DNA from: Nitratireductor sp.
GTDB taxonomy: Bacteria > Pseudomonadota > Alphaproteobacteria > Rhizobiales > Rhizobiaceae
Reading direction: 5' to 3'
Assembly: GCA_020441665.1 (NCBI GenBank)
Contig: JAGRLT010000122.1
Span: 1 to 55,714 of the forward strand
DNA length: 55,714 nt
Part shown: positions 1-55,714 of the stretch, in pieces
Numbering within the stretch: the stretch's first letter is position 1
How the letters are laid out: each line of letters opens with the position of its first letter
Position numbers and translations under genes: made by a program
The notes under the pieces: generated by a model
What the model was told of the DNA's origin: nothing
Seen by the model: the letters and a program-made list of their open reading frames with translations, nothing else
Database searches by the model: none

Positions 1-26
1 CTTGATTTTTGTAGAGCACGTCGCCA

Positions 27-55
27 TGCTCAACAAAAATTTTTTTTGTTGAGCA
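27..55. repeat. perfect 13-bp palindrome next to the first gene
   Basis: TGCTCAACAAAAA (27-39) is perfectly mirrored by TTTTTGTTGAGCA (43-55), with a 3-nt spacer. The right arm ends one base before the likely TTG start of the nucleotidyltransferase gene at 56. The position suits an operator or a hairpin over the translation start better than a terminator, because no T-run follows the right arm. Binding by any regulator is inference. Confidence 0.6.
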
Positions 56-1081
56 TTGGAACTGAGGATGTTCGCCCGCCACTCGCCGATCGTACACACC
101 GCCTATCATGATCTGCTTAGATCGCTGAAGGACGAGGCAGTGTCGGAGATTCGCGGCACGCCAACCCGTCATGAGCGGAACGGGAAGGCTTACTGGTATG
201 ATAGCTATCGGGTCGGTCGCGAAGTAAAGAAGAAATACATCGGCGAGGACAGTCCCGAACTCACCCAACGCTTGGTCAGGCATCACCAGCTCAAACAGGA
301 AAGAAGCCAGCGGGCGAAACACCGCCAGCGCCTGATACGCATACTGCGCGCGGAGGGATTTGTCAGCACCGATGCCGAAACCGGTAGCCTGCTCTCGGCA
401 CTGGCCTCCGCCGGCGTGTTCCGGCTTGGCGGAACGCTGGTCGGAACCCATGCCTTTCGGTAATATGAAGGATTGCTCGGCGTCCGGTTGAGTTTCGATC
501 AGTCAGCACAGACCGACGACATCGATATAGCCAGTTTTGAGCGGCTTTCACTGGCGCTTGACGAGCAGGTATCGACAAGCGTTCAAGACCTGCTGGCGGA
601 TTTCAAATTTGCGCCGGTCACCAGTCTTGATCCAAAACATGTCTGGCGTTGGCGCCAGTCGGTCAACGAGACGCTTGTTGAGTTTCTTACCCCCTCGTTC
701 GAGGAAAACGAGGGGATAAAACACTTGCAAGCCCTGGGGGTCGACGCGCAGTCTCTCCACCATCTCAATTTCGTGCTGGCCACGCCTGAAAAAGCAGCAC
801 TCCCCTATCGTGACGGCGTATTGATACAGGTCCCGCGCCCCGAGCGGTTTGCAATCCATAAGCTGGTCATCGCCGACCGCCGTGCGGATCGACTCAAGGC
901 CCGCAAGGATCGCGCTCAGGCGGCTTTCGTAATCGAGGTCCTGGCACAAGACCGACCGCAGGATTTGATGGAAACCTATCGGGAAGCTCTTGCCAGTGGG
1001 CAGCGCTGGAAAGAGCGGATTGAAAGGAGTTTGTCACAAATGCCAGACACACAGGAAATACTCGACGGACTTGACTTCTGA
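56..1081 (+). pseudogene. GSU2403-family nucleotidyltransferase, interrupted by an in-frame TAA
   Basis: The reading frame encodes about 340 residues, close to the usual length of GSU2403-type nucleotidyltransferases (NTP_transf_8), but a TAA at 461-463 splits it into 135 and about 205 residues in the same frame. The first half has the family-like N-terminal helical part (GKAYWYDSYRVG) and ends in the nucleotide-binding stretch GGTLVGTHAFR. The second half resumes at once with YEGLLGVRL and the acidic metal motif QTDDIDIA. The stop therefore falls between the two parts of the active site, and one substitution from TAT or TAC would explain it. Base composition looks less GC-rich than the rest of the window, suggesting transfer. 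The start is probably TTG at 56. The family is often discussed with AbiEii-like toxins; a partner could lie upstream of the window, which I cannot see. Confidence 0.75.
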
Positions 1082-1201
1082 CCAGGGATCGACAACCGCT
1101 TATCTCATTCGGCTGCCCTTCTTCGCGCGATTGCTTGAAGTGGTCGGAGGAATAATCTAAACGATTGAAATTCGGTTCCGCGCGCGCCAAGAGGGCCTTT
1201 C

Positions 1202-2656
1202 ATGAAACGCGAAAGTTATACCAAGATCGTTGCCACCATCGGGCCGGCAAGTTCCGACCACAAGACCATCAGGGCCCTGTTCAGGGCCGGTGTCGATGTC
1301 TTCCGTCTGAATTTTTCCCACGGCACCCACGAGGACCATGCCGCGCGCCATGCCCTGATCCGTCAGATCGAGGAGGAGGAGGGCCGGCCGATCGGCATTC
1401 TTGCCGACATGCAGGGGCCGAAACTGCGCATCGGCACCTTTGCCAATGGCAAGGAAACCTTGAAGCGCGGCCAGACGATCGAACTGCATCTGGAAAAATT
1501 TGTCGGCGATGCCGGCAAGGTGAGCCTGCCGCACAAGGAGATTTTCGCCGCCGTCCGGCCCGGCGAGGATCTGCTGATCAATGACGGCCGGCTGCGCCTC
1601 AGGGTCGAGAGCAACAACGGCAAGGTGATTTCCGCCAAGGCGGTCAATGGCGGCGAGATCTCCGACCGCAAGGGCGTCAATGTTCCCGGCACCGTCCTGC
1701 CGATCAACATCCTGACCCAGAAGGACCGGGCGGACCTCGAATTCGCCGTCTCGCTCGGCGTCGAATGGATCGCGCTTTCCTTCGTCCAGACCCCCGACGA
1801 CATTCACAAGGCGCGCCATCTGGTCAGGGGCAGGTCGCGAATTCTCGCCAAGCTCGAAAAGCCCTCGGCGATCGAGAACCTCAACGGCATCATCGGCCTT
1901 GCCGACGCGGTCATGGTGGCGCGCGGCGATCTGGGCGTCGAGATGCCGGCCGAGATCGTGCCGCAGATCCAGAAGCGGATCATCGCCGCCTGCCGCAAGG
2001 AGGGCAAGCCGGTGATCGTCGCGACCCAGATGCTCGAATCGATGATTTCGGAGCCCGTGGCAACCCGCGCCGAAGCCTCCGACGTTGCCAATGCGGTCTA
2101 TGCCGGCGCCGATGCGGTGATGCTGTCGGCGGAGACGGCTTCGGGCAAATATCCCATCGAAGCCGTCAGGATGATGGACCGCATCATCGCCGCGACCGAG
2201 CGTGATCCTGATTTCGACAGCGTGCTCCACGCCGTATCGCTGCCGATCGACGAGACCGATTCCGATGCCATCGCGTCGGCTGCCTGCGACGTTGCGCGCA
2301 ACCGCAATTGTGCGGCGATCTCGACCTTCACCAAGACCGGCTCGACCGTCCGCCGCGTCTCGCGGCTGCGCACCCTCGTGCCGGTCCTGGGCCTGACGCC
2401 GGAGGTCACCGTGGCGCGCCAGCTCTGCCTTGCCTGGGGGGTCCACAGCGTCAGAACCCGCGACGATGTGGAGAGCTTCTCCGATATGGTGGGCAAGTCG
2501 ACCCGCATCGCAAGACGCGAGAAGCTTGCAAGGAATGGCGACCGCGTGGTGATCACGGCGGGCGTGCCTTTCGGCACCGCGGGAACCACCAACATCCTGC
2601 GCGTCGCGGTCGTCGGCGAGCACGAACATCCCGAGGACAGGGCGAGCCTTGCCTGA
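1202..2656 (+). CDS. pyk: pyruvate kinase
   Basis: This 484-residue cytosolic enzyme converts phosphoenolpyruvate and ADP to pyruvate and ATP, the last step of glycolysis. The N-terminus KIVATIGPASS and the following VDVFRLNFSHG are the conserved barrel start. The signature MVARGDLGVEMP near residue 240 carries metal- and phosphate-binding residues, and ATQMLESM follows it. A C-terminal allosteric domain (about residues 350-480) is present, so length and domain order are normal. ATG at 1202 is preceded by GAGGG. The next gene is convergent and only 24 bp away, so the two probably share the end region. Nothing is unusual in the enzyme itself. Confidence 0.97.
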   Translation: MKRESYTKIVATIGPASSDHKTIRALFRAGVDVFRLNFSHGTHEDHAARHALIRQIEEEEGRPIGILADMQGPKLRIGTFANGKETLKRGQTIELHLEKFVGDAGKVSLPHKEIFAAVRPGEDLLINDGRLRLRVESNNGKVISAKAVNGGEISDRKGVNVPGTVLPINILTQKDRADLEFAVSLGVEWIALSFVQTPDDIHKARHLVRGRSRILAKLEKPSAIENLNGIIGLADAVMVARGDLGVEMPAEIVPQIQKRIIAACRKEGKPVIVATQMLESMISEPVATRAEASDVANAVYAGADAVMLSAETASGKYPIEAVRMMDRIIAATERDPDFDSVLHAVSLPIDETDSDAIASAACDVARNRNCAAISTFTKTGSTVRRVSRLRTLVPVLGLTPEVTVARQLCLAWGVHSVRTRDDVESFSDMVGKSTRIARREKLARNGDRVVITAGVPFGTAGTTNILRVAVVGEHEHPEDRASLA

Positions 2657-2680
2657 GCCGCTGGCGGGCCGGATGCCGAT

Positions 2681-4102
2681 CTATGAAACGCGGTTGCGCT
2701 CGACCATCAGATGCGAAAAGCCGCTTCCCCCCGGGCCGGAAAGATCACCGGTAACCGCATCCTTCCAGCGATAGCCGACCACCGCGCCGGCGCTGGCGCC
2801 GGTGATCGTGTTGTCGGCGATATGGGCGGAGCCCGCCCCTTCGACCACCGTGACAGCGATGCCCGTCCTCGAATGACGGATGATGTTCGACGTCACGATC
2901 ACATCGCGCAGATAGGGACCCCAGCCCAGGATCATGCCGAAATTCTCGGCCCGGTCGATCACATTGCCGCTGACCACCGTATCGGCCTCGACGGAAATGC
3001 CCTCGAACCACAAATGGTCCTTGTCGCCATAGGGCGGCGGCGTGTTGATGTTGCGGATGAGGTTGCCCTGCACCGTGGCAAGGCGGCCGCCCTGGAGGAA
3101 ATTGGCGATGGAAATCCCCCGAGCGCCGCCATCGACGACGTTGGACTGGATCACCGCGCCCTCGAACTCGAACTCCGAATAAATTGCCGTCTCACCGGAT
3201 CTCAGGCAACTGTTGTTGCTGATCAGTACACCGTCGCCGGCATTCGACCGGATCGCCGAAAAGGCGCAGTCGGAAACAATGTTGTTGGCGATCGAGACAT
3301 TGCCGGCGCGGAACACGTTGATGCCGTTGCCCCACTGGCCAGTGCCGCCATTGACCGCGCGAATGCGCGACACCCGGTTTCCGGTGACGATCGTGCCGTC
3401 TTCGCCCTGGCTCCAGCGATGCACCAGAATGCCGCCATTGTCGCAATCGGCGACTTCGTTGTTGATGATCGCAAGGCCGCGATTTTCGAAACCGTAAATG
3501 CCGCAATCCCCGCCGGCGCCCGTTACCTTCGAGCGCTCGATGCGCCCGGCGGAGCGCGCGACCTGGATGCCGCGCTCGACACAGCCGACGACGAGGCAAT
3601 TGTCGATCACCGCATGGTCGATATTGGTCAGCCGCAATCCGGCCTCGGCATAGCTGTGCAGGCCGCGATTGGCGCCGTCGATCACCAGCCCGGTCAGTTC
3701 GACATGGCCGCCATTCTCGCCGATCAGGAAATGCCCCGCGCCGGAATAGATCAGCCGCGAGGCGCCGGGAACGCCGATCAGCCGCGTCTGGGCCGGCAGC
3801 ATGATGTTGGAGACGAAATAATTGCCCGGCGGCAGGAAGACCGGCTTGTTGCCGTCTGCCGCCTTGTCGAGGATCTGTTGGAACAACCGGCTTTGGTCGT
3901 CGATCGTGCCGGGTCTAAGGCCGAGATCATTGGCGTTTTCCGTGCCGCGCAGGTCGGCCAGCGAAAACAGCATCGAGCCGTCGGCCGGTTGTGCCGTGCC
4001 GGGTCTGCCGCCGGTCGCGGCGATCGCCGGCGCCGCGCCTACAGCCATGCCTGCCAGCGATGCTGAAAGCGCTCCGAGGAACTGTCTTCGATTGGTACGC
4101 AT
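2681..4102 (-). CDS. Tat-exported right-handed beta-helix repeat protein (TIGR03808-like)
   Basis: The protein of 473 residues begins MRTNRRQFLGALSASLAG, a twin-arginine signal with RR at residues 5-6 followed by a hydrophobic stretch and an AIAATG cleavage region. It is therefore expected to fold in the cytoplasm and be exported to the periplasm. The rest is a series of 20-25 residue repeats rich in V, I, N and G (for example VVSGNVIDRA, VIVTSNIIRHS), typical of right-handed parallel beta-helix proteins. It resembles the rhizobial family of twin-arginine-translocated repeat proteins of unknown role. I chose the ATG at 4102 because GGCGGAAAAG precedes it and the Tat motif then sits at the usual distance. 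Substrate and function are unknown; a polysaccharide-active fold is only an inference. Confidence 0.85.
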   Translation of the reverse strand: MRTNRRQFLGALSASLAGMAVGAAPAIAATGGRPGTAQPADGSMLFSLADLRGTENANDLGLRPGTIDDQSRLFQQILDKAADGNKPVFLPPGNYFVSNIMLPAQTRLIGVPGASRLIYSGAGHFLIGENGGHVELTGLVIDGANRGLHSYAEAGLRLTNIDHAVIDNCLVVGCVERGIQVARSAGRIERSKVTGAGGDCGIYGFENRGLAIINNEVADCDNGGILVHRWSQGEDGTIVTGNRVSRIRAVNGGTGQWGNGINVFRAGNVSIANNIVSDCAFSAIRSNAGDGVLISNNSCLRSGETAIYSEFEFEGAVIQSNVVDGGARGISIANFLQGGRLATVQGNLIRNINTPPPYGDKDHLWFEGISVEADTVVSGNVIDRAENFGMILGWGPYLRDVIVTSNIIRHSRTGIAVTVVEGAGSAHIADNTITGASAGAVVGYRWKDAVTGDLSGPGGSGFSHLMVERNRVS

Positions 4103-4332
4103 GTCTTTTCCGCCTTCCATTGACCGGGAGCGGAGCAGGTTTCATGCCATGCGACCGGCAGGTGGATTTGGCGGTTCTGTCCCGTTCTGGCACAGGCGGC
4201 AGCGTCTTGTTTGCCATTTCGGGCAAGCCGCGATTCACCTGACCGCCGATTGCCCCTGGCAGGACCATGGCCTATACCCGGACGGAAATACGCCAATCGT
4301 CGCCCATCAATCGCCGAACAGGGGAGTCATGC

Positions 4333-5847
4333 ATGCTTGAGGAAGGCCGCATCTATCTGGGGACCAGCCGCAACCCGGATGATTCGATCAACAAGGGGGA
4401 ATATCTGGATCTGAAATATGCCAACCGGCATGGCCTGATCACCGGCGCCACCGGCACCGGCAAGACGGTCTCCCTGCAGGTCATCACAGAGGGCTTTTCC
4501 AATGCCGGCGTGCCGGTCTTCTGTGCCGATGTGAAGGGCGATCTGTCGGGCCTCGGCGCCAAGGGCGAGATGAAGGACTTCCTTGCCAAGCGGGCCGAGA
4601 CGATCGGCTTCGACGATTACGACCTGCAGGAATTTCCCGTCATCTTCTGGGATCTGTTCGGCGAGAAGGGCCACCAGGCCCGCGCGACGATCTCCGAAAT
4701 GGGGCCGCTCATCCTGTCCCGGCTGATGGACCTGTCCGAAAGCCAGGAGGGCATCCTCAACATGGCCTTCAAGATCGCCGACGATGAGGGCCTGCTGCTG
4801 CTCGACCTCAAGGACCTGCGCGCGCTGCTTGCCAACATGGCCGAGCGCCGCAAGGAGCTGAACGACGATTACGGCCTCATCTCGACCCAATCGATCGGCG
4901 CGATCCAGCGCCAGTTGCTGATGATCGAGCAGCAGGGCGGCGACAACTTCTTCGGCGAGCCGGCACTCGACATCCGCGACCTGATGCGCACCACCCGCGA
5001 CGGCCGCGGCGCGATCTCGATTCTCGCCGCCGACCGGCTGATGTCCTCGCCGCGGCTCTATGCAACCTTTCTGCTCTGGCTTCTGTCGGAACTGTTCGAG
5101 GAACTGCCGGAGGTCGGCGATCCCGAAAAGCCGCGTCTCGTCTTCTTCTTCGACGAGGCGCATCTGTTGTTCGACGAAGCACCGAAAGTGCTGATCGAGA
5201 AGGTCGAGCAGGTGGTCAAGCTGATCCGTTCCAAGGGCGTCGGCGTTTTCTTCGTGACTCAGAACCCGCTCGACATTCCCGATTCGGTGCTCTCCCAGCT
5301 CGGCAACCGGGTACAGCACGCCCTGCGCGCCTATACGCCGCGCGAGGCCAAGGCGGTGAAAACCGCCGCCGAGACCTTCCGTCCCAACCCGCAATTCGAT
5401 GCCGAGGACATCATCAAGAATCTCGGCGTCGGCGAAGCGCTGGTCTCGACCCTTGGCGCCAAGGGCATCCCCTCGATGGTCGAGCGCACGCTGATGCGCC
5501 CGCCATCCTCGCGCCTCGGCCCGCTTGAGGACGGCGAGCGCCGCGATCTGATTGAGGTCAGCCCGGTTTCCGGCCAGTACGACCGCGCCATCGACCGGGA
5601 ATCGGCCTATGAGGTGCTGCAGGAAAAGGCGAAGAAGGCCGCCGAGGAAGAGGCCGAACGCCAACGCCGCCAGGAAGCGGCGGAACAGCGCGAGCGCGAG
5701 GAGAAGGAGCGCAAGCGCGCATCCCGCTCATCGGGTTCGCGGGGCCAGTCGGTGACGGAAGCGGCGGTGAAATCGATCACCCGCTCGGTGGCGACCTCGC
5801 TGGGCCGCGCCCTGGTGCGCGGCATTCTGGGCAGCCTGCGGCGCTGA
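4333..5847 (+). CDS. HerA-like ATPase, DUF853 (YjgR type)
   Basis: This 504-residue P-loop ATPase belongs to the DUF853 branch of HerA/FtsK-like proteins. Walker A is GATGTGKT at residues 38-45. Walker B is LVFFFDEAHLLF near residue 275, followed by the sensor stretch GVFFVTQNPLDIPDSVL. The C-terminus (about 430-480) is a highly charged Lys/Glu/Arg-rich helix, probably a coiled coil. The ATG at 4333 follows GGGGAG and matches the family N-terminus; an in-frame upstream ATG at 4267 gives an unconserved-looking extension. Its stop abuts the stop of the convergent dehalogenase gene with no base between. The cellular role of this family is not established, although a DNA- or protein-translocating ring is likely. 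Confidence 0.9.
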   Translation: MLEEGRIYLGTSRNPDDSINKGEYLDLKYANRHGLITGATGTGKTVSLQVITEGFSNAGVPVFCADVKGDLSGLGAKGEMKDFLAKRAETIGFDDYDLQEFPVIFWDLFGEKGHQARATISEMGPLILSRLMDLSESQEGILNMAFKIADDEGLLLLDLKDLRALLANMAERRKELNDDYGLISTQSIGAIQRQLLMIEQQGGDNFFGEPALDIRDLMRTTRDGRGAISILAADRLMSSPRLYATFLLWLLSELFEELPEVGDPEKPRLVFFFDEAHLLFDEAPKVLIEKVEQVVKLIRSKGVGVFFVTQNPLDIPDSVLSQLGNRVQHALRAYTPREAKAVKTAAETFRPNPQFDAEDIIKNLGVGEALVSTLGAKGIPSMVERTLMRPPSSRLGPLEDGERRDLIEVSPVSGQYDRAIDRESAYEVLQEKAKKAAEEEAERQRRQEAAEQREREEKERKRASRSSGSRGQSVTEAAVKSITRSVATSLGRALVRGILGSLRR

Positions 5848-6507
5848 TCAGTCGGCAAGCAGCCCGCTCAGATCCGTCAATACCCGGCTCGGCGCCAGGT
5901 CGGCATACTCGTCCGGCTGGCCGGTGCGGTTGATCCAGGCACAGTCGAAGCCGAAGGCCGCGGCGCCGGCAATGTCCCAGCGGTTGGAGGACTGGAAGGA
6001 GACCGAGCCGCGCTCGACCTTCCAGAAATCCGTCACCATGCGATAGGTCTCGGGCGAGGTCTTGAACACCATCAGCGGATGGACCGAGAAGGTTGCGTCC
6101 AGCAGATCGTCGAGCCCGGCGGATCTGATGGCGCTGCCGAGCATGTCGGGCGAGCCGTTGGACAGGATGGCGGTGCGCGCGCCGCGGTCCTTCAGCGCCC
6201 GGAGCACACCAGGCACCTCGCCGTAGCAGTCGAGTTCCATATAGGCGTCGAGCAGTTTCTGCCGCGCCTGGCGGTTGGCGTCCCTGACGCTTGCCAGCGC
6301 GAAATCGAGTGCCTCCTGGGTCAGCGTCCAGAAATCGCGGTATCGCGCCATGCCGGACCGCGTCCAGGAATATTCGAGCTGCTTGTTGCGCCAGATCTCC
6401 GAAACCCGTGCCGCATCGGGGCCGACCAGATCGGCGTGGCGCGCCACTGCCGAATGGACATCGAACAGCGTGCCATAGGCATCGAAGACGTAGCAGGTAT
6501 GGGACAT
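5848..6507 (-). CDS. haloacid dehalogenase, type II
   Basis: This 219-residue HAD-superfamily hydrolase resembles L-2-haloacid dehalogenases, which replace the halogen of short 2-haloacids with hydroxyl. The nucleophile is Asp9 in the motif VFDAYGTLFD. Motif II is ILSNGS, the lysine region is VFKTSPETY, and SNRWDIAGAAAFGF is the last motif, all in dehalogenase-like spacing. ATG at 6507 follows AAGGAG, so the 39-residue upstream extension is probably untranslated. It lies divergent to sodB across about 210 bp that must hold both promoters. The substrate could also be a phosphorylated or other small acid, since family membership alone does not prove dehalogenation. Confidence 0.88.
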   Translation of the reverse strand: MSHTCYVFDAYGTLFDVHSAVARHADLVGPDAARVSEIWRNKQLEYSWTRSGMARYRDFWTLTQEALDFALASVRDANRQARQKLLDAYMELDCYGEVPGVLRALKDRGARTAILSNGSPDMLGSAIRSAGLDDLLDATFSVHPLMVFKTSPETYRMVTDFWKVERGSVSFQSSNRWDIAGAAAFGFDCAWINRTGQPDEYADLAPSRVLTDLSGLLAD

Positions 6508-6718
6508 GGCCGCGGCACTCCTTTTCGTTTCAGGCTGCCACCAGACGCGGCAAAATACCAGCCGGGGGGCCGGATCGCTATTTGTCGCGGATTGAACGAA
6601 TTCCGCGCTTACCCGTTGTTGCAATGCATGCCGTATGCTCTAAGTTCCGGCCAAAGCCGGCCGCGGAGCTTTCCGCACGGCGACGAGACTGAAGACATTG
6701 CCGCGAAAGGAGTTTGCC

Positions 6719-7324
6719 ATGTCGTTTGAATTGCCCGATCTTCCCTATGCCTATGACGCCCTTGCCCCCTATATGTCGGCGGAAACCCTCGAGTTTCACC
6801 ACGACAAGCACCATCAGGCCTATGTGACCAACGGCAACAAGCTGCTCGACGGCTCGGGCCTCGAGGGCAAGAGCCTGGAGGAGATCGTCAGGGAAAGCTT
6901 CGGCAAGAATGCCGGCCTCTTCAACAATGCGGGCCAGCACTACAACCACATCCATTTCTGGAAATGGATGAAGAAGGATGGCGGCGGCGGCGCCTCGAAG
7001 ATTCCGGGCAACCTGCTCAAGGCGATCGACGGCGATCTCGGCGGCTATGACAAGATGCGCGAGGATTTCCTCAATGCCGGCGCAACCCAGTTCGGCTCCG
7101 GCTGGTGCTGGCTCGCCGTCAAGGGCGGCAAGCTCGAAGTCATGAAGACACCGAACGGCGAGAACCCGCTGGTGCACGGCGCATCGCCGATTCTCGGCTG
7201 CGATGTCTGGGAGCATTCCTACTATATCGACTACCGCAACGCCCGGCCGAAATACCTCGAAGCCTTTGTCGACAACATGGTCAACTGGGATTACGTCGCC
7301 GAAATGTTCGAAGCGGCAAGCTGA
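6719..7324 (+). CDS. sodB: superoxide dismutase, Fe/Mn family
   Basis: The enzyme (201 residues) disproportionates superoxide to oxygen and hydrogen peroxide. Metal ligands are visible as His27 in LEFHHDKHHQAYV, a histidine in NNAGQHYNHIHFW, and the aspartate and histidine of DVWEHSYYIDYRN. No signal peptide is present, so it acts in the cytosol. ATG at 6719 follows GAAAGGAG at normal spacing. The gene is monocistronic: a strong terminator follows 27 bp after the stop. The sequence looks closer to the iron type of alphaproteobacteria, but metal choice is not certain from sequence alone. Confidence 0.96.
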   Translation: MSFELPDLPYAYDALAPYMSAETLEFHHDKHHQAYVTNGNKLLDGSGLEGKSLEEIVRESFGKNAGLFNNAGQHYNHIHFWKWMKKDGGGGASKIPGNLLKAIDGDLGGYDKMREDFLNAGATQFGSGWCWLAVKGGKLEVMKTPNGENPLVHGASPILGCDVWEHSYYIDYRNARPKYLEAFVDNMVNWDYVAEMFEAAS

Positions 7325-7351
7325 TCTGTCATCACAATGAAGTGATGGATG

Positions 7352-7380
7352 GCCCGGATGCGCACGCATCCGGGCTTTTT
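7352..7380 (+). terminator. rho-independent terminator after sodB
   Basis: An 11-bp perfect stem, GCCCGGATGCG (7352-7362) with CGCATCCGGGC (7365-7375), is followed by TTTTT and a further short T-run. It sits just after the sodB stop and insulates the downstream cytochrome gene. Confidence 0.9.
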
Positions 7381-7568
7381 GTTTGGAGAAGAGGGTTTTG
7401 TCGCTTCAGCGTTGACGGTTTGTTGAACGAAAAAAATCAAACGCCTGTGTTAGCGTTCCGGCCAGCGCGACCAATCTGCGGGGCAACAGCGCCAGAGAGA
7501 TACGTCCGGCAGCGGACGTCCAGAACAAGCAACGGCAAGCCTGGCTTGCCCAATCATGGGAGAAAAGC

Positions 7569-8021
7569 ATGCAGAAACTCGTAGTCGCGACCGTGGCGGC
7601 CGCCCTCGTCTCGGGCAGCCTGGCATTTGCCGCATCACACGGTGGCGCTGACCCGATTGCCACCCGCAAGAACGGCATGCAGGCCAACGGCCTTGCCATC
7701 GGCCTGCTGGCCGGCATGGCCAAGGGCGACGTGCCGTTCAACGACAAGCAGGCGCTTGCCGCGCTCAAGACCATGAACTTCGTCTTCGCCAATTTTGGCC
7801 AGCATTTCCCCGAGGGATCGGATATGGGCGGCAATACCACCGCCTCGCCGAAAATCTGGCAGGACATGGCTGGCTTCACCGCAGCGGTCGACAAGGCGAC
7901 GATGGACACGGCAGCGGCGATCGAGGCGGCTCCGGCTTCCGCCGAAGCGCTCGGTCCGATTCTTGGATCGGTCGGCGGCAATTGCAAATCCTGCCATGAA
8001 ACCTATCGGGTGAAGGGCTGA
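7569..8021 (+). CDS. cytochrome c' (class II c-type cytochrome)
   Basis: This 150-residue periplasmic protein has a signal peptide (MQKLVVATVAAALVSGSLAFA) and one C-terminal heme site, CKSCH at residues 139-143 in NCKSCHETYR. A heme site at the end of a four-helix protein is the mark of cytochrome c', which binds NO and other gases at a five-coordinate heme. Length is usual. A diheme cytochrome gene follows after about 100 bp in the same direction, so the two may be cotranscribed. Maturation would need the cyc/ccm genes found at 44.5-48.6 kb in this window. Confidence 0.93.
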   Translation: MQKLVVATVAAALVSGSLAFAASHGGADPIATRKNGMQANGLAIGLLAGMAKGDVPFNDKQALAALKTMNFVFANFGQHFPEGSDMGGNTTASPKIWQDMAGFTAAVDKATMDTAAAIEAAPASAEALGPILGSVGGNCKSCHETYRVKG

Positions 8022-8127
8022 CCGGATTTCCGTTTCCTTCGCTTTGAAGGGTGCGTAATCTTGCGCCGGGGCCCGTTCCCGGCGCAACCGTTTGGGCTGC
8101 CGGTGGAGAAAACCTGAAAGGTTTGCC

Positions 8128-9051
8128 ATGCTGAGGAAACTGTTCACGGCGGCGCTGGTGCTGGCTGCCGTCGGGATCGCCGCCTTCTGGGCCCTGACCC
8201 GGCCGCAGGGACTGTCGCGGGTGCAGCAGGCAAGCCTTGTCGAGGGCGATGCGGCGGCTGGCGAAACAATCTTCTGGGCCGGCGGCTGCGGCTCCTGCCA
8301 TGCGGACAAGGGCGCCAAGGGCGATGACAAGAAAAGGCTCGGCGGCGGCCATCGCCTCGACACGCCGGCCGGTATTTTCGTCACGCCCAACATCTCGCCC
8401 GATCCCGTGACCGGCATCGGCAACTGGTCGCTGGAAGCATTCGCCAACGCCATGTGGAACGGCGTCTCGCCCCGGGGCAGCCACTACTATCCGGCCTTTC
8501 CCTACGCCTCCTATGCCCGGATGAGCGGCGGGGACGTTTCGAACCTGTTCGCCTTTCTCAGAACCCTCGAGCCGGTGATGCGCGAAAACGAGCCCCATGA
8601 ACTGGCATTGCCGTTCAAGCTGCGCCGGGGGATCGGGCTGTGGAAGCGGCTCTTCCTCGATCCCGCGCCGGTCAAGACCGGGCTTCAGGGCGAGGGCGAC
8701 ATCGAGCGTGGCCGCTATCTGGCGGAAGGGCCCGGCCATTGCGGCGAATGCCACACCCCGCGCACCCTGTTCGGCTTCGGCGGCATGGATGAAGGCCATT
8801 GGCTCGGCGGCGGGCCGGCACCGGAAGGCGATGGCAAGATCCCCAACATCACCTCGGGCGAGGGCGGCATAGGCGGCTGGAGCGCGGCCGAAATCGCCAG
8901 CTATCTGGAAACCGGCTTCACGCCGGATTTCGATTCCGTCGGCGGTGCCATGGTCTCCGTTCAGGACAACATGACCCATCTTTCCAAGGAGGACCGCGCC
9001 GCGATCGCGGCCTACCTCAAGGCGGTTCCGGCGGTGGACATAATTCGGTGA
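8128..9051 (+). CDS. diheme c-type cytochrome
   Basis: The protein has 307 residues, an N-terminal membrane anchor or signal (about 3-23) and two CxxCH heme sites: CGSCH at 54-58 and CGECH at 205-209. Each half is a class I cytochrome c domain, with THLSKEDRAAIAAYLKAVP closing the second. Such diheme proteins often deliver electrons between dehydrogenases and oxidases or to a partner such as the cytochrome c' upstream. ATG at 8128 gives a compact signal sequence. The last codons (I-I-R-stop) lie inside the left arm of a 26-bp inverted repeat, so the native C-terminus may have been altered. Confidence 0.9.
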   Translation: MLRKLFTAALVLAAVGIAAFWALTRPQGLSRVQQASLVEGDAAAGETIFWAGGCGSCHADKGAKGDDKKRLGGGHRLDTPAGIFVTPNISPDPVTGIGNWSLEAFANAMWNGVSPRGSHYYPAFPYASYARMSGGDVSNLFAFLRTLEPVMRENEPHELALPFKLRRGIGLWKRLFLDPAPVKTGLQGEGDIERGRYLAEGPGHCGECHTPRTLFGFGGMDEGHWLGGGPAPEGDGKIPNITSGEGGIGGWSAAEIASYLETGFTPDFDSVGGAMVSVQDNMTHLSKEDRAAIAAYLKAVPAVDIIR

Positions 9052-9128
9052 CAGTTTACTTAATTCGTTTCCTGGGCCGGCCGGAGGCGCGAGCCCTGTC
9101 CTGAATTAAGTAAACTGTCACCGAATTA
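9041..9128. repeat. 26-bp perfect inverted repeat between convergent genes
   Basis: The left arm 9041-9066 and right arm 9103-9128 are exact reverse complements over 26 bp (core GGTGACAGTTTACTTAATTC), separated by a 36-bp GC-rich spacer. The stop codons of both convergent genes lie inside the arms. The form suggests a REP-like or MITE-like mobile palindrome that can also act as a bidirectional terminator. I recall similar GTGACAGT-type palindromes near REP-associated transposases, but this needs a search. Confidence 0.8.
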
Positions 9129-11208
9129 CTCCCGCCACCTTGAGCGCGAAGGCCTGGGCGCGCGCGGCATCCTCGAGGGCGGCGAAACGGCCCGACTTGC
9201 CGAAATGGCCGGAAGTCATGTTGGTCCGGAGCATCAGGATATTGTCGTCGGTCTTGAGCGCGCGCAGTTTCGCGACCCATTTCGCCGGCTCCCAATAGGT
9301 GACCCGCGGATCGGAAACCCCTGCGGTCACCAGCATGGGCGGATAGGCTCCTGCGCCGACATTGTCGTAGGGCGAATAGGCGCGGATATCGGCAAAGGCC
9401 TGTTCGCTTTCGATCGGATTGCCCCATTGTGACCATTCGCCCGGCGTCAGCGGCAGGCTGTCGTCGAGAATGGTGTTGAGCATGTCGACAAAGGGCACGT
9501 CGGCGATGACGCCTGCAAAGGCGTCCGGCGCCATGTTGACGGCGGCACCCACCAGCAGCCCGCCGGCGGAACCGCCCTGGATGATGATCCGATCCCTGTC
9601 CGCGAAACCTTGCTCGGCAAGAGCCTGGGCGGCGGCGATGAAGTCCTTGAACGTATTGGGCTTGCCGCCGAACTTCGCCGCCTCATACCAGGCGCGGCCC
9701 TTTTCCTGCCCGCCGCGAATATGGGCGATGGCATGGACGAAGCCGCGATCGACCAGCGACAGGCGGTTGGTGTTGAAGCCCGCCGGCATCGACATGCCGT
9801 AGGAGCCATAACCGTAGAGCAGGCAGGGCGCGCTGCCGTCGACCGGCGTGTCCTTGTGATGCAGCACGGTCACCGGCACCTGCGCGCCGTCATGGGACAC
9901 CGCCGTGATCCGCCGTGTCACATAATCGTGCGGATCGTGCCCCGACGGCACTTCCTGCTCCTTCAGCAGGGTGCGCTCGCCCGTCTTCAGATCGTAGTCA
10001 TAGGTCTGCGACGGCGTCGTCGGCGAGGAATAGATGAAGCGGAAGACATCATTGTCATAGTCGGGCAGCGGCGAGACGCCGAGCGCATAAGCCTCTTCCT
10101 CGAAGGCGATCGACCGCACCGTGCCATCCGGCCCCATGAAGCAGATGCGGGGCAGGGCGTTTTCGCGCTCCATCCAGATCAGCCAATCCCGGTAGGCATC
10201 GACCGAGAGCACCATCCGCCCCTCGCAATGGGGGATGATATCCTTCCAGTTCGCCATGCCGGGCGCGCAAACCGGCGTTTCCACCAGCTTGAAATCCGTT
10301 GCGCCTCCGGCATTGGTGTGGATGACGAAACGGTCGCCCTGATGGTCGACGGAATATTCGAGCCCTTCCTGCCGCGGCTCGATCACCTGCCATTGGGCAT
10401 CCGGCGTCGCAGTGGGCAGGAAGCGGACTTCCTGCTGGTCGTTCATGCCGGTCTGGAGGAATATGTATGCGCCCGAGCGCGACCGCCCGACACCGCAGTA
10501 AAACCGCGGATCGCTCTCCTCATAGACCAGAACGTCATCGGCCGGATTGCTGCCGAGCGTGTGGCGGAATACCTTGCTCGGCCGATGGTTGTCGTCGATC
10601 CGGGTGTAGAACAGCGTCTCGTCGTCGGCCCAGGCGAGCGAACCGACATCGCCAATGCCTTCGCCGGTATCCTCGAGGCTTCCCGCCGGCCGGAACTTCA
10701 GCCGGTAATATTCCGATCCGCTGGTATCCGACGACCAGGCCAGCAGTGTGTGGCCGGGATTCATTTCCGCCGCGCCAAGCTGGAAATAGTCGTGCTTGGC
10801 CGCTTCCGCCGGCACGTCGAGCAGGATCTGCTCGTTCCGATCGGCAAGGTCGGTGCGAAAATGGACCGGATGCTCAGCCCCTTCCAGATAGCGCCAGCCA
10901 TAGCGATAGGGCCCGTCCGGCACCGGCACGGAACTGTCGTCTTCCTTGATGCGGCCGCGCATTTCGGCGACCAGCACCTCCTGCAGCGCCGCCGTATCGG
11001 CCATCGCGCGTGCAAAATAGGCGTTTTCCGCTTCGAGATAGTCCTTGATCGGCTGCGGCAGGCTGCCAGGATCGCGCAGCGCCTCCTGCCAGTTTTCGGC
11101 CCTGAGCCAATTGTAGTCGTCGCTCAGCGTGACGCCATGGACGACGCGGGTAATGGTCTTTCTGTCCGCCACCGGCTCGCCGCCGATGCGTTTGAAGCTC
11201 GAATGCAT
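9118..11208 (-). CDS. ptrB: oligopeptidase B (prolyl oligopeptidase family S9A)
   Basis: This 696-residue serine peptidase cleaves small peptides, usually after Lys or Arg. The N-terminal part is the beta-propeller gate (about residues 70-410). The C-terminal alpha/beta-hydrolase domain holds Ser547 in GGSAGGLL, Asp633 in GVSDPRV and His668 in SGHFGKSGR. No signal peptide is seen, so it is cytosolic. ATG at 11208 follows GGAGA, so an in-frame extension upstream is unlikely. The final V-I-R-stop is read from the right arm of the inverted repeat, mirroring the cytochrome gene on the other side. msrB lies 46 bp upstream in the same direction and may be cotranscribed. Confidence 0.94.
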   Translation of the reverse strand: MHSSFKRIGGEPVADRKTITRVVHGVTLSDDYNWLRAENWQEALRDPGSLPQPIKDYLEAENAYFARAMADTAALQEVLVAEMRGRIKEDDSSVPVPDGPYRYGWRYLEGAEHPVHFRTDLADRNEQILLDVPAEAAKHDYFQLGAAEMNPGHTLLAWSSDTSGSEYYRLKFRPAGSLEDTGEGIGDVGSLAWADDETLFYTRIDDNHRPSKVFRHTLGSNPADDVLVYEESDPRFYCGVGRSRSGAYIFLQTGMNDQQEVRFLPTATPDAQWQVIEPRQEGLEYSVDHQGDRFVIHTNAGGATDFKLVETPVCAPGMANWKDIIPHCEGRMVLSVDAYRDWLIWMERENALPRICFMGPDGTVRSIAFEEEAYALGVSPLPDYDNDVFRFIYSSPTTPSQTYDYDLKTGERTLLKEQEVPSGHDPHDYVTRRITAVSHDGAQVPVTVLHHKDTPVDGSAPCLLYGYGSYGMSMPAGFNTNRLSLVDRGFVHAIAHIRGGQEKGRAWYEAAKFGGKPNTFKDFIAAAQALAEQGFADRDRIIIQGGSAGGLLVGAAVNMAPDAFAGVIADVPFVDMLNTILDDSLPLTPGEWSQWGNPIESEQAFADIRAYSPYDNVGAGAYPPMLVTAGVSDPRVTYWEPAKWVAKLRALKTDDNILMLRTNMTSGHFGKSGRFAALEDAARAQAFALKVAGVIR

Positions 11209-11254
11209 GGATGTCTCCGATGGGGCGCCGCCAAACGCGACAGGCAGGGGAAGC

Positions 11255-11653
11255 CTATGTTTCGTCCGGTTTGAAATCGAGCGCAACCCCGTTCATGCAA
11301 TAACGCAGGCCCGTCGGCTTCGGCCCGTCCGGAAAGACATGGCCCAGATGTCCGTCGCAGTCGGCGCAGCGAACCTCCGTGCGCCGCATGAAAAAGGAAC
11401 GATCTTCATACTCGCTGACGCTTTCCTTGCCGGAAGGTTCGAAAAAGCTCGGCCAGCCGGTACCGGATTCGAATTTCGCTTCAGACCGGAACAGCGGCCT
11501 GCCGCAACCCGCGCAGCAAAACATGCCTTCGCGCTTCTCATGGTTGAGCGGCGAGGTGCCGGCGCGTTCCGTGCCGTGCTTGCGCAATACGCGAAATTGC
11601 TCGGGCGTCAGTTCCTGGCGCCATTCAGCCTCGCTCTTCTCGACTTTTGTCAT
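11255..11653 (-). CDS. msrB: peptide-methionine (R)-S-oxide reductase MsrB
   Basis: This 132-residue cytosolic enzyme reduces the R form of methionine sulfoxide in proteins. Two zinc-binding cysteine pairs are present, in CCAGCG and RCADCDGH. The substrate motif GTGWPSF is present, and the catalytic Cys119 lies in RYCMNGVAL. The ATG at 11653 gives the normal length; the frame is open further upstream, but that part looks noncoding. It precedes oligopeptidase B in the same direction, consistent with a small protein-repair and turnover unit. Confidence 0.96.
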
Positions 11654-11917
11654 TGGCCTCTCCCTATCGGCAGCAGGATGATGCGTCCCGGCGGCATGCC
11701 GGCGCAATTGTCTCAACGCCAAGATAGGCAGGCGGACGGCGAAGCTCAACGGCGGCTTGCCCATCCCCGTGATCAATTCGCCGTGTCCGCGGCGCGACGG
11801 CGCATCAACGGCCTGTTGATAGGACCGCTTTTACTTGAAGCGGCCGGGTGCTTTGGACTATTACCGGATAAACCGGCTCTCAAACACACCCGGAAAGCGG
11901 AAGCGGCAAGAGTTTTG

Positions 11918-14251
11918 ATGACAGGCATGAATCCGACCATTGTGTTTTTGCTGTCGCCATTTCTTGCCGCATTGCTGTCGCCGGTTCTGGTGCGGATCAT
12001 GGGAGCCAATGCGGCCTGGCTGCTGGCGCTGATCCCGGCCGGCATCTTCGCGCATCTTCTGGGCTATGTGCCTTCGGTGGCCGAAGGCGAAGCGGCCACG
12101 ATGGGTGTTGTCTGGGCGCCCTCGCTCGGCGTCAATCTATCCTATTTCCTCGACGGCCTGTCGCTTACCTTCGCGTTGTTGATCAGCGGCATCGGCACGC
12201 TGATCATTCTCTATGCCGGCGGCTATCTGAAGGGCCACGCCCAGCACGGCCGCTTCCTCGCCTTTCTCTTTCTCTTCATGGGATCGATGATCGGCGTCGT
12301 CACCGCGGACAATCTGATCGCGCTGTTCATCTATTGGGAACTGACCTCGATCACCTCCTTTCTGCTGATCGGTTTCGACCACAATCGGATGGCCTCGCGC
12401 CGTGCCGCGCTGCAGGCTCTCGTGGTGACCGGCGGCGGCGGACTGGCGCTGCTTGCGGGCGTCGTCGTGCTGCATCTCGTGACCGGCATGAACGAATTGT
12501 CGCTGGTCCTCAACAGTGGCGACGTGCTGCGCGAAAGTCCGTTCTATCTCCTCGCCTTCTGGCTGGTCATCGGCGGCGCCTTCACCAAATCGGCGCAGTT
12601 TCCGTTCCATTTCTGGCTGCCCAACGCGATGGAGGCGCCGACCCCGGTTTCCGCCTATCTGCATTCGGCCACCATGGTGAAGGCCGGCGTCTATCTTCTG
12701 ATGCGGATGAACCCTGTGCTGGGCGACACGCTCGTCTGGCAGACGGTGCTGCCGGTCTTCGGCACGGCAACGCTGGTGATCGGCACGCTGCTTGCCATCC
12801 GCCAGACCGATCTCAAGCTGATGCTCGCCTATACCACCGTCGCCTCCCTCGGCCTTCTGGTCAGCCTTACCGGTTTCGGCAATGAAAAGGCGATCGAGGC
12901 CGCCGTCTACTATCTCGTCGCCCACGCGCTGTTCAAGGGCGCGCTCTTCATGGTCGCGGGTCTGATCGACCATGAGGCGGGGACGCGCGATATCCGCGCG
13001 CTGGGCGGCCTGCGCTCCGCCATGCCACTCACCTTCGCCGCCGCCGCGCTGGCATCGCTCTCCATGGCCGGCCTGCCGCCCTTCATCGGCTTCATGGCCA
13101 AGGAGGAAATCTATGCGGCGATCGCCAGGGCGGATGCGTGGTCGGTCGCGATCACCCTGTTCACCATCATCGGCAATGCGCTGATGCTGGTGATCGCCGC
13201 CGCCGTCGCCATTCGGCCCTTCCTCGGCGAGGCGAAGGAAACGCCGAAACACGCCCATGAGGGCCCGGTGCTGATGTGGCTCGGCCCCGTGGTGCTCGCC
13301 ACGCTGGGTCTCGTTTCGGCGATTGTCGCGCACACAACCAACCATCTGTTTGTCTCGCCCATGGCAGGCGCCGTCGCCGGGGCCGAGGTCGATGCCCATG
13401 CGGCGATCGCCTTTCACATCGGCCTGCCGCTCGCCCTGTCGGTGGTGACCATCGCGCTCGGCATCGCCGTCTTCTGCTTCCTGCCGCAGGCCCGCTTCGC
13501 CATGGCGAAGGTGCTGCACCGCATCGGCTGGGGGCCGGACACGGGTTTCGACCAGTTCATTTCGGGCCTTGTCTCGCTGTCGACCCTCATCACGCGCTTC
13601 CTGCAGAACGGCCGCATGGAAGCCTATATGACAACGGTCTTCCTGATCTTCGGCGTCGCCATCTGGTACGGGCTCATCCGCTATGGCGAGTTTCCCGAAT
13701 TTCCCCAATTCGTCACGCCGACCTTCTATGAGGCCGGCATCTTCCTGCTCGCGGTGCTGGGGCTGGCGGCCGTCATCTACGCCCACGACCGGCTGACGGC
13801 GATCGTTTCGCTCGGCATTCAGGGCTTTGCCGTCGCGGTGATCTTCATCCTGTTCGGCGCGCCGGACCTGTCTTTCACCCAGTTCATGGTCGAGACCCTG
13901 TCGGTCGTCATCCTCGCGCTCGTCATGACAAGGCTGATCCTCGACAAGACCGATCATCGCCCGTTCGGCGAGCGCTTCTTCGACACCGCCGTCGCGCTGA
14001 TCGCCGGCAGCGGCTTCCTGCTGCTGCTGCTCGCCGTTCTGCAGGTGCCCTTCGATCCGGCCCTGTCCGACTTCTTCACCGCCTATAGCCGCGTCGTCGC
14101 CCATGGCCGCAACATCGTCAACGTCATCATCGTCGACTTCCGCGGCCTCGATACGATGGGCGAGATCGCCGTGGTGATGATTGCCGGCCTCGGCATCATC
14201 GCGCTGATCCGGGTCAAGGCCAGGCGCCCGCGCGCGGAGGCCGAGCAATGA
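11918..14251 (+). CDS. mnhA: Na+/H+ antiporter subunit A (MnhA/MrpA)
   Basis: Subunit A (777 residues) is the largest membrane subunit of the Mrp antiporter, which exchanges cytoplasmic Na+ (or K+) for protons. It is related to complex I subunit Nuo[20 protein letters not shown] and [30 protein letters not shown] cover the proton-channel glutamate and lysine region. The C-terminal 250 residues form the DUF4040/MbhE-like extension, ending near [22 protein letters not shown] at 11918 is chosen from AAGAG upstream and the membrane topology; an ATG at 11927 is also possible. The frame is open for almost 800 bp further upstream, but that part overlaps msrB and is not plausible protein. B is a separate gene here, not fused to A as in some rhizobial Pha systems. 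Confidence 0.92.
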
Positions 14252-14667
14252 ACACGATCATCTTCCGCACCGTCGCGCCCTATCTCACCGCGCTCATGGT
14301 GGTGTTCTCGGTCTTCATCCTGCTGCGCGGGCACAACGATCCCGGCGGCGGCTTCATCGGCGGCCTGATCGCCGCTTCCGCCTTTGCGATCTACGGCATC
14401 GCCAACGGCGTCGCCCCGGTGCGCCGGGCGCTCTATTTCCATCCGATCACGCTCGCCGGCTTCGGTCTGTTTCTCGCCGCCTGCGCCGGCCTGCCTTCCA
14501 TCCTCGCCGGCGTTCCTTTCCTCACCGGGCTTTGGGTGTTTCCGACCGTCTTCGGCGTCGAACTGGCGCTGTCGACGCCGCTCTTCTTCGATATCGGCGT
14601 CTATTTCGTCGTCGTCGGATCGATCACCGCGATCGCGCTCGGCCTTGAAGACAGGATGGAGAACTGA
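14248..14667 (+). CDS. mnhB: Na+/H+ antiporter subunit B (MnhB)
   Basis: The protein has 139 residues and four predicted membrane helices. The motif [21 protein letters not shown] is typical of MnhB/MrpB, which forms part of the antiporter's sodium side with A and C. It overlaps the end of subunit A by 4 bp (ATGA), so translation is coupled. Subunit C starts at the last base of its stop codon. Length is normal. Confidence 0.95.
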
Positions 14668-15044
14668 TGGAAGTCTATCTCGCCATTCTCGTCGGCATCT
14701 TCTTCACCGTCAGCATCTACCTGCTGCTGTCGAAATACGTCATTCGCGTATTGCTCGGCGTCGCCGTGCTCGGCAATGCGGTCAACCTGCTGATCTTCAC
14801 CGCCGGCAGGCTGACCCGCGAAGTGCCGCCGATCATTCCCGCCGGCCTGCAGGTGCCCGTCGATCCGACCGCCAATCCGCTGCCCCAGGCGCTGATCCTG
14901 ACGGCGATCGTGATCTCGTTTTCCTTCTTCGCCTTCCTGCTGGTGCTCGGCTACCGGTCCTTCCAGGACCTGCATACCGACGATACCGACAGCATGCGCT
15001 TTGCCGAGCCGGTCGATGAGCCGGCGCCACCAAGGGGATATTGA
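14667..15044 (+). CDS. mnhC: Na+/H+ antiporter subunit C (MnhC, NuoK-like)
   Basis: This 125-residue protein with three membrane helices is related to NuoK of complex I. It contains YLLLSKYVIRVLLGVAVLGNAVNLLIF, with the conserved GxxxxxNAVNLLIF pattern, and DPLPQALILTAIVISF in the variant form NPLPQALILTAIV. It belongs to the seven-subunit Mrp complex. Its ATG shares one base with the stop of subunit B, and subunit D follows 3 bp after its own stop, so the genes form one operon. Confidence 0.95.
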   Translation: MEVYLAILVGIFFTVSIYLLLSKYVIRVLLGVAVLGNAVNLLIFTAGRLTREVPPIIPAGLQVPVDPTANPLPQALILTAIVISFSFFAFLLVLGYRSFQDLHTDDTDSMRFAEPVDEPAPPRGY

Positions 15045-15047
15045 TCC

Positions 15048-16649
15048 ATGGCAGGCGCATCCAGCGGACACGTCGATCCGACCGGCATCCTGGTGGAGGC
15101 AAATCTCCACCTTGCCGACTATATCATCGTCGCGCCGGTCGTCGTGCCGGTGCTCTTCGGCGCCCTGCTGCTGATGCTGCGCGGCAAGACCCGCTGGCAC
15201 GGACAGATCGCCATCCTCGCCATGGCGCTGCTGGCGCTGTCGACCGGCTTGCTGCTGCAGCGCGTATCGGCGGAGGGGCCGGTGACCATGACCATGGGGC
15301 GCTGGCTGCCGCCCTTCGGCATATCGTTCTCGGTCGACATCGCCGGCGCGCTTCTCGCCTTCGTCTCCTCGCTGATCGCGCTGACGGGCGCCGTCTATGC
15401 GGCATCGACGACGACGACCCTGGAAAGACGCTACGGCTTCTATCCGTTCTTCATGCTGATGATGGCCGGCGTATCGGGTGCCTTCCTGACCGGCGACATC
15501 TTCAATCTCTATGTCTGGTTCGAGGTTCTACTGATCTCGTCCTTCGGCATGATCGTGCTCGGTTCCGAGCAGCGCCAGCTCGACGGAACGATGAAATACG
15601 CCTTCCTCAACCTGGTCGCCACGACCCTGTTCCTGATCGCGACCGGCCTGCTCTACGGTCTGCTCGGCACACTCAACATGGCCGATATCTGGCAGAAGCT
15701 GAATGCGTCCGGCGATCCGGGCAGCGCCGCGCGCGCCGGCCCCGTGACGACGATCGCGATCCTGTATCTTCTGGCCTTTTCCATGAAGGCGGCGGCTTTT
15801 CCGCTCAATTTCTGGCTGCCCGCCTCCTACCATACGCCGAAGTTTCTGGTTTCCGCGCTGTTCGCCGGCCTGCTGACCAAGGTCGGCGTTTACTCGCTGC
15901 TGCGCGTCCTGCTGATGCTGTTTGCCCAGGAGCGGCTTGTTCTGGCCGATACCATCGCTTGGGTGGCGGCCTTCACCATGCTGGCCGGCGTCTTCGGCGC
16001 CCTTGCCCAGAGCGAAATCCGCCGCATTCTCGGTTATCTCGTCATCTCCGGCATCGGCACCATGATGGCGGGTCTTGCGGTCGGATCGCTTACCGCCATT
16101 ACGGGGCTGATGGTCTATGCCGTCCATTCGATGATCGTCATGACGGCGCTCTATCTTGCCGCCGGCATCATGGCGCGGCTTTCGCAAACCTCGAGCCTGT
16201 CGGCGAGCGGCGGGCTCTATGCCGCATCGCCATGGCTCGCGGCCGCTTTCCTGATCCTGGCTTTTTCCGTGTCGGGCCTGCCGCCCACATCGGGTTTCTG
16301 GGGCAAGTTCGTGCTGGTCAGGGCCAGCGTCGAGAGCGGAGCCTGGTGGCTTGCCTTCGTCATCCTGCTGTCGGGCCTGCTGACCACCATCGCGATTTTC
16401 CGCGTATGGATCTTCGCTTTCTGGCGGGGCGGGCCGCAGGATACGCCCGACGGCGCCGAGGCCTGGAAGGTCGAGCCGCTGGAAAAGGCATATCGACAGG
16501 GCGCGTTCCTGGCGCTCGGCGCGCTGGTGCTGCTGACGCTGGCGATCGGCCTGATGCCGGAGGCGCTATTGTCGACGAGCGCTGACGCGGCGCGCGGATT
16601 GCTCTATCCTGGCGACTATATCGGTTCTGTCTTCGGAGGCGGCCAATGA
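15048..16649 (+). CDS. mnhD: Na+/H+ antiporter subunit D (MnhD, NuoN/M-like)
   Basis: This membrane protein of 533 residues belongs to the proton-pumping NuoM/N family, with about fourteen helices. Conserved features are GDIFNLYVWFEVLLISSFG with its channel glutamate, FSMKAAAFPLNFWLPASYH with the lysine, and FSVSGLPPTSGFWGKFVLV. Together with A it provides the proton path of the antiporter. The gene starts 3 bp after mnhC and overlaps mnhE by 4 bp. The N-terminal 20 residues are polar before the first helix, as is common in this subunit. Confidence 0.95.
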   Translation: MAGASSGHVDPTGILVEANLHLADYIIVAPVVVPVLFGALLLMLRGKTRWHGQIAILAMALLALSTGLLLQRVSAEGPVTMTMGRWLPPFGISFSVDIAGALLAFVSSLIALTGAVYAASTTTTLERRYGFYPFFMLMMAGVSGAFLTGDIFNLYVWFEVLLISSFGMIVLGSEQRQLDGTMKYAFLNLVATTLFLIATGLLYGLLGTLNMADIWQKLNASGDPGSAARAGPVTTIAILYLLAFSMKAAAFPLNFWLPASYHTPKFLVSALFAGLLTKVGVYSLLRVLLMLFAQERLVLADTIAWVAAFTMLAGVFGALAQSEIRRILGYLVISGIGTMMAGLAVGSLTAITGLMVYAVHSMIVMTALYLAAGIMARLSQTSSLSASGGLYAASPWLAAAFLILAFSVSGLPPTSGFWGKFVLVRASVESGAWWLAFVILLSGLLTTIAIFRVWIFAFWRGGPQDTPDGAEAWKVEPLEKAYRQGAFLALGALVLLTLAIGLMPEALLSTSADAARGLLYPGDYIGSVFGGGQ

Positions 16650-17119
16650 ACCTCCTGCTGATGAATATGCTGCTGATGCTGTGCTGGGCGGCTGTTACCG
16701 GCAATTTCAGCGAACTCAACCTGCTGTTCGGCTTCCTGCTCGGCCTGTTCTCGCTCTGGCTGATCCGCGAACAGACCGGCACGGGAGGTTATTTCGGCCG
16801 CACGCTGCGCATTTTCTCGCTGTTGCTGCTCTTCATCCGCGAACTGGCGCTCTCGGCCTTCCGCGTGGCGGTACTGGTGCTCAGCCCGCGCATGGAAACC
16901 AAGCCCGGCATCTTCGCCTTTCCGCTCACCGTCGACCGGGATTTCGAGATCACGCTGCTCGCCAACCTGATCACCCTGACGCCCGGCACGCTCTCCGTCG
17001 ATGTTTCCGCCGACCGCAAGCATCTTTACGTCCATGCCATCGATTGCTCCGACATTCCCGGCAATGTCGCGGACATCGCCAACGGGTTCGAGCGCAAGAT
17101 CCTCAATGCGTTCAGATAG
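16646..17119 (+). CDS. mnhE: Na+/H+ antiporter subunit E (MnhE)
   Basis: This 157-residue subunit has two N-terminal membrane helices and a C-terminal soluble part. It contains NLLFGFLLGLFSLWLI and the conserved patch LLANLITLTPGTLSVDV followed by LYVHAIDC. It overlaps mnhD by 4 bp (ATGA), so it is translationally coupled. MnhE has no complex I counterpart and is required for assembly of the full Mrp complex in systems studied elsewhere. Length and motifs are normal. Confidence 0.95.
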   Translation: MNLLLMNMLLMLCWAAVTGNFSELNLLFGFLLGLFSLWLIREQTGTGGYFGRTLRIFSLLLLFIRELALSAFRVAVLVLSPRMETKPGIFAFPLTVDRDFEITLLANLITLTPGTLSVDVSADRKHLYVHAIDCSDIPGNVADIANGFERKILNAFR

Positions 17120-17128
17120 GAGCCGGCC

Positions 17129-17452
17129 ATGAGCGCATTCCACTTTCTCGACTTTGCCATTTCCATTGCCCTGGTGATGCTCACCCTTTCCTTCTTTCTC
17201 ACCTGCTACCGGGTCGTGGTCGGGCCGACACTCCCCGACAGGATCATGGCGCTCGACATGCTGGTGGGGGTGGTGATCGGTTTCATCGCCGTCATCGGCG
17301 TCAAGACCGGCTACCATCTTTACGTCGATATCGCCCTGGCGCTCGGGCTTGTCGGCTTCCTGGCGACGGTCGCCTTCGCCCGCTTCGTGCTCGAACGCGG
17401 TGTCGGCGACCATGAAAGGGCCCTGCTCGAGGATCGGGAGGGCAAGCGATGA
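17129..17452 (+). CDS. mnhF: Na+/H+ antiporter subunit F (MnhF)
   Basis: The subunit has 107 residues and three membrane helices. The family stretch [18 protein letters not shown] is followed by [27 protein letters not shown]. It starts 9 bp after mnhE, with GGAG ahead of its ATG, and overlaps mnhG by 4 bp. It is a small Mrp complex subunit likely packed at the interface of the A and D modules. Confidence 0.95.
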
Positions 17453-17775
17453 TGGCGCCCGTTCTGGCTGGAGTTCTGGTTATCGTCGGTGCGTTTTTCG
17501 CGCTGATAGCCGCGATCGGGCTGATTCGGCTGCCCGATGTCTATTCGCGCATGCATGCCGCCTCGAAGGCTGGAACCGTCGGTTCCGGCCTGATGATGAT
17601 CGCGCTTGCGATCGTGTCCGGCGACAGCGGCACGGCGGCCCGGGCGCTTGCCGGTGTCATTTTCTTCGTGCTGACCGCCCCCATCGCGGCCCATCTGCTC
17701 GCCAGGGCGGCCTATAAGGTGGGCTACCCCCTGTGGCATGGCAGCGTGGCCGACGAGATGTCCGATGCCGAATAG
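17449..17775 (+). CDS. mnhG: Na+/H+ antiporter subunit G (MnhG)
   Basis: This 108-residue last subunit of the Mrp operon has three membrane helices. Family signature: [20 protein letters not shown], then [18 protein letters not shown]. It overlaps mnhF by 4 bp. All seven subunits A-G are present in canonical order, so the operon encodes a complete antiporter for sodium and pH homeostasis. No clear terminator hairpin with a T-run follows its stop. Confidence 0.95.
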
Positions 17776-18209
17776 CCCGTCCGGCATTGCCGCGCGCGCA
17801 TCGCGGAATGGGCATCAAGCCCTTGTAGGATATAGGGAAACGGAAGCCTAAGTATTCAGAATATTCAATAGGAGGCTGGGCGCCCGGGCAAATGATCGCA
17901 AAGCAAAAGGCCCCGGCATGAAGTCGAATCGCGCTCTTTTATGCCCTTGATTGCGGGCGCCGCTCTACATTCGCGAGAAATTTATGTATTATACACGTAT
18001 TAATTGACCTTCCCTTGCGCAAGCAAAAAATTCAGCATATGGCAATCTTGAAAGGCCAATATTGTTGACATTTTCGTCATTATAGCTAGTTAAACAAGAT
18101 TGAAGCCAATCGGTATTTATAATAGAATTGGCTCGGATGGCAGCACCATTATTCATGTGTATGCTGCACATAATTTGACCCACCAACAAGTACAGAAAGA
18201 ATAACGGCA
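17776..18209. other. gene-free, AT-rich leader region of mucR
   Basis: This 434-bp stretch has no convincing gene. Its second half (about 17940-18205) is much richer in A and T than the window average, with many TA steps. The palindrome TATTCAGAATA lies at 17853-17863. MucR/Ros proteins are known to bind AT-rich DNA and repress their own genes, so autoregulation here is a reasonable inference. I saw no RNA gene. Confidence 0.5.
18065..18092 (+). promoter_or_regulatory. candidate promoter for mucR
   Basis: TTGACA at 18065-18070 is followed after 16 bp by TAGTTA at 18087-18092. It lies about 120 bp ahead of the mucR start inside the AT-rich tract. The -10 match is weak. Confidence 0.3.
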
Positions 18210-18644
18210 ATGAACGATCTCACCATCGATGCCAGCAATCCGGATTTGATGCTGGAACTTACGGCGGAAGTAGTATCCGCCTATGTGAGCAACAATCCGG
18301 TCCCCTCCGCCGATCTCAGCAGCCTGATCGGCGATGTGCACAAGGCTTTGTCCACGATTACTGCGATCGGTGTGGAACCCACGGCACCGGAACAGGAACC
18401 AGCGGTAAATCCCAAGAAATCGGTGTTTCGCGATTACATCATCTGCTTGGAGGACGGCAAGAAGTTCAAATCGCTGAAGCGTCATCTTCGCTCGCATTTC
18501 GACATGTCGCCCGAGGAGTATCGCGAGAAGTGGGGCCTGCCGCAGAGCTATCCCATGGTCGCTCCGGCCTATTCCGAGCGCCGTTCCACGCTCGCCAAGG
18601 AAAAGGGCCTTGGCCGCAAGAAGGGTACGAAGAGCAGCCGCTGA
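18210..18644 (+). CDS. mucR: MucR/Ros-family zinc-finger transcriptional regulator
   Basis: This 144-residue DNA-binding protein controls exopolysaccharide, motility, cell cycle and symbiosis or virulence genes in related bacteria. The Ros-type finger is ICLEDGKKFKSLKRHLRSHF. Cys79, Asp82, His92 and His96 occupy the metal positions; the second ligand is Asp instead of the Cys of Ros itself, a variant also seen in MucR proteins. The helix MSPEEYREKWGLP and the basic tail LAKEKGLGRKKG are conserved. Two hairpins follow the gene. Members can replace each other's names (mucR, ros, rosR), so the symbol reflects family similarity rather than a proven orthologue. Confidence 0.93.
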   Translation: MNDLTIDASNPDLMLELTAEVVSAYVSNNPVPSADLSSLIGDVHKALSTITAIGVEPTAPEQEPAVNPKKSVFRDYIICLEDGKKFKSLKRHLRSHFDMSPEEYREKWGLPQSYPMVAPAYSERRSTLAKEKGLGRKKGTKSSR

Positions 18645-18658
18645 GCGCCACCGCTCGC

Positions 18659-18682
18659 GCACCGGCGGCTTTCCGCCGGTGC
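18659..18682 (+). terminator. hairpin just after mucR
   Basis: A perfect 10-bp stem, GCACCGGCGG with CCGCCGGTGC, has loop CTTT and starts 14 bp after the mucR stop. No clear T-run follows, so it may be a weak terminator or an RNA-stabilising 3' end. Confidence 0.55.
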
Positions 18683-18727
18683 TGCCGCTTCTCCCCGCCT
18701 GATCCGTCGCAAGGGCGGGTATCGAGG

Positions 18728-18751
18728 ACGGCGCCCGATGGGCGCCGTTTT
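18728..18751 (+). terminator. second hairpin after mucR
   Basis: ACGGCGCCC (18728-18736) pairs with GGGCGCCGT (18740-18748) around a GAT loop, followed by TTT. It probably completes termination of the mucR transcript. Confidence 0.6.
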
Positions 18752-19037
18752 GCTTGTGCGCTCCGCTGCCTGATCGGTCGGATTCCGCCGGCGCGAACCG
18801 CCGGGGGAAGTCAAATCCACTCCGGCCGGCCAGTCCCGGCCAATCACCAGCCTTCCCGCCAGGCGCAGCCGGACGATCGGGAAAGAGGATAACTTTTGCT
18901 TCCTGCGCGCTGGCCATGCGGGAAGGCATTGAACCGATTTACAAATTTCTGCCATCTGAAATTGAAATTACTAAAATATACAATTTTTGATTGATAAACC
19001 CAGTATAGGAATATTATCCTGAAAAGGGGAGTATTCC
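18752..19037. other. gene-free region upstream of the DnaA-domain gene
   Basis: No gene is supported here. Together with the mucR 3' end this makes 393 bp without coding sequence. The last 90 bp (about 18940-19030) become AT-rich (for example ATTGAAATTACTAAAATAT) and probably hold the promoter of the next gene and possibly a MucR-type site. A strong ribosome site, AAAGGGGAG, ends the region. Confidence 0.45.
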
Positions 19038-19493
19038 ATGTACCAGCGTATTTGTGTCGGCAAGTCCGGCCGAACCGGAATCAGCCTGGCAGAGATGCCG
19101 ATCTTGTCGCGCCGTTCGCGAATTCCGCGCCCCAGCGAACCCGTCGAGCCCGATTACGACCAGGCGGCCGGTCGGCTGGTAGTCAAACTGGTCAGTGTTC
19201 TCGACCGCGTCGAATTGAAGGATCTCTATCGCAGCTCGCGCGGCAAGGCCGGTATCTGCCTATCCCGGCAAAAGGCGATGTATCTGATGCACACGGTCTT
19301 CTCCTCGCCCTATCACAAGGTCGCCGAGTTCTTCCGCCGCGACCGGACCACCATCGCCCATGCCTGCCGCCTGGTGGAGGATCTGCGCGACGATGCGGAG
19401 TTCGATAAACAGCTCGAGGCGATGGAAAACCTGCTGGTCTCGGCCCGAGCCCTGTATGAATCGGCAAGCAGCGAGGCCCTTCACCATGAATAG
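19038..19493 (+). CDS. orphan DnaA domain IV-like helix-turn-helix protein
   Basis: The protein has 151 residues, and its middle resembles the C-terminal DNA-binding domain of the replication initiator DnaA. SRQKAMYLMHTVFSSPYHKV (about 76-95) and FFRRDRTTIAHACRLVEDL (98-116) correspond to the DnaA signature, which usually reads RDHTTVLHA. The AAA+ ATPase of DnaA is missing and the N-terminal 45 residues are basic and probably disordered. ATG at 19038 follows AAAGGGGAG. It overlaps the DUF6456 gene by 8 bp, so the two are coupled. It might bind DnaA-box-like DNA as a regulator, but no function is shown by the sequence. Confidence 0.8.
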   Translation: MYQRICVGKSGRTGISLAEMPILSRRSRIPRPSEPVEPDYDQAAGRLVVKLVSVLDRVELKDLYRSSRGKAGICLSRQKAMYLMHTVFSSPYHKVAEFFRRDRTTIAHACRLVEDLRDDAEFDKQLEAMENLLVSARALYESASSEALHHE

Positions 19494-20271
19494 TGCGTTG
19501 CGGAGCCTGGCGCGGCTTCTCAAGGCGCTGCAATCGGCCGGAGATGCCGGCGCCTGCTGGCAGGGTGATGGCGGACGCTACCGGATTGCGATCGGGCACA
19601 AGGCGCTGCATTTTCCCCTGCATACGGTCGATGTGGCGCTTGCCCGCGGCTTGCTTCATGGCAATGAGCGGCTGCGGTTATCGGCCGAGGGCAGGGCGGC
19701 GCTGACCCGGCTGCTCGATCCCGAAGACGGCTTCCAGGCGCAAAATCAGCTCCGCGGCACCCGGACCGTTGCGAGCGGAACCGGCCGGGAGGAACGGACG
19801 GTCAATCTCGCCGAATCGCCGCTCTCCCGCCTGCACGCGCGAAAGGACGCACGGGGCCAGTCCTTCATCGATGAGGCCCAGTTTCGCGCCGGAGAACGCC
19901 TGCGCCGGGATTTTGAATGCGCCGGCTTGCAGCCGCGCATCTCCGCAAACTGGATCGCCAGCGTTGCGACCGGTAGCCGGTCGGGACCGGCGCAGGCCGA
20001 TATCAGCGATTTCGCGATCGATGCCAGAAGGCGGCTTGAAGCGGCGACACAGGCGATCGGCCCGGAACTTGCCGGCATCGCCACCGATGTCTGCTGCTTT
20101 CTCAAAGGGCTTGAAACCGTGGAGCGCGAGCGCGGCTGGCCACCCCGTTCGGCCAAGCTGATGCTTCGCACCGCGTTGCAGATGCTCGTTCGCCATTACG
20201 GTCTGGTAGCCGTCGGCGGCGGCAGGCCGATGCGCCAATGGGGCGGCGAGGGCTACCGTCCGTCGCTATGA
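19486..20271 (+). CDS. DUF6456-domain protein
   Basis: This 261-residue soluble protein has no known function. The C-terminal half, from about residue 115 (SPLSRLHARKDARGQSFIDE) to GLETVERERGWPPRSAKLML near 235, matches the pattern I associate with DUF6456. The N-terminal part may be a winged-helix-like segment (LRLSAEGRAALTRLL). It is translationally coupled to the upstream DnaA-domain gene. The conserved pairing in rhizobia suggests a shared DNA-binding or regulatory role, which is inference. Confidence 0.72.
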   Translation: MNSALRSLARLLKALQSAGDAGACWQGDGGRYRIAIGHKALHFPLHTVDVALARGLLHGNERLRLSAEGRAALTRLLDPEDGFQAQNQLRGTRTVASGTGREERTVNLAESPLSRLHARKDARGQSFIDEAQFRAGERLRRDFECAGLQPRISANWIASVATGSRSGPAQADISDFAIDARRRLEAATQAIGPELAGIATDVCCFLKGLETVERERGWPPRSAKLMLRTALQMLVRHYGLVAVGGGRPMRQWGGEGYRPSL

Positions 20272-20297
20272 GGGTTCCGGAGGAACCTGGATGGGCC

Positions 20298-20714
20298 CTA
20301 TGCCGCTCTCGCCTGGGTGGCGATATCCTTGACCCGCTGAACCATGGATTTGAGCCCGTTCGAACGCTGCGGCGTGATGTGCTCCTTGAGCCCCAGCCGG
20401 TCGAAGACCGCTCCTTCGTCGGTCGCCAGTATTTCGCTTGCGGGACGGCCCGAAAACAGCGCCAGCGTCACCGCGATGAGGCCGCGCACGATATGGGCAT
20501 CGGACGTGCCGGAATAATGGATCACCGGATCGCCGCCATCTTCCGCCCGGCTGTCGATCCACACCTGGCTGACACAGCCCTGCACCTTGTGCGCCTGATC
20601 CTGCTTTTCCGCCGGAAACGGTTCAAGCTGATCGCCAAGCTCGATGAGGTATTTGTAGCGGTCTTCCCACTCGTCGAGCAGTTCGAAGTTTTCCGCGATT
20701 TCTTCAATATCCAT
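20298..20714 (-). CDS. sufE: SufE-like sulfur acceptor for Fe-S cluster assembly
   Basis: The protein of 138 residues accepts persulfide sulfur from a cysteine desulfurase such as SufS and passes it to the scaffold. The reactive Cys47 lies in KVQGCVSQVW, the family signature. The N-terminal helix ELLDEWEDRYKYLIELG and the closing SMVQRVKDIA are typical. It is cytosolic. It is convergent with the DUF6456 gene and lies downstream of the DUF5330 gene on the same strand, an order I recall from other rhizobial genomes. No suf operon is visible in this window. Confidence 0.93.
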   Translation of the reverse strand: MDIEEIAENFELLDEWEDRYKYLIELGDQLEPFPAEKQDQAHKVQGCVSQVWIDSRAEDGGDPVIHYSGTSDAHIVRGLIAVTLALFSGRPASEILATDEGAVFDRLGLKEHITPQRSNGLKSMVQRVKDIATQARAA

Positions 20715-20798
20715 GCCGGTCCGTCCCTTTCCGAGTTTCCATACAGGAAACGGCGTCGGGGGTGAACAGGCTGCGATCGCGTCCGTGATGGTTTGCTG

Positions 20799-21140
20799 TC
20801 AGTTCACCGTCCCGGTCGAAACGGGATCGATGGTCGGGCCGGCGGCTTGCGCCGTTTCGCCCGCGCCCGCCTCATTGCCGTAGCGCTGGTCGAGCCAGGT
20901 ATAGGCCAGCCTTGCGCCTTCCTTCGCCTTGATGCCGATCTGCGAGATCAGCAGATGGCCGGTTTCGCAACTGGCCGGGTTGCGGCCGCAAAAGCCGGCG
21001 GCATCCGAGGCGATCGAGCGCGCTAGACCGACCGTCTCAAGGGCTGAAACCTGGCGCTGCCCGTCCGGCAGATCGGCCGGATTTACCGGAATGACGGCGG
21101 CGATGAGACCGAGCCAGAAGATAGCGCGAAATAAGAACAT
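20799..21140 (-). CDS. small exported DUF5330-like protein
   Basis: The protein (113 residues) starts MFLFRAIFWLGLIAAVIPVNP, a signal peptide or membrane anchor. Two cysteines lie in AAGFCGRNPASCETG and could form a disulfide in the periplasm. The tail is rich in Ala, Gly and Thr and probably disordered. It matches what I know as DUF5330, a rhizobial family of unknown role. The ATG at 21140 is chosen because the hydrophobic segment then sits at the N-terminus; an upstream in-frame start adds 11 polar residues. Confidence 0.72.
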   Translation of the reverse strand: MFLFRAIFWLGLIAAVIPVNPADLPDGQRQVSALETVGLARSIASDAAGFCGRNPASCETGHLLISQIGIKAKEGARLAYTWLDQRYGNEAGAGETAQAAGPTIDPVSTGTVN

Positions 21141-21477
21141 GATGTCACCTTTCCCGGCTGCGGAACCTATCAACCCGGCAATAAGGAAGCATTCTGCCTG
21201 CCATGCGGATTTTATTAAAATTTTAGCGATCCTGCCGGATCGAGCCGGAAGGGGCTTTGAAAGCAGGCTCGAACCGATCGCCGCGAGGGCTGAAAGCGGC
21301 GGATTCGCCGGCGCTTTCGGGCGCTCCTCCCACCGGTGAGACTTCGTTAACCATGTCTGTAAATATCCGCCGGTTTAGCCGCCTTTGCCCGGCTTTGCCG
21401 CCGCCGCCGCCGCGCCGTTTAGGGTTCCATTAAAAGTGCTGTGCGAGCCTTGGGCGACGAGAAAGTGGGTAGCGGAC
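21141..21477. other. gene-free region between divergent genes
   Basis: This 337-bp stretch lies between the DUF5330 gene and the PAS kinase gene and must hold promoters for both. It contains an AT-rich patch near 21210-21225, a GATTC (GANTC, CcrM-type) site at 21302-21306 and a CtrA-like octamer at 21347. No RNA gene or repeat was seen. The true kinase start may lie slightly inside this region, because the frame is open from 21385. Confidence 0.45.
21347..21354 (+). promoter_or_regulatory. CtrA-like site TTAACCAT upstream of the PAS kinase
   Basis: TTAACCAT matches the 8-bp form of the CtrA box described in alphaproteobacteria and lies about 130 bp ahead of the proposed kinase start, next to a GANTC site. 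A match of this length can arise by chance. Confidence 0.35.
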
Positions 21478-22782
21478 TTGCCTAATACCAAACCATCGAA
21501 AACCGGGCGCGATGCCAGTGTGGCATCGCTGGCGCAGCGTCTGCGCCAGGCGGAGGAAGCCTGCGCGCTTGCCGGCACTCCCGAACTGGTCCAGCCCTGG
21601 TCGATCCATGACGATCGCGGCCGGCTGCTGGCGATGAGCGAACGCGCCGCACGGCTGCTCGGCCATGATCCGGCCAGGGATTGTGGCCACTTCCTCGATC
21701 TCGTGCAGGTGCTCGACCGTGTGCCGCTGGGCCAGTTCCTGGCGACGGTCAACCTGCCGGCGGCAAGGGACAGCGGCCCGATGCATTTCCGGCCCCTGCG
21801 CTCGGGCATGCAAGGTGCCGCCGGCTGGGTCGAGATTTCGGCCGGCAGCGAGGCTTCGCCGGCCGAGGGTTGCCATATTTTTTCGATGCGTGACGTCACG
21901 CGGGAAAGGGAGACCGGTGAGGCGGCCGCGCGCCTGCGGGAAGAGGCTGAAAAGGCGAACATCGCCAAGAGTCGGTTTCTCGCCAATATGAGCCATGAGC
22001 TCAGGACGCCGCTCAACGCCATTCTGGGCTTTTCCGATCTGTTGCGCGGGCCGCTTGCCGACAAGTTCGATGCCGCGCGCAAGGCCGAGTATGTCGGTCT
22101 GATCCACGATTCGGCGAGCCACCTGCTTGACGTTCTCAACGGCATTCTCGACATGTCGAAGATCGATCACGGCCTCTACGAGATATTCCCCGAGCGCTTC
22201 GATCTTGCCCGCTGCCTGACGACGACCGCCGCGATCATGCGTGGCCAGGCCGAGATCCGTTCGATCGGGATCGAATGCGCCGGTTTTGAGGATGCGCCGG
22301 AAATCGTCGCCGATGAAAGGGCGGTGCGCCAGATTCTGATCAACCTGCTTTCCAATGCGATCAAGTTCTCGCCGGAGCGCTCGATCATCGAGGTATCGGT
22401 GCGGCGGCTTGCCCGCTTCGTCAAGCTGTCCGTGCAGGACTGTGGCGTCGGAATATCGGCGGAGAATATCGGCCAGCTCGGAACGCCCTTCTTCCAGGCC
22501 GACAGCAAGCACGACCGCAAGTTCGAGGGAACCGGTCTCGGCCTGTCCGTGGTCAAGGGCCTCGTCGAGCTGCATGGCGGCAAGGTCGAGTTTTCGAGCC
22601 GCCGCGGCCAGGGGACCCTTGCCACGGTGACCTTGCCGATCCACGGCATCGCCCAGCGCAAAGTGGCCGCGCCCAGCCAGATCAGCAGGATCGAACGGGT
22701 GCCGGAAAAAAAGCCGGATGAAACCGGCGGGAACGAAGGTGAGGCCCGCACCAACCTGCGCATATTGCGCAACATCGCATAG
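21478..22782 (+). CDS. PAS-domain sensor histidine kinase
   Basis: This kinase of about 434 residues has an N-terminal PAS-like sensor (about 35-145, SIHDDRGRLLAMSERAARLLG) and a dimerisation region with phospho-accepting His173 in FLANMSHELRTPLNAILGF. An HATPase domain follows, with N-box NLLSNAIKFS, D-box DCGVGI and GTGLGLS. No membrane helix is seen, so it is cytosolic. The start is uncertain: TTG at 21478 is used here, TTG at 21385 and GTG at 21436 are alternatives, and no start has a clear ribosome site. No response regulator is adjacent. The layout resembles cell-cycle kinases of the DivJ/PdhS group, which with the CtrA-like box upstream suggests a cell-cycle role; this is inference. 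Confidence 0.85.
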   Translation: MPNTKPSKTGRDASVASLAQRLRQAEEACALAGTPELVQPWSIHDDRGRLLAMSERAARLLGHDPARDCGHFLDLVQVLDRVPLGQFLATVNLPAARDSGPMHFRPLRSGMQGAAGWVEISAGSEASPAEGCHIFSMRDVTRERETGEAAARLREEAEKANIAKSRFLANMSHELRTPLNAILGFSDLLRGPLADKFDAARKAEYVGLIHDSASHLLDVLNGILDMSKIDHGLYEIFPERFDLARCLTTTAAIMRGQAEIRSIGIECAGFEDAPEIVADERAVRQILINLLSNAIKFSPERSIIEVSVRRLARFVKLSVQDCGVGISAENIGQLGTPFFQADSKHDRKFEGTGLGLSVVKGLVELHGGKVEFSSRRGQGTLATVTLPIHGIAQRKVAAPSQISRIERVPEKKPDETGGNEGEARTNLRILRNIA

Positions 22783-22791
22783 GAGCCGAAC

Positions 22792-23526
22792 ATGAAACGC
22801 GGCCTTATCTACCGGATCTTTTCCGTTCTCCAGAACAATCCTTCCGCCGCGGCCGGCGGCTGCACCTTCCTGGCCGCCTTCGCGCTGGTCGCCGGAAACA
22901 TCTTCTTCGCCCAGAGCGGCGCCCATCCCGATCCGATCTGGGCGACCCGCGACATGACGACGACCCAGTCGGTCACCATGGATGCGCGGCCGGTTAGAAC
23001 GACGTCGGTGCGTCCCAGGGCCATTCCCGTTCCGGCAAGGCCGGTGGCGGTGAAATCCGAGCTGATCGAGGGCATTCAGGCAGCCCTTGCCCGCACCGGC
23101 GACTTTTCCGGCACGGTCGACGGCCTCAACGGGCCGGTAACCCGCGCGGCGATCGCCGCCTATCAGAAACGCAACGGATTGCCGGCCTCGGGCAATGCCT
23201 CGCCGGAACTGCTGGCGCTGATCGAAAGCACCCTGCCGAAAACGGTTGCTGCGGCAAAGCGCGACCGCCTGTCTGACGTCATCGCCACCTCGCAATCGGC
23301 CGACGCGAACGGCAAGGCCGGGCTCGATGCCGGCTTCATCCGCGAACTGCAGACCGGCCTTGCCAGGGCGACGGGTGCGGAGATCGATGTCGACGGCATT
23401 CTGGGAAGCCAGACCGAGGCGGCCCTCAAGCGGTTTCAGCAAAAGCATGGCCTTTCGGTGACCGGCAAGCCCGATACGGCGACGCTTGATCGCCTGGCCC
23501 GCGACGGCCTGATTTCGCGCGGCTGA
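22792..23526 (+). CDS. membrane-anchored peptidoglycan-binding protein
   Basis: The protein has 244 residues and one N-terminal membrane helix (about 22-40, AAGGCTFLAAFALVAGNIF), placing the rest in the periplasm. Two peptidoglycan-binding type 1 modules follow: ELIEGIQAALARTGDFSG with TRAAIAAYQKRNGLPASG (about 85-140), and FIRELQTGLARATG with TEAALKRFQQKHGLSVTGK (about 180-235). The gene starts 9 bp after the kinase stop with AGGAG upstream, so the two form an operon. It may tether or report cell-wall state to the kinase, but no enzyme domain is present. Confidence 0.88.
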   Translation: MKRGLIYRIFSVLQNNPSAAAGGCTFLAAFALVAGNIFFAQSGAHPDPIWATRDMTTTQSVTMDARPVRTTSVRPRAIPVPARPVAVKSELIEGIQAALARTGDFSGTVDGLNGPVTRAAIAAYQKRNGLPASGNASPELLALIESTLPKTVAAAKRDRLSDVIATSQSADANGKAGLDAGFIRELQTGLARATGAEIDVDGILGSQTEAALKRFQQKHGLSVTGKPDTATLDRLARDGLISRG

Positions 23527-23557
23527 CATTTCCGCGCGGTTCGGATAGAAGCCGTCC

Positions 23558-23899
23558 ATGCGGCTCAAATCCTCGATCTTCGTTTCAGCCCTGATGCGCC
23601 GGGAACAGGCGGAGGGTGCTTTTGCCACCATCCTGCGCAAGGGAGCGGAGGAGGGCGGCACGGTCTACATCGTGCATCTCAAGCCGCAAGGCGCCGATGT
23701 CTATGCGCCCGCGCCGCAGCTTTTCATCGGTGAAACTAATCCGTTCGAACGCTATTTCGAGCAGCGGCTCGACGCTGCCGATCCGGCCGCCGTTTCCGAT
23801 TATCTCGACAAGCAAGTGCGCTTCGACAGCGATTGCTGGATCGTGGAGATCGAGAAATCCGCGCCGCTGACCTCGATCCAGGTCGTCGCCGGGGCGTAA
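23558..23899 (+). CDS. DUF1491-family protein
   Basis: This small soluble protein of 113 residues has the DUF1491 pattern: RLKSSIFVSALMRREQAEGAFATILRKG at the start and SDCWIVEIEKS near the end. The family is common in alphaproteobacteria and has no assigned function. It lies 31 bp after the peptidoglycan-binding gene in the same direction and may be part of that operon. Length is normal and no odd features are seen. Confidence 0.82.
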   Translation: MRLKSSIFVSALMRREQAEGAFATILRKGAEEGGTVYIVHLKPQGADVYAPAPQLFIGETNPFERYFEQRLDAADPAAVSDYLDKQVRFDSDCWIVEIEKSAPLTSIQVVAGA

Positions 23900-23913
23900 C
23901 CGGCGGGAGGTGG

Positions 23914-25260
23914 TCAGCCGAAATTGACCACCACGTTGTCCTGAAACAGTTCGCGGAAGTCGCGGTGGCTGGCTGTCGCCGTCTCCGCGTGCCGGGCAGG
24001 TGGCGGCATTGCTGCCGGTTGGTCGCGCGGCACCGGCTGACGCCTCGGTGAAAGCGCCTGACGCCGCTCCCTCGCGCGGTCGGCGAAGTCGCTGCCGGTG
24101 GACCGGTCCGGTATTGCCAGGGGACGGGCTGCCGCTGCCGGTTGCGGCGACGGCGTCCTGGCCGTCTTGACCGTATCGAGCCGCGGCAGTTCGAACGTCG
24201 CGCCGACCTGGTTGAAGATCATCCTGCAAATACCGGTGTCGAGATCGCCCAGCAGCGCCTTTGCCGCCTGATAGGTCTCGATGCCGCGGCCGAAACGCGG
24301 CGCGGCGGTGAGCAGCAATTGCAGGTCGCGCGGCGGTTCGGGTGCCAGCGCCTTGATGAGGTAGAGGATTTCATCGCCATGTTCGGCGGTGAGCAGGGCG
24401 CGGATGGCCGGAATTTCAAGCCCGCTCAGTCCGGCAATGGCGCTGGCCAGGCCATCGATGTCGCGGCGGCGCGCAAGCGCCAGCAACTGACCGGTCTCGC
24501 GCTTCGGCAGCCGGTCATAGCGCCGGTCGGTGAACGTCGCGCGTTCGGCCGGCCTGTCCGGCATGTCGCTTTCCCCGGTATGCGGCGTGCGGTCTCTGCC
24601 GAGACGACCGCCGATCGAGGCCAGCGCCAGCATTTCCTCGGCCATTGCCGGCGCCGATGTCGCGGCAAGCGGCTCGCCGGCAAGCTGTGGCGCCTCGTCA
24701 ATGACCGGAGGCCCGGTCGGGACGGCGGCTTCACCAAGGGGGATGCTCTCACGGCGGACCGGATGTTCGCGGGCGATGGTTTGAACCTTGGCTTCGGCCT
24801 TTTCCGGCTGAACCGGTTCGGCTTTCGGTAGAGGTTCCCGTCGGGTTGCGCCGCCCTCGGGCGCGGCGGTCGGGCGCGCCTGACGCCGGGCGATGACATC
24901 GGCGTGGCGCTGGCCCTTCTTCTCGCTGATGTTGCGAAGATCGAGCTCGTTCAACACCGGCGAATAGAGCAGGAACGGAATGGCGATGTCGAGCGTATCG
25001 GTAGCGAGATAGATCGCCACCGCGCGCGGCGTGAACACCGAACGCGCCAGCAGCGTCGACAGCAGCCGGCGGTCGGCCGGCAGGATGCGATCGATCCACT
25101 GGTAGAACATTTCCTTGTAGGCGGTGATGTCGCGGTTCGACGGCCGTTCCTTAGCGGTGAAGTCGCGGGTCGCATCGACCAGGATGCGGGTCTGCCGCGT
25201 GCGCCGTTCCAGATCGCAGGCAGCCCCGCGGCGGTGATCGATCGAAAATACCTGGTTCAT
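23914..25260 (-). CDS. DUF2336-domain protein
   Basis: This 448-residue cytosolic protein is of unknown function. The N-terminal part (about 25-110, DATRDFTAKERPSNRDITAYKE to LDIAIPFLLYSPVLNELDL) is the helical repeat-like DUF2336 region. The middle (115-250) is Pro/Glu/Ala-rich and probably disordered. A second helical segment (about 255-355) contains LLALARRRDIDGLASAIAGL and NQVGATFELP. DUF2336 proteins often occur near motility or cell-cycle genes in alphaproteobacteria. A CtrA-like site lies about 120 bp upstream of its start, in the region shared with the divergent small gene. Confidence 0.78.
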   Translation of the reverse strand: MNQVFSIDHRRGAACDLERRTRQTRILVDATRDFTAKERPSNRDITAYKEMFYQWIDRILPADRRLLSTLLARSVFTPRAVAIYLATDTLDIAIPFLLYSPVLNELDLRNISEKKGQRHADVIARRQARPTAAPEGGATRREPLPKAEPVQPEKAEAKVQTIAREHPVRRESIPLGEAAVPTGPPVIDEAPQLAGEPLAATSAPAMAEEMLALASIGGRLGRDRTPHTGESDMPDRPAERATFTDRRYDRLPKRETGQLLALARRRDIDGLASAIAGLSGLEIPAIRALLTAEHGDEILYLIKALAPEPPRDLQLLLTAAPRFGRGIETYQAAKALLGDLDTGICRMIFNQVGATFELPRLDTVKTARTPSPQPAAAARPLAIPDRSTGSDFADRARERRQALSPRRQPVPRDQPAAMPPPARHAETATASHRDFRELFQDNVVVNFG

Positions 25261-25380
25261 GGGAGCGCAACCCTGCCAAAGGCGCCGGCTCGCAGCGTTT
25301 CCCGCCGGAGAGGTGCCGCCGGCCCGCCCGAAATGGTGAACGAATCATTACCTCTCACCGGCAGATTGCGCGTGAAGACG

Positions 25381-25396
25381 TTAGCAGACTGTTAAC
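25381..25396. promoter_or_regulatory. CtrA-like full site TTAG-N7-TTAAC
   Basis: TTAGCAGACTGTTAAC differs at one base from the CtrA consensus TTAA-N7-TTAAC. It lies between the divergent DUF2336 gene and the 65-codon gene at 25479. GANTC sites flank the area (near 25297 and 25439), as in cell-cycle promoters. Confidence 0.45.
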
Positions 25397-25478
25397 TTGC
25401 TTGGCGTTCAATCGTTCCAGGCTTCCCGGAAAGTAGTTTGATTCGGAAGGAAGCATCCTGTCTGGAAAGGAGTATCCC

Positions 25479-25676
25479 ATGGGACAGGTCATAGATTTTC
25501 CGCGACACGAGATTGAAAAGAAGATCATGGCGGACCGCATCAGGGGCGCAGCGTCGACAAGCGACCGCCAAAGCGCCAAGGTCCTGTTCTTCACCGGTGT
25601 CCGCTACGAACGCGTGCCGACGCCGACACGGATGGTTCTGCCCTCGCAGCGCATACTGCCGCCGTTCCCGCGTTGA
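25479..25676 (+). CDS. small uncharacterised protein
   Basis: This 65-residue soluble protein has no recognised family. It starts MGQVIDFPRHEIEKKIMADR and has a central hydrophobic strand, KVLFFTGVRYERVP. A strong ribosome site (GGAAAGGAG) stands 7 bp ahead of the ATG, which argues that it is translated. It is divergent from the DUF2336 gene and shares the upstream region with the CtrA-like site. No function can be assigned. Confidence 0.6.
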   Translation: MGQVIDFPRHEIEKKIMADRIRGAASTSDRQSAKVLFFTGVRYERVPTPTRMVLPSQRILPPFPR

Positions 25677-25793
25677 GCGGCGGACTGGAACTTTGACGCG
25701 CGTGGCGCCACGCCGCCGCGCCAATCGGATTGACAGATTTTCCCTGTGCCCGACAGGCCGACACCCCGCCCGCCAACAGTTTCCGGTCTACAC

Positions 25794-26348
25794 TCAGGAT
25801 CCGATCAGAAACGGCTTGCAGTCGATTTCGCGCAGGAAACGCTCGTTTTCCTCAGCCCAGCTTGAATCCGGCTCGAACACCCGGATGATGACAAAGCCCT
25901 TCTCGATGCTCGCCTCGATGATGACCGCGGCTTCCAGCTGATCGATCTGCGCCTCGCGCATTTCGAGCCCCTGCAGCGGGCTGATCACCATGATGTCGAG
26001 CTTGTTGTCTATCGCCGTGCGGTTGTTGAGGCTGTAGACCACCGCGCCCGATTCGTCGAATACCGATGCCGACCAGAAACTCGAAACTTCCGGCCCCGCC
26101 ATGCGCAGCCCCGCCTCGCGCAGGTCGAACCGGCAGATGCCATAGGTAAAGAACGGATCGACTTCCGATATCGCCGAGCCGGTTTCTTCCGCCTTGAGCG
26201 GAGAGAAGGCGTAGAGGTCGGTGCGGCCCGACAGAAAGGCCCAGGCGCCGCGCGTGCCGTATTGCGGGATGAGCAGCACGATCGCGATATGGACGATGCC
26301 TGCCAGCACCAGCCCGACGGTCGCCAGGTAGATCATCCGCCAGTTCAT
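25794..26348 (-). CDS. membrane-anchored DUF1254-like protein
   Basis: The protein has 184 residues, with an N-terminal membrane helix (about 7-25, YLATVGLVLAGIVHIAIVLLI) and a periplasmic part containing DPFFTYGICRFDL and SFWSASVFDESGAVVYSLNNR. This matches the shorter rhizobial relatives of DUF1254, normally the N-terminal half of a larger protein. The ATG at 26348 overlaps the stop of the upstream DUF1214-like gene (ATGA), so the two are coupled. Function is unknown; the pair probably forms one complex in the envelope. Confidence 0.75.
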   Translation of the reverse strand: MNWRMIYLATVGLVLAGIVHIAIVLLIPQYGTRGAWAFLSGRTDLYAFSPLKAEETGSAISEVDPFFTYGICRFDLREAGLRMAGPEVSSFWSASVFDESGAVVYSLNNRTAIDNKLDIMVISPLQGLEMREAQIDQLEAAVIIEASIEKGFVIIRVFEPDSSWAEENERFLREIDCKPFLIGS

Positions 26349-26926
26349 TCGCCGCACCTTTCGCGAAGGATGTTCGGCATCACCGGCGAAACCAGACCGG
26401 AGGTCGAGGTGACCGGCGTGTCGTAGACCCGCAAGACCAGCCGGAACCGTCCCTGGCCGGCCAGTCCGAGCCAGTTGCCGGGCTGCGGCTGACGGCTGAC
26501 GGCAATGCGGAACGAACCGTCCGCAAAGCGCAGCACCTTGCCGGAGTGAAGGGCCGGCTGGCTGCCGTTCTGCGCCAAGATCACATCACCGGCCGCCGTG
26601 TAGGCGGCAAGCGTCCACAGCCGCGAGGGCGGCGTCGTGCCGGAAACGACATAGTCGCAATCAAGATCGAGCGCCTCGCCCCGGCTGTCGCCTTTCGCCT
26701 CGAAGGCGAGCCCTTCTGTCGCGCCGAGCGGAATGGTGCCGTTGCGCGCCGTCTTGGCCATCGTATAGGGATCGACCGACGCCCCGCTGGTGAACGGGAA
26801 GGCAAGCCACGGGCCCGAGCGGATACCGCCGATGTCGAGGCCCGCGCTGATCGAATACCAGGCGGTCACGCTGCCCAGTCCGAGCCCGATGGCGAGCACG
26901 ATCAGCGTATTGACGATCAGCCGCAC
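26345..26926 (-). CDS. membrane-anchored DUF1214-like protein
   Basis: The protein has 193 residues and an N-terminal membrane helix (about 4-22, IVNTLIVLAIGLGLGSVTA). A periplasmic domain follows, with DPYTMAKTARNGTIPLGATEG, SRLWTLAAYTAAGDVI and GNWLGLAGQGRFRLVLRVYD. The GNWL...F.L.LR.Y pattern is typical of DUF1214, the C-terminal half of DUF1254/DUF1214 proteins. It is the first gene of a coupled pair with the DUF1254-like gene and lies 42 bp after the penicillin-binding protein gene on the same strand. Confidence 0.78.
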   Translation of the reverse strand: MRLIVNTLIVLAIGLGLGSVTAWYSISAGLDIGGIRSGPWLAFPFTSGASVDPYTMAKTARNGTIPLGATEGLAFEAKGDSRGEALDLDCDYVVSGTTPPSRLWTLAAYTAAGDVILAQNGSQPALHSGKVLRFADGSFRIAVSRQPQPGNWLGLAGQGRFRLVLRVYDTPVTSTSGLVSPVMPNILRERCGE

Positions 26927-26968
26927 GGACGAACCCTCCTCGCTGCCATGTCCATCATCCCGTTCGGC

Positions 26969-29200
26969 CTATTGGGACACGGACCGGCCCGCGCCGGCAT
27001 CGGGCGAGGCGGTACGGGCGATCACGGTTTCGTCGCCGGTGTCTTCACGCTGCGCCACCGCATCGCCGCGGCTCAGCGGCTTGGCCTTGCGGAGCGTGCG
27101 GCCGAGGTCGCGCAGATAGGTCTCGGCTGCCTGCGACAGGGTCTTGGGCCGCAGGATTGGCTGGATCGTGTCGTCGGATGCTGCCGCAATCGCCTCCTCG
27201 CTTTTGCCCGGCAGGGGATTGTCGATATAGGGCACCGGCTTGAGGTCGATGTTCTGATGCGCAAAGGTCATGAACTGTTTCCAGATCATCGCCGGCAGAT
27301 TGCCACCGGTCAGCCGCTTGGTCGGGCGGTAATTGTCGTTGCCCATCCAGACCGTGGCGACGTAATTGCCGGTAAAGCCGGAGAACCAGGCATCGCGATA
27401 GGCATTGGTGGTGCCGGTCTTGCCGGCGGCGCGGATGCCGTCAAGCGCCGCATTGCGCGCCGTGCCCCATTCGGGAATTTGCGCCATCATCCGGTTCATC
27501 ACGCCGACCGTGCGCTCGCTCATAGCCCGCACCTTGGGCGGAAGATGGTCGCGCCGGTCCCACACCGTCTCGCCCTGCAGATTGGTCAGCTGGGTGATCG
27601 CGTGTCGGTTGAGCTTGTAGCCGCCGGTCATGAAGGTGCCGTAGCCCGTTGCCATCTCGAGAACGGTGAGCCCGTTCGCCCCCAGCACCATGGCGGGCGA
27701 CATGATGAGTTCGGAAGTGATGCCGACCCGCCTTGCCGTGTCGACGATCTTCTGGCCGCCAATGCCGCGCCGCCCGTCGGCCCCGACATAGAATTTGACG
27801 GGGATCGTGTTGATCGACTTGACGATCGCCGTCTGCACGTCGATGGCGCCGCGATAGCCGCCGGAATAGTTCGACGGACACCAGGAACGGCCATTGCGGC
27901 TGACGCAGATCGGCCCGTCGACCACCCGGCTGGTCTCGGTCAGTTCGAGTTCCTCGACGGCGGTGGCATAGACGAAGGGCTTGAAGGAGGAGCCTGGCTG
28001 GCGGCGTGAATTGGTCGCCCGGTTGAACTGGGATTCGCCGTAGTCGAGCCCACCCACCATGGCGCGCAGCGCGCCCTCATTGTCCATCACCACCATGGCG
28101 GCTTCGCTGACGCCCTTGGCCTTGCCGTACTGGCGCAGATGGAAGTTGATCGCTTCCTCGGCCGCCTTCTGCAGGTCTAGGTCGATCGTGCTCTTGGCAT
28201 AGAAGGTCTTGTCGGGCAGGCCGCGGGCGATCTCCTGCACTTCCTCGAAGGCGTAATCGAGGAAGTAGTTGGGCTGCTCCACATCGTTGCGCTCGACCGG
28301 GGTCGCCGGCTTCTTGCGCGCCGCCACCACCTGGCCCTCGGTCATGAAGCCCGCCTGCACCATATTGGTCAGCACCTCATTGGCGCGCGCCCGGGCATTG
28401 GGCAGGTTGATGTGCGGCGCATACTTGGTCGGCGCCTTGTAGAGGCCGGCCAGCATGGCGGCCTCGGCGAGCGTCAGGTCCTTCGGGCTCTTCTCGAAAT
28501 AGTAGTCGGCCGCCGCCGTGATGCCGAAATTGCCGCCGCCCATATAGGCCCGGTCGAGATAGAGCTTGAGGATCTCGTTCTTTTCCAGATTGGTCTCGAG
28601 CCAAAGCGACAGGAAGGCTTCCTTGATCTTGCGCTCGATCGTCCGCTCATTGGTCAGGAACAGGTTCTTGGCGAGCTGCTGGGTGATCGACGAACCGCCC
28701 TGGACGACGGAATTCGCCCGCACGTTCTCCGCCAGCGCCCGGGCAAGGCCGAGAAAGTCGATGCCGTAATGCTCGAAAAAGCGCCGGTCCTCGGTTGCCA
28801 GCACCGCCTTGATGAAGTGATCGGGCAGGGTGTTGAGTTCGCCCGAATCGGCCTGCCTGACGCCGCGCCGGCCGATCTCCTTGCCGTAGCGGTCGAGGAA
28901 GACGACGGAATAGTCGGTCTTGTCGCGCCAGTTCTTCGAGGTTTCGTCGAAGGCCGGCAGCGCCAGCGCGAGCAGCAGGATCAACCCGCCCAGGCCGAGC
29001 GTGATCCCCTCATCGGCAACCTCGACCAGGAACTTGCGAAAACCCGTCACCCGGAAGCGCTGGAAGAAGACGACGAGGTTTTCCCACCGCTCGGAACCGT
29101 CGGCAAACAGCCGGTACATCGCCGAATCGATCCACGAATCGATTTCGAGCAGCCGGTTGCGGCCCTTTTTGCGGCCCTTGTTGTCGAACGGGTTGCGCAT
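26969..29200 (-). CDS. class A penicillin-binding protein (PBP1A-like)
   Basis: This 743-residue bifunctional enzyme polymerises glycan strands and cross-links peptides of the cell wall. A basic cytoplasmic N-terminus is followed by a membrane helix (about 67-83). The glycosyltransferase domain has [10 protein letters not shown] (near 137) and [12 protein letters not shown] (near 168). The transpeptidase domain has SSFK (404-407), SIN (near 463) and KTGT (594-597). ATG at 29200 is preferred; a TTG three codons earlier is possible. The first glycosyltransferase motif lacks nothing essential. It heads a strand with the DUF1214/DUF1254 pair downstream. It could be annotated mrcA or pbpC; family-level assignment is safe. 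Confidence 0.93.
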
Positions 29201-29435
29201 GCGCGCCAATGCCTTTCCCGAGTGCCTCTCCCGCGCGCCCTTCCCGGCCTGCGAAATGTCTCAGCGTCGTGCCCCGGCGCTATATACCAAGATCGCGCAG
29301 GATTTTGGAATTTTTTTGAAAGGCGATGCGGTGCTGTTTCGAGCGGCGGCCGGGCGGTCGCCGGGGGGCGGGGGAGTGACGGGGGAGTGGCGGCGCGCCC
29401 CGGCCTCTGATAGAGGGACAGGGCAAGGAGAACCC

Positions 29436-29888
29436 ATGGACAGCCAACCCCCGTTCTGGAAGCGCAAGACGCTCGAGGAGATGAGCGAGGCCGAATGGGA
29501 AAGCCTGTGCGACGGCTGCGGCCGTTGCTGCCTCAACAAGCTGGAAGATTGGGACACGGCGGAAATCCACTGGACCAACATCGCCTGCGCCGAACTCGAC
29601 TGCGACACCTGCCGCTGCCGCAATTACGAATACCGCTTCAAGCTGGTGCCCGACTGCATCGACCTGACGCCCGCCAAGGTCCGCGAGATCGGCTGGCTGC
29701 CGCCGACCTGCGCCTACCGCCTCGTCGCCGAGGGCAGGGACCTCCACGACTGGCACCCGCTCGTCTCGGGCAATCCCGAGACCGTGCATGAAGCTGGCAT
29801 CTCCGTGCGCGGCCGGGTCATCAGCGAGGAGGGCCTGACGGTCGAGGACTATGAGGACCATCTGGTCACCTGGCCGGATGAAGAATAA
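29436..29888 (+). CDS. YcgN-family cysteine-cluster protein (UPF0260)
   Basis: This 150-residue soluble protein of unknown function has the family cysteine clusters [11 protein letters not shown] (about 25-35) and [12 protein letters not shown] (about 56-67), and a further CAYR. The pattern suggests metal or Fe-S binding. ATG at 29436 follows AAGGAG. Its frame is open far upstream, but that part overlaps the penicillin-binding protein gene in antisense and is not coding. It is the last core gene before the gene transfer agent cluster. Confidence 0.9.
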
Positions 29889-29908
29889 AATCCCAGGAAA
29901 AAATTCCT

Positions 29909-29937
29909 TGACACCGAAACGGTGATTTGGTAGGGTC
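29909..29937 (+). promoter_or_regulatory. sigma-70-type promoter with embedded palindrome, upstream of the GTA cluster
   Basis: TTGACA (29909-29914), a 17-bp spacer and TAGGGT (29932-29937) form a good promoter match 20 bp after the ycgN-like stop. The palindrome CACCGAAACGGTG sits across the -35 end and the spacer, where a repressor could block polymerase. The first GTA gene begins about 265 bp downstream, and there is no other gene between. Confidence 0.5.
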
Positions 29938-30075
29938 TCTTTACGGTCGAAGAAGTGCGGCTTGCGGCGGTTCGGCGGCATGACAGCGCCCACTCTATTG
30001 GCCTGCCCGTTCAGGGGCATAAATTACCAAACAATCCGATGTTTGCAGCAGGTAGCGCGAAGCCCCCGGTCTTCG

Positions 30076-30158
30076 TCATCCTCGCGCTTGACGCGAGGAT
30101 CCAGGCTTTTGAGTTCCGGGTTCTCGGATCACGGGCCTTCGGTCCGGTCCGAGGATGA
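30076..30158. repeat. compound palindromic intergenic repeat (REP/RIME-like)
   Basis: The element has outer arms TCATCCTCG (30076-30084) and CGAGGATGA (30150-30158). An inner hairpin ATCCTCGCG-CTTGA-CGCGAGGAT covers 30078-30100, and a second folded half covers TCGGA to TCCGA (30124-30152). The form resembles the short dispersed palindromes of rhizobial genomes. It lies in the untranslated region between the candidate promoter and the first GTA gene, within a 312-bp gene-free stretch. Confidence 0.6.
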
Positions 30159-30200
30159 TGATCGAGTGAGTAGTGGCCCGAAAGTGGCCAAGTCGAACCC

Positions 30201-30719
30201 ATGGAAAACGCATCACAAGACAGCCCCGGCGTCTCCTTTACCCCCCAACAGCGCTGGGCCGCGCGGGTCGCCTGTGAGCATCACGCCATGACCACGGGCC
30301 AGATCGCCCGGCTGATGGGGGCGGACGCGGCGCTGGTCGAGGCCTGGTTCGAAACGGAAGGCTGGCGGCAGGCGGAAGCTGCGGACACTGGCGACAGTCC
30401 CGACGGAGAGCATGTCGCGGCGCTTGCCCGGCGGCTGGAAACCACCATCCGGGCCGATCTCGACCGGCTCGAAGCGGCCTCCGGCAAGATTGGCGGCGGC
30501 GAAACCGGCGACATGGAAAAGCGCACGCGCAATCACCTCGCGCTGGTGAAATCGCTGCGCGAGCTGGCGGATATGGTCAAGGACATCGAACAGGCAGCCC
30601 ATGCAAGACGATATCCGGCGGATGTTGTGGAGTTCCGCCGACAGCTTGAAAGGCGCATTGCAGCGCTTGCGGACGAAAGCCCAGAGGCTGGCGCTGATCG
30701 GCGGGCTGACGACGGATGA
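30201..30719 (+). CDS. GTA g1-like protein (small terminase-like)
   Basis: The protein has 172 residues and lies first in the cluster. An N-terminal helix-turn-helix-like part (FTPQQRWAARVACEHHAMTTGQIARLMGADAALVEAWFETEGW, here described by its ends FTPQQ at 12 and ETEGW at 54) is followed by two long charged helices. These include RTRNHLALVKSLRELADMV (about 107-125). This is the layout of phage small terminase subunits, which recognise DNA for packaging. Its 3' end overlaps the large-terminase frame by 119 bp, which is common in this cluster. No strong ribosome site precedes the ATG. The assignment rests on position and fold pattern more than on strong motifs. Confidence 0.7.
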   Translation: MENASQDSPGVSFTPQQRWAARVACEHHAMTTGQIARLMGADAALVEAWFETEGWRQAEAADTGDSPDGEHVAALARRLETTIRADLDRLEAASGKIGGGETGDMEKRTRNHLALVKSLRELADMVKDIEQAAHARRYPADVVEFRRQLERRIAALADESPEAGADRRADDG

Positions 30720-31899
30720 ACGCGAGTTTCTTTTGCGCGACTGGCCGGTCTTCTCCCACCTTCCGCAGCGCGAGCCGCACGGAAACTGGCGTACCTGGCT
30801 GATGCTGGGCGGGCGCGGCGCCGGCAAGACCCGCACCGGTGCCGAATGGCTCACCGCGCTGGTCCATCGCGACCGCCATGTCCGGGGCGACACCGCTGGC
30901 CGCATCGCGCTGGTCGGCGAGACCTATCAGGATGTGCGCCAGGTGATGATCGAGGGGGAGTCGGGCCTGCTCGCCATCCAGCGCGGCGACCGCAAACCCA
31001 AATGGCTGCCGTCTCGCCGCCTGCTCGAATGGCCGAACGGGGCGATCGCCCAGGTCTTTTCGGCGAGTGATCCCGATGGCCTGCGTGGCAACCAGTTCGG
31101 CGCGGCCTGGTGTGACGAGATGGCCAAGTGGCCCTATCTCGAAACAACCTGGAACATGCTGCAATTCTGCCTGCGGCTGGGTACCCTGCCGCGCCAGTTG
31201 GTGACGACGACGCCGCGCCCGCTCAGGCTGATCAGGAAACTGATCGAGGACAGGACGACGGCGCTGACCCGCTCGGCGATGCTGCTCGACGATGCTGCGA
31301 TTAACATCGACGAATGGCTGGCGCAGGAGGTGGAGATCGCCTTCGCCGAACAGGAGAGCACCGCCTTCATCACCGGCGATGGCGTCAACAAGCCCAAGGG
31401 CCTGCTCGACAATCCGGCGGTGGCCGAAACCGCCTGGAGCTGGGGTAATCTCGGCTATGTGCCGACCGGTACCGATGGCGCCTTTGCCGCGAGCGATGCC
31501 TCCGACGTGCTGGTCGATACGATCTATGCGCTCAAGGCCGGCTACCGGCAGAACGCCAACTGGCTGCTCAACCGCCGCACCCAGGCCGAGATCCGCAAGC
31601 TGAAGGACGCCGACGGCAATTATCTCTGGCAGCCGCCGGCGACCGCCGGCGAGAAGGCCATGCTGATGGGCTTCCCGGTCACCGAGGCCGAGGACATGCC
31701 CGACATCGCGTCCGACAGCCTGTCGATCGCCTTTGGCGACTTCGCCCGCGGCTATCTGATCGTCGACCGGGCCGGCGTGCGCGTCCTGCGCGATCCCTAT
31801 TCCGCCAAGCCCTATGTGCTGTTCTACACCACCAAGCGCGTCGGCGGCGGGGTGCAGGACTTCGACGCCATCAAACTGGTGAAATTCGGCACCGCGTAA
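30601..31899 (+). CDS. chimeric ORF: large terminase N-terminus fused to major capsid protein C-terminus
   Basis: This single open frame of 432 codons joins two GTA genes. Residues 1 to about 225 are a terminase large-subunit ATPase, with Walker A GGRGAGKT (70-77), Walker B around Asp172-Glu173 in WCDEMAKW, and the coupling motif VTTTPRP (201-207). From about residue 228 (LLDDAAINIDEWLA) it is the C-terminal half of an HK97-type capsid protein: FAEQESTAFITGDGVNKPKG, QNANWLLNRRT, GFPVTEAEDMP and the ending FDAIKLVKFGTA. The junction lies near 31276-31285 and is in frame. The terminase nuclease domain, portal, prohead protease and capsid N-terminal half are missing. Neither packaging nor shell assembly should work from this protein alone. 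The ATG at 30601 lies inside g1, a normal overlap for GTAs. Confidence 0.9.
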   Translation: MQDDIRRMLWSSADSLKGALQRLRTKAQRLALIGGLTTDEREFLLRDWPVFSHLPQREPHGNWRTWLMLGGRGAGKTRTGAEWLTALVHRDRHVRGDTAGRIALVGETYQDVRQVMIEGESGLLAIQRGDRKPKWLPSRRLLEWPNGAIAQVFSASDPDGLRGNQFGAAWCDEMAKWPYLETTWNMLQFCLRLGTLPRQLVTTTPRPLRLIRKLIEDRTTALTRSAMLLDDAAINIDEWLAQEVEIAFAEQESTAFITGDGVNKPKGLLDNPAVAETAWSWGNLGYVPTGTDGAFAASDASDVLVDTIYALKAGYRQNANWLLNRRTQAEIRKLKDADGNYLWQPPATAGEKAMLMGFPVTEAEDMPDIASDSLSIAFGDFARGYLIVDRAGVRVLRDPYSAKPYVLFYTTKRVGGGVQDFDAIKLVKFGTA

Positions 31900-31961
31900 C
31901 GGTCCTTCCCTCCCGGGACCGTACGGGCCGTTTCCCTCCGCCGGCCCGGCTGCCGAACCGG

Positions 31962-31991
31962 CCCCGCCCGAACCCCCTCGGGCGGGGCTTT
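31962..31991 (+). terminator. hairpin after the capsid part, inside the GTA operon
   Basis: CCCCGCCCGA (31962-31971) pairs perfectly with TCGGGCGGGG (31978-31987) around ACCCCC, followed by CTTTCT. It lies between the capsid part and g6 and may act as a partial terminator or RNA end that lowers tail gene expression relative to capsid. Confidence 0.6.
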
Positions 31992-32015
31992 CTGTCTCCC
32001 GCAACGGATGTTTCC

Positions 32016-32585
32016 ATGGCATTGATGCTGCTCACGGCGCCTGCCGCCACCGCCGTTTCCCTTGACGAGGTCAAGCGCCATCTGCGCGTCGAGACCGCCG
32101 ATGACGACCTCTATCTGACCGATCTCATTGCAGCCTCGACCGGCCATCTGGAACAGGTGGCGGGAGTAAAACTCATCACCCAGACCTGGCGCCAGTTTCT
32201 CGATGGTGTGCCGGACGACAATTGCATCCGGCTGGCAGTGGCCCCGGTGCGCTCGCTGGTTTCCATGACGGTCTACGATCGCGACGGCGTCGGCACATCG
32301 GTGCCGATGACCGATCTCGAACTCGATGCGGTCTCCGCACCGCCGCGCCTGTTGCTGAAGGCGGCCCATCAGGCCGGCAAGGCGCTCAATGGCGTCGAGA
32401 TCGATATCGTGGCGGGTTTCGGCGACACCGCCGCCGACGTGCCCGACACATTGCGCAGGGCGCTGCTGTTGCTGATCGCCCATGCCTACGAATTTCGCGG
32501 CGCCGTGCCGGTCGATGCCCAGCCGGCTTCCGAACCCCACGGGTTTCGCACCCTGATCGCTCCGTTCAGGAGGATGGCGCTGTGA
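32016..32585 (+). CDS. GTA g6, head-tail connector
   Basis: This 189-residue protein belongs to the phage head-tail connector (gp6-like) family. The start MALMLLTAPAATAVSLDEVKRHLRVE and the helix DLYLTDLIAASTGHLEQVAG are typical, as is the closing HAYEFRGAVPVD. In RcGTA this protein sits between the portal and the tail. The gene is open and complete although the portal it should bind is missing here. It overlaps g7 by 4 bp (GTGA). Confidence 0.85.
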   Translation: MALMLLTAPAATAVSLDEVKRHLRVETADDDLYLTDLIAASTGHLEQVAGVKLITQTWRQFLDGVPDDNCIRLAVAPVRSLVSMTVYDRDGVGTSVPMTDLELDAVSAPPRLLLKAAHQAGKALNGVEIDIVAGFGDTAADVPDTLRRALLLLIAHAYEFRGAVPVDAQPASEPHGFRTLIAPFRRMAL

Positions 32586-32917
32586 ACGCTCACGGTTTTC
32601 TTCACCCCGGCCGGTTTTCCGTCCGCCTGATGCTGCAGCAACGCATCGAGAGCGATGACGGCCATGGCGGTTTCACCGGCGCCTGGCAGGACATCGAGGC
32701 GGTCTGGGCCGGCATCGTGCCGGTCGAGGGCATCGTCACCCGTCAGGCCGACAACACCCAAACCGCGATCACCCACTGGATCTATGTCCGCCAGCGGGGC
32801 GATGTCCTACCCGGCATGCGCCTTGCCAAGGCCGGTCGCATCTTCGACATCGAAACCGTGCTCGATCCCGACGAGACGGGCCGCTACCAGGTCCTGAAAT
32901 GCGTGGAGCGGTCATGA
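32582..32917 (+). CDS. GTA g7, head closure/adaptor protein
   Basis: This 111-residue protein matches the phage head-tail joining family (HK97 gp7/SPP1 gp16 type). FSVRLMLQQRIESDDGHGGFTGAWQD and ITHWIYVRQRGDVLPGMRL are characteristic, here given in separate parts of residues 12-37 and 65-84. The GTG start at 32582 overlaps the g6 stop, giving the normal length; a longer open frame upstream lies inside g6 and is rejected. It closes the head opening and docks the tail. Confidence 0.85.
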   Translation: MNAHGFLHPGRFSVRLMLQQRIESDDGHGGFTGAWQDIEAVWAGIVPVEGIVTRQADNTQTAITHWIYVRQRGDVLPGMRLAKAGRIFDIETVLDPDETGRYQVLKCVERS

Positions 32918-33078
32918 AGCTTACCTACCGCCTCACCGCCGACAGCCTGAGTCGCGCCCTGCGCCGCCTTCAGGCGATGAAGCCCGTTCCGCGCGAGGGC
33001 GCCGTCCGTCCCGTTGCCACCGCGCGCGCATCCAGCCCGACCAATCGGAGGCCGTCCCGCCATGAGCGCCGCCCTTGA
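32914..33078 (+). CDS. small ORF between g7 and g8
   Basis: This ORF of 54 codons starts at ATG 32914, overlapping the g7 stop (ATGA), and fills the 144-bp gap before g8. The protein starts MKLTYRLTADSLSRALRRLQAM and is basic. RcGTA, as I recall it, has no gene here, but siphophages have an HK97 gp10-like tail-completion gene at this place, so it may be a shortened relic or a chance frame. No family match is claimed. Confidence 0.4.
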   Translation: MKLTYRLTADSLSRALRRLQAMKPVPREGAVRPVATARASSPTNRRPSRHERRP

Positions 33079-33472
33079 ATTGCAGGCTGCCATCGTTAGC
33101 GCGCTGCGCCAGGCGCCCGGCCTGCTGACGGCGCTTGGCGGGCCGCATATCTATGACGACGTGCCCGATACCCGCCGCCCGCCCTATGTCCAGATCGGGT
33201 CGGTGGAGACGCTCGACTGGAGCACCGGAACCGAGGAGGGAGAGGAACATTTCGTCGAGATCGCGGCCTGGTCGGAAACCAATGGCCGCCAGGCCGTCGC
33301 CCTTCTGGCAGAGGCGATCCGCCTAGCGCTTGCCGCCCTTGCCGGACCGTTGCCCGGCCACGCGCTGGTTAATCTCAGCCATGAGGCGACGCGCACGGAG
33401 CCCGTCTCCGGCGACCGCCACTTCCGCGCCATCCTTTCCTTCCGCGCGGTGACCGAGCCGCTCGCACCCTGA
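33062..33472 (+). CDS. GTA g8, tail terminator (DUF3168)
   Basis: This 136-residue protein belongs to DUF3168, tail terminator or completion proteins that cap the tail tube. It has ELQAAIVSALRQAPGLLTALG, then VPDTRRPPYVQIG, and HALVNLSHEATRTEPVSGDR toward the end. The ATG at 33062 follows CGGAGG and gives the family length; an earlier in-frame start at 33014 adds 16 poorly matching residues. The gene is intact. Confidence 0.85.
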   Translation: MSAALELQAAIVSALRQAPGLLTALGGPHIYDDVPDTRRPPYVQIGSVETLDWSTGTEEGEEHFVEIAAWSETNGRQAVALLAEAIRLALAALAGPLPGHALVNLSHEATRTEPVSGDRHFRAILSFRAVTEPLAP

Positions 33473-33499
33473 CATTCCACCACCCGTTGAGGAGCTATC

Positions 33500-33910
33500 A
33501 TGACCGCTCAGAAGGGCAGGGATCTCCTGCTGAAAATCGATGATGGCGCCGCCGCCTTCGTGACCGTTGCCGGCCTGCGCGCGCGGCAATTGTCGCTCAA
33601 TGCCGAAACCATCGACGCGACCGATTCAGAATCGGCTGGCCGCTGGCGCGAACTGCTTGCCGGCGCCGGCCTGCGGCGCGCCTCGATCAGCGGATCGGGC
33701 ATTTTCAAGGATGCCGCGTCCGACGAGCTGGTGCGCGCCGCCTTCTTTGCTTCCGACAACCGCAGCTGGCAGATCATCGTGCCGGATTTCGGCATGCTGA
33801 GCGGGCCGTTTCAGATCGTGTCGCTCGAATATTCCGGTCAGCATACCGGCGAGGTCGCCTTCGAGATCGTGCTCGAATCGGCCGGCGAAATCCTCTTCTC
33901 CGCGATCTGA
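33500..33910 (+). CDS. GTA g9, major tail protein
   Basis: This 136-residue tail tube protein is of the phage major tail protein 2 type. The start TAQKGRDLLLKIDDG, the ring-forming strand LNAETIDATDSESAGRWRELL and SGSGIFKDAASDE are the usual elements. It is the tube building block, repeated along the tail. The ATG follows GAGGAG at good spacing. Its stop shares one base with the g10 start. No defect is visible. Confidence 0.9.
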   Translation: MTAQKGRDLLLKIDDGAAAFVTVAGLRARQLSLNAETIDATDSESAGRWRELLAGAGLRRASISGSGIFKDAASDELVRAAFFASDNRSWQIIVPDFGMLSGPFQIVSLEYSGQHTGEVAFEIVLESAGEILFSAI

Positions 33911-34266
33911 TGGGGCAGCAATTGGCCAACACGCATCGCGGCGAAATCGCCGCCGGTTTCGAGGGGCGTCAATGGACGCTCTGCCTCACGCTGGGCGGGC
34001 TTGCCGAACTGGAAAGCCATTTCGGCGCGTCGGGCCTGAGCGATCTGACCGAAAAACTGGCCGCCCGGCCGCTCGCCGCCCGCGACCTGATCGCCATTCT
34101 GACGGCGGGGTTGAGGGGCGGCGGCCATGACCTGACAGCGGAAGACGTGGCGGAACTGCGCCATGAAAAGGGCACGGCGGGCTTTGCTTCGGTCGCGGCC
34201 GAACTGCTGCAGGCAACCTTTGCCGTGCCGGCAATCGAGCCCGAAGGCGGCTCCCGTGGCGGATAG
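33910..34266 (+). CDS. GTA g10, tail assembly chaperone
   Basis: This 118-residue protein is the GTA gp10 family member, a tail assembly chaperone. It starts NTHRGEIAAGFEGRQWTLCLTLGGLAELESHFG, of which GEIAAGFEGR and LTLGGLAELE are the most typical parts. It also has LIAILTAGLRGGGHDLTAEDV. It and g10.1 take the place of the G/GT chaperones of other phages, which coat the tape measure. The ATG is coupled to the g9 stop. Confidence 0.85.
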   Translation: MGQQLANTHRGEIAAGFEGRQWTLCLTLGGLAELESHFGASGLSDLTEKLAARPLAARDLIAILTAGLRGGGHDLTAEDVAELRHEKGTAGFASVAAELLQATFAVPAIEPEGGSRGG

Positions 34267-34477
34267 CGGCTGGTGGCGCTCGGCCTTCCGTTTCGCAGTC
34301 CTGCAGGCAGGGTTGGCGCCCGCCCAGTTCTGGCAGTTGACGTTGCCGGAACTGCTCATGCTGATCGCAGCCGAAGGCGCCGCCGCCGGCCTTCCCGATC
34401 GAACCGCCTTCGAGACCCTGATGCAAGCCTTTCCCGATACCGCAAGGGAGGAAGCCCATGCCGCGTGCCGCCGCTGA
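34256..34477 (+). CDS. GTA g10.1, second tail assembly chaperone
   Basis: This 73-residue protein starts at GTG 34256 inside the end of g10 (11-bp overlap). WWRSAFRFAVLQAGLAP and FWQLTLPELLMLIAAEG are the family pattern of the short rcc01693-like phage proteins found just before the tape measure gene. Its end overlaps g11 by 20 bp. The longer upstream frame is rejected because it lies inside g10 without matching the family. Confidence 0.8.
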   Translation: MADSGWWRSAFRFAVLQAGLAPAQFWQLTLPELLMLIAAEGAAAGLPDRTAFETLMQAFPDTAREEAHAACRR

Positions 34478-35003
34478 CACCTACGTTCTCGATGCCGATA
34501 CCCGCGCTTTCCAGGCCGCGATGGATGCGGCGACCCAGAGCACGAGAAACTTCGGCAGCGCCTTCACCGCGACGATCCGCCAGGCGATCACCTCCGGCAA
34601 GGGGCTGGAGGATACGTTGCGCTCGCTCGCCATGCGCCTGTCCACCCTGGCGCTCAACAGCGCGCTGGCGCCGATCGAAAAGGGCATCTCTCAAACCATA
34701 AACGGCTTCATATCGAGCATTCTGACGCCAAAGCCCTTTGCCAGAGGCGGGGTGGTCGGCGCGCCCGCGCTCTTTGCCCATTCCGGCGGGCTGGGAGTGA
34801 TGGGCGAAGCCGGGCCGGAGGCGATCCTGCCGCTGTCGCGCGGCGCGGATGGCCGCCTGGGCGTCGCCGCAGCGGGCGCCAGCCAGCCTGTCCAGATCGT
34901 CTTCAACGTCCAGGCGCGCGACGCCGAAAGCTTCCGCCGCACCGAAGGCCAACTGACCGCCATGCTCGCCCGCACCGTGCAGCGCGGCCGCAACAAACTG
35001 TGA
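34458..35003 (+). CDS. GTA g11, tape measure protein
   Basis: This 181-residue protein is very short for a tail tape measure protein, but GTA tails are short and RcGTA gp11 is only a little longer. The N-terminus LDADTRAFQAAMDAATQS is coiled. The middle SLAMRLSTLALNSALAPIEKG is hydrophobic, and FARGGVVGAPALFAHSGGLG with GEAGPEAILPLSRG is the usual C-terminal processing region. ATG at 34458 follows GGGAGGAAG. Tail length would be set by this protein. Confidence 0.82.
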   Translation: MPRAAADTYVLDADTRAFQAAMDAATQSTRNFGSAFTATIRQAITSGKGLEDTLRSLAMRLSTLALNSALAPIEKGISQTINGFISSILTPKPFARGGVVGAPALFAHSGGLGVMGEAGPEAILPLSRGADGRLGVAAAGASQPVQIVFNVQARDAESFRRTEGQLTAMLARTVQRGRNKL

Positions 35004-35027
35004 CCCCGTTCGGGATTTCCATCGCCA

Positions 35028-35678
35028 ATGCCGCAATTAGCAGCCTTTCACGACGTCCTGTTCCCGACCGACATAGCGCTCGGCTCGACCGGCGGGCCTG
35101 AGCGCCTGACGGAGATCGTCACGCTCGGCTCGGGCCGCGAACAGCGCAATGCCCGCTGGGCCCATTCCCGCCGCCGCTACAATGCCGGCTACGGCGTCAG
35201 GACCCTTGCCGATCTGCAAACGGTCATCGCCTTTTTCGAGGAGCGCCGCGGCCGGCTGCACGGCTTCCGCTTCCGCGATCCGCTGGACAATCGTTCCGCC
35301 GCGCCCGGCATGGCGATCTCGCCGCTCGATCAGGGGATCGGTACCGGCGACGGAGCGATGGCCGATTTTCAGCTCGTCAAGACCTACGGAGCGGGCGCGA
35401 CCGCTTATCAGCGCGCTATCGTCAAGCCGGTCGAGGACACGGTTGTCGTCGCCGTTGACGGTATCGTCAAGGTGGAGGGGCTCGATTTTTCCGCCGATGC
35501 GTCGACGGGCGTGATCCATTTCCTTGCCGGCCGCGAGCCGGGCGCCGGCGAAGAAGTGCGCGCCGGCTTCGACTTTCACGTCCCGGTGCGCTTCGATGCC
35601 GACGAGATTTCCGTCAACATCAAGACCTTTCTGGCCGGCGACATCGCCTCGATCCCCATCGTGGAGATCATCCCGTGA
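35028..35678 (+). CDS. GTA g12, distal tail protein (DUF2460)
   Basis: This 216-residue protein belongs to DUF2460, the distal tail protein that joins tube and baseplate. FHDVLFPTDIALGSTGGPER, RNARWAHSRRRYNAGYGVRT and GRLHGFRFRDPLDNRSA are all family signatures. ATG at 35028 is 25 bp after the g11 stop. The stop overlaps the GTG start of g13. The gene is complete. Confidence 0.9.
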   Translation: MPQLAAFHDVLFPTDIALGSTGGPERLTEIVTLGSGREQRNARWAHSRRRYNAGYGVRTLADLQTVIAFFEERRGRLHGFRFRDPLDNRSAAPGMAISPLDQGIGTGDGAMADFQLVKTYGAGATAYQRAIVKPVEDTVVVAVDGIVKVEGLDFSADASTGVIHFLAGREPGAGEEVRAGFDFHVPVRFDADEISVNIKTFLAGDIASIPIVEIIP

Positions 35679-36586
35679 GAACGCTCTCCCCAGGCCTGCG
35701 CAATCATCTCGACGGCGAGGCGATCACGCTCTGCCATTGCTGGCAGATCCACCGCGCCGATGGCGTCGTGCTCGGCTTTACCGACCATGACCGCGACATC
35801 GGTTTCGACGGTATCGTGCACCACGCCCGCTCGGGCTTCGAGCCGGGCGATGCCGAACTGCCGGCAACGCTTTCGCCGGCCAATAGCGAGATCGCCGGCG
35901 CGCTTTCAAGCGGCGACATCACGGCGGAAGACATTGCGGCCCGCAAATATGACGATGCGCGGGTGATCGAATATATGGTCAACTGGTCCGATCCTGATGA
36001 GCGGGTCCGGTTGCAGACCTGGATCATCGGCGAGATCGTCCAGGAGGATGGCGCCTTCCGGGCCGAACTGCGCTCGATCGCCGCGTTGTTGGAGCGCGCC
36101 GGGCTCAACCGGTTCGAGCGGCTGTGCGGCGCCGAACTGGGCGACGGGCGCTGCGGCATCGATCTCGGCGCCGATTTCAGCGACGCGGCGACGATCGCGA
36201 CCCTGCAACAGCCCGAGGCGGAAAACCGGCTGTTGCTGACCCTTTCCAGCCTGCCCGATCACGAGGATGGCTGGTATGCCGGCGGCGGCATCACCTTCGA
36301 CGCCGGCGCCAATGCGGGCCTGGCGATCGAGATTGTCACCGACCGGCGCGTGGCCGGCGGATTGCGCTCGGTCGAATTGTGGTCGGTGCCGGGCTACGCG
36401 GTTCAGACCGGCGAGGGGGTCACGCTGACGCCCGGCTGCGACAAGCGTTTTGCCACCTGTCGCGAAAAATTCGCCAATGGCGACAATTTTCGCGGTTTTC
36501 CCCACATGCCGACGGCTGAATTCATCACCACCTATGCCTCCAATGCGAAGCAGATGGATGGCGGCGCCCTGTTTGTCGATGAATAG
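35675..36586 (+). CDS. GTA g13, tail hub protein (DUF2163)
   Basis: This baseplate hub protein of 303 residues contains DUF2163. It has LCHCWQIHRADGVVLGFTDHD (split as LCHCWQIHR and LGFTDHDRDI), VNWSDPDERVRLQTW, and the C-terminal cysteine-containing part LTPGCDKRFATCREKFANGDNF. RcGTA gp13 binds an iron-sulfur cluster through such cysteines, so Cys in CDKRFATC may be ligands. GTG start at 35675 is coupled to g12. Confidence 0.9.
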   Translation: MRTLSPGLRNHLDGEAITLCHCWQIHRADGVVLGFTDHDRDIGFDGIVHHARSGFEPGDAELPATLSPANSEIAGALSSGDITAEDIAARKYDDARVIEYMVNWSDPDERVRLQTWIIGEIVQEDGAFRAELRSIAALLERAGLNRFERLCGAELGDGRCGIDLGADFSDAATIATLQQPEAENRLLLTLSSLPDHEDGWYAGGGITFDAGANAGLAIEIVTDRRVAGGLRSVELWSVPGYAVQTGEGVTLTPGCDKRFATCREKFANGDNFRGFPHMPTAEFITTYASNAKQMDGGALFVDE

Positions 36587-36598
36587 CAGTCGCAACGC

Positions 36599-37057
36599 AT
36601 GACCAGCGAGGAACTCGACGCAGCCATCCTGGCCGAATGCCGGGCCTGGATCGGTACGCCCTATCGCCATCAGGCATCGGTGAAGGGCGTCGGCTGCGAC
36701 TGTCTCGGCCTGCTGCGCGGCATCTGGCGCGCGGTCCGAGGCCGCGAGCCCGAAGCGCCGCCGCCTTATTCGCCCGATTGGGGCGATGTGAGTGGCGGCG
36801 AGACCCTGCTGGCGGCCGCCGGGCGGCATCTTGTTCGGACCGAAGCAATCGCACCGGCCCGCGTCTTACTGTTCCGCTGGCACCCGCACCTGCCGGCAAA
36901 GCATGTCGGCATCGTGCTGGATAAGCGGACCTTCATCCATGCCTGCGAGCACGCCGGTGTCGCCAAAGCGCGCCTTTCCGGCCAATGGCTGCGACGTGTC
37001 GCTGGCATTTACCACTTTCCCGCTGCGGCAAATTCAACAGTGAAATCGGAGCGCTGA
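36599..37057 (+). CDS. GTA g14, NlpC/P60-type cell wall peptidase
   Basis: This 152-residue NlpC/P60 peptidase sits at the tail tip and opens peptidoglycan during DNA delivery. The motif VGCDCLGLLRG has catalytic Cys35, and KHVGIVLD holds His102. The N-terminal helix ECRAWIGTPYRHQ is typical. ATG at 36599 starts 12 bp after g13, and the megatron gene starts 3 bp after its stop. All catalytic residues are present, so it could be active even if heads are not made. Confidence 0.9.
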   Translation: MTSEELDAAILAECRAWIGTPYRHQASVKGVGCDCLGLLRGIWRAVRGREPEAPPPYSPDWGDVSGGETLLAAAGRHLVRTEAIAPARVLLFRWHPHLPAKHVGIVLDKRTFIHACEHAGVAKARLSGQWLRRVAGIYHFPAAANSTVKSER

Positions 37058-37060
37058 TCC

Positions 37061-40000
37061 TTGGCAACGGTTGTTCTGCAGGTTGCGGGCGCTGCCATCG
37101 GTGCCGCGTTGGGCGGCCCGGTCGGCGCCATCGCCGGCCGCGCGCTTGGCGCCATCGCCGGTTACGGCATCGACCGGCAACTCTTCTCCAAGGACCAGGT
37201 GGTGCGCGGCGGCAGGCTCGATGAAACCCGCCTGCTGACCTCCGACGAAGGCGCGCCGATCCCGCGCAGCTATGGCTGGACCCGGCTCGGCGGCCAGATC
37301 ATCTGGGCTACCCGATTTCGCGAGGTCGTCAACAAGAAGAAAAAGAAGAGCGGCAAGGGTGGCGGCGGACCGTCGGTCACCACCGTGACCTATTCCTATT
37401 TCGCCAATTTCGCCATCGGCATCTGCGAGGGAGAGATTTCGAAGATCGGCCGCATCTGGGCCGATGGCACCGAACTCGACCGGTCGAAGCATGCGATCCG
37501 CATCTATCGCGGCACCGAAGACCAGCAGCCCGATTCCCTGATCGAGGCGAAGCAGGGCTTCGGCAAGGCGCCGGCCTTTCGCGGCACCGCCTATGCGGTC
37601 TTCGAGGATCTCGCGATCGCCGATTTCGGCAACCGCATTCCCCAGATCACCTTCGAGGTGATCCGCGGCATCGCTTCGGTCGACAGCGCCATCCGCTCGA
37701 TCAACATCATCCCCGGCAGTAGTGAATTCGGCTATTCGCCGACCGCCATCCGCACCAACCTGCTTGGTCGCAACCGGCTCGAAAACGCCAACCAGTTGGT
37801 GGCATCGTCCGACTGGACCGAATCCCTCGACCAGTTGCAGGCCCTTTGCCCCAATCTTACATCGGTCTCGCTGGTGGCGGCCTGGTTTGGCGACGACCTT
37901 CGCGCCGGCGAATGCAGGATCGAGCCACGCGTTGAGGGCAAGGAGACCAACCGCCACGCCTGGACGGTCAGCGGTATTTCGCGCGCAGCCGCGACGCTGA
38001 CCAGCCGGATCGAGGGTCGCCCGGCCTATGGCGGCACGCCCGACGATGCGGCCGTCATCGCGGCGATACAGGACATCAGGGCGCGCGGCCTGAAGGTCGG
38101 CTTCTACCCTTTCATCCTGATGGACGTGCCGCAGGGCAACGGCCTTGCCGATCCCTATGGCGGCACCGAACAGGCGGCCTATCCCTGGCGCGGCAGGATC
38201 ACCTGTCATCCGGCGCCGGGCGAGCCGGGCAGTCCCGACCAGAGTGCCGCGGCGGCGGCCGAGGTTGCTGCCTTTCTCGGCAACGCGCAGATCCACCAGT
38301 TCACCCCAGCGGCAGCGACGGTGACGTTTTCCGGCGGCTCGGATTTCGGCCTGCGCCGCATGGTCCTGCACTATGCCCATCTTTGCGTGCTGGCCGGCGG
38401 CGTCGATACCTTCCTGGTCGGTTCAGAACTGCCGGGGCTGACAAAACTGCGCGATGGGGCAGGGGCCTTTCCCTTTGTTGCCGGATTGCAGACGCTTGCC
38501 GCCGATGTGCGCTCGGTGCTCGGGGCGGGTGCCGCCATCAGCTATGCCGCCGACTGGAGCGAATATTTCGGCTATCATCCGTCCGGGCCGGACGGCGACG
38601 TCCTGTTCAACCTCGATCCGCTCTGGGCCGATGCCAATATCGATTTTATCGGCATCGACAATTACATGCCGGCAAGCGACTGGCAGGAAACCGGCGATCC
38701 CGGCATGCCGGACCGGCACGCGATCCACGATCCCGCCTATCTTGAAGCGAATCTTCTCGGCGGCGAGGGCCATGACTGGTTCTATGCCAGCGATGCGGAT
38801 CGCGCCAACGGCATCCGAACCGCGATCACCGACGGCTTGGGCGAACCGTGGATCTGGGCCTATAAGAATCTGCCGGACTGGTGGTCGAACGCCCATCACG
38901 AGCGGTTGGGCGGTATGCGCTCGCCGGTTCCGACTGCATGGGTGCCGCAATCGAAGCCGCTCCGGTTCACCGAGCTTGGCTGCGCGGCCATCGATCGCAG
39001 CACCAATCAGCCCAATGTCTTCGTCGATGCGAAATCGTCGCAATCGGCACTGCCCTGGTTTTCCCGCGCCGGTCGCGACGACCTGCTGCCGCTGCGTTAT
39101 GCCGCCGCACAGCTTTCCTTCTGGGATGCGTCCCATCCGCTGGCGGACAGTTCGAACCCGGTATCGTCGGTCTATGGCGAGCGGATGATCGATGTCGGCG
39201 ATCTGTCGTTCTGGGCCTGGGATGCACGCCCCTTTCCGGCCTTTCCTTCCGCCCTCGATGTCTGGAGCGACGGGCTCAACTGGTATCGCGGCCACTGGCT
39301 CAATGGCCGGCTCGGCACCTGTCCGCTCGACGATCTCCTTGCCGCGATCTTCGCCGATATCGGCATGGCCGTCCCCGAGCTTCATGTCGACGGCCATGTC
39401 ACCGGCTATGTCATCGGCGGCAACGGCAATCTGCGCCAGACCGTCGAGCCGCTGCTGACGGCGTTCAATCTTGCGGTCCATGAAAGCGGCGGCAAGCTCG
39501 TACTCACGAGCCGGAACCGGCTTGCCGGGCACGATCTTGTCGCGGATGAACTGGCGTTGCAGCCCGACGCCCCGCTGATTGCCAGGCGCAGGGCGGGCGA
39601 ACACGAATTGCCGCGCTCGATCGTCACCGCCCATGCCGATCTCGAGGCCCGATACGATACGGTGACGACCGCCGCCGCGCGCTCGAGGACCGCCAGCAAT
39701 CGCGAATTGCGCATCGACCTGCCGGCGGTATTGCCGCGAGAAACGGCCCAGGCGCTGACGATTTCAAGATTGCGCGACTTCTGGACCGGGCGCGATACGA
39801 TGGCTTTCGGCCTGCCGCTGCGCCGGCTGGAGGTCGAGCCGGGCGATCTGCTGAGCCTTGAGGGGCGGGAGCTTTCCCGTGTGGCAAGCCTTACCCTGGG
39901 TCGGCGGATCGACCTGGAGACCGCGGCGATTTCCCGCCATGAGCAGACCGCGGTCTGGGGCCATAAGACAACTCCGCCGGCGCCGGCCGGAACGGCACCC

Positions 40001-40939
40001 GGTGTGCCGCAGGTTCTGCTGATGAACCTGCCGCTCGCCCAGAACGAGGCCGATCCGGCGCCGCGCCTGCATGCGGCGGTCTATGCCGATCCCTGGTCCG
40101 GCACCTACGCCATCCTGCGCTCGCCGGGCTCGACCGGCTTCGAAACGGTCACCTCGGCCGGCGCGCCGGCAACCCTGTTCGAGGTTCTGGATGCGGTTGG
40201 CACAGGCCCGCTCGGCCGCTGGGACCATGCTGCCATTCTGCATGTGCGCGTATTGGAGGGTGAATTCGAATCCCTTGAGGATATGCTGGTGTTCGAGGGC
40301 CGTAACGCCGTGGCGGTCGCGACGGCGGGTGGCGGCCATGAGATCGTCCAGTTCCGTCAGGCCGACCTGATCGCAGCCGATGAATGGCGGCTCACCGGCC
40401 TGCTGCGCGGCCAACTCGGCACCGATGGCGAGATGGTGTCGGGCATCGAGGCCGGCGCCCTTGGCGTGCTGATCGACGAGGCGGTGACCGAGGTGCCGGT
40501 GCCGGCCGGCCTGGTCGGGCTGTCGCAGAACTACCGCGTCCTGGCGCAAGGCGAGCAACTGGGCTCCGCCAATGCGGTGGCGCTTGCCGCCACCTGTACC
40601 GCGATTTCGGCGCGACCGCTGAGCCCCGTGCATCTTGTGGCGGCAAGAACCGGCAGCGGTTACGCCATCACCTGGCTGCGCCGCTCGCGGCTCGATTCAG
40701 ACCGCTGGGACATCGAGGAAGTGCCGCTCGACCATTCGCCGGAGCGCTACCGCGTCTCGATACTCGATGGCGCGGCGCTGGTCCGCGAATGGGACGTCAC
40801 CGCACCGGCGGCGACGTATCCAGACAGCGAGCGGCTCGCCGATTTCGCCTCGCCGGGCGATCCCTTCGCCATCGCCATCGCCCAGCTTGCCGAAAACGGC
40901 ACGCCGGGACCGGCCGCGACGCTCGCGGTCCAGCCATAG
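37061..40939 (+). CDS. GTA g15, host-specificity 'megatron' tail fibre protein
   Basis: This large baseplate protein of 1292 residues forms the tail tip and determines binding to recipient cells. The N-terminus (1-45) is a Gly/Ala-rich hydrophobic segment. It is followed by GAPIPRSYGWTRLGGQIIWA and the phage-tail region FANFAIGICEGEISKIGRIWADG, cited here by ends FANFAIG near 109 and WADG near 131. A GTA TIM-barrel-like domain covers about 350-700 (FIGIDNYMPASDW, WSDGLNWYRGHWLNGRLG). The C-terminal half matches the phage-tail_3 region and a fibronectin-like end. It starts at TTG 37061. The gene is full length with no frameshift. Confidence 0.92.
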   Translation: MATVVLQVAGAAIGAALGGPVGAIAGRALGAIAGYGIDRQLFSKDQVVRGGRLDETRLLTSDEGAPIPRSYGWTRLGGQIIWATRFREVVNKKKKKSGKGGGGPSVTTVTYSYFANFAIGICEGEISKIGRIWADGTELDRSKHAIRIYRGTEDQQPDSLIEAKQGFGKAPAFRGTAYAVFEDLAIADFGNRIPQITFEVIRGIASVDSAIRSINIIPGSSEFGYSPTAIRTNLLGRNRLENANQLVASSDWTESLDQLQALCPNLTSVSLVAAWFGDDLRAGECRIEPRVEGKETNRHAWTVSGISRAAATLTSRIEGRPAYGGTPDDAAVIAAIQDIRARGLKVGFYPFILMDVPQGNGLADPYGGTEQAAYPWRGRITCHPAPGEPGSPDQSAAAAAEVAAFLGNAQIHQFTPAAATVTFSGGSDFGLRRMVLHYAHLCVLAGGVDTFLVGSELPGLTKLRDGAGAFPFVAGLQTLAADVRSVLGAGAAISYAADWSEYFGYHPSGPDGDVLFNLDPLWADANIDFIGIDNYMPASDWQETGDPGMPDRHAIHDPAYLEANLLGGEGHDWFYASDADRANGIRTAITDGLGEPWIWAYKNLPDWWSNAHHERLGGMRSPVPTAWVPQSKPLRFTELGCAAIDRSTNQPNVFVDAKSSQSALPWFSRAGRDDLLPLRYAAAQLSFWDASHPLADSSNPVSSVYGERMIDVGDLSFWAWDARPFPAFPSALDVWSDGLNWYRGHWLNGRLGTCPLDDLLAAIFADIGMAVPELHVDGHVTGYVIGGNGNLRQTVEPLLTAFNLAVHESGGKLVLTSRNRLAGHDLVADELALQPDAPLIARRRAGEHELPRSIVTAHADLEARYDTVTTAAARSRTASNRELRIDLPAVLPRETAQALTISRLRDFWTGRDTMAFGLPLRRLEVEPGDLLSLEGRELSRVASLTLGRRIDLETAAISRHEQTAVWGHKTTPPAPAGTAPGVPQVLLMNLPLAQNEADPAPRLHAAVYADPWSGTYAILRSPGSTGFETVTSAGAPATLFEVLDAVGTGPLGRWDHAAILHVRVLEGEFESLEDMLVFEGRNAVAVATAGGGHEIVQFRQADLIAADEWRLTGLLRGQLGTDGEMVSGIEAGALGVLIDEAVTEVPVPAGLVGLSQNYRVLAQGEQLGSANAVALAATCTAISARPLSPVHLVAARTGSGYAITWLRRSRLDSDRWDIEEVPLDHSPERYRVSILDGAALVREWDVTAPAATYPDSERLADFASPGDPFAIAIAQLAENGTPGPAATLAVQP

Positions 40940-40997
40940 ACTTGTCGCCGCTTTTCTCTCTCCCAACAACTGACCCAACAATCGAAAGGAACCCGCC

Positions 40998-41204
40998 ATG
41001 GTCGATGAAAAACCCTGGTATCTGTCGAAAACCATCTGGGGCTCGCTGGTTGCCATCGCCGCCGCCCTTGCTTCCGCACTCGGCGTATCGCTCGATGCCG
41101 CGAGCCAGGCCGAGATCACCGAGGTGATCGTGCAGCTCGCCGGTGCCGCCGGTGCGCTGATCGCCATCTATGGCCGCCTGTCGGCAACCGACATCATCGC
41201 CTGA
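40998..41204 (+). CDS. holin-like small membrane protein
   Basis: This 68-residue protein begins MVDEKPWYLSKTIWGSLVAI and has two hydrophobic stretches, WGSLVAIAAALASALGV and IVQLAGAAGALIAIYG, separated by a short polar turn. Size, topology and position after the tail tip gene suit a holin. AAAGGA precedes the ATG. Its stop overlaps the next ATG by one base. Evidence is structural only; the sequence itself is not diagnostic. Confidence 0.65.
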   Translation: MVDEKPWYLSKTIWGSLVAIAAALASALGVSLDAASQAEITEVIVQLAGAAGALIAIYGRLSATDIIA

Positions 41205-41443
41205 TGGCTGCCTGGTCCAGGGTAATTCTGGCGATCCTGCGGCTGGCGATCCCGCTCCTTGCCGTCCTTGGCGGCGGGCACCGCGGGGCCGCTGGCAAGC
41301 CCGCCATCCGGCACGACCTGCTGCTCAAGGCACTCAAGGCCCGCCGCAAGGCGCGCCTTGCCGTGCTTGTCCGCAGACATGGCAAGGAGAAAGCTTCAGA
41401 TGCCGCGCCCCCTGATCACGCTGACGATATTGCTGCTTCTTGA
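41204..41443 (+). CDS. small basic membrane protein in putative lysis cassette
   Basis: The protein has 79 residues: one N-terminal membrane helix (about 5-24, RVILAILRLAIPLLAVLGGG) and a very basic middle (KALKARRKARLAVLVRRHGK). It is coupled to the holin-like gene (TGATG). The lipoprotein gene begins inside its 3' end in another frame, the arrangement of spanin pairs, although this protein is shorter than usual inner-membrane spanins and lacks a long coiled coil. Function is inferred from context. Confidence 0.5.
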   Translation: MAAWSRVILAILRLAIPLLAVLGGGHRGAAGKPAIRHDLLLKALKARRKARLAVLVRRHGKEKASDAAPPDHADDIAAS

Positions 41444-41627
41444 GGCTTGCGCCGGCGCGAGGGTGCAGCCGTCCCGTGCTGAAGCCGCCGGCAATGGCTG
41501 GGTCTGTGAAGCCTTTCAGCCGATCGGGGCCGCCGGCGTTTCGAACGCGGAAACCGAGGTTGAGATCGCCGAACACAATGCGGTCTATGATCTTCTCTGC
41601 CACGAACCGCCTCTGCGACCGGATTGA
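41400..41627 (+). CDS. small lipoprotein, possible outer-membrane spanin-like
   Basis: This 75-residue protein starts MPRPLITLTILLLLEACAG, a lipoprotein signal with the modified Cys17; Glu at -2 of the lipobox is unusual. The mature part has two more cysteines (WVCEAFQP and LLCHEPP). AAGGAG precedes the ATG at 41400, which lies inside the preceding gene in a different frame. The nested lipoprotein layout recalls Rz/Rz1 genes, but the mature part is not proline-rich as Rz1 is. Confidence 0.6.
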   Translation: MPRPLITLTILLLLEACAGARVQPSRAEAAGNGWVCEAFQPIGAAGVSNAETEVEIAEHNAVYDLLCHEPPLRPD

Positions 41628-41642
41628 CGAAATTTCGCAATC

Positions 41643-41658
41643 GTTCATTTGCGGTTCA
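41643..41658 (+). promoter_or_regulatory. tandem GTTCA repeats 11 bp apart, upstream of the feu genes
   Basis: GTTCA occurs at 41643-41647 and again at 41654-41658, one helical turn apart, 26 bp ahead of the small exported protein gene. OmpR/PhoB-family regulators bind such direct repeats, so FeuP autoregulation is possible. Confidence 0.35.
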
Positions 41659-41683
41659 GTCTTTCGCTGCTAGTTTGCCGCTC

Positions 41684-41911
41684 ATGAAAAAGCACCTTGC
41701 CATTGTTCTGACCTTTGCCTTTCTCGCGCTCGACACCGGCGCGGTGTCGGCTGCCGCCGATTGCAACAAGGCGGCCAAGAAGCTTGCGCGGCAGGAAAAC
41801 GCGGAAATCCTCAGCGTTGCCGCCGCCGGCGAGAAATGTGAGGTCAAGCTGCTCATTCCCGGCAAGGATGGCAACCCGCCTCGGGTGGTCACCAAGACGG
41901 TCAGCGGATAA
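41684..41911 (+). CDS. feuN: small exported protein, candidate FeuN
   Basis: This 75-residue protein has a clear signal peptide (MKKHLAIVLTFAFLALDTGAVSA) and a short periplasmic part of about 52 residues with two cysteines (DCNKAAKKL and EKCEVKLL) and PRVVTKTVSG at the end. In S. meliloti, FeuN is a small periplasmic inhibitor encoded just upstream of feuPQ. The same size, export signal and position 31 bp before feuP support this name here. The ATG at 41684 is chosen because the signal peptide starts there. Sequence identity to FeuN could not be tested. Confidence 0.65.
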   Translation: MKKHLAIVLTFAFLALDTGAVSAAADCNKAAKKLARQENAEILSVAAAGEKCEVKLLIPGKDGNPPRVVTKTVSG

Positions 41912-41942
41912 GGCCCGCATACTACCGAGGGGACGGACCGCG

Positions 41943-42628
<686 letters not shown>

Positions 42629-42632
<4 letters not shown>

Positions 42633-43966
42633 TCCGCACCCTTTCGGCAAGGCTGTTTTTCCTCACCGCCCTCTGGGCCATCATCGCCACAGCCGCCGTT
42701 GCCTGGTTCCTCACCACCAGCTACCGCAAGGATGCGGAAGAAAACCTCCGTGCCCGGCTGACCGCCAATCTCTACAACATCATGGGGTCGGTGACGCCCG
42801 GCAAGGAAGGCGGGCTGAGCGGTGCGCCGGACCTGCGGGATTCGCGCTTCCTGCGGCCCGCTTCCGGCTATTACTGGTCGGTATCGGCCCTGGGCGGACC
42901 GGGCAGTCTGCGGTCGCAATCGCTTTCCGGCGGCGCGATCCCCATGCCGGAAGGCGCCAATTTCAACGCCAGCTTTCAGCGCGAATTCGTGGCGACCGAC
43001 GACCTCGGCCAGGCCTTGATCGGCATCGAAGCGCGCGCCTTTCTCGGCGAGGGCAACGAACTCTACACCTTCGCGATTACCGCCAACCGGCAGGAGGTGG
43101 ATGAACAGGTCGCGCTTTTCGTCCGCCAGTTGCTGATCGTTCTGTCGCTGTTTGCCCTTGGCTTCATTCTGGTTGCCTTCTTCCTGGTCAGGATCGGCCT
43201 TGCGCCGCTGAAACGTGCGACCCGCAAGCTCGGCGACATTCGCGAGGGCCGCGCCGAGCGCATCACCGGCGGCTTCCCGCTCGAGATCCAGCCGCTGATC
43301 GACGAGACCAATGCGCTGATCGATTCCAACCGCAACGTGATCGAGCGCGCCCGCACCCAGGTCGGTAACCTCGCCCACTCGCTCAAGACCCCGCTCGCCG
43401 TCTTGCGCAACGAGGCGGGGGAAGCCGGGCCCGGGCTCAGATCCGTCATCGAGCAGCAGGTGCAACTGATGCAGGGGCAGATCCAGTCCTATCTCGAACG
43501 TGCGATGATCGCGGCGCGCGCGGGAACCGTCACCTCCCGCACCGAGATCAGGCCGGCGCTCGAACGCCTGGTACGGGTGATGAAGAAGCTCAATCCCGAA
43601 CTCGCTTTCGACCTCGAACTGGACACGCCGATCCTGGCTTTTGCCGGCGAACAACAGGATTTCGAGGAAATGGCCGGCAATCTGCTCGAAAATGCAGCCA
43701 AATTCGCAAAGTCGAGGATCAGCATTTCGGCAAAGGTCGACGGTGGCCGCCTGTTGGTCGCGATTGCCGATGACGGTCCGGGCATGACCGAGGAGGAGAT
43801 CGCCCGGGCCGTAAGGCGCGGCCAGCGCATCGACGAGACGAAACCGGGCAGCGGGCTGGGACTTTCCATTGTCCGCGACATCACGGCTGAATATAACGGT
43901 GCCTTGAGTTTTGCGCGTTCGCCTCCGGGCGGGCTCGTGGCAAAGCTCGATCTGCCGGCCGCCTGA
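42629..43966 (+). CDS. feuQ: FeuQ-like sensor histidine kinase
   Basis: This 445-residue membrane kinase has two membrane helices (about 10-30 and 164-187) flanking a periplasmic sensor of about 130 residues. A HAMP region follows. His250 in NLAHSLKTPLAVLRNEAG is the phosphorylation site, and the ATPase has NLLENAAKFAKS, DDGPGM and GSGLGLSI. The start is TTG at 42629 overlapping the feuP stop, and the first residues IRTLSARLFFLTALW fit a kinase N-terminus. The periplasmic domain is where FeuN would act. Confidence 0.9.
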
Positions 43967-44021
43967 GGCCGGGCGGACCGTTTCGGGGACAGAACACAGA
44001 CATGCGGGAGACGAGGGATTG

Positions 44022-44414
44022 ATGGGGATCACCGGTAGAGTTCGGCGTTTGTCGGCGCTGGCATGTCTCGCCATCCTTTCGGGTTGCGTGACGACCGGCG
44101 GTGTCAACCGGCTGGAGCCGCTTACCGTCAGCCTGTCGGCCAGTCCGGCCGGCAAGGGGCTGGAGCGCGGCGCCGTGCGCAAGGCGGTGCTCGCCGAACT
44201 CAAGGCACTGGACATGACGCCGACCGGCGGCACCTCGGACTGGAAGGCCGGCAAGAACGCCAATGGTTCGGTCAGCCCCGGCCCGCCCTTCGAGGTTTCC
44301 GGCCAGGTCTGCCGCCGGCTGACCCACCGCATCACTCAACGTGACCAGCAGCAGACGCATATCGAAACCGCCTGCCGCAGCGAGGACGGTGTCTGGGCGC
44401 CGGTCGGAAGCTGA
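44022..44414 (+). CDS. uncharacterised lipoprotein
   Basis: This 130-residue protein has a lipoprotein signal ending LAILSGCVTTGG, with lipidated Cys22. The mature part has VNRLEPLTVSLSASPAGKGLERG and a C-terminal CRRLTHRITQRDQQQTHIETACRSEDG, where two cysteines may pair. I do not recognise a family. It lies 55 bp after feuQ and 120 bp before the cytochrome maturation operon in the same direction. Start ATG at 44022 puts the signal at the N-terminus; the frame is open further upstream inside feuQ. Confidence 0.75.
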   Translation: MGITGRVRRLSALACLAILSGCVTTGGVNRLEPLTVSLSASPAGKGLERGAVRKAVLAELKALDMTPTGGTSDWKAGKNANGSVSPGPPFEVSGQVCRRLTHRITQRDQQQTHIETACRSEDGVWAPVGS

Positions 44415-44534
44415 TTCTCCAAACATCGAAACGGCCTTGCGCGGCGTTTCCTCACCCTGCGACCTGATGTCCGTGCCGGTCGAATTGCGGTTTGGTAACT
44501 TTTTTTCTGCCCCGTAAGCCAGTATTGACGGCGC

Positions 44535-45722
44535 ATGGTTTTCTGGTTCGCGGCCGCATGTCTGACACTCCTGGCGATCCTGTTCGTGCTGATGCCCCTG
44601 GCGCGCGCGGGGCGCGACGCGGCTGATCCTTTCGAATACGACAAGGCGATGTTCAGGGCCCGCCGTCGCGAGATCGAAAACGATGTCGCGCTCGGCCGCA
44701 TTTCCGGCGATGCCGCCAAGGCAGCCATCGCCGAGGAAGGCCGCAAGCTGATCGCCCGCGCCGAGCAGGGCGCGCCCCGCACCGGACCGCTTTCCCTCGG
44801 GGCTGCGCGAATGCTGGTGCTGGTTGCCGCCCTTGCCGTTCCGCTGCTGGCACTGGGTGGCTATCTTTATGCCGGCAATCCCGGCCTGCCGGATCAGCGT
44901 CTTGCCTCGCGCCTTGACGCCAGTCTCGCCGATCAGCCCATTGCCGAACTTATCCGGCGCGCCGAAACCCATCTGGCCGACAATCCCGATGACGTTCAGG
45001 GCTGGAAAGTGCTGGGGCCGATCTATACCCGGATGGGCCGGTATCAGGAGGCGGTGCAGGCATGGTCCAATGTCCTGCGCCTTGCACCCGAAACGCCGGA
45101 GATCCGCTCGACGCTCGCCATCGCCATGATCGCGGCATCGCAGGGGCTGATCACCGAGCGGGCTCGCGCGCTGCTCGATGCCGAGGTGGCGGACAATCCG
45201 GAATCGGTGCAGGCCAATTTCTATCTCGCCGTTGCCGCCGGACAGCAGGGCGATCATGCCGAGGCGGTCCGCCGCTGGGACCGGCTGATCGCCGGTGCCG
45301 AGCCGCAGGCGCCCTGGCTGGCGACCGCGCGTTCGCTGCGCGCCAAGGCCGCCGGGTTTGCGGGGCTCGAAGCCGATACGGCAGCCGATACGGCGCCGGG
45401 GCCCAGCCGGCAGCAGGTCGAGGACGCCGCCGCCCTGTCGACGGACGACCGTCAGGCGATGATTTCAGGCATGGTCGAACGGCTGTCGGACCGGCTGGCG
45501 CAGAGCCCCACCGACAAGGAGGGCTGGAAACGGCTCGCCCGCGCCTATATCGTTCTGGGTGAGCGCGACAGGCTCGCCCGGGCGGTCGAGACGGCGATTG
45601 CCGCCAATGGCGACGATGCGGCCTTTGTCGGCGAAATGCGGGCAGCGCTCGCTCAATTGCCGCCACACCAGCAAGAGGCGCCATCCGGGCCATCGAACGA
45701 TACGGAGGAAGCCCGAGAATGA
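44535..45722 (+). CDS. cycH: cytochrome c maturation protein CycH/CcmI
   Basis: This 395-residue inner-membrane protein acts in cytochrome c maturation, presenting apocytochrome to the heme lyase. Two N-terminal membrane helices (about 3-22 and 96-115) flank a cytoplasmic loop with [17 protein letters not shown]. The periplasmic part has TPR repeats ([38 protein letters not shown]). It is first of four overlapping genes, cycH-J-K-L. The two CxxCH cytochromes near 8 kb would be substrates of this pathway. Confidence 0.94.
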
Positions 45723-46162
45723 CGCGCAAACAGAAACGCCTGGCGATGATCGCCTCGATCGGCGCGGTGCTGATGGCCGCCGTCCTGCTCGTCATGTATG
45801 CGCTGCGCGACGAGATTGTGTTCTTCTATTCGCCCACCGACATCGTCACTGAAAGCAAGGCCCGGCCCGGCCAGCGCTTTCGTCTCGGCGGCCTCGTCAA
45901 GGAGGGCAGCATCGACCGGCAGGGCGAGACGGTGCGCTTCGTCATCACCGATACCGAGCAGGAATTGCCGGTCACCTTTGTCGGCATCCTGCCCGATCTG
46001 TTCCGCGAAGGGCAGGGGGTGATCGCCGAAGGAACCCTTTCGGGTGACGGTTTTACCGCCGATACGGTGCTCGCCAAGCATGATGAAAACTACATGCCGA
46101 AAGAGGTTGCCGACACGCTGAAGGAAAAGGGCGTCTGGCAGGGCGGGGAGAGCACGAAGTGA
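45719..46162 (+). CDS. ccmE: heme chaperone CcmE/CycJ
   Basis: The protein (147 residues) has an N-terminal membrane helix (about 9-29) and a periplasmic beta-barrel domain. The heme-binding His121 lies in [10 protein letters not shown], the family signature, which binds heme covalently before handing it to CcmF. It overlaps cycH by 4 bp and ccmF by 4 bp. Length and motifs are complete, so it is expected to be functional. Confidence 0.96.
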
Positions 46163-48153
46163 TCAACGAACTCGGCCACTTCGCACTGGTGCTGGCGCTG
46201 GCGCTGGCGCTGGTCCAGGGCGCGCTGCCGGCAATCGGCGCGGCGCGCGGTGACAACCGCCTGATGGCCATGGGGCCCTCGCTGGCGCTCGGCACCTTCG
46301 TCTTCATCGCGCTCGCCTTCGGCGCCCTGACGGCAGCCTATGTCACCTCCGACTTCTCGCTCGTCAATGTCTGGGAGAATTCCCATTCCGCCAAGCCGAT
46401 GCTCTTCAAGGTCACCGGCGTATGGGGCAATCATGAGGGCTCGATGCTGCTCTGGGTGCTGATCCTTTCCCTGTTCGGGGCGATGATCGCGCTGTTCGGC
46501 AGCAACATTCCGCCCGACCTTCGCGCCAATGTGCTTTCCGTTCAGGGCTGGATCGCCATCGCCTTCCTGCTCTTCATCCTGCTGACGTCAAACCCGTTCG
46601 AGCGGCTCGATCCGGCGCCCTTCGAGGGCAACGATCTCAATCCGGTACTGCAGGACATCGGCCTCGCCATCCATCCGCCGATGCTCTATCTCGGCTATGT
46701 CGGCTTTTCGGTAACCTTCTCCTTCGCCGCCGCCGCGATGATATCGGGCCGCATCGATTCGGCCTGGGCGCGCTGGGTGCGGCCCTGGGCGCTGGCCGCC
46801 TGGCTTTTCCTGACGGCGGGCATCGCCATGGGCTCCTACTGGGCCTATTACGAACTGGGCTGGGGCGGCTGGTGGTTCTGGGATCCGGTCGAGAACGCCT
46901 CCTTCATCCCCTGGCTTGCCGGCACCGCGCTGCTGCATTCCGCTCTGGTGATGGAGAAGCGCGAGGCGCTGAAGATCTGGACCATCCTGCTGGCGATCAT
47001 CACCTTTTCCATGTCGCTGCTCGGCACCTTCCTGGTACGCTCCGGCGTTCTGACCTCCGTCCACGCCTTCGCCAACGATCCCGAGCGCGGCATCTTCATC
47101 CTGATGATCCTGATCGTGTTCATCGGCGGTTCGCTGACCCTGTTCGCGATCCGTGCGCCGGCGCTGAAGGCAGGCGGCCTGTTCCAGCCGATTTCGCGCG
47201 AGGGCGCGCTGGTCTTCAACAATGTGTTTCTCGCCACCGCCGCCGCGACGGTTCTTACCGGCACGCTCTACCCGCTGGCGATGGAGGCGCTTACCGGCGC
47301 CAAGATTTCCGTCGGCGCGCCCTTCTTCAACATCACTTTCGGGCCGCTGATGATCCCGCTGCTGCTGCTGATGCCGCTTGGCCCGCTGCTGTCGTGGAAG
47401 CGCGCCGATCTCTATCCCGCCCTGCAGCGCCTGTTCTGGATCGCGGCGCTTGCTCTGATCGTCACCCTTGCGGTGGCGGCGCTGACCACCGACCAGCCGG
47501 TCCTGGCCGCGCTCGGCATCGGCCTCGCCGCCTGGGTGATGCTCGGCGCCTTTGCCGAAATCTGGACGCGCGCGGGTATCGGCCGCACGGCGCCCGCCAC
47601 GTCCCTGAGCCGTCTCGGGGGCCTGCCGCGCACGCTTTGGGGCACGGCGCTCGGCCATTTCGGCATCGGCGTCCTGCTGCTCGGCGTCGTTTGCGTTTCG
47701 GCATTCGAGCGCGAGACCGTCACGGAAATGCAGCCGGGTGACACCGCCTCGGTGGCCGGTTACCGGTTTGCCTTCGAGGGCGTTCTGCCGGTCAGCGGGC
47801 CGAATTATTCCGAACAGGTCGCCCAGCTTTCGGTCACCAGCCCGTGGGGCAATGTCTTCGCCATGCGGCCGGCCAAACGCATCTATCAGGCACGCAACAT
47901 GCCGACGACGGAAGCGGCGATCGAGACCATCGGCTTCTCGCAGCTCTACATCTCGCTCGGCGACGTCGCCGCCGACGGCAAGCTGGTCGTCCGTGCCTGG
48001 TGGAAGCCGCAGGTGACGCTGATCTGGATCGGCGCCATTTTCATGGTGCTGGGCGGCGCGGTGTCATTGTCCGACCGCCGGCTGCGCGTCGGCATTGCCG
48101 AACGCGCGAAATCACGGCGCAAGCAGGCGGAGCCGGCCGATGCCTCTGCGTGA
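46159..48153 (+). CDS. ccmF: cytochrome c heme lyase subunit CcmF/CycK
   Basis: This 664-residue integral membrane protein with about fourteen helices transfers heme from CcmE to apocytochromes. The tryptophan-rich motif [16 protein letters not shown] (near residue 235) binds heme. Other typical parts are [28 protein letters not shown] in the variant form [16 protein letters not shown], and the C-terminal periplasmic loop [13 protein letters not shown] start at 46159 overlaps ccmE. Its end overlaps ccmH by 14 bp. Confidence 0.96.
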
Positions 48154-48631
48154 ACGGATTCTCCCCCTGCTGGGCGCCGCGCTGATCGGCCTGGCCGTGC
48201 TCAGCCCCGCCGCCCATGCGGTCAATCCCGATGAGATGCTCGATGATCCCGTGCTCGAGCACCGCGCCCGCGAACTGTCGTCGGAAATCCGCTGCATGAA
48301 GTGCCAGAACCAGTCGATCGACGACAGCGATGCAGAGCTTGCCCGCGACCTGCGCATCCTGGTGCGCGACCGGCTGCAGGCCGGCGACAGCGACCGCCAG
48401 GTGCTCGACTATCTCGTCGACCGCTATGGCGAATTCGTGCTCCTGAAGCCGCGCTTCTCGCTTGCCAACCTGCTGCTGTGGCTGGCGCCGGTCGCCAGCC
48501 TTCTCGGCGGCGCGCTGGCGATCTGGCGCTATGCCCGCAACCGGCGCGGCGCTGGCGGTGAAGCCGCCGTGGCAGAACTGACGACGGAAGAACACGCCAA
48601 GCTCACGAAAATTCTGGATGAACGTGATTAG
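48140..48631 (+). CDS. ccmH: cytochrome c maturation thioreductase CcmH/CycL
   Basis: The protein has 163 residues, a signal peptide (LLGAALIGLAVLSPAAHA) and the redox motif RCMKCQNQSI (Cys52, Cys55), which reduces apocytochrome cysteines before heme attachment. A C-terminal membrane helix follows (about 108-130, LANLLLWLAPVASLLGGAL). ATG at 48140 lies inside the end of ccmF. It is the last of the cycHJKL operon. Confidence 0.96.
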   Translation: MPLRERILPLLGAALIGLAVLSPAAHAVNPDEMLDDPVLEHRARELSSEIRCMKCQNQSIDDSDAELARDLRILVRDRLQAGDSDRQVLDYLVDRYGEFVLLKPRFSLANLLLWLAPVASLLGGALAIWRYARNRRGAGGEAAVAELTTEEHAKLTKILDERD

Positions 48632-48678
48632 CCTCTGCTGTATTCCGACCCTTGGGCCCGAATACGAAGGAGGCAATC

Positions 48679-49911
48679 ATGAATCCGCTTCGACTGGAAT
48701 TCGACGGCAGCAACGGCGCCAGGCTTTCCGCCCGTCTCGATCTGCCGGAGGGTGAGCCGCGGGCCTTCGCGCTGTTTGCCCATTGCTTTACCTGTTCGAA
48801 GGATCTCAACGCCACGCGCCGCATTGCCGGCGAACTGGCGGAGCGCGGCATCGCCGTCCTGCGCTTCGACTTTACCGGGCTCGGCTCCTCGCAGGGCGAA
48901 TTCGCCTCGACCAATTTCTCCTCCAATGTCGGAGATCTCGTCAAGGCCGCCGACTATTTGCGCGAACATTACCGCGCGCCGTCGATCCTGATCGGCCATT
49001 CCCTCGGCGGCGCGGCGGTACTGGTCGCCGCCGCCGGCGTTCCCGAGGTCAGGGCGGTCGCGACCATCGGCGCGCCTTCCGACGCCGGTCATGTGACGCA
49101 CAATTTCGCCGCCGATATCGGCCGGATCGAAACCGAAGGCAGCGCCGAGGTCACCCTGGGCGGGCGCAAGTTCACCATTCGCAAACAGTTCCTCGAGGAC
49201 ATTTCGCAGGCGTCCGTGCGCGCCCATGTCGCCGGCCTCAAAAAGCCGCTGTTGATCTTCCATTCGCCGCTCGACCAGACCGTCGGCATCGACAATGCGG
49301 CCGATATCTTCAAGGCGGCGAAACACCCCAAGAGCTTCATTTCCCTCGACAAGGCAGATCACCTGCTGACTAGGCCCGAGGACGCCGAATTCGTCGCCGC
49401 GACCCTGGCCGCCTGGGTGCAGCGCTATCTGCCGCCACAAGAGGCGGCCGAGGCCGACAGCCATACCGGTGTCACGGTCACGGATACCGGCCAGGGCAGG
49501 TTCCAGCACCGGGTTGTCGCCGGCGCGCACCATCTGCTTGCCGATGAACCGAAATCCTTCGGTGGCGACGATAGCGGCCCCTCGCCCTATGATTTCGTCT
49601 CCATTGGTCTCGCAGCCTGTACCGGCATGACGCTCAAGCTCTATGCCGAGCGCAAGGGCTGGGACATCTCGCCGGTTTCGGTGACCGTCGATCACGACAA
49701 GATCCACGCCGCCGATTGTCAAACCTGCTCGGAGGACCTCAAGGCCGCGAACGGCAGGGTCGACCGCTTCCACCGCACCATCCGCCTTCCCGCCGGGCTC
49801 GACGACGAGCAGGTCGCGAAACTGGTCGAGATCGCCGACAAATGCCCGGTCCACAAGACGCTTCATTCGGTTTGCGACATCACGACCTCGGCCGAGCGGG
49901 CCGGGGCCTGA
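48679..49911 (+). CDS. alpha/beta hydrolase-OsmC fusion protein
   Basis: This cytosolic protein of 410 residues has two domains. The N-terminal alpha/beta hydrolase (1-250) has Ser108 in GHSLGGAAV, Asp199 in SPLDQTVG and His228 in KADHLL. The C-terminal OsmC-like peroxidase domain (about 265-405) has the redox cysteines Cys314 in GLAACTGMTLK and Cys389 in ADKCPVHKTL. The fusion is found in many proteobacteria. It may hydrolyse an ester and reduce organic peroxides, but no substrate is known. ATG at 48679 follows AAGGAGG. Confidence 0.92.
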   Translation: MNPLRLEFDGSNGARLSARLDLPEGEPRAFALFAHCFTCSKDLNATRRIAGELAERGIAVLRFDFTGLGSSQGEFASTNFSSNVGDLVKAADYLREHYRAPSILIGHSLGGAAVLVAAAGVPEVRAVATIGAPSDAGHVTHNFAADIGRIETEGSAEVTLGGRKFTIRKQFLEDISQASVRAHVAGLKKPLLIFHSPLDQTVGIDNAADIFKAAKHPKSFISLDKADHLLTRPEDAEFVAATLAAWVQRYLPPQEAAEADSHTGVTVTDTGQGRFQHRVVAGAHHLLADEPKSFGGDDSGPSPYDFVSIGLAACTGMTLKLYAERKGWDISPVSVTVDHDKIHAADCQTCSEDLKAANGRVDRFHRTIRLPAGLDDEQVAKLVEIADKCPVHKTLHSVCDITTSAERAGA

Positions 49912-49974
49912 GCGAGCCTTGCGGCGACATGGGGTCAGCCCTGTTCGGCGACATGAACGATTTTTAATCTCGCT

Positions 49975-49990
49975 GTAAGATTGGCGTAAT
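49975..49990 (+). promoter_or_regulatory. tandem GTAAG/GTAAT repeats 11 bp apart, upstream of degP
   Basis: GTAAG at 49975-49979 and GTAAT at 49986-49990 are direct repeats one helical turn apart, resembling a CpxR-type box. They lie about 90 bp ahead of degP, whose downstream neighbours encode an OmpR-family regulator and its kinase. Confidence 0.35.
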
Positions 49991-50081
49991 CCGGCCTCCT
50001 CTAGTTTCCGACCGACGATGCAGCGGACCTCCAGCCGCTGTCGGTCGAATTTGCAACCAGAGGAAGCCCGAGAGAAACGCC

Positions 50082-51638
50082 ATGACCCCCCATTCCCCCA
50101 ATCCCCGCAAGCCCGCCAATCCGCTGAAATCGGCAAAGGCCGTCTTGCTGGCCTCCGCCGTCGCCGTGACCGCGCTTGCCGTCACCCCGAATCTTGGCGC
50201 CGTCGACAGCCTGATGGCCCTCAATGCCGCCCGGGCCGAAGCCGTGAAACTGCCGGCTCCGGCCAATCCCGGCTTTGCCGATGTGGTCGAGGCCGTCTCG
50301 CCTGCCGTTGTCAGCGTTCGCGTCGAAAACATGGTCGAACCCGCATCGGACGATGGCGAATTCCGCTTCGACCGGCGCGGCGGCGACGACCGCATGCCGG
50401 AATTCTTCCGCCGCAATCCCGAATTCTTCAAGCGCTTCTTCGGTGACCAGTTCGGCGAGCGCGGCCCGCGCGGCGACCGGCCCCATGGCCGCCGCTTCGG
50501 CATGTCGCAGGGTTCCGGCTTCTTCATCTCCGAGGACGGCTATCTCGTCACCAACAACCACGTCATCGACGGCGGCAGCAAATATACCGTCGTGATGGAT
50601 GACGGCACCGAACTTGCCGCCAAGCTGATCGGCGCCGACAAGCGCTCCGATCTTGCCGTGCTGAAAGTCGATGACGACCGCAAGTTCACCTATGTGGACT
50701 TCGCTTCCGACGAGCCGCGCATCGGCGACTGGGTCGTCGCCGTCGGCAATCCGTTCGGCCTGGGCGGCACGGTCACCGCCGGCATCGTCTCAGCCCAGGG
50801 CCGCGAGATCGGCTCCAACCGCTATGACGATTTCATCCAGATCGATGCTGCCGTCAACAAGGGCAATTCCGGCGGTCCCGCCTTCAACCTGAAGGGCGAG
50901 GTCATCGGCGTCAACACGGCGATCTTCTCGCCGAGCGGCGGCAATGTCGGCATCGCCTTTGCCATCCCCGCCTCCACCACCCAGGAAATCGTCGGCGAGA
51001 TCATCGACAAGGGTTCGGTCGTGCGCGGCTGGCTCGGCGTCCAGATCCAGCCGGTCACCGGTGACATTGCCGAAGCCCTGTCGCTCGGCGAGGCCCGCGG
51101 CGCGCTGGTGTCCGAACCCCAGGAAGACAGCCCCGCCGCCAAGGCCGGTATCCGCTCCGGCGACGTCATCACCGAGGTCGACGGCAAGCCGGTGCGCGGC
51201 CCGCGCATGCTGGCCCGCATGATCGGCGAGCGCGATCCCGATGAAACCGTGACGCTGACCATTGTGCGCGGCGGCAATGAAGAGAAGGTCGAGGTCAAGC
51301 TCGGCACGCTCAACGAGGCCGCCATGGCTTCGACCGAGGACAATGGCGATCAGCCGATGGACAAGTCTGAAAACACCGGCAAGCTGGGCCTTGCCCTGGG
51401 TGAAGCGCCCGATGGCGGTGTCATGGTGCTTGGCGTTCGGCCCGACAGTGCCGCCGATGACAAGGGCGTCCAGGAAGGCGATGTCATCGGCCAGGTCAAT
51501 GGCGAGGAAGTAAAGACGCCTGATGATGTCGCCCGCCTCGTCAAGCAGGCCGAGGACGCCGGCCGTAAGAGCACGCTGTTCCGCATCGAGCGTGACGGCA
51601 ATGCCCGTTTCGTCGCCATTCCCTTTCCCAAGGCATGA
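50082..51638 (+). CDS. degP: periplasmic serine protease/chaperone DegP (Do family)
   Basis: This 518-residue envelope protease degrades or refolds misfolded periplasmic proteins. The N-terminus has a long signal or anchor (about 17-50). The catalytic triad is His160 in TNNHVID, Asp190 in KRSDLAVLK and Ser263 in GNSGGPAF. A linker rich in Phe, Arg and Gly (100-140) is typical of Do proteases. Two PDZ domains follow (about 290-375 and 420-505). A terminator hairpin follows the gene, and the regulator and kinase genes downstream may control it. Confidence 0.96.
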   Translation: MTPHSPNPRKPANPLKSAKAVLLASAVAVTALAVTPNLGAVDSLMALNAARAEAVKLPAPANPGFADVVEAVSPAVVSVRVENMVEPASDDGEFRFDRRGGDDRMPEFFRRNPEFFKRFFGDQFGERGPRGDRPHGRRFGMSQGSGFFISEDGYLVTNNHVIDGGSKYTVVMDDGTELAAKLIGADKRSDLAVLKVDDDRKFTYVDFASDEPRIGDWVVAVGNPFGLGGTVTAGIVSAQGREIGSNRYDDFIQIDAAVNKGNSGGPAFNLKGEVIGVNTAIFSPSGGNVGIAFAIPASTTQEIVGEIIDKGSVVRGWLGVQIQPVTGDIAEALSLGEARGALVSEPQEDSPAAKAGIRSGDVITEVDGKPVRGPRMLARMIGERDPDETVTLTIVRGGNEEKVEVKLGTLNEAAMASTEDNGDQPMDKSENTGKLGLALGEAPDGGVMVLGVRPDSAADDKGVQEGDVIGQVNGEEVKTPDDVARLVKQAEDAGRKSTLFRIERDGNARFVAIPFPKA

Positions 51639-51706
51639 CGGCAAGCGCATCTGAGGCAGCATGTGAGGACCGGCGCTTCGTAGCCGCGTTACTGCCGGTC
51701 TGAAAA

Positions 51707-51736
51707 GCGGCGGGCCAACTTCCCTTGGCCCGCCGC
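51707..51736 (+). terminator. terminator after degP
   Basis: GCGGCGGGCCAA (51707-51718) pairs perfectly over 12 bp with TTGGCCCGCCGC (51725-51736) around CTTCCC, with a short TTT soon after. It separates degP from the two-component genes, which then need their own promoter in the next 90 bp. Confidence 0.75.
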
Positions 51737-51825
51737 ACCTGTTTCACCGCCTCCGTTTCATCGCCCCTGTCCGGAAGCTGCCGGTTTCGATTTTTCATCT
51801 CCGTTTGTTGTGTTAGGTCATCCGC

Positions 51826-52509
51826 ATGAAAATTCTGATCATCGAAGACGACGGCGACGCGTCGGCCTATCTCGCCCGCGCCCTGCGCGAGGCGGGCCAC
51901 AACCCCGACGAGGCGGCCGATGGCGAGACCGGTCACGAAATGGCGCGCTCGGCCGATTACGACGTGCTGATCGTCGATCGCATGTTGCCGAGAAAGGACG
52001 GGCTGTCGGTCATCAGCGAACTGCGCGCGGAGGGCGACGAGACGCCGGTGCTGATCCTGTCGGCGCTCGGTCAGGTCGATGACCGGGTGAAGGGCCTGCG
52101 CTCGGGCGGCGATGACTATCTCACCAAGCCCTACGCGTTTTCCGAACTGCTGGCACGGATCGAAATCCTCGCCCGCCGCCGCAAGCCGGAGGAAACCGAA
52201 ACCCTGCTCACCGTCGGCGATCTCAAGCTCGATCGCCTGTCGCGGGAGGTCAGCCGTTCGGGCCAGAAAATCCTGCTGCAGCCGCGCGAATTCCGCCTGC
52301 TCGAATACCTGATGCGCAATGCCGGCAAGGTCGTCACCCGCACCATGCTGCTCGAGGAGGTGTGGGATTACCACTTCGATCCCCAGACCAATGTGATCGA
52401 TGTTCACATTTCGCGCCTGCGCGGCAAGATCGACAAGGATTTCGGCGAACCCATGCTGCACACCATTCGCGGCGCGGGCTACATGCTGCGCGCCGAGGCG
52501 CTTGTTTGA
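51826..52509 (+). CDS. OmpR-family response regulator
   Basis: This 227-residue response regulator has phosphorylation site Asp51 in LIVDRMLPRKDG and Lys in DDYLTKPYAF. The DNA-binding domain has LQPREFRLLEYLMRNAG and TNVIDVHISRLRGKIDKD. It lies directly before a kinase gene with 2 bp between stop and start. The degP-regulator-kinase-glnE order matches S. meliloti as I recall it, where the pair has no agreed name. Control of envelope stress genes such as degP is likely but inferred. Confidence 0.93.
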   Translation: MKILIIEDDGDASAYLARALREAGHNPDEAADGETGHEMARSADYDVLIVDRMLPRKDGLSVISELRAEGDETPVLILSALGQVDDRVKGLRSGGDDYLTKPYAFSELLARIEILARRRKPEETETLLTVGDLKLDRLSREVSRSGQKILLQPREFRLLEYLMRNAGKVVTRTMLLEEVWDYHFDPQTNVIDVHISRLRGKIDKDFGEPMLHTIRGAGYMLRAEALV

Positions 52510-52511
52510 GC

Positions 52512-53915
52512 ATGCTCAGGCGCCTGCTTTCCCTGTGGCGCGTCACGGCCGTGCGCCTGTCGGTAGCCTATACGGTAGCCTTCGGCCTGCTTGCCGTCTT
52601 TCTGATCTTCTATATGACCGGCGGCGCGGTCGACTATCTGCGCCAGCAGTTTCAGCAGTCGATAAACGAGGAAATCCTCTCGCTCGAAGGCACCTATCGC
52701 GATCTCGGCCTCAATGGGCTGGTGCGCGAGATGGAACACCGTTCGCTGGCGCCCGGCGCCAATCTTTATGTGATCGCCGGGCCGGACGGCAGGATTCTCG
52801 CCGGCAATGTGCGCTCCGTCGATCCCGATGTGCTGCGCCGTACCGGCTGGCAGATGCACCCTTTCGAATACCGCAGCCTGGTCGATGACGACGATGAGGA
52901 CGAGGACGAAAGCCGCGCCGTCGCCCGTATCCTGCAATTGCCGAACGGCTTCCGCATCCTGATCGGCCAGGATATCGGCCAGCCGGAGCGCTTCCGCGAC
53001 GTGGTGCGCCGGGCGCTGACGATCTCGCTCGGCATGATGCTGCTGCTCGGCTTCCTGATCTGGTATTTCGTCGGCCGCAGGGCGCTGAAGCGCATCGACA
53101 TGGTGTCGCGCTCGACCGAGCGCATTCTCGCCGGCGACCGCGAGGAGCGCCTGCCGGTGACGGGTTCGCGCGATGAATTCGACCGCCTGTCGGTGCGCAT
53201 GAACCAGATGCTGGACCGCATCTTCCTGCTCGATTCGGGCCTGCGCAATGTCTCCGACTCCATCGCCCACGACCTCAAGACGCCGCTGACGCGGCTGCGC
53301 AACAAGGCCGATGCCGCCCTTTCGATGAACGGCAGGAAGGCGGAGCGCGAGGAACTGCTGGGCGAAATCATCGCCGATGCAGACCAGCTCATCAAGACCT
53401 TCAACGCGTTGCTGATGATTTCCCGCGTCGAGTCGGGGTCGCGGATCGTCGACCTCGAAACCCTCGATGTCAGCGCCGTGCTGCAGGACGTTGCCGAACT
53501 TTACGAGCCGGTCGCCGAGGACGAGGGCGTGGCGCTCGAGACCGACATCCCGGCGGCGGTTGCCGTCAGGGCGAACCGCGAACTGCTCTCCCAGGCGGTT
53601 ACCAATCTCGTCGACAATGCGCTGAAATACGGCCGTCCGCATGCAGGCAAGGCGGTGCTGCGCATCGCGCTGGAAAATTCCGCCGGCGAAGTCCGCATCA
53701 TCGTCGCCGACAACGGGCCGGGCATTCCCGAGGACAAGCGCGACGCGGTTCGCGAGCGCTTCGTGCGCCTCGATGAAAGCCGCTCGAAACCGGGTAACGG
53801 TCTCGGTCTGTCGCTGGTCGAGGCGATCGCCAAGGTCCATCAGGGCAGGCTGGAACTGGGCGATGCCGCCCCCGGCCTCAAGGCGGTTCTGATCCTGCCG
53901 AAGCCGGCCGGCTGA
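52512..53915 (+). CDS. sensor histidine kinase with acidic periplasmic patch
   Basis: This 467-residue membrane kinase has two helices (about 15-35 and 168-188) around a periplasmic domain of about 130 residues. That domain contains nine acidic residues in a row (125-133, DDDDEDEDE), a possible cation-sensing surface like that of PhoQ. HAMP follows. His253 in DSIAHDLKTPLTRLR is the phosphorylation site, and the ATPase has NLVDNALKYG, DNGPGIP and GNGLGLSL. ATG at 52512 is just after the regulator stop. Confidence 0.93.
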   Translation: MLRRLLSLWRVTAVRLSVAYTVAFGLLAVFLIFYMTGGAVDYLRQQFQQSINEEILSLEGTYRDLGLNGLVREMEHRSLAPGANLYVIAGPDGRILAGNVRSVDPDVLRRTGWQMHPFEYRSLVDDDDEDEDESRAVARILQLPNGFRILIGQDIGQPERFRDVVRRALTISLGMMLLLGFLIWYFVGRRALKRIDMVSRSTERILAGDREERLPVTGSRDEFDRLSVRMNQMLDRIFLLDSGLRNVSDSIAHDLKTPLTRLRNKADAALSMNGRKAEREELLGEIIADADQLIKTFNALLMISRVESGSRIVDLETLDVSAVLQDVAELYEPVAEDEGVALETDIPAAVAVRANRELLSQAVTNLVDNALKYGRPHAGKAVLRIALENSAGEVRIIVADNGPGIPEDKRDAVRERFVRLDESRSKPGNGLGLSLVEAIAKVHQGRLELGDAAPGLKAVLILPKPAG

Positions 53916-53979
53916 TGCCGTGCACGATCCTGTGCGGGACTTCCTTGCCAGTGTGATCTTTTCCGGTCATTGATCCCGC

Positions 53980-55714
53980 ATGGAAGCAGCCTCACACACT
54001 ATTTTCGATCCCTTGCCCGCGCGCGGCGCGGTCATCGCGACACACACCGCCCCGGCCATGGAGAAGGACGTTCTCGCAAGACTGCGGGAAGCCGAGGCCG
54101 GCGCGGAAGCGGCGTCGAGACTGGCGGAAAACCCGCAGGCGCTTTCCTTTCTCGCCGGCGCCTTCACGCTTTCGCCCTATCTGCGCGATTGCGCCCTCAT
54201 CGAGCCGAAAAATCTCGTTCTCCTGCTGTCTGCCGCCTTCGACGCCCAGGCGCAGGCCCTGGTCGTGGAGACCGCCACCGCCTGGCGCCAGGCCGAGGGC
54301 GAGGCAGTGCTGATGACGGCGCTGCGCCGGGCCAAGCGCCGCATCGCTCTTTGCCTCGGTCTGGCCGATCTCGGCGGCTGGATGCCGCCCGAGCAGGTGA
54401 CGCGGCAACTGAGCCTGTTTGCCGGCGCCGCCCTGCAATCGGCGGTCAGCTTCCTGCTCAGGGGCATGCACGAAGCCGGCCGCATCGCGCTTCCCGATCC
54501 GCAGGAGCCTGCCGCAGACAGCGGCCTGGTCGTTCTCGGCATGGGCAAGTTCGGCGCCTTCGAGCTCAATTACTCCTCCGACATCGATATCATCCTGTTC
54601 TTCGATGCCGAGTGTCCGGCGCTTCGCCAATGCGACGATCCGACCTCGCTTTTCGTCCGCCTTGCCAAGCAGTTGAGCAAGATCATGCAGGAGCGCACCG
54701 GTGACGGCTATGTCTTCCGCACCGATCTGCGCCTGCGCCCCGATCCGGGCTCGACGCCGCTCGCCATTCCCGTCGAGACCGCGCTCAACTACTACGCCGC
54801 CTATGGCCAGAACTGGGAGCGCGCCGCCTTCATCAAGGCGCGCGCGGTGGCCGGCGACATCGCCGCCGGCGAGAATTTCCTGCGCGAGCTCGTCCCCTTC
54901 GTCTGGCGCAAATATCTCGATTTCGCCGCCATCCAGGACGTTCATTCCATCAAGCGGCAGATCCATGCCCATAAGGGCCATGGCGAGATCGCCGTGAAGG
55001 GCCACAACATCAAACTCGGCCGCGGCGGCATTCGCGAGGTCGAATTCTTCGTCCAGACCCAGCAACTGATCGCCGGCGGCCGGCGCGAACCCCTGCGCGT
55101 CCGCTCTACCATTGACGGGCTTGCCGCGCTCGAGGCCGATGACTGGATCACCGCCGAGGCGCGCGCCACCCTGTCGCGGGCCTACTGGTTTCTGCGCCGG
55201 GTGGAGCATTGCATCCAGATGGTCTCCGACGAGCAGAGCCACACCCTGCCCGAAGACGATGCCGGCCTTGCGCGCATCGCCGCCATGATGGGCTATGAAA
55301 CGGCTGCCGCCTTCACCGAGGCCCTGACCGCGACCATGCGCCAGGTCGAGCACATCTATGCCGAGCTTTTTGAATCCGCACCGCAATTGAGCGGCCAGGG
55401 CGGCAATCTCGTCTTCACCGGCGATGACGAGGACCCGGCGACCGTCGAGACGCTCGCCCGCATCGGCTTCAAGCGGCCCTCGCAGATCATTTCGGCGATC
55501 AAGGCCTGGCATTATGGCCGCTATCCGGCGGTGCGCTCGTCCCAGGCGCGCGAGATGCTGACCGAACTGACGCCGCAATTGCTGGAGACCTTCAGCCAGA
55601 CCACCGATCCCGATCACGCCTTTACCGGCTTCGATCGCTTCCTCCAGGGGCTGCCCGCCGGCATTCAGTTCTTCGGCATCCTGATGGCCAATCCGAAGCT
55701 GACGCGTCTCTTGA
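53980..55714 (+). CDS. glnE: glutamine synthetase adenylyltransferase GlnE, 3' end outside the window
   Basis: The first 578 codons of a bifunctional enzyme that adenylylates and deadenylylates glutamine synthetase in response to nitrogen status. The N-terminal catalytic (deadenylylase) domain has GMGKFGAFELNYSSDIDIIL, with the metal-binding acidic residues of SDID at 200-203, and DLRLRPDPGSTPLAIP. KLGRGGIREVEFFVQ and LRRVEHCIQM are also typical. GlnE proteins have about 950-1000 residues, so roughly 40 percent is missing beyond the window edge. ATG at 53980 is likely; Met27 is an alternative start. Confidence 0.95.
   Translation, partial: MEAASHTIFDPLPARGAVIATHTAPAMEKDVLARLREAEAGAEAASRLAENPQALSFLAGAFTLSPYLRDCALIEPKNLVLLLSAAFDAQAQALVVETATAWRQAEGEAVLMTALRRAKRRIALCLGLADLGGWMPPEQVTRQLSLFAGAALQSAVSFLLRGMHEAGRIALPDPQEPAADSGLVVLGMGKFGAFELNYSSDIDIILFFDAECPALRQCDDPTSLFVRLAKQLSKIMQERTGDGYVFRTDLRLRPDPGSTPLAIPVETALNYYAAYGQNWERAAFIKARAVAGDIAAGENFLRELVPFVWRKYLDFAAIQDVHSIKRQIHAHKGHGEIAVKGHNIKLGRGGIREVEFFVQTQQLIAGGRREPLRVRSTIDGLAALEADDWITAEARATLSRAYWFLRRVEHCIQMVSDEQSHTLPEDDAGLARIAAMMGYETAAAFTEALTATMRQVEHIYAELFESAPQLSGQGGNLVFTGDDEDPATVETLARIGFKRPSQIISAIKAWHYGRYPAVRSSQAREMLTELTPQLLETFSQTTDPDHAFTGFDRFLQGLPAGIQFFGILMANPKLTRLL

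Follow-up and report, generated by a model that had tools for sequence, protein, structure and literature searches.

The window analysed here is the whole 55,714-nt stretch of contig JAGRLT010000122.1 of Nitratireductor sp., and inside it an ORF at 30601-31899 on the + strand translates to 432 amino acid residues with zero internal stops. It joins, in a single frame, the ATPase half of a terminase (g2) and the C-terminal half of a capsid protein (g5), and is called the chimera below. The ORF lies in a cluster resembling that of the Rhodobacter capsulatus GTA (RcGTA, rcc01682-rcc01698). The features of the locus are as follows, where G004, G001 and G002 are other genomes of the same genus; G004 (a single contig of 3,357,577 bases) served as the reference for the missing block.

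Upstream flank: penicillin-binding protein (minus strand), UPF0260-like protein, then g1; names given by reading the ORFs
30201..30719, + strand: g1-like gene (small terminase position), 172 aa; about 50% identity to the G004 ORF at the same place; overlaps the chimera start
30601..31284, + strand: ATPase half of the terminase (g2), chimera residues 1-228; Terminase_6N at 68-222; 75% identity to the G004 terminase over 1-228
31273..31899, + strand: C-terminal half of the capsid protein (g5), chimera residues 225-432; Phage_capsid at 225-429; the match overlaps the junction tract
31277..31284, + strand: junction of the presumed deletion, an 8-nt one-mismatch microhomology; CGACGCTG in the G004 terminase and CGACCCTG in the G004 capsid gene
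32016..32585, + strand: g6-like head-tail connector (adaptor); TIGR02215, E=5.2e-50; homologous ORFs in G004, G001 and G002
32585..33472, + strand: g7- and g8-like head-tail genes; homologous ORFs with 60-67% identity in G004 and G001
33500..33910, + strand: g9-like major tail tube protein; PF06199, E=6.9e-43; TIGR02126
33910..35003, + strand: g10, g10.1 and g11 (tape measure); g10 and g10.1 assigned from their position and from ORF homologues in G004 and G001
34458-35003, + strand: g11 tape measure alone; NF058675 (RcGTA_tape), 131.8 bits, under the curated cut-off of 220
35028..40939, + strand: g12-g15, i.e. distal tail, hub, NlpC/P60 peptidase and megatron; TIGR02217, TIGR02218, TIGR02219 and NF048004 above cut-off, all open
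Flank beyond the cluster: response regulator; name given by reading the ORF

The two halves of the chimera were recognised by separate family searches. Pfam placed Terminase_6N at residues 68-222 (E=2.8e-23) and the HK97-type Phage_capsid family at residues 225-429 (E=1.6e-66, starting at profile position 83 of 280), and NCBIfam placed major_cap_HK97 at residues 224-429 (E=3.6e-76, positions 192-385 of a 385-position profile). A chance ORF is ruled out because both halves match curated families far over the cut-offs. The large-terminase ATPase domain is present with its Walker A and motif III, the motifs GGRGAGKT, WCDE and VTTTPRP starting at residues 70, 170 and 201, respectively; WCDE we take to be Walker B-like, and TTTPRP motif III-like. 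An earlier reading of this DNA, made from its letters alone (the sequence-only reading), had proposed a terminase ATPase up to about residue 225, with Walker A at 70-77 and VTTTPRP at 201-207, continuing as the C-terminal half of a capsid protein, and both parts of this proposal are borne out by the family matches. The C-terminal nuclease domain of large terminases is absent, the sequence past residue 224 being that of a capsid protein by the Pfam, NCBIfam and 6tb9 matches. This capsid half has 89% identity to the capsid proteins of both G004 and G001, and it matches the RcGTA capsid structure 6tb9 from about chain position 180 to 384 (E=3.3e-75), whereas the alignment of the intact G004 capsid protein starts at position 49; the N-terminal arm and the extended loop of the HK97 capsid are absent. 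The start codon of the chimera agrees with that of the G004 terminase (MPDDIRRMLWNS vs MQDDIRRMLWSS), and the upstream ORF is overlapped in both. A 54-row protein alignment was set aside: its terminase rows fell on the capsid half, with the G004 terminase at 28% identity there versus 75% in the pairwise comparison.

In its gene order the window shares with the RcGTA cluster g1, g2 ... g5 and g6-g15, with the megatron last. Unlike RcGTA, it lacks the C-terminal half of g2, g3, g3.5, g4 and the N-terminal half of g5 as one block, and it has an in-frame g2-g5 junction instead. Compared with the large terminase TerL (RcGTA gp2, T4 gp17 type), the chimera keeps the ATPase half without the nuclease domain. 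For RcGTA TerL, passages of one study (PMC6854486) give L27-V258 as the ATPase part, which alone binds gp1, and V253-L455 as the nuclease part; the chimera retains most of the ATPase part and lacks the nuclease part altogether. With the HK97-fold capsid protein Rcc01687 (6tb9) it shares the C-terminal part described above, and everything before that part is absent. In the RcGTA capsid, as described in part of PMC7296036, the N-terminus at 99-106 contacts the portal and the extended loop at 148-152 contacts the adaptor. Since the retained capsid begins near 6tb9 chain position 180, where chain and published residue numbering may differ by about 12, the portal- and adaptor-contacting parts are gone.

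The rest of the cluster is collinear and includes g1 and g6-g15 with the megatron, where g1, g7, g8, g10 and g10.1 are identified by position and sister ORFs only. The g1-like ORF has no Pfam or NCBIfam match and is named from its position and its G004 homologue, and the g8 ORF has no NCBIfam match. From connector to megatron the downstream genes are in RcGTA order, and all scored ones except the tape measure exceed curated cut-offs; the open frame of g11 (181-193 aa) is close in length to those in G004 (207) and G001 (198). Genes g6-g15 are uninterrupted in the window, and homologous ORFs occur in the same order in G004, G001 and G002. Elsewhere in the window, the AT skew was about -0.21 to -0.27 over three successive 2-kb bins at 12001-18000, with comparable values only at 46-48 kb.

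At the corresponding locus of G004 the order is a 452-aa terminase, a 414-aa portal, an intervening ORF, a 245-aa protease and the capsid gene, all of them intact. The DNA alignment between the window and G004 is collinear on both flanks with one 3.7-kb jump: the window up to 31284 corresponds to the G004 locus (L111) up to 3351, and the window from 31282 corresponds to it from 7087. Relative to G004 and measured in its coordinates, 3738 bp, a multiple of three, are absent from the window, and no portal, g3.5 or protease gene lies between the two halves of the chimera. The claim of an in-frame terminase-capsid fusion by internal deletion in a GTA cluster is thus upheld by the comparison with sister genomes; the absence of portal, g3.5 and protease had been seen correctly as well, but the accompanying estimate of about 3 kb was too low. 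Other genus members do carry about 3.7 kb more at this place, and sister assemblies with about 3 kb more were what the sequence-only reading had named as a sign against itself. These longer loci do not speak against the deletion, because they belong to other species and likely represent the ancestral state, not an error here.

The window reads CGATGCTG at the junction tract, and the tract is in identical codon phase in the G004 terminase and capsid genes, so that the frame of the chimera stays open. A tract as long was reached by 39 of 4000 random in-phase pairs (0.98%), which gives mild support only because the register was picked after the join had been seen. We infer the true tract length in the window lineage from the letters of G004; the terminase end of the tract reads differently in G001. 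The window holds 0 ambiguous bases (N).

The missing genes were then sought in the rest of the draft genome that contains the window (3,343,299 bases in 173 contigs, 93.65% complete and 2.16% contaminated). Searched with the missing block of G004, this draft gave 62 bases of the window's own capsid half; all other matches were short, with E no better than 0.02 (40 of 140 candidates scored). The G004 portal protein had no match in this draft, and the same query matched four of the seven genus genomes; likewise the portal family was unmatched there, with four of 14 control genomes positive, and the protease (g4) was unmatched, with matches in three of the seven genus genomes. Neither an RcGTA-like portal (g3) nor a prohead protease (g4) was therefore found in the draft, and relocation of the missing pieces within the genome is rejected as far as the draft allows, the block, portal and protease searches being empty. 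There is also no second intact terminase or capsid gene of this kind in the draft, in which the sole match to the chimera is the chimera itself.

The fusion was also sought in other genomes. With the chimera as query, matches were obtained in 51 of 61 genomes (its own and 60 relatives). Every listed match in the 50 matching relatives is confined to one half or runs just a short way beyond the junction, and some genomes match one half only; among the listed matches the overhangs end up to residue 248 and start down to residue 202, apart from one contig (G027:C74, residues 24-278). That contig, with the longest overhang past the junction, was rejected as a fusion, being an ordinary full-length terminase (7-443 of 452). 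Among the best 80 of 583 genome loci and the best 80 of 600 viral loci, the listed matches fall on the capsid half and start at residue 202 or later. The exact 30-base junction had 0 matches in viral contigs, and none of 604 matched phage records covered 80% of the chimera in a single place. In a set of 163 loci, in which some genomes are present twice from two collections, the terminase was matched in 103, and all but two of these (L112 and L113, stored in the reverse orientation) have both halves on the + strand. None of these 101 loci contains a fusion, and the terminase-capsid spacing in them is 3005-7642 bp, with a median of 3754. In 53 of the 60 loci without a terminase match the sequence upstream of the capsid half extends for 5.5 kb or less, and in the other seven it extends for 8 kb; in these seven (L071, L072, L069, L089, L074, L093 and L097) no terminase match was seen in those 8 kb at E<=1e-10. 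In these data the terminase-capsid fusion occurs a single time. Open papers, searched to a limited extent by titles and the starts of abstracts, yielded no published terminase fusion or GTA fusion of such kind.

Selection was analysed with a four-genome codon model in which the window branch had a separate omega, for both halves, the flanking genes and g6-g14 without g10.1. The window-branch omega was 0.077 for the terminase half (185 codons; gain over one omega 2dL 0.46; omega=1 costs 2dL 8.68), 0.186 for the capsid half (204 codons; gain 10.86; omega=1 0.90) and 0.140 for both halves together (389 codons; gain 11.44; omega=1 7.17). The corresponding values were 0.174 for the flanking control genes (536 codons; gain 16.42; omega=1 4.51), 0.159 for g6-g11 without g10.1 (839 codons; gain 6.30; omega=1 23.67) and 0.089 for g12-g14 (637 codons; gain 0.05; omega=1 27.14). 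The rise in the capsid half is significant alone, yet it is not above that of the control genes, and when this half is taken by itself omega=1 is not rejected. Synonymous sites are saturated, since the G002 branch is at or near the upper bound of the codon model, and the omega test is therefore weak: it gives no good date for the deletion, does not demonstrate selection on the chimera, and fits a recent lesion and a retained protein alike. The deletion looks recent relative to the split from G004, because both halves and the other GTA genes are still open.

Considering the collinearity with G004, the junction tract and the empty searches for the missing genes, we assume with a probability of roughly 0.83 that an RcGTA-like cluster was inactivated by one real and fairly recent internal deletion of about 3.74 kb, and that the chimera is its by-product. 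Set against G004, the lost DNA would have encoded the nuclease domain of the terminase, the portal, the protease, the ORF lying between these last two, and the capsid protein's N-terminal half. Its origin was most likely slippage or end-joining at a short microhomology, to judge from the tract at the join, and the shared codon phase of this tract would have kept both remnants in one frame. On the basis of the RcGTA and tailed-phage literature no DNA-packing particle would be expected, because the portal, the nuclease and a complete capsid protein are all missing; the chimera itself is most likely non-working. The lineage would then be a GTA non-producer. The loss and pseudogenisation of GTA clusters are already known in Alphaproteobacteria: the portion of PMC10883770 consulted describes pseudogenisation and complete loss in multiple alphaproteobacterial lineages, and it proposes that pseudogenised clusters could be recently emerged cheaters, while other causes of loss are allowed. 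The cluster in the window fits the description of pseudogenised GTAs in that portion, and the expected non-producer would accord with its 'cheater' reading.

It is unlikely that the organism has an intact cluster and that chimeric reads or a misjoin brought together in the contig two places lying 3.7 kb from each other. The draft consists of 173 contigs at 93.65% completeness with no second assembly of the species for comparison, the join sits in a short shared tract where template switching also occurs, and the closest capsid match among the best 80 viral contigs has only 86% identity, leaving no same-species contig there to compare. Against such an artefact, the missing 3.7 kb, the portal and the protease were found on no other contig of the genome, although the draft may lack some small contig. 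Moreover, the window is free of N and the frame is preserved exactly, and a different assembly (G005, also a draft, 77% complete) has a different deletion in the same cluster. Assemblers usually need overlaps longer than an 8-nt tract with one mismatch, which also speaks against a misjoin.

Very little probability is given to the chimera being a working protein with a new role, in which the ATPase half would bind g1 and the capsid half would dock onto a head-tail part, or the whole would regulate a tail-only particle. Such a role would agree with the open frame, with the retention of Walker A, WCDE and TTTPRP, with the open g1 and tail genes, and with a window-branch omega well below 1 for both halves together and for g12-g14. 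The binding of gp1 by the RcGTA TerL ATPase domain by itself, reported in the passages of PMC6854486 cited above, would agree with it as well. The low omega, however, averages a long branch of which most perhaps precedes the deletion, and the flanking controls have similar values; the capsid half is without its N-terminal arm and extended loop; and the fusion occurs in one genome only, in none of the 101 loci or the 604 matching phage records at 80% coverage, with no conservation of the chimera seen in a second strain of the species. Of the two outcomes that the sequence-only reading had offered, a recent lesion or a protein with a new use, the lesion is favoured and the new use, conceivable as it is, gains no support. 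Least probable, and hardly to be expected, is that the cluster represents a head-less, tail-only particle system, i.e. a GTA on the way to a flexible tailocin, where the tail genes would stay open along with the cell-wall peptidase after the loss of head packaging, and where a g1-binding chimera would shut off the head pathway or cap the head end of the tail.

The deletion in the window is not the only apparent damage to this cluster in the genus. About half of the Rhizobiales members conserve the RcGTA-type gene set, to differing extents, according to a passage of PMC9836097. Among the seven genus genomes, G004 and G002 look intact in the genes compared, with g1 unmatched in G002 at E<=1e-8; the terminase-portal-protease-capsid order is intact in G002 as in G004, and the same layout is found in G001 with frameshifts. 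In G001 (L112, contig C50) the portal is split over two frames near residue 197, the g1 match is likewise split, and the protease match contains a stop after residue 241 of 245; these frame splits could be decay or sequencing errors. G001 also has a second C-terminal piece of the megatron (L207, C92:21562-22116), 50% identical to that of the window and covering a range that overlaps the piece on C50, from a contig break or a second source. In G005 (a draft of 420 contigs; L214, C318:5000-8010) the portal continues to about residue 242 and is followed by about 0.55 kb without a DNA match and then by the flank that lies after g15 (a small hypothetical gene and the response regulator), apparently a larger, separate deletion of most of the GTA cluster with its own ends. 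G006 (99% complete; L209/L212, C108) and G003 (L210/L213, C102) have an empty site, where the response regulator is within about 0.9 and 0.5 kb, respectively, of the UPF0260-like gene, as against 12.1 kb in the window, and no match to the chimera, the portal or the megatron occurs in the stretch read at these two sites. In a tree of two flanking genes, G004, G001 and G005 group together with support 100 and the window branches separately next to them; the opposite side (support 99) is formed by G002, G006 and G003. We take the absence in G006 and G003 for a loss, since their clade also contains G002, which keeps the cluster, and since some match to the chimera is present in 28 of 36 same-family relatives; it may represent one loss or two.

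The kinds of damage differ between the lineages of the genus. Five of the seven genomes have apparent GTA damage or loss in at least three different forms, all at one chromosomal site that they share; three of the five are drafts (G000, G001 and G005) with lesions pending reads, and the completeness of G003 is only 77%. The chimera is probably debris; the useful part of the finding is the genus that surrounds it. If confirmed, the clade would be a natural series for how, and how often, GTA production is lost, and such a series bears on the persistence of GTA production against non-producing cheaters.
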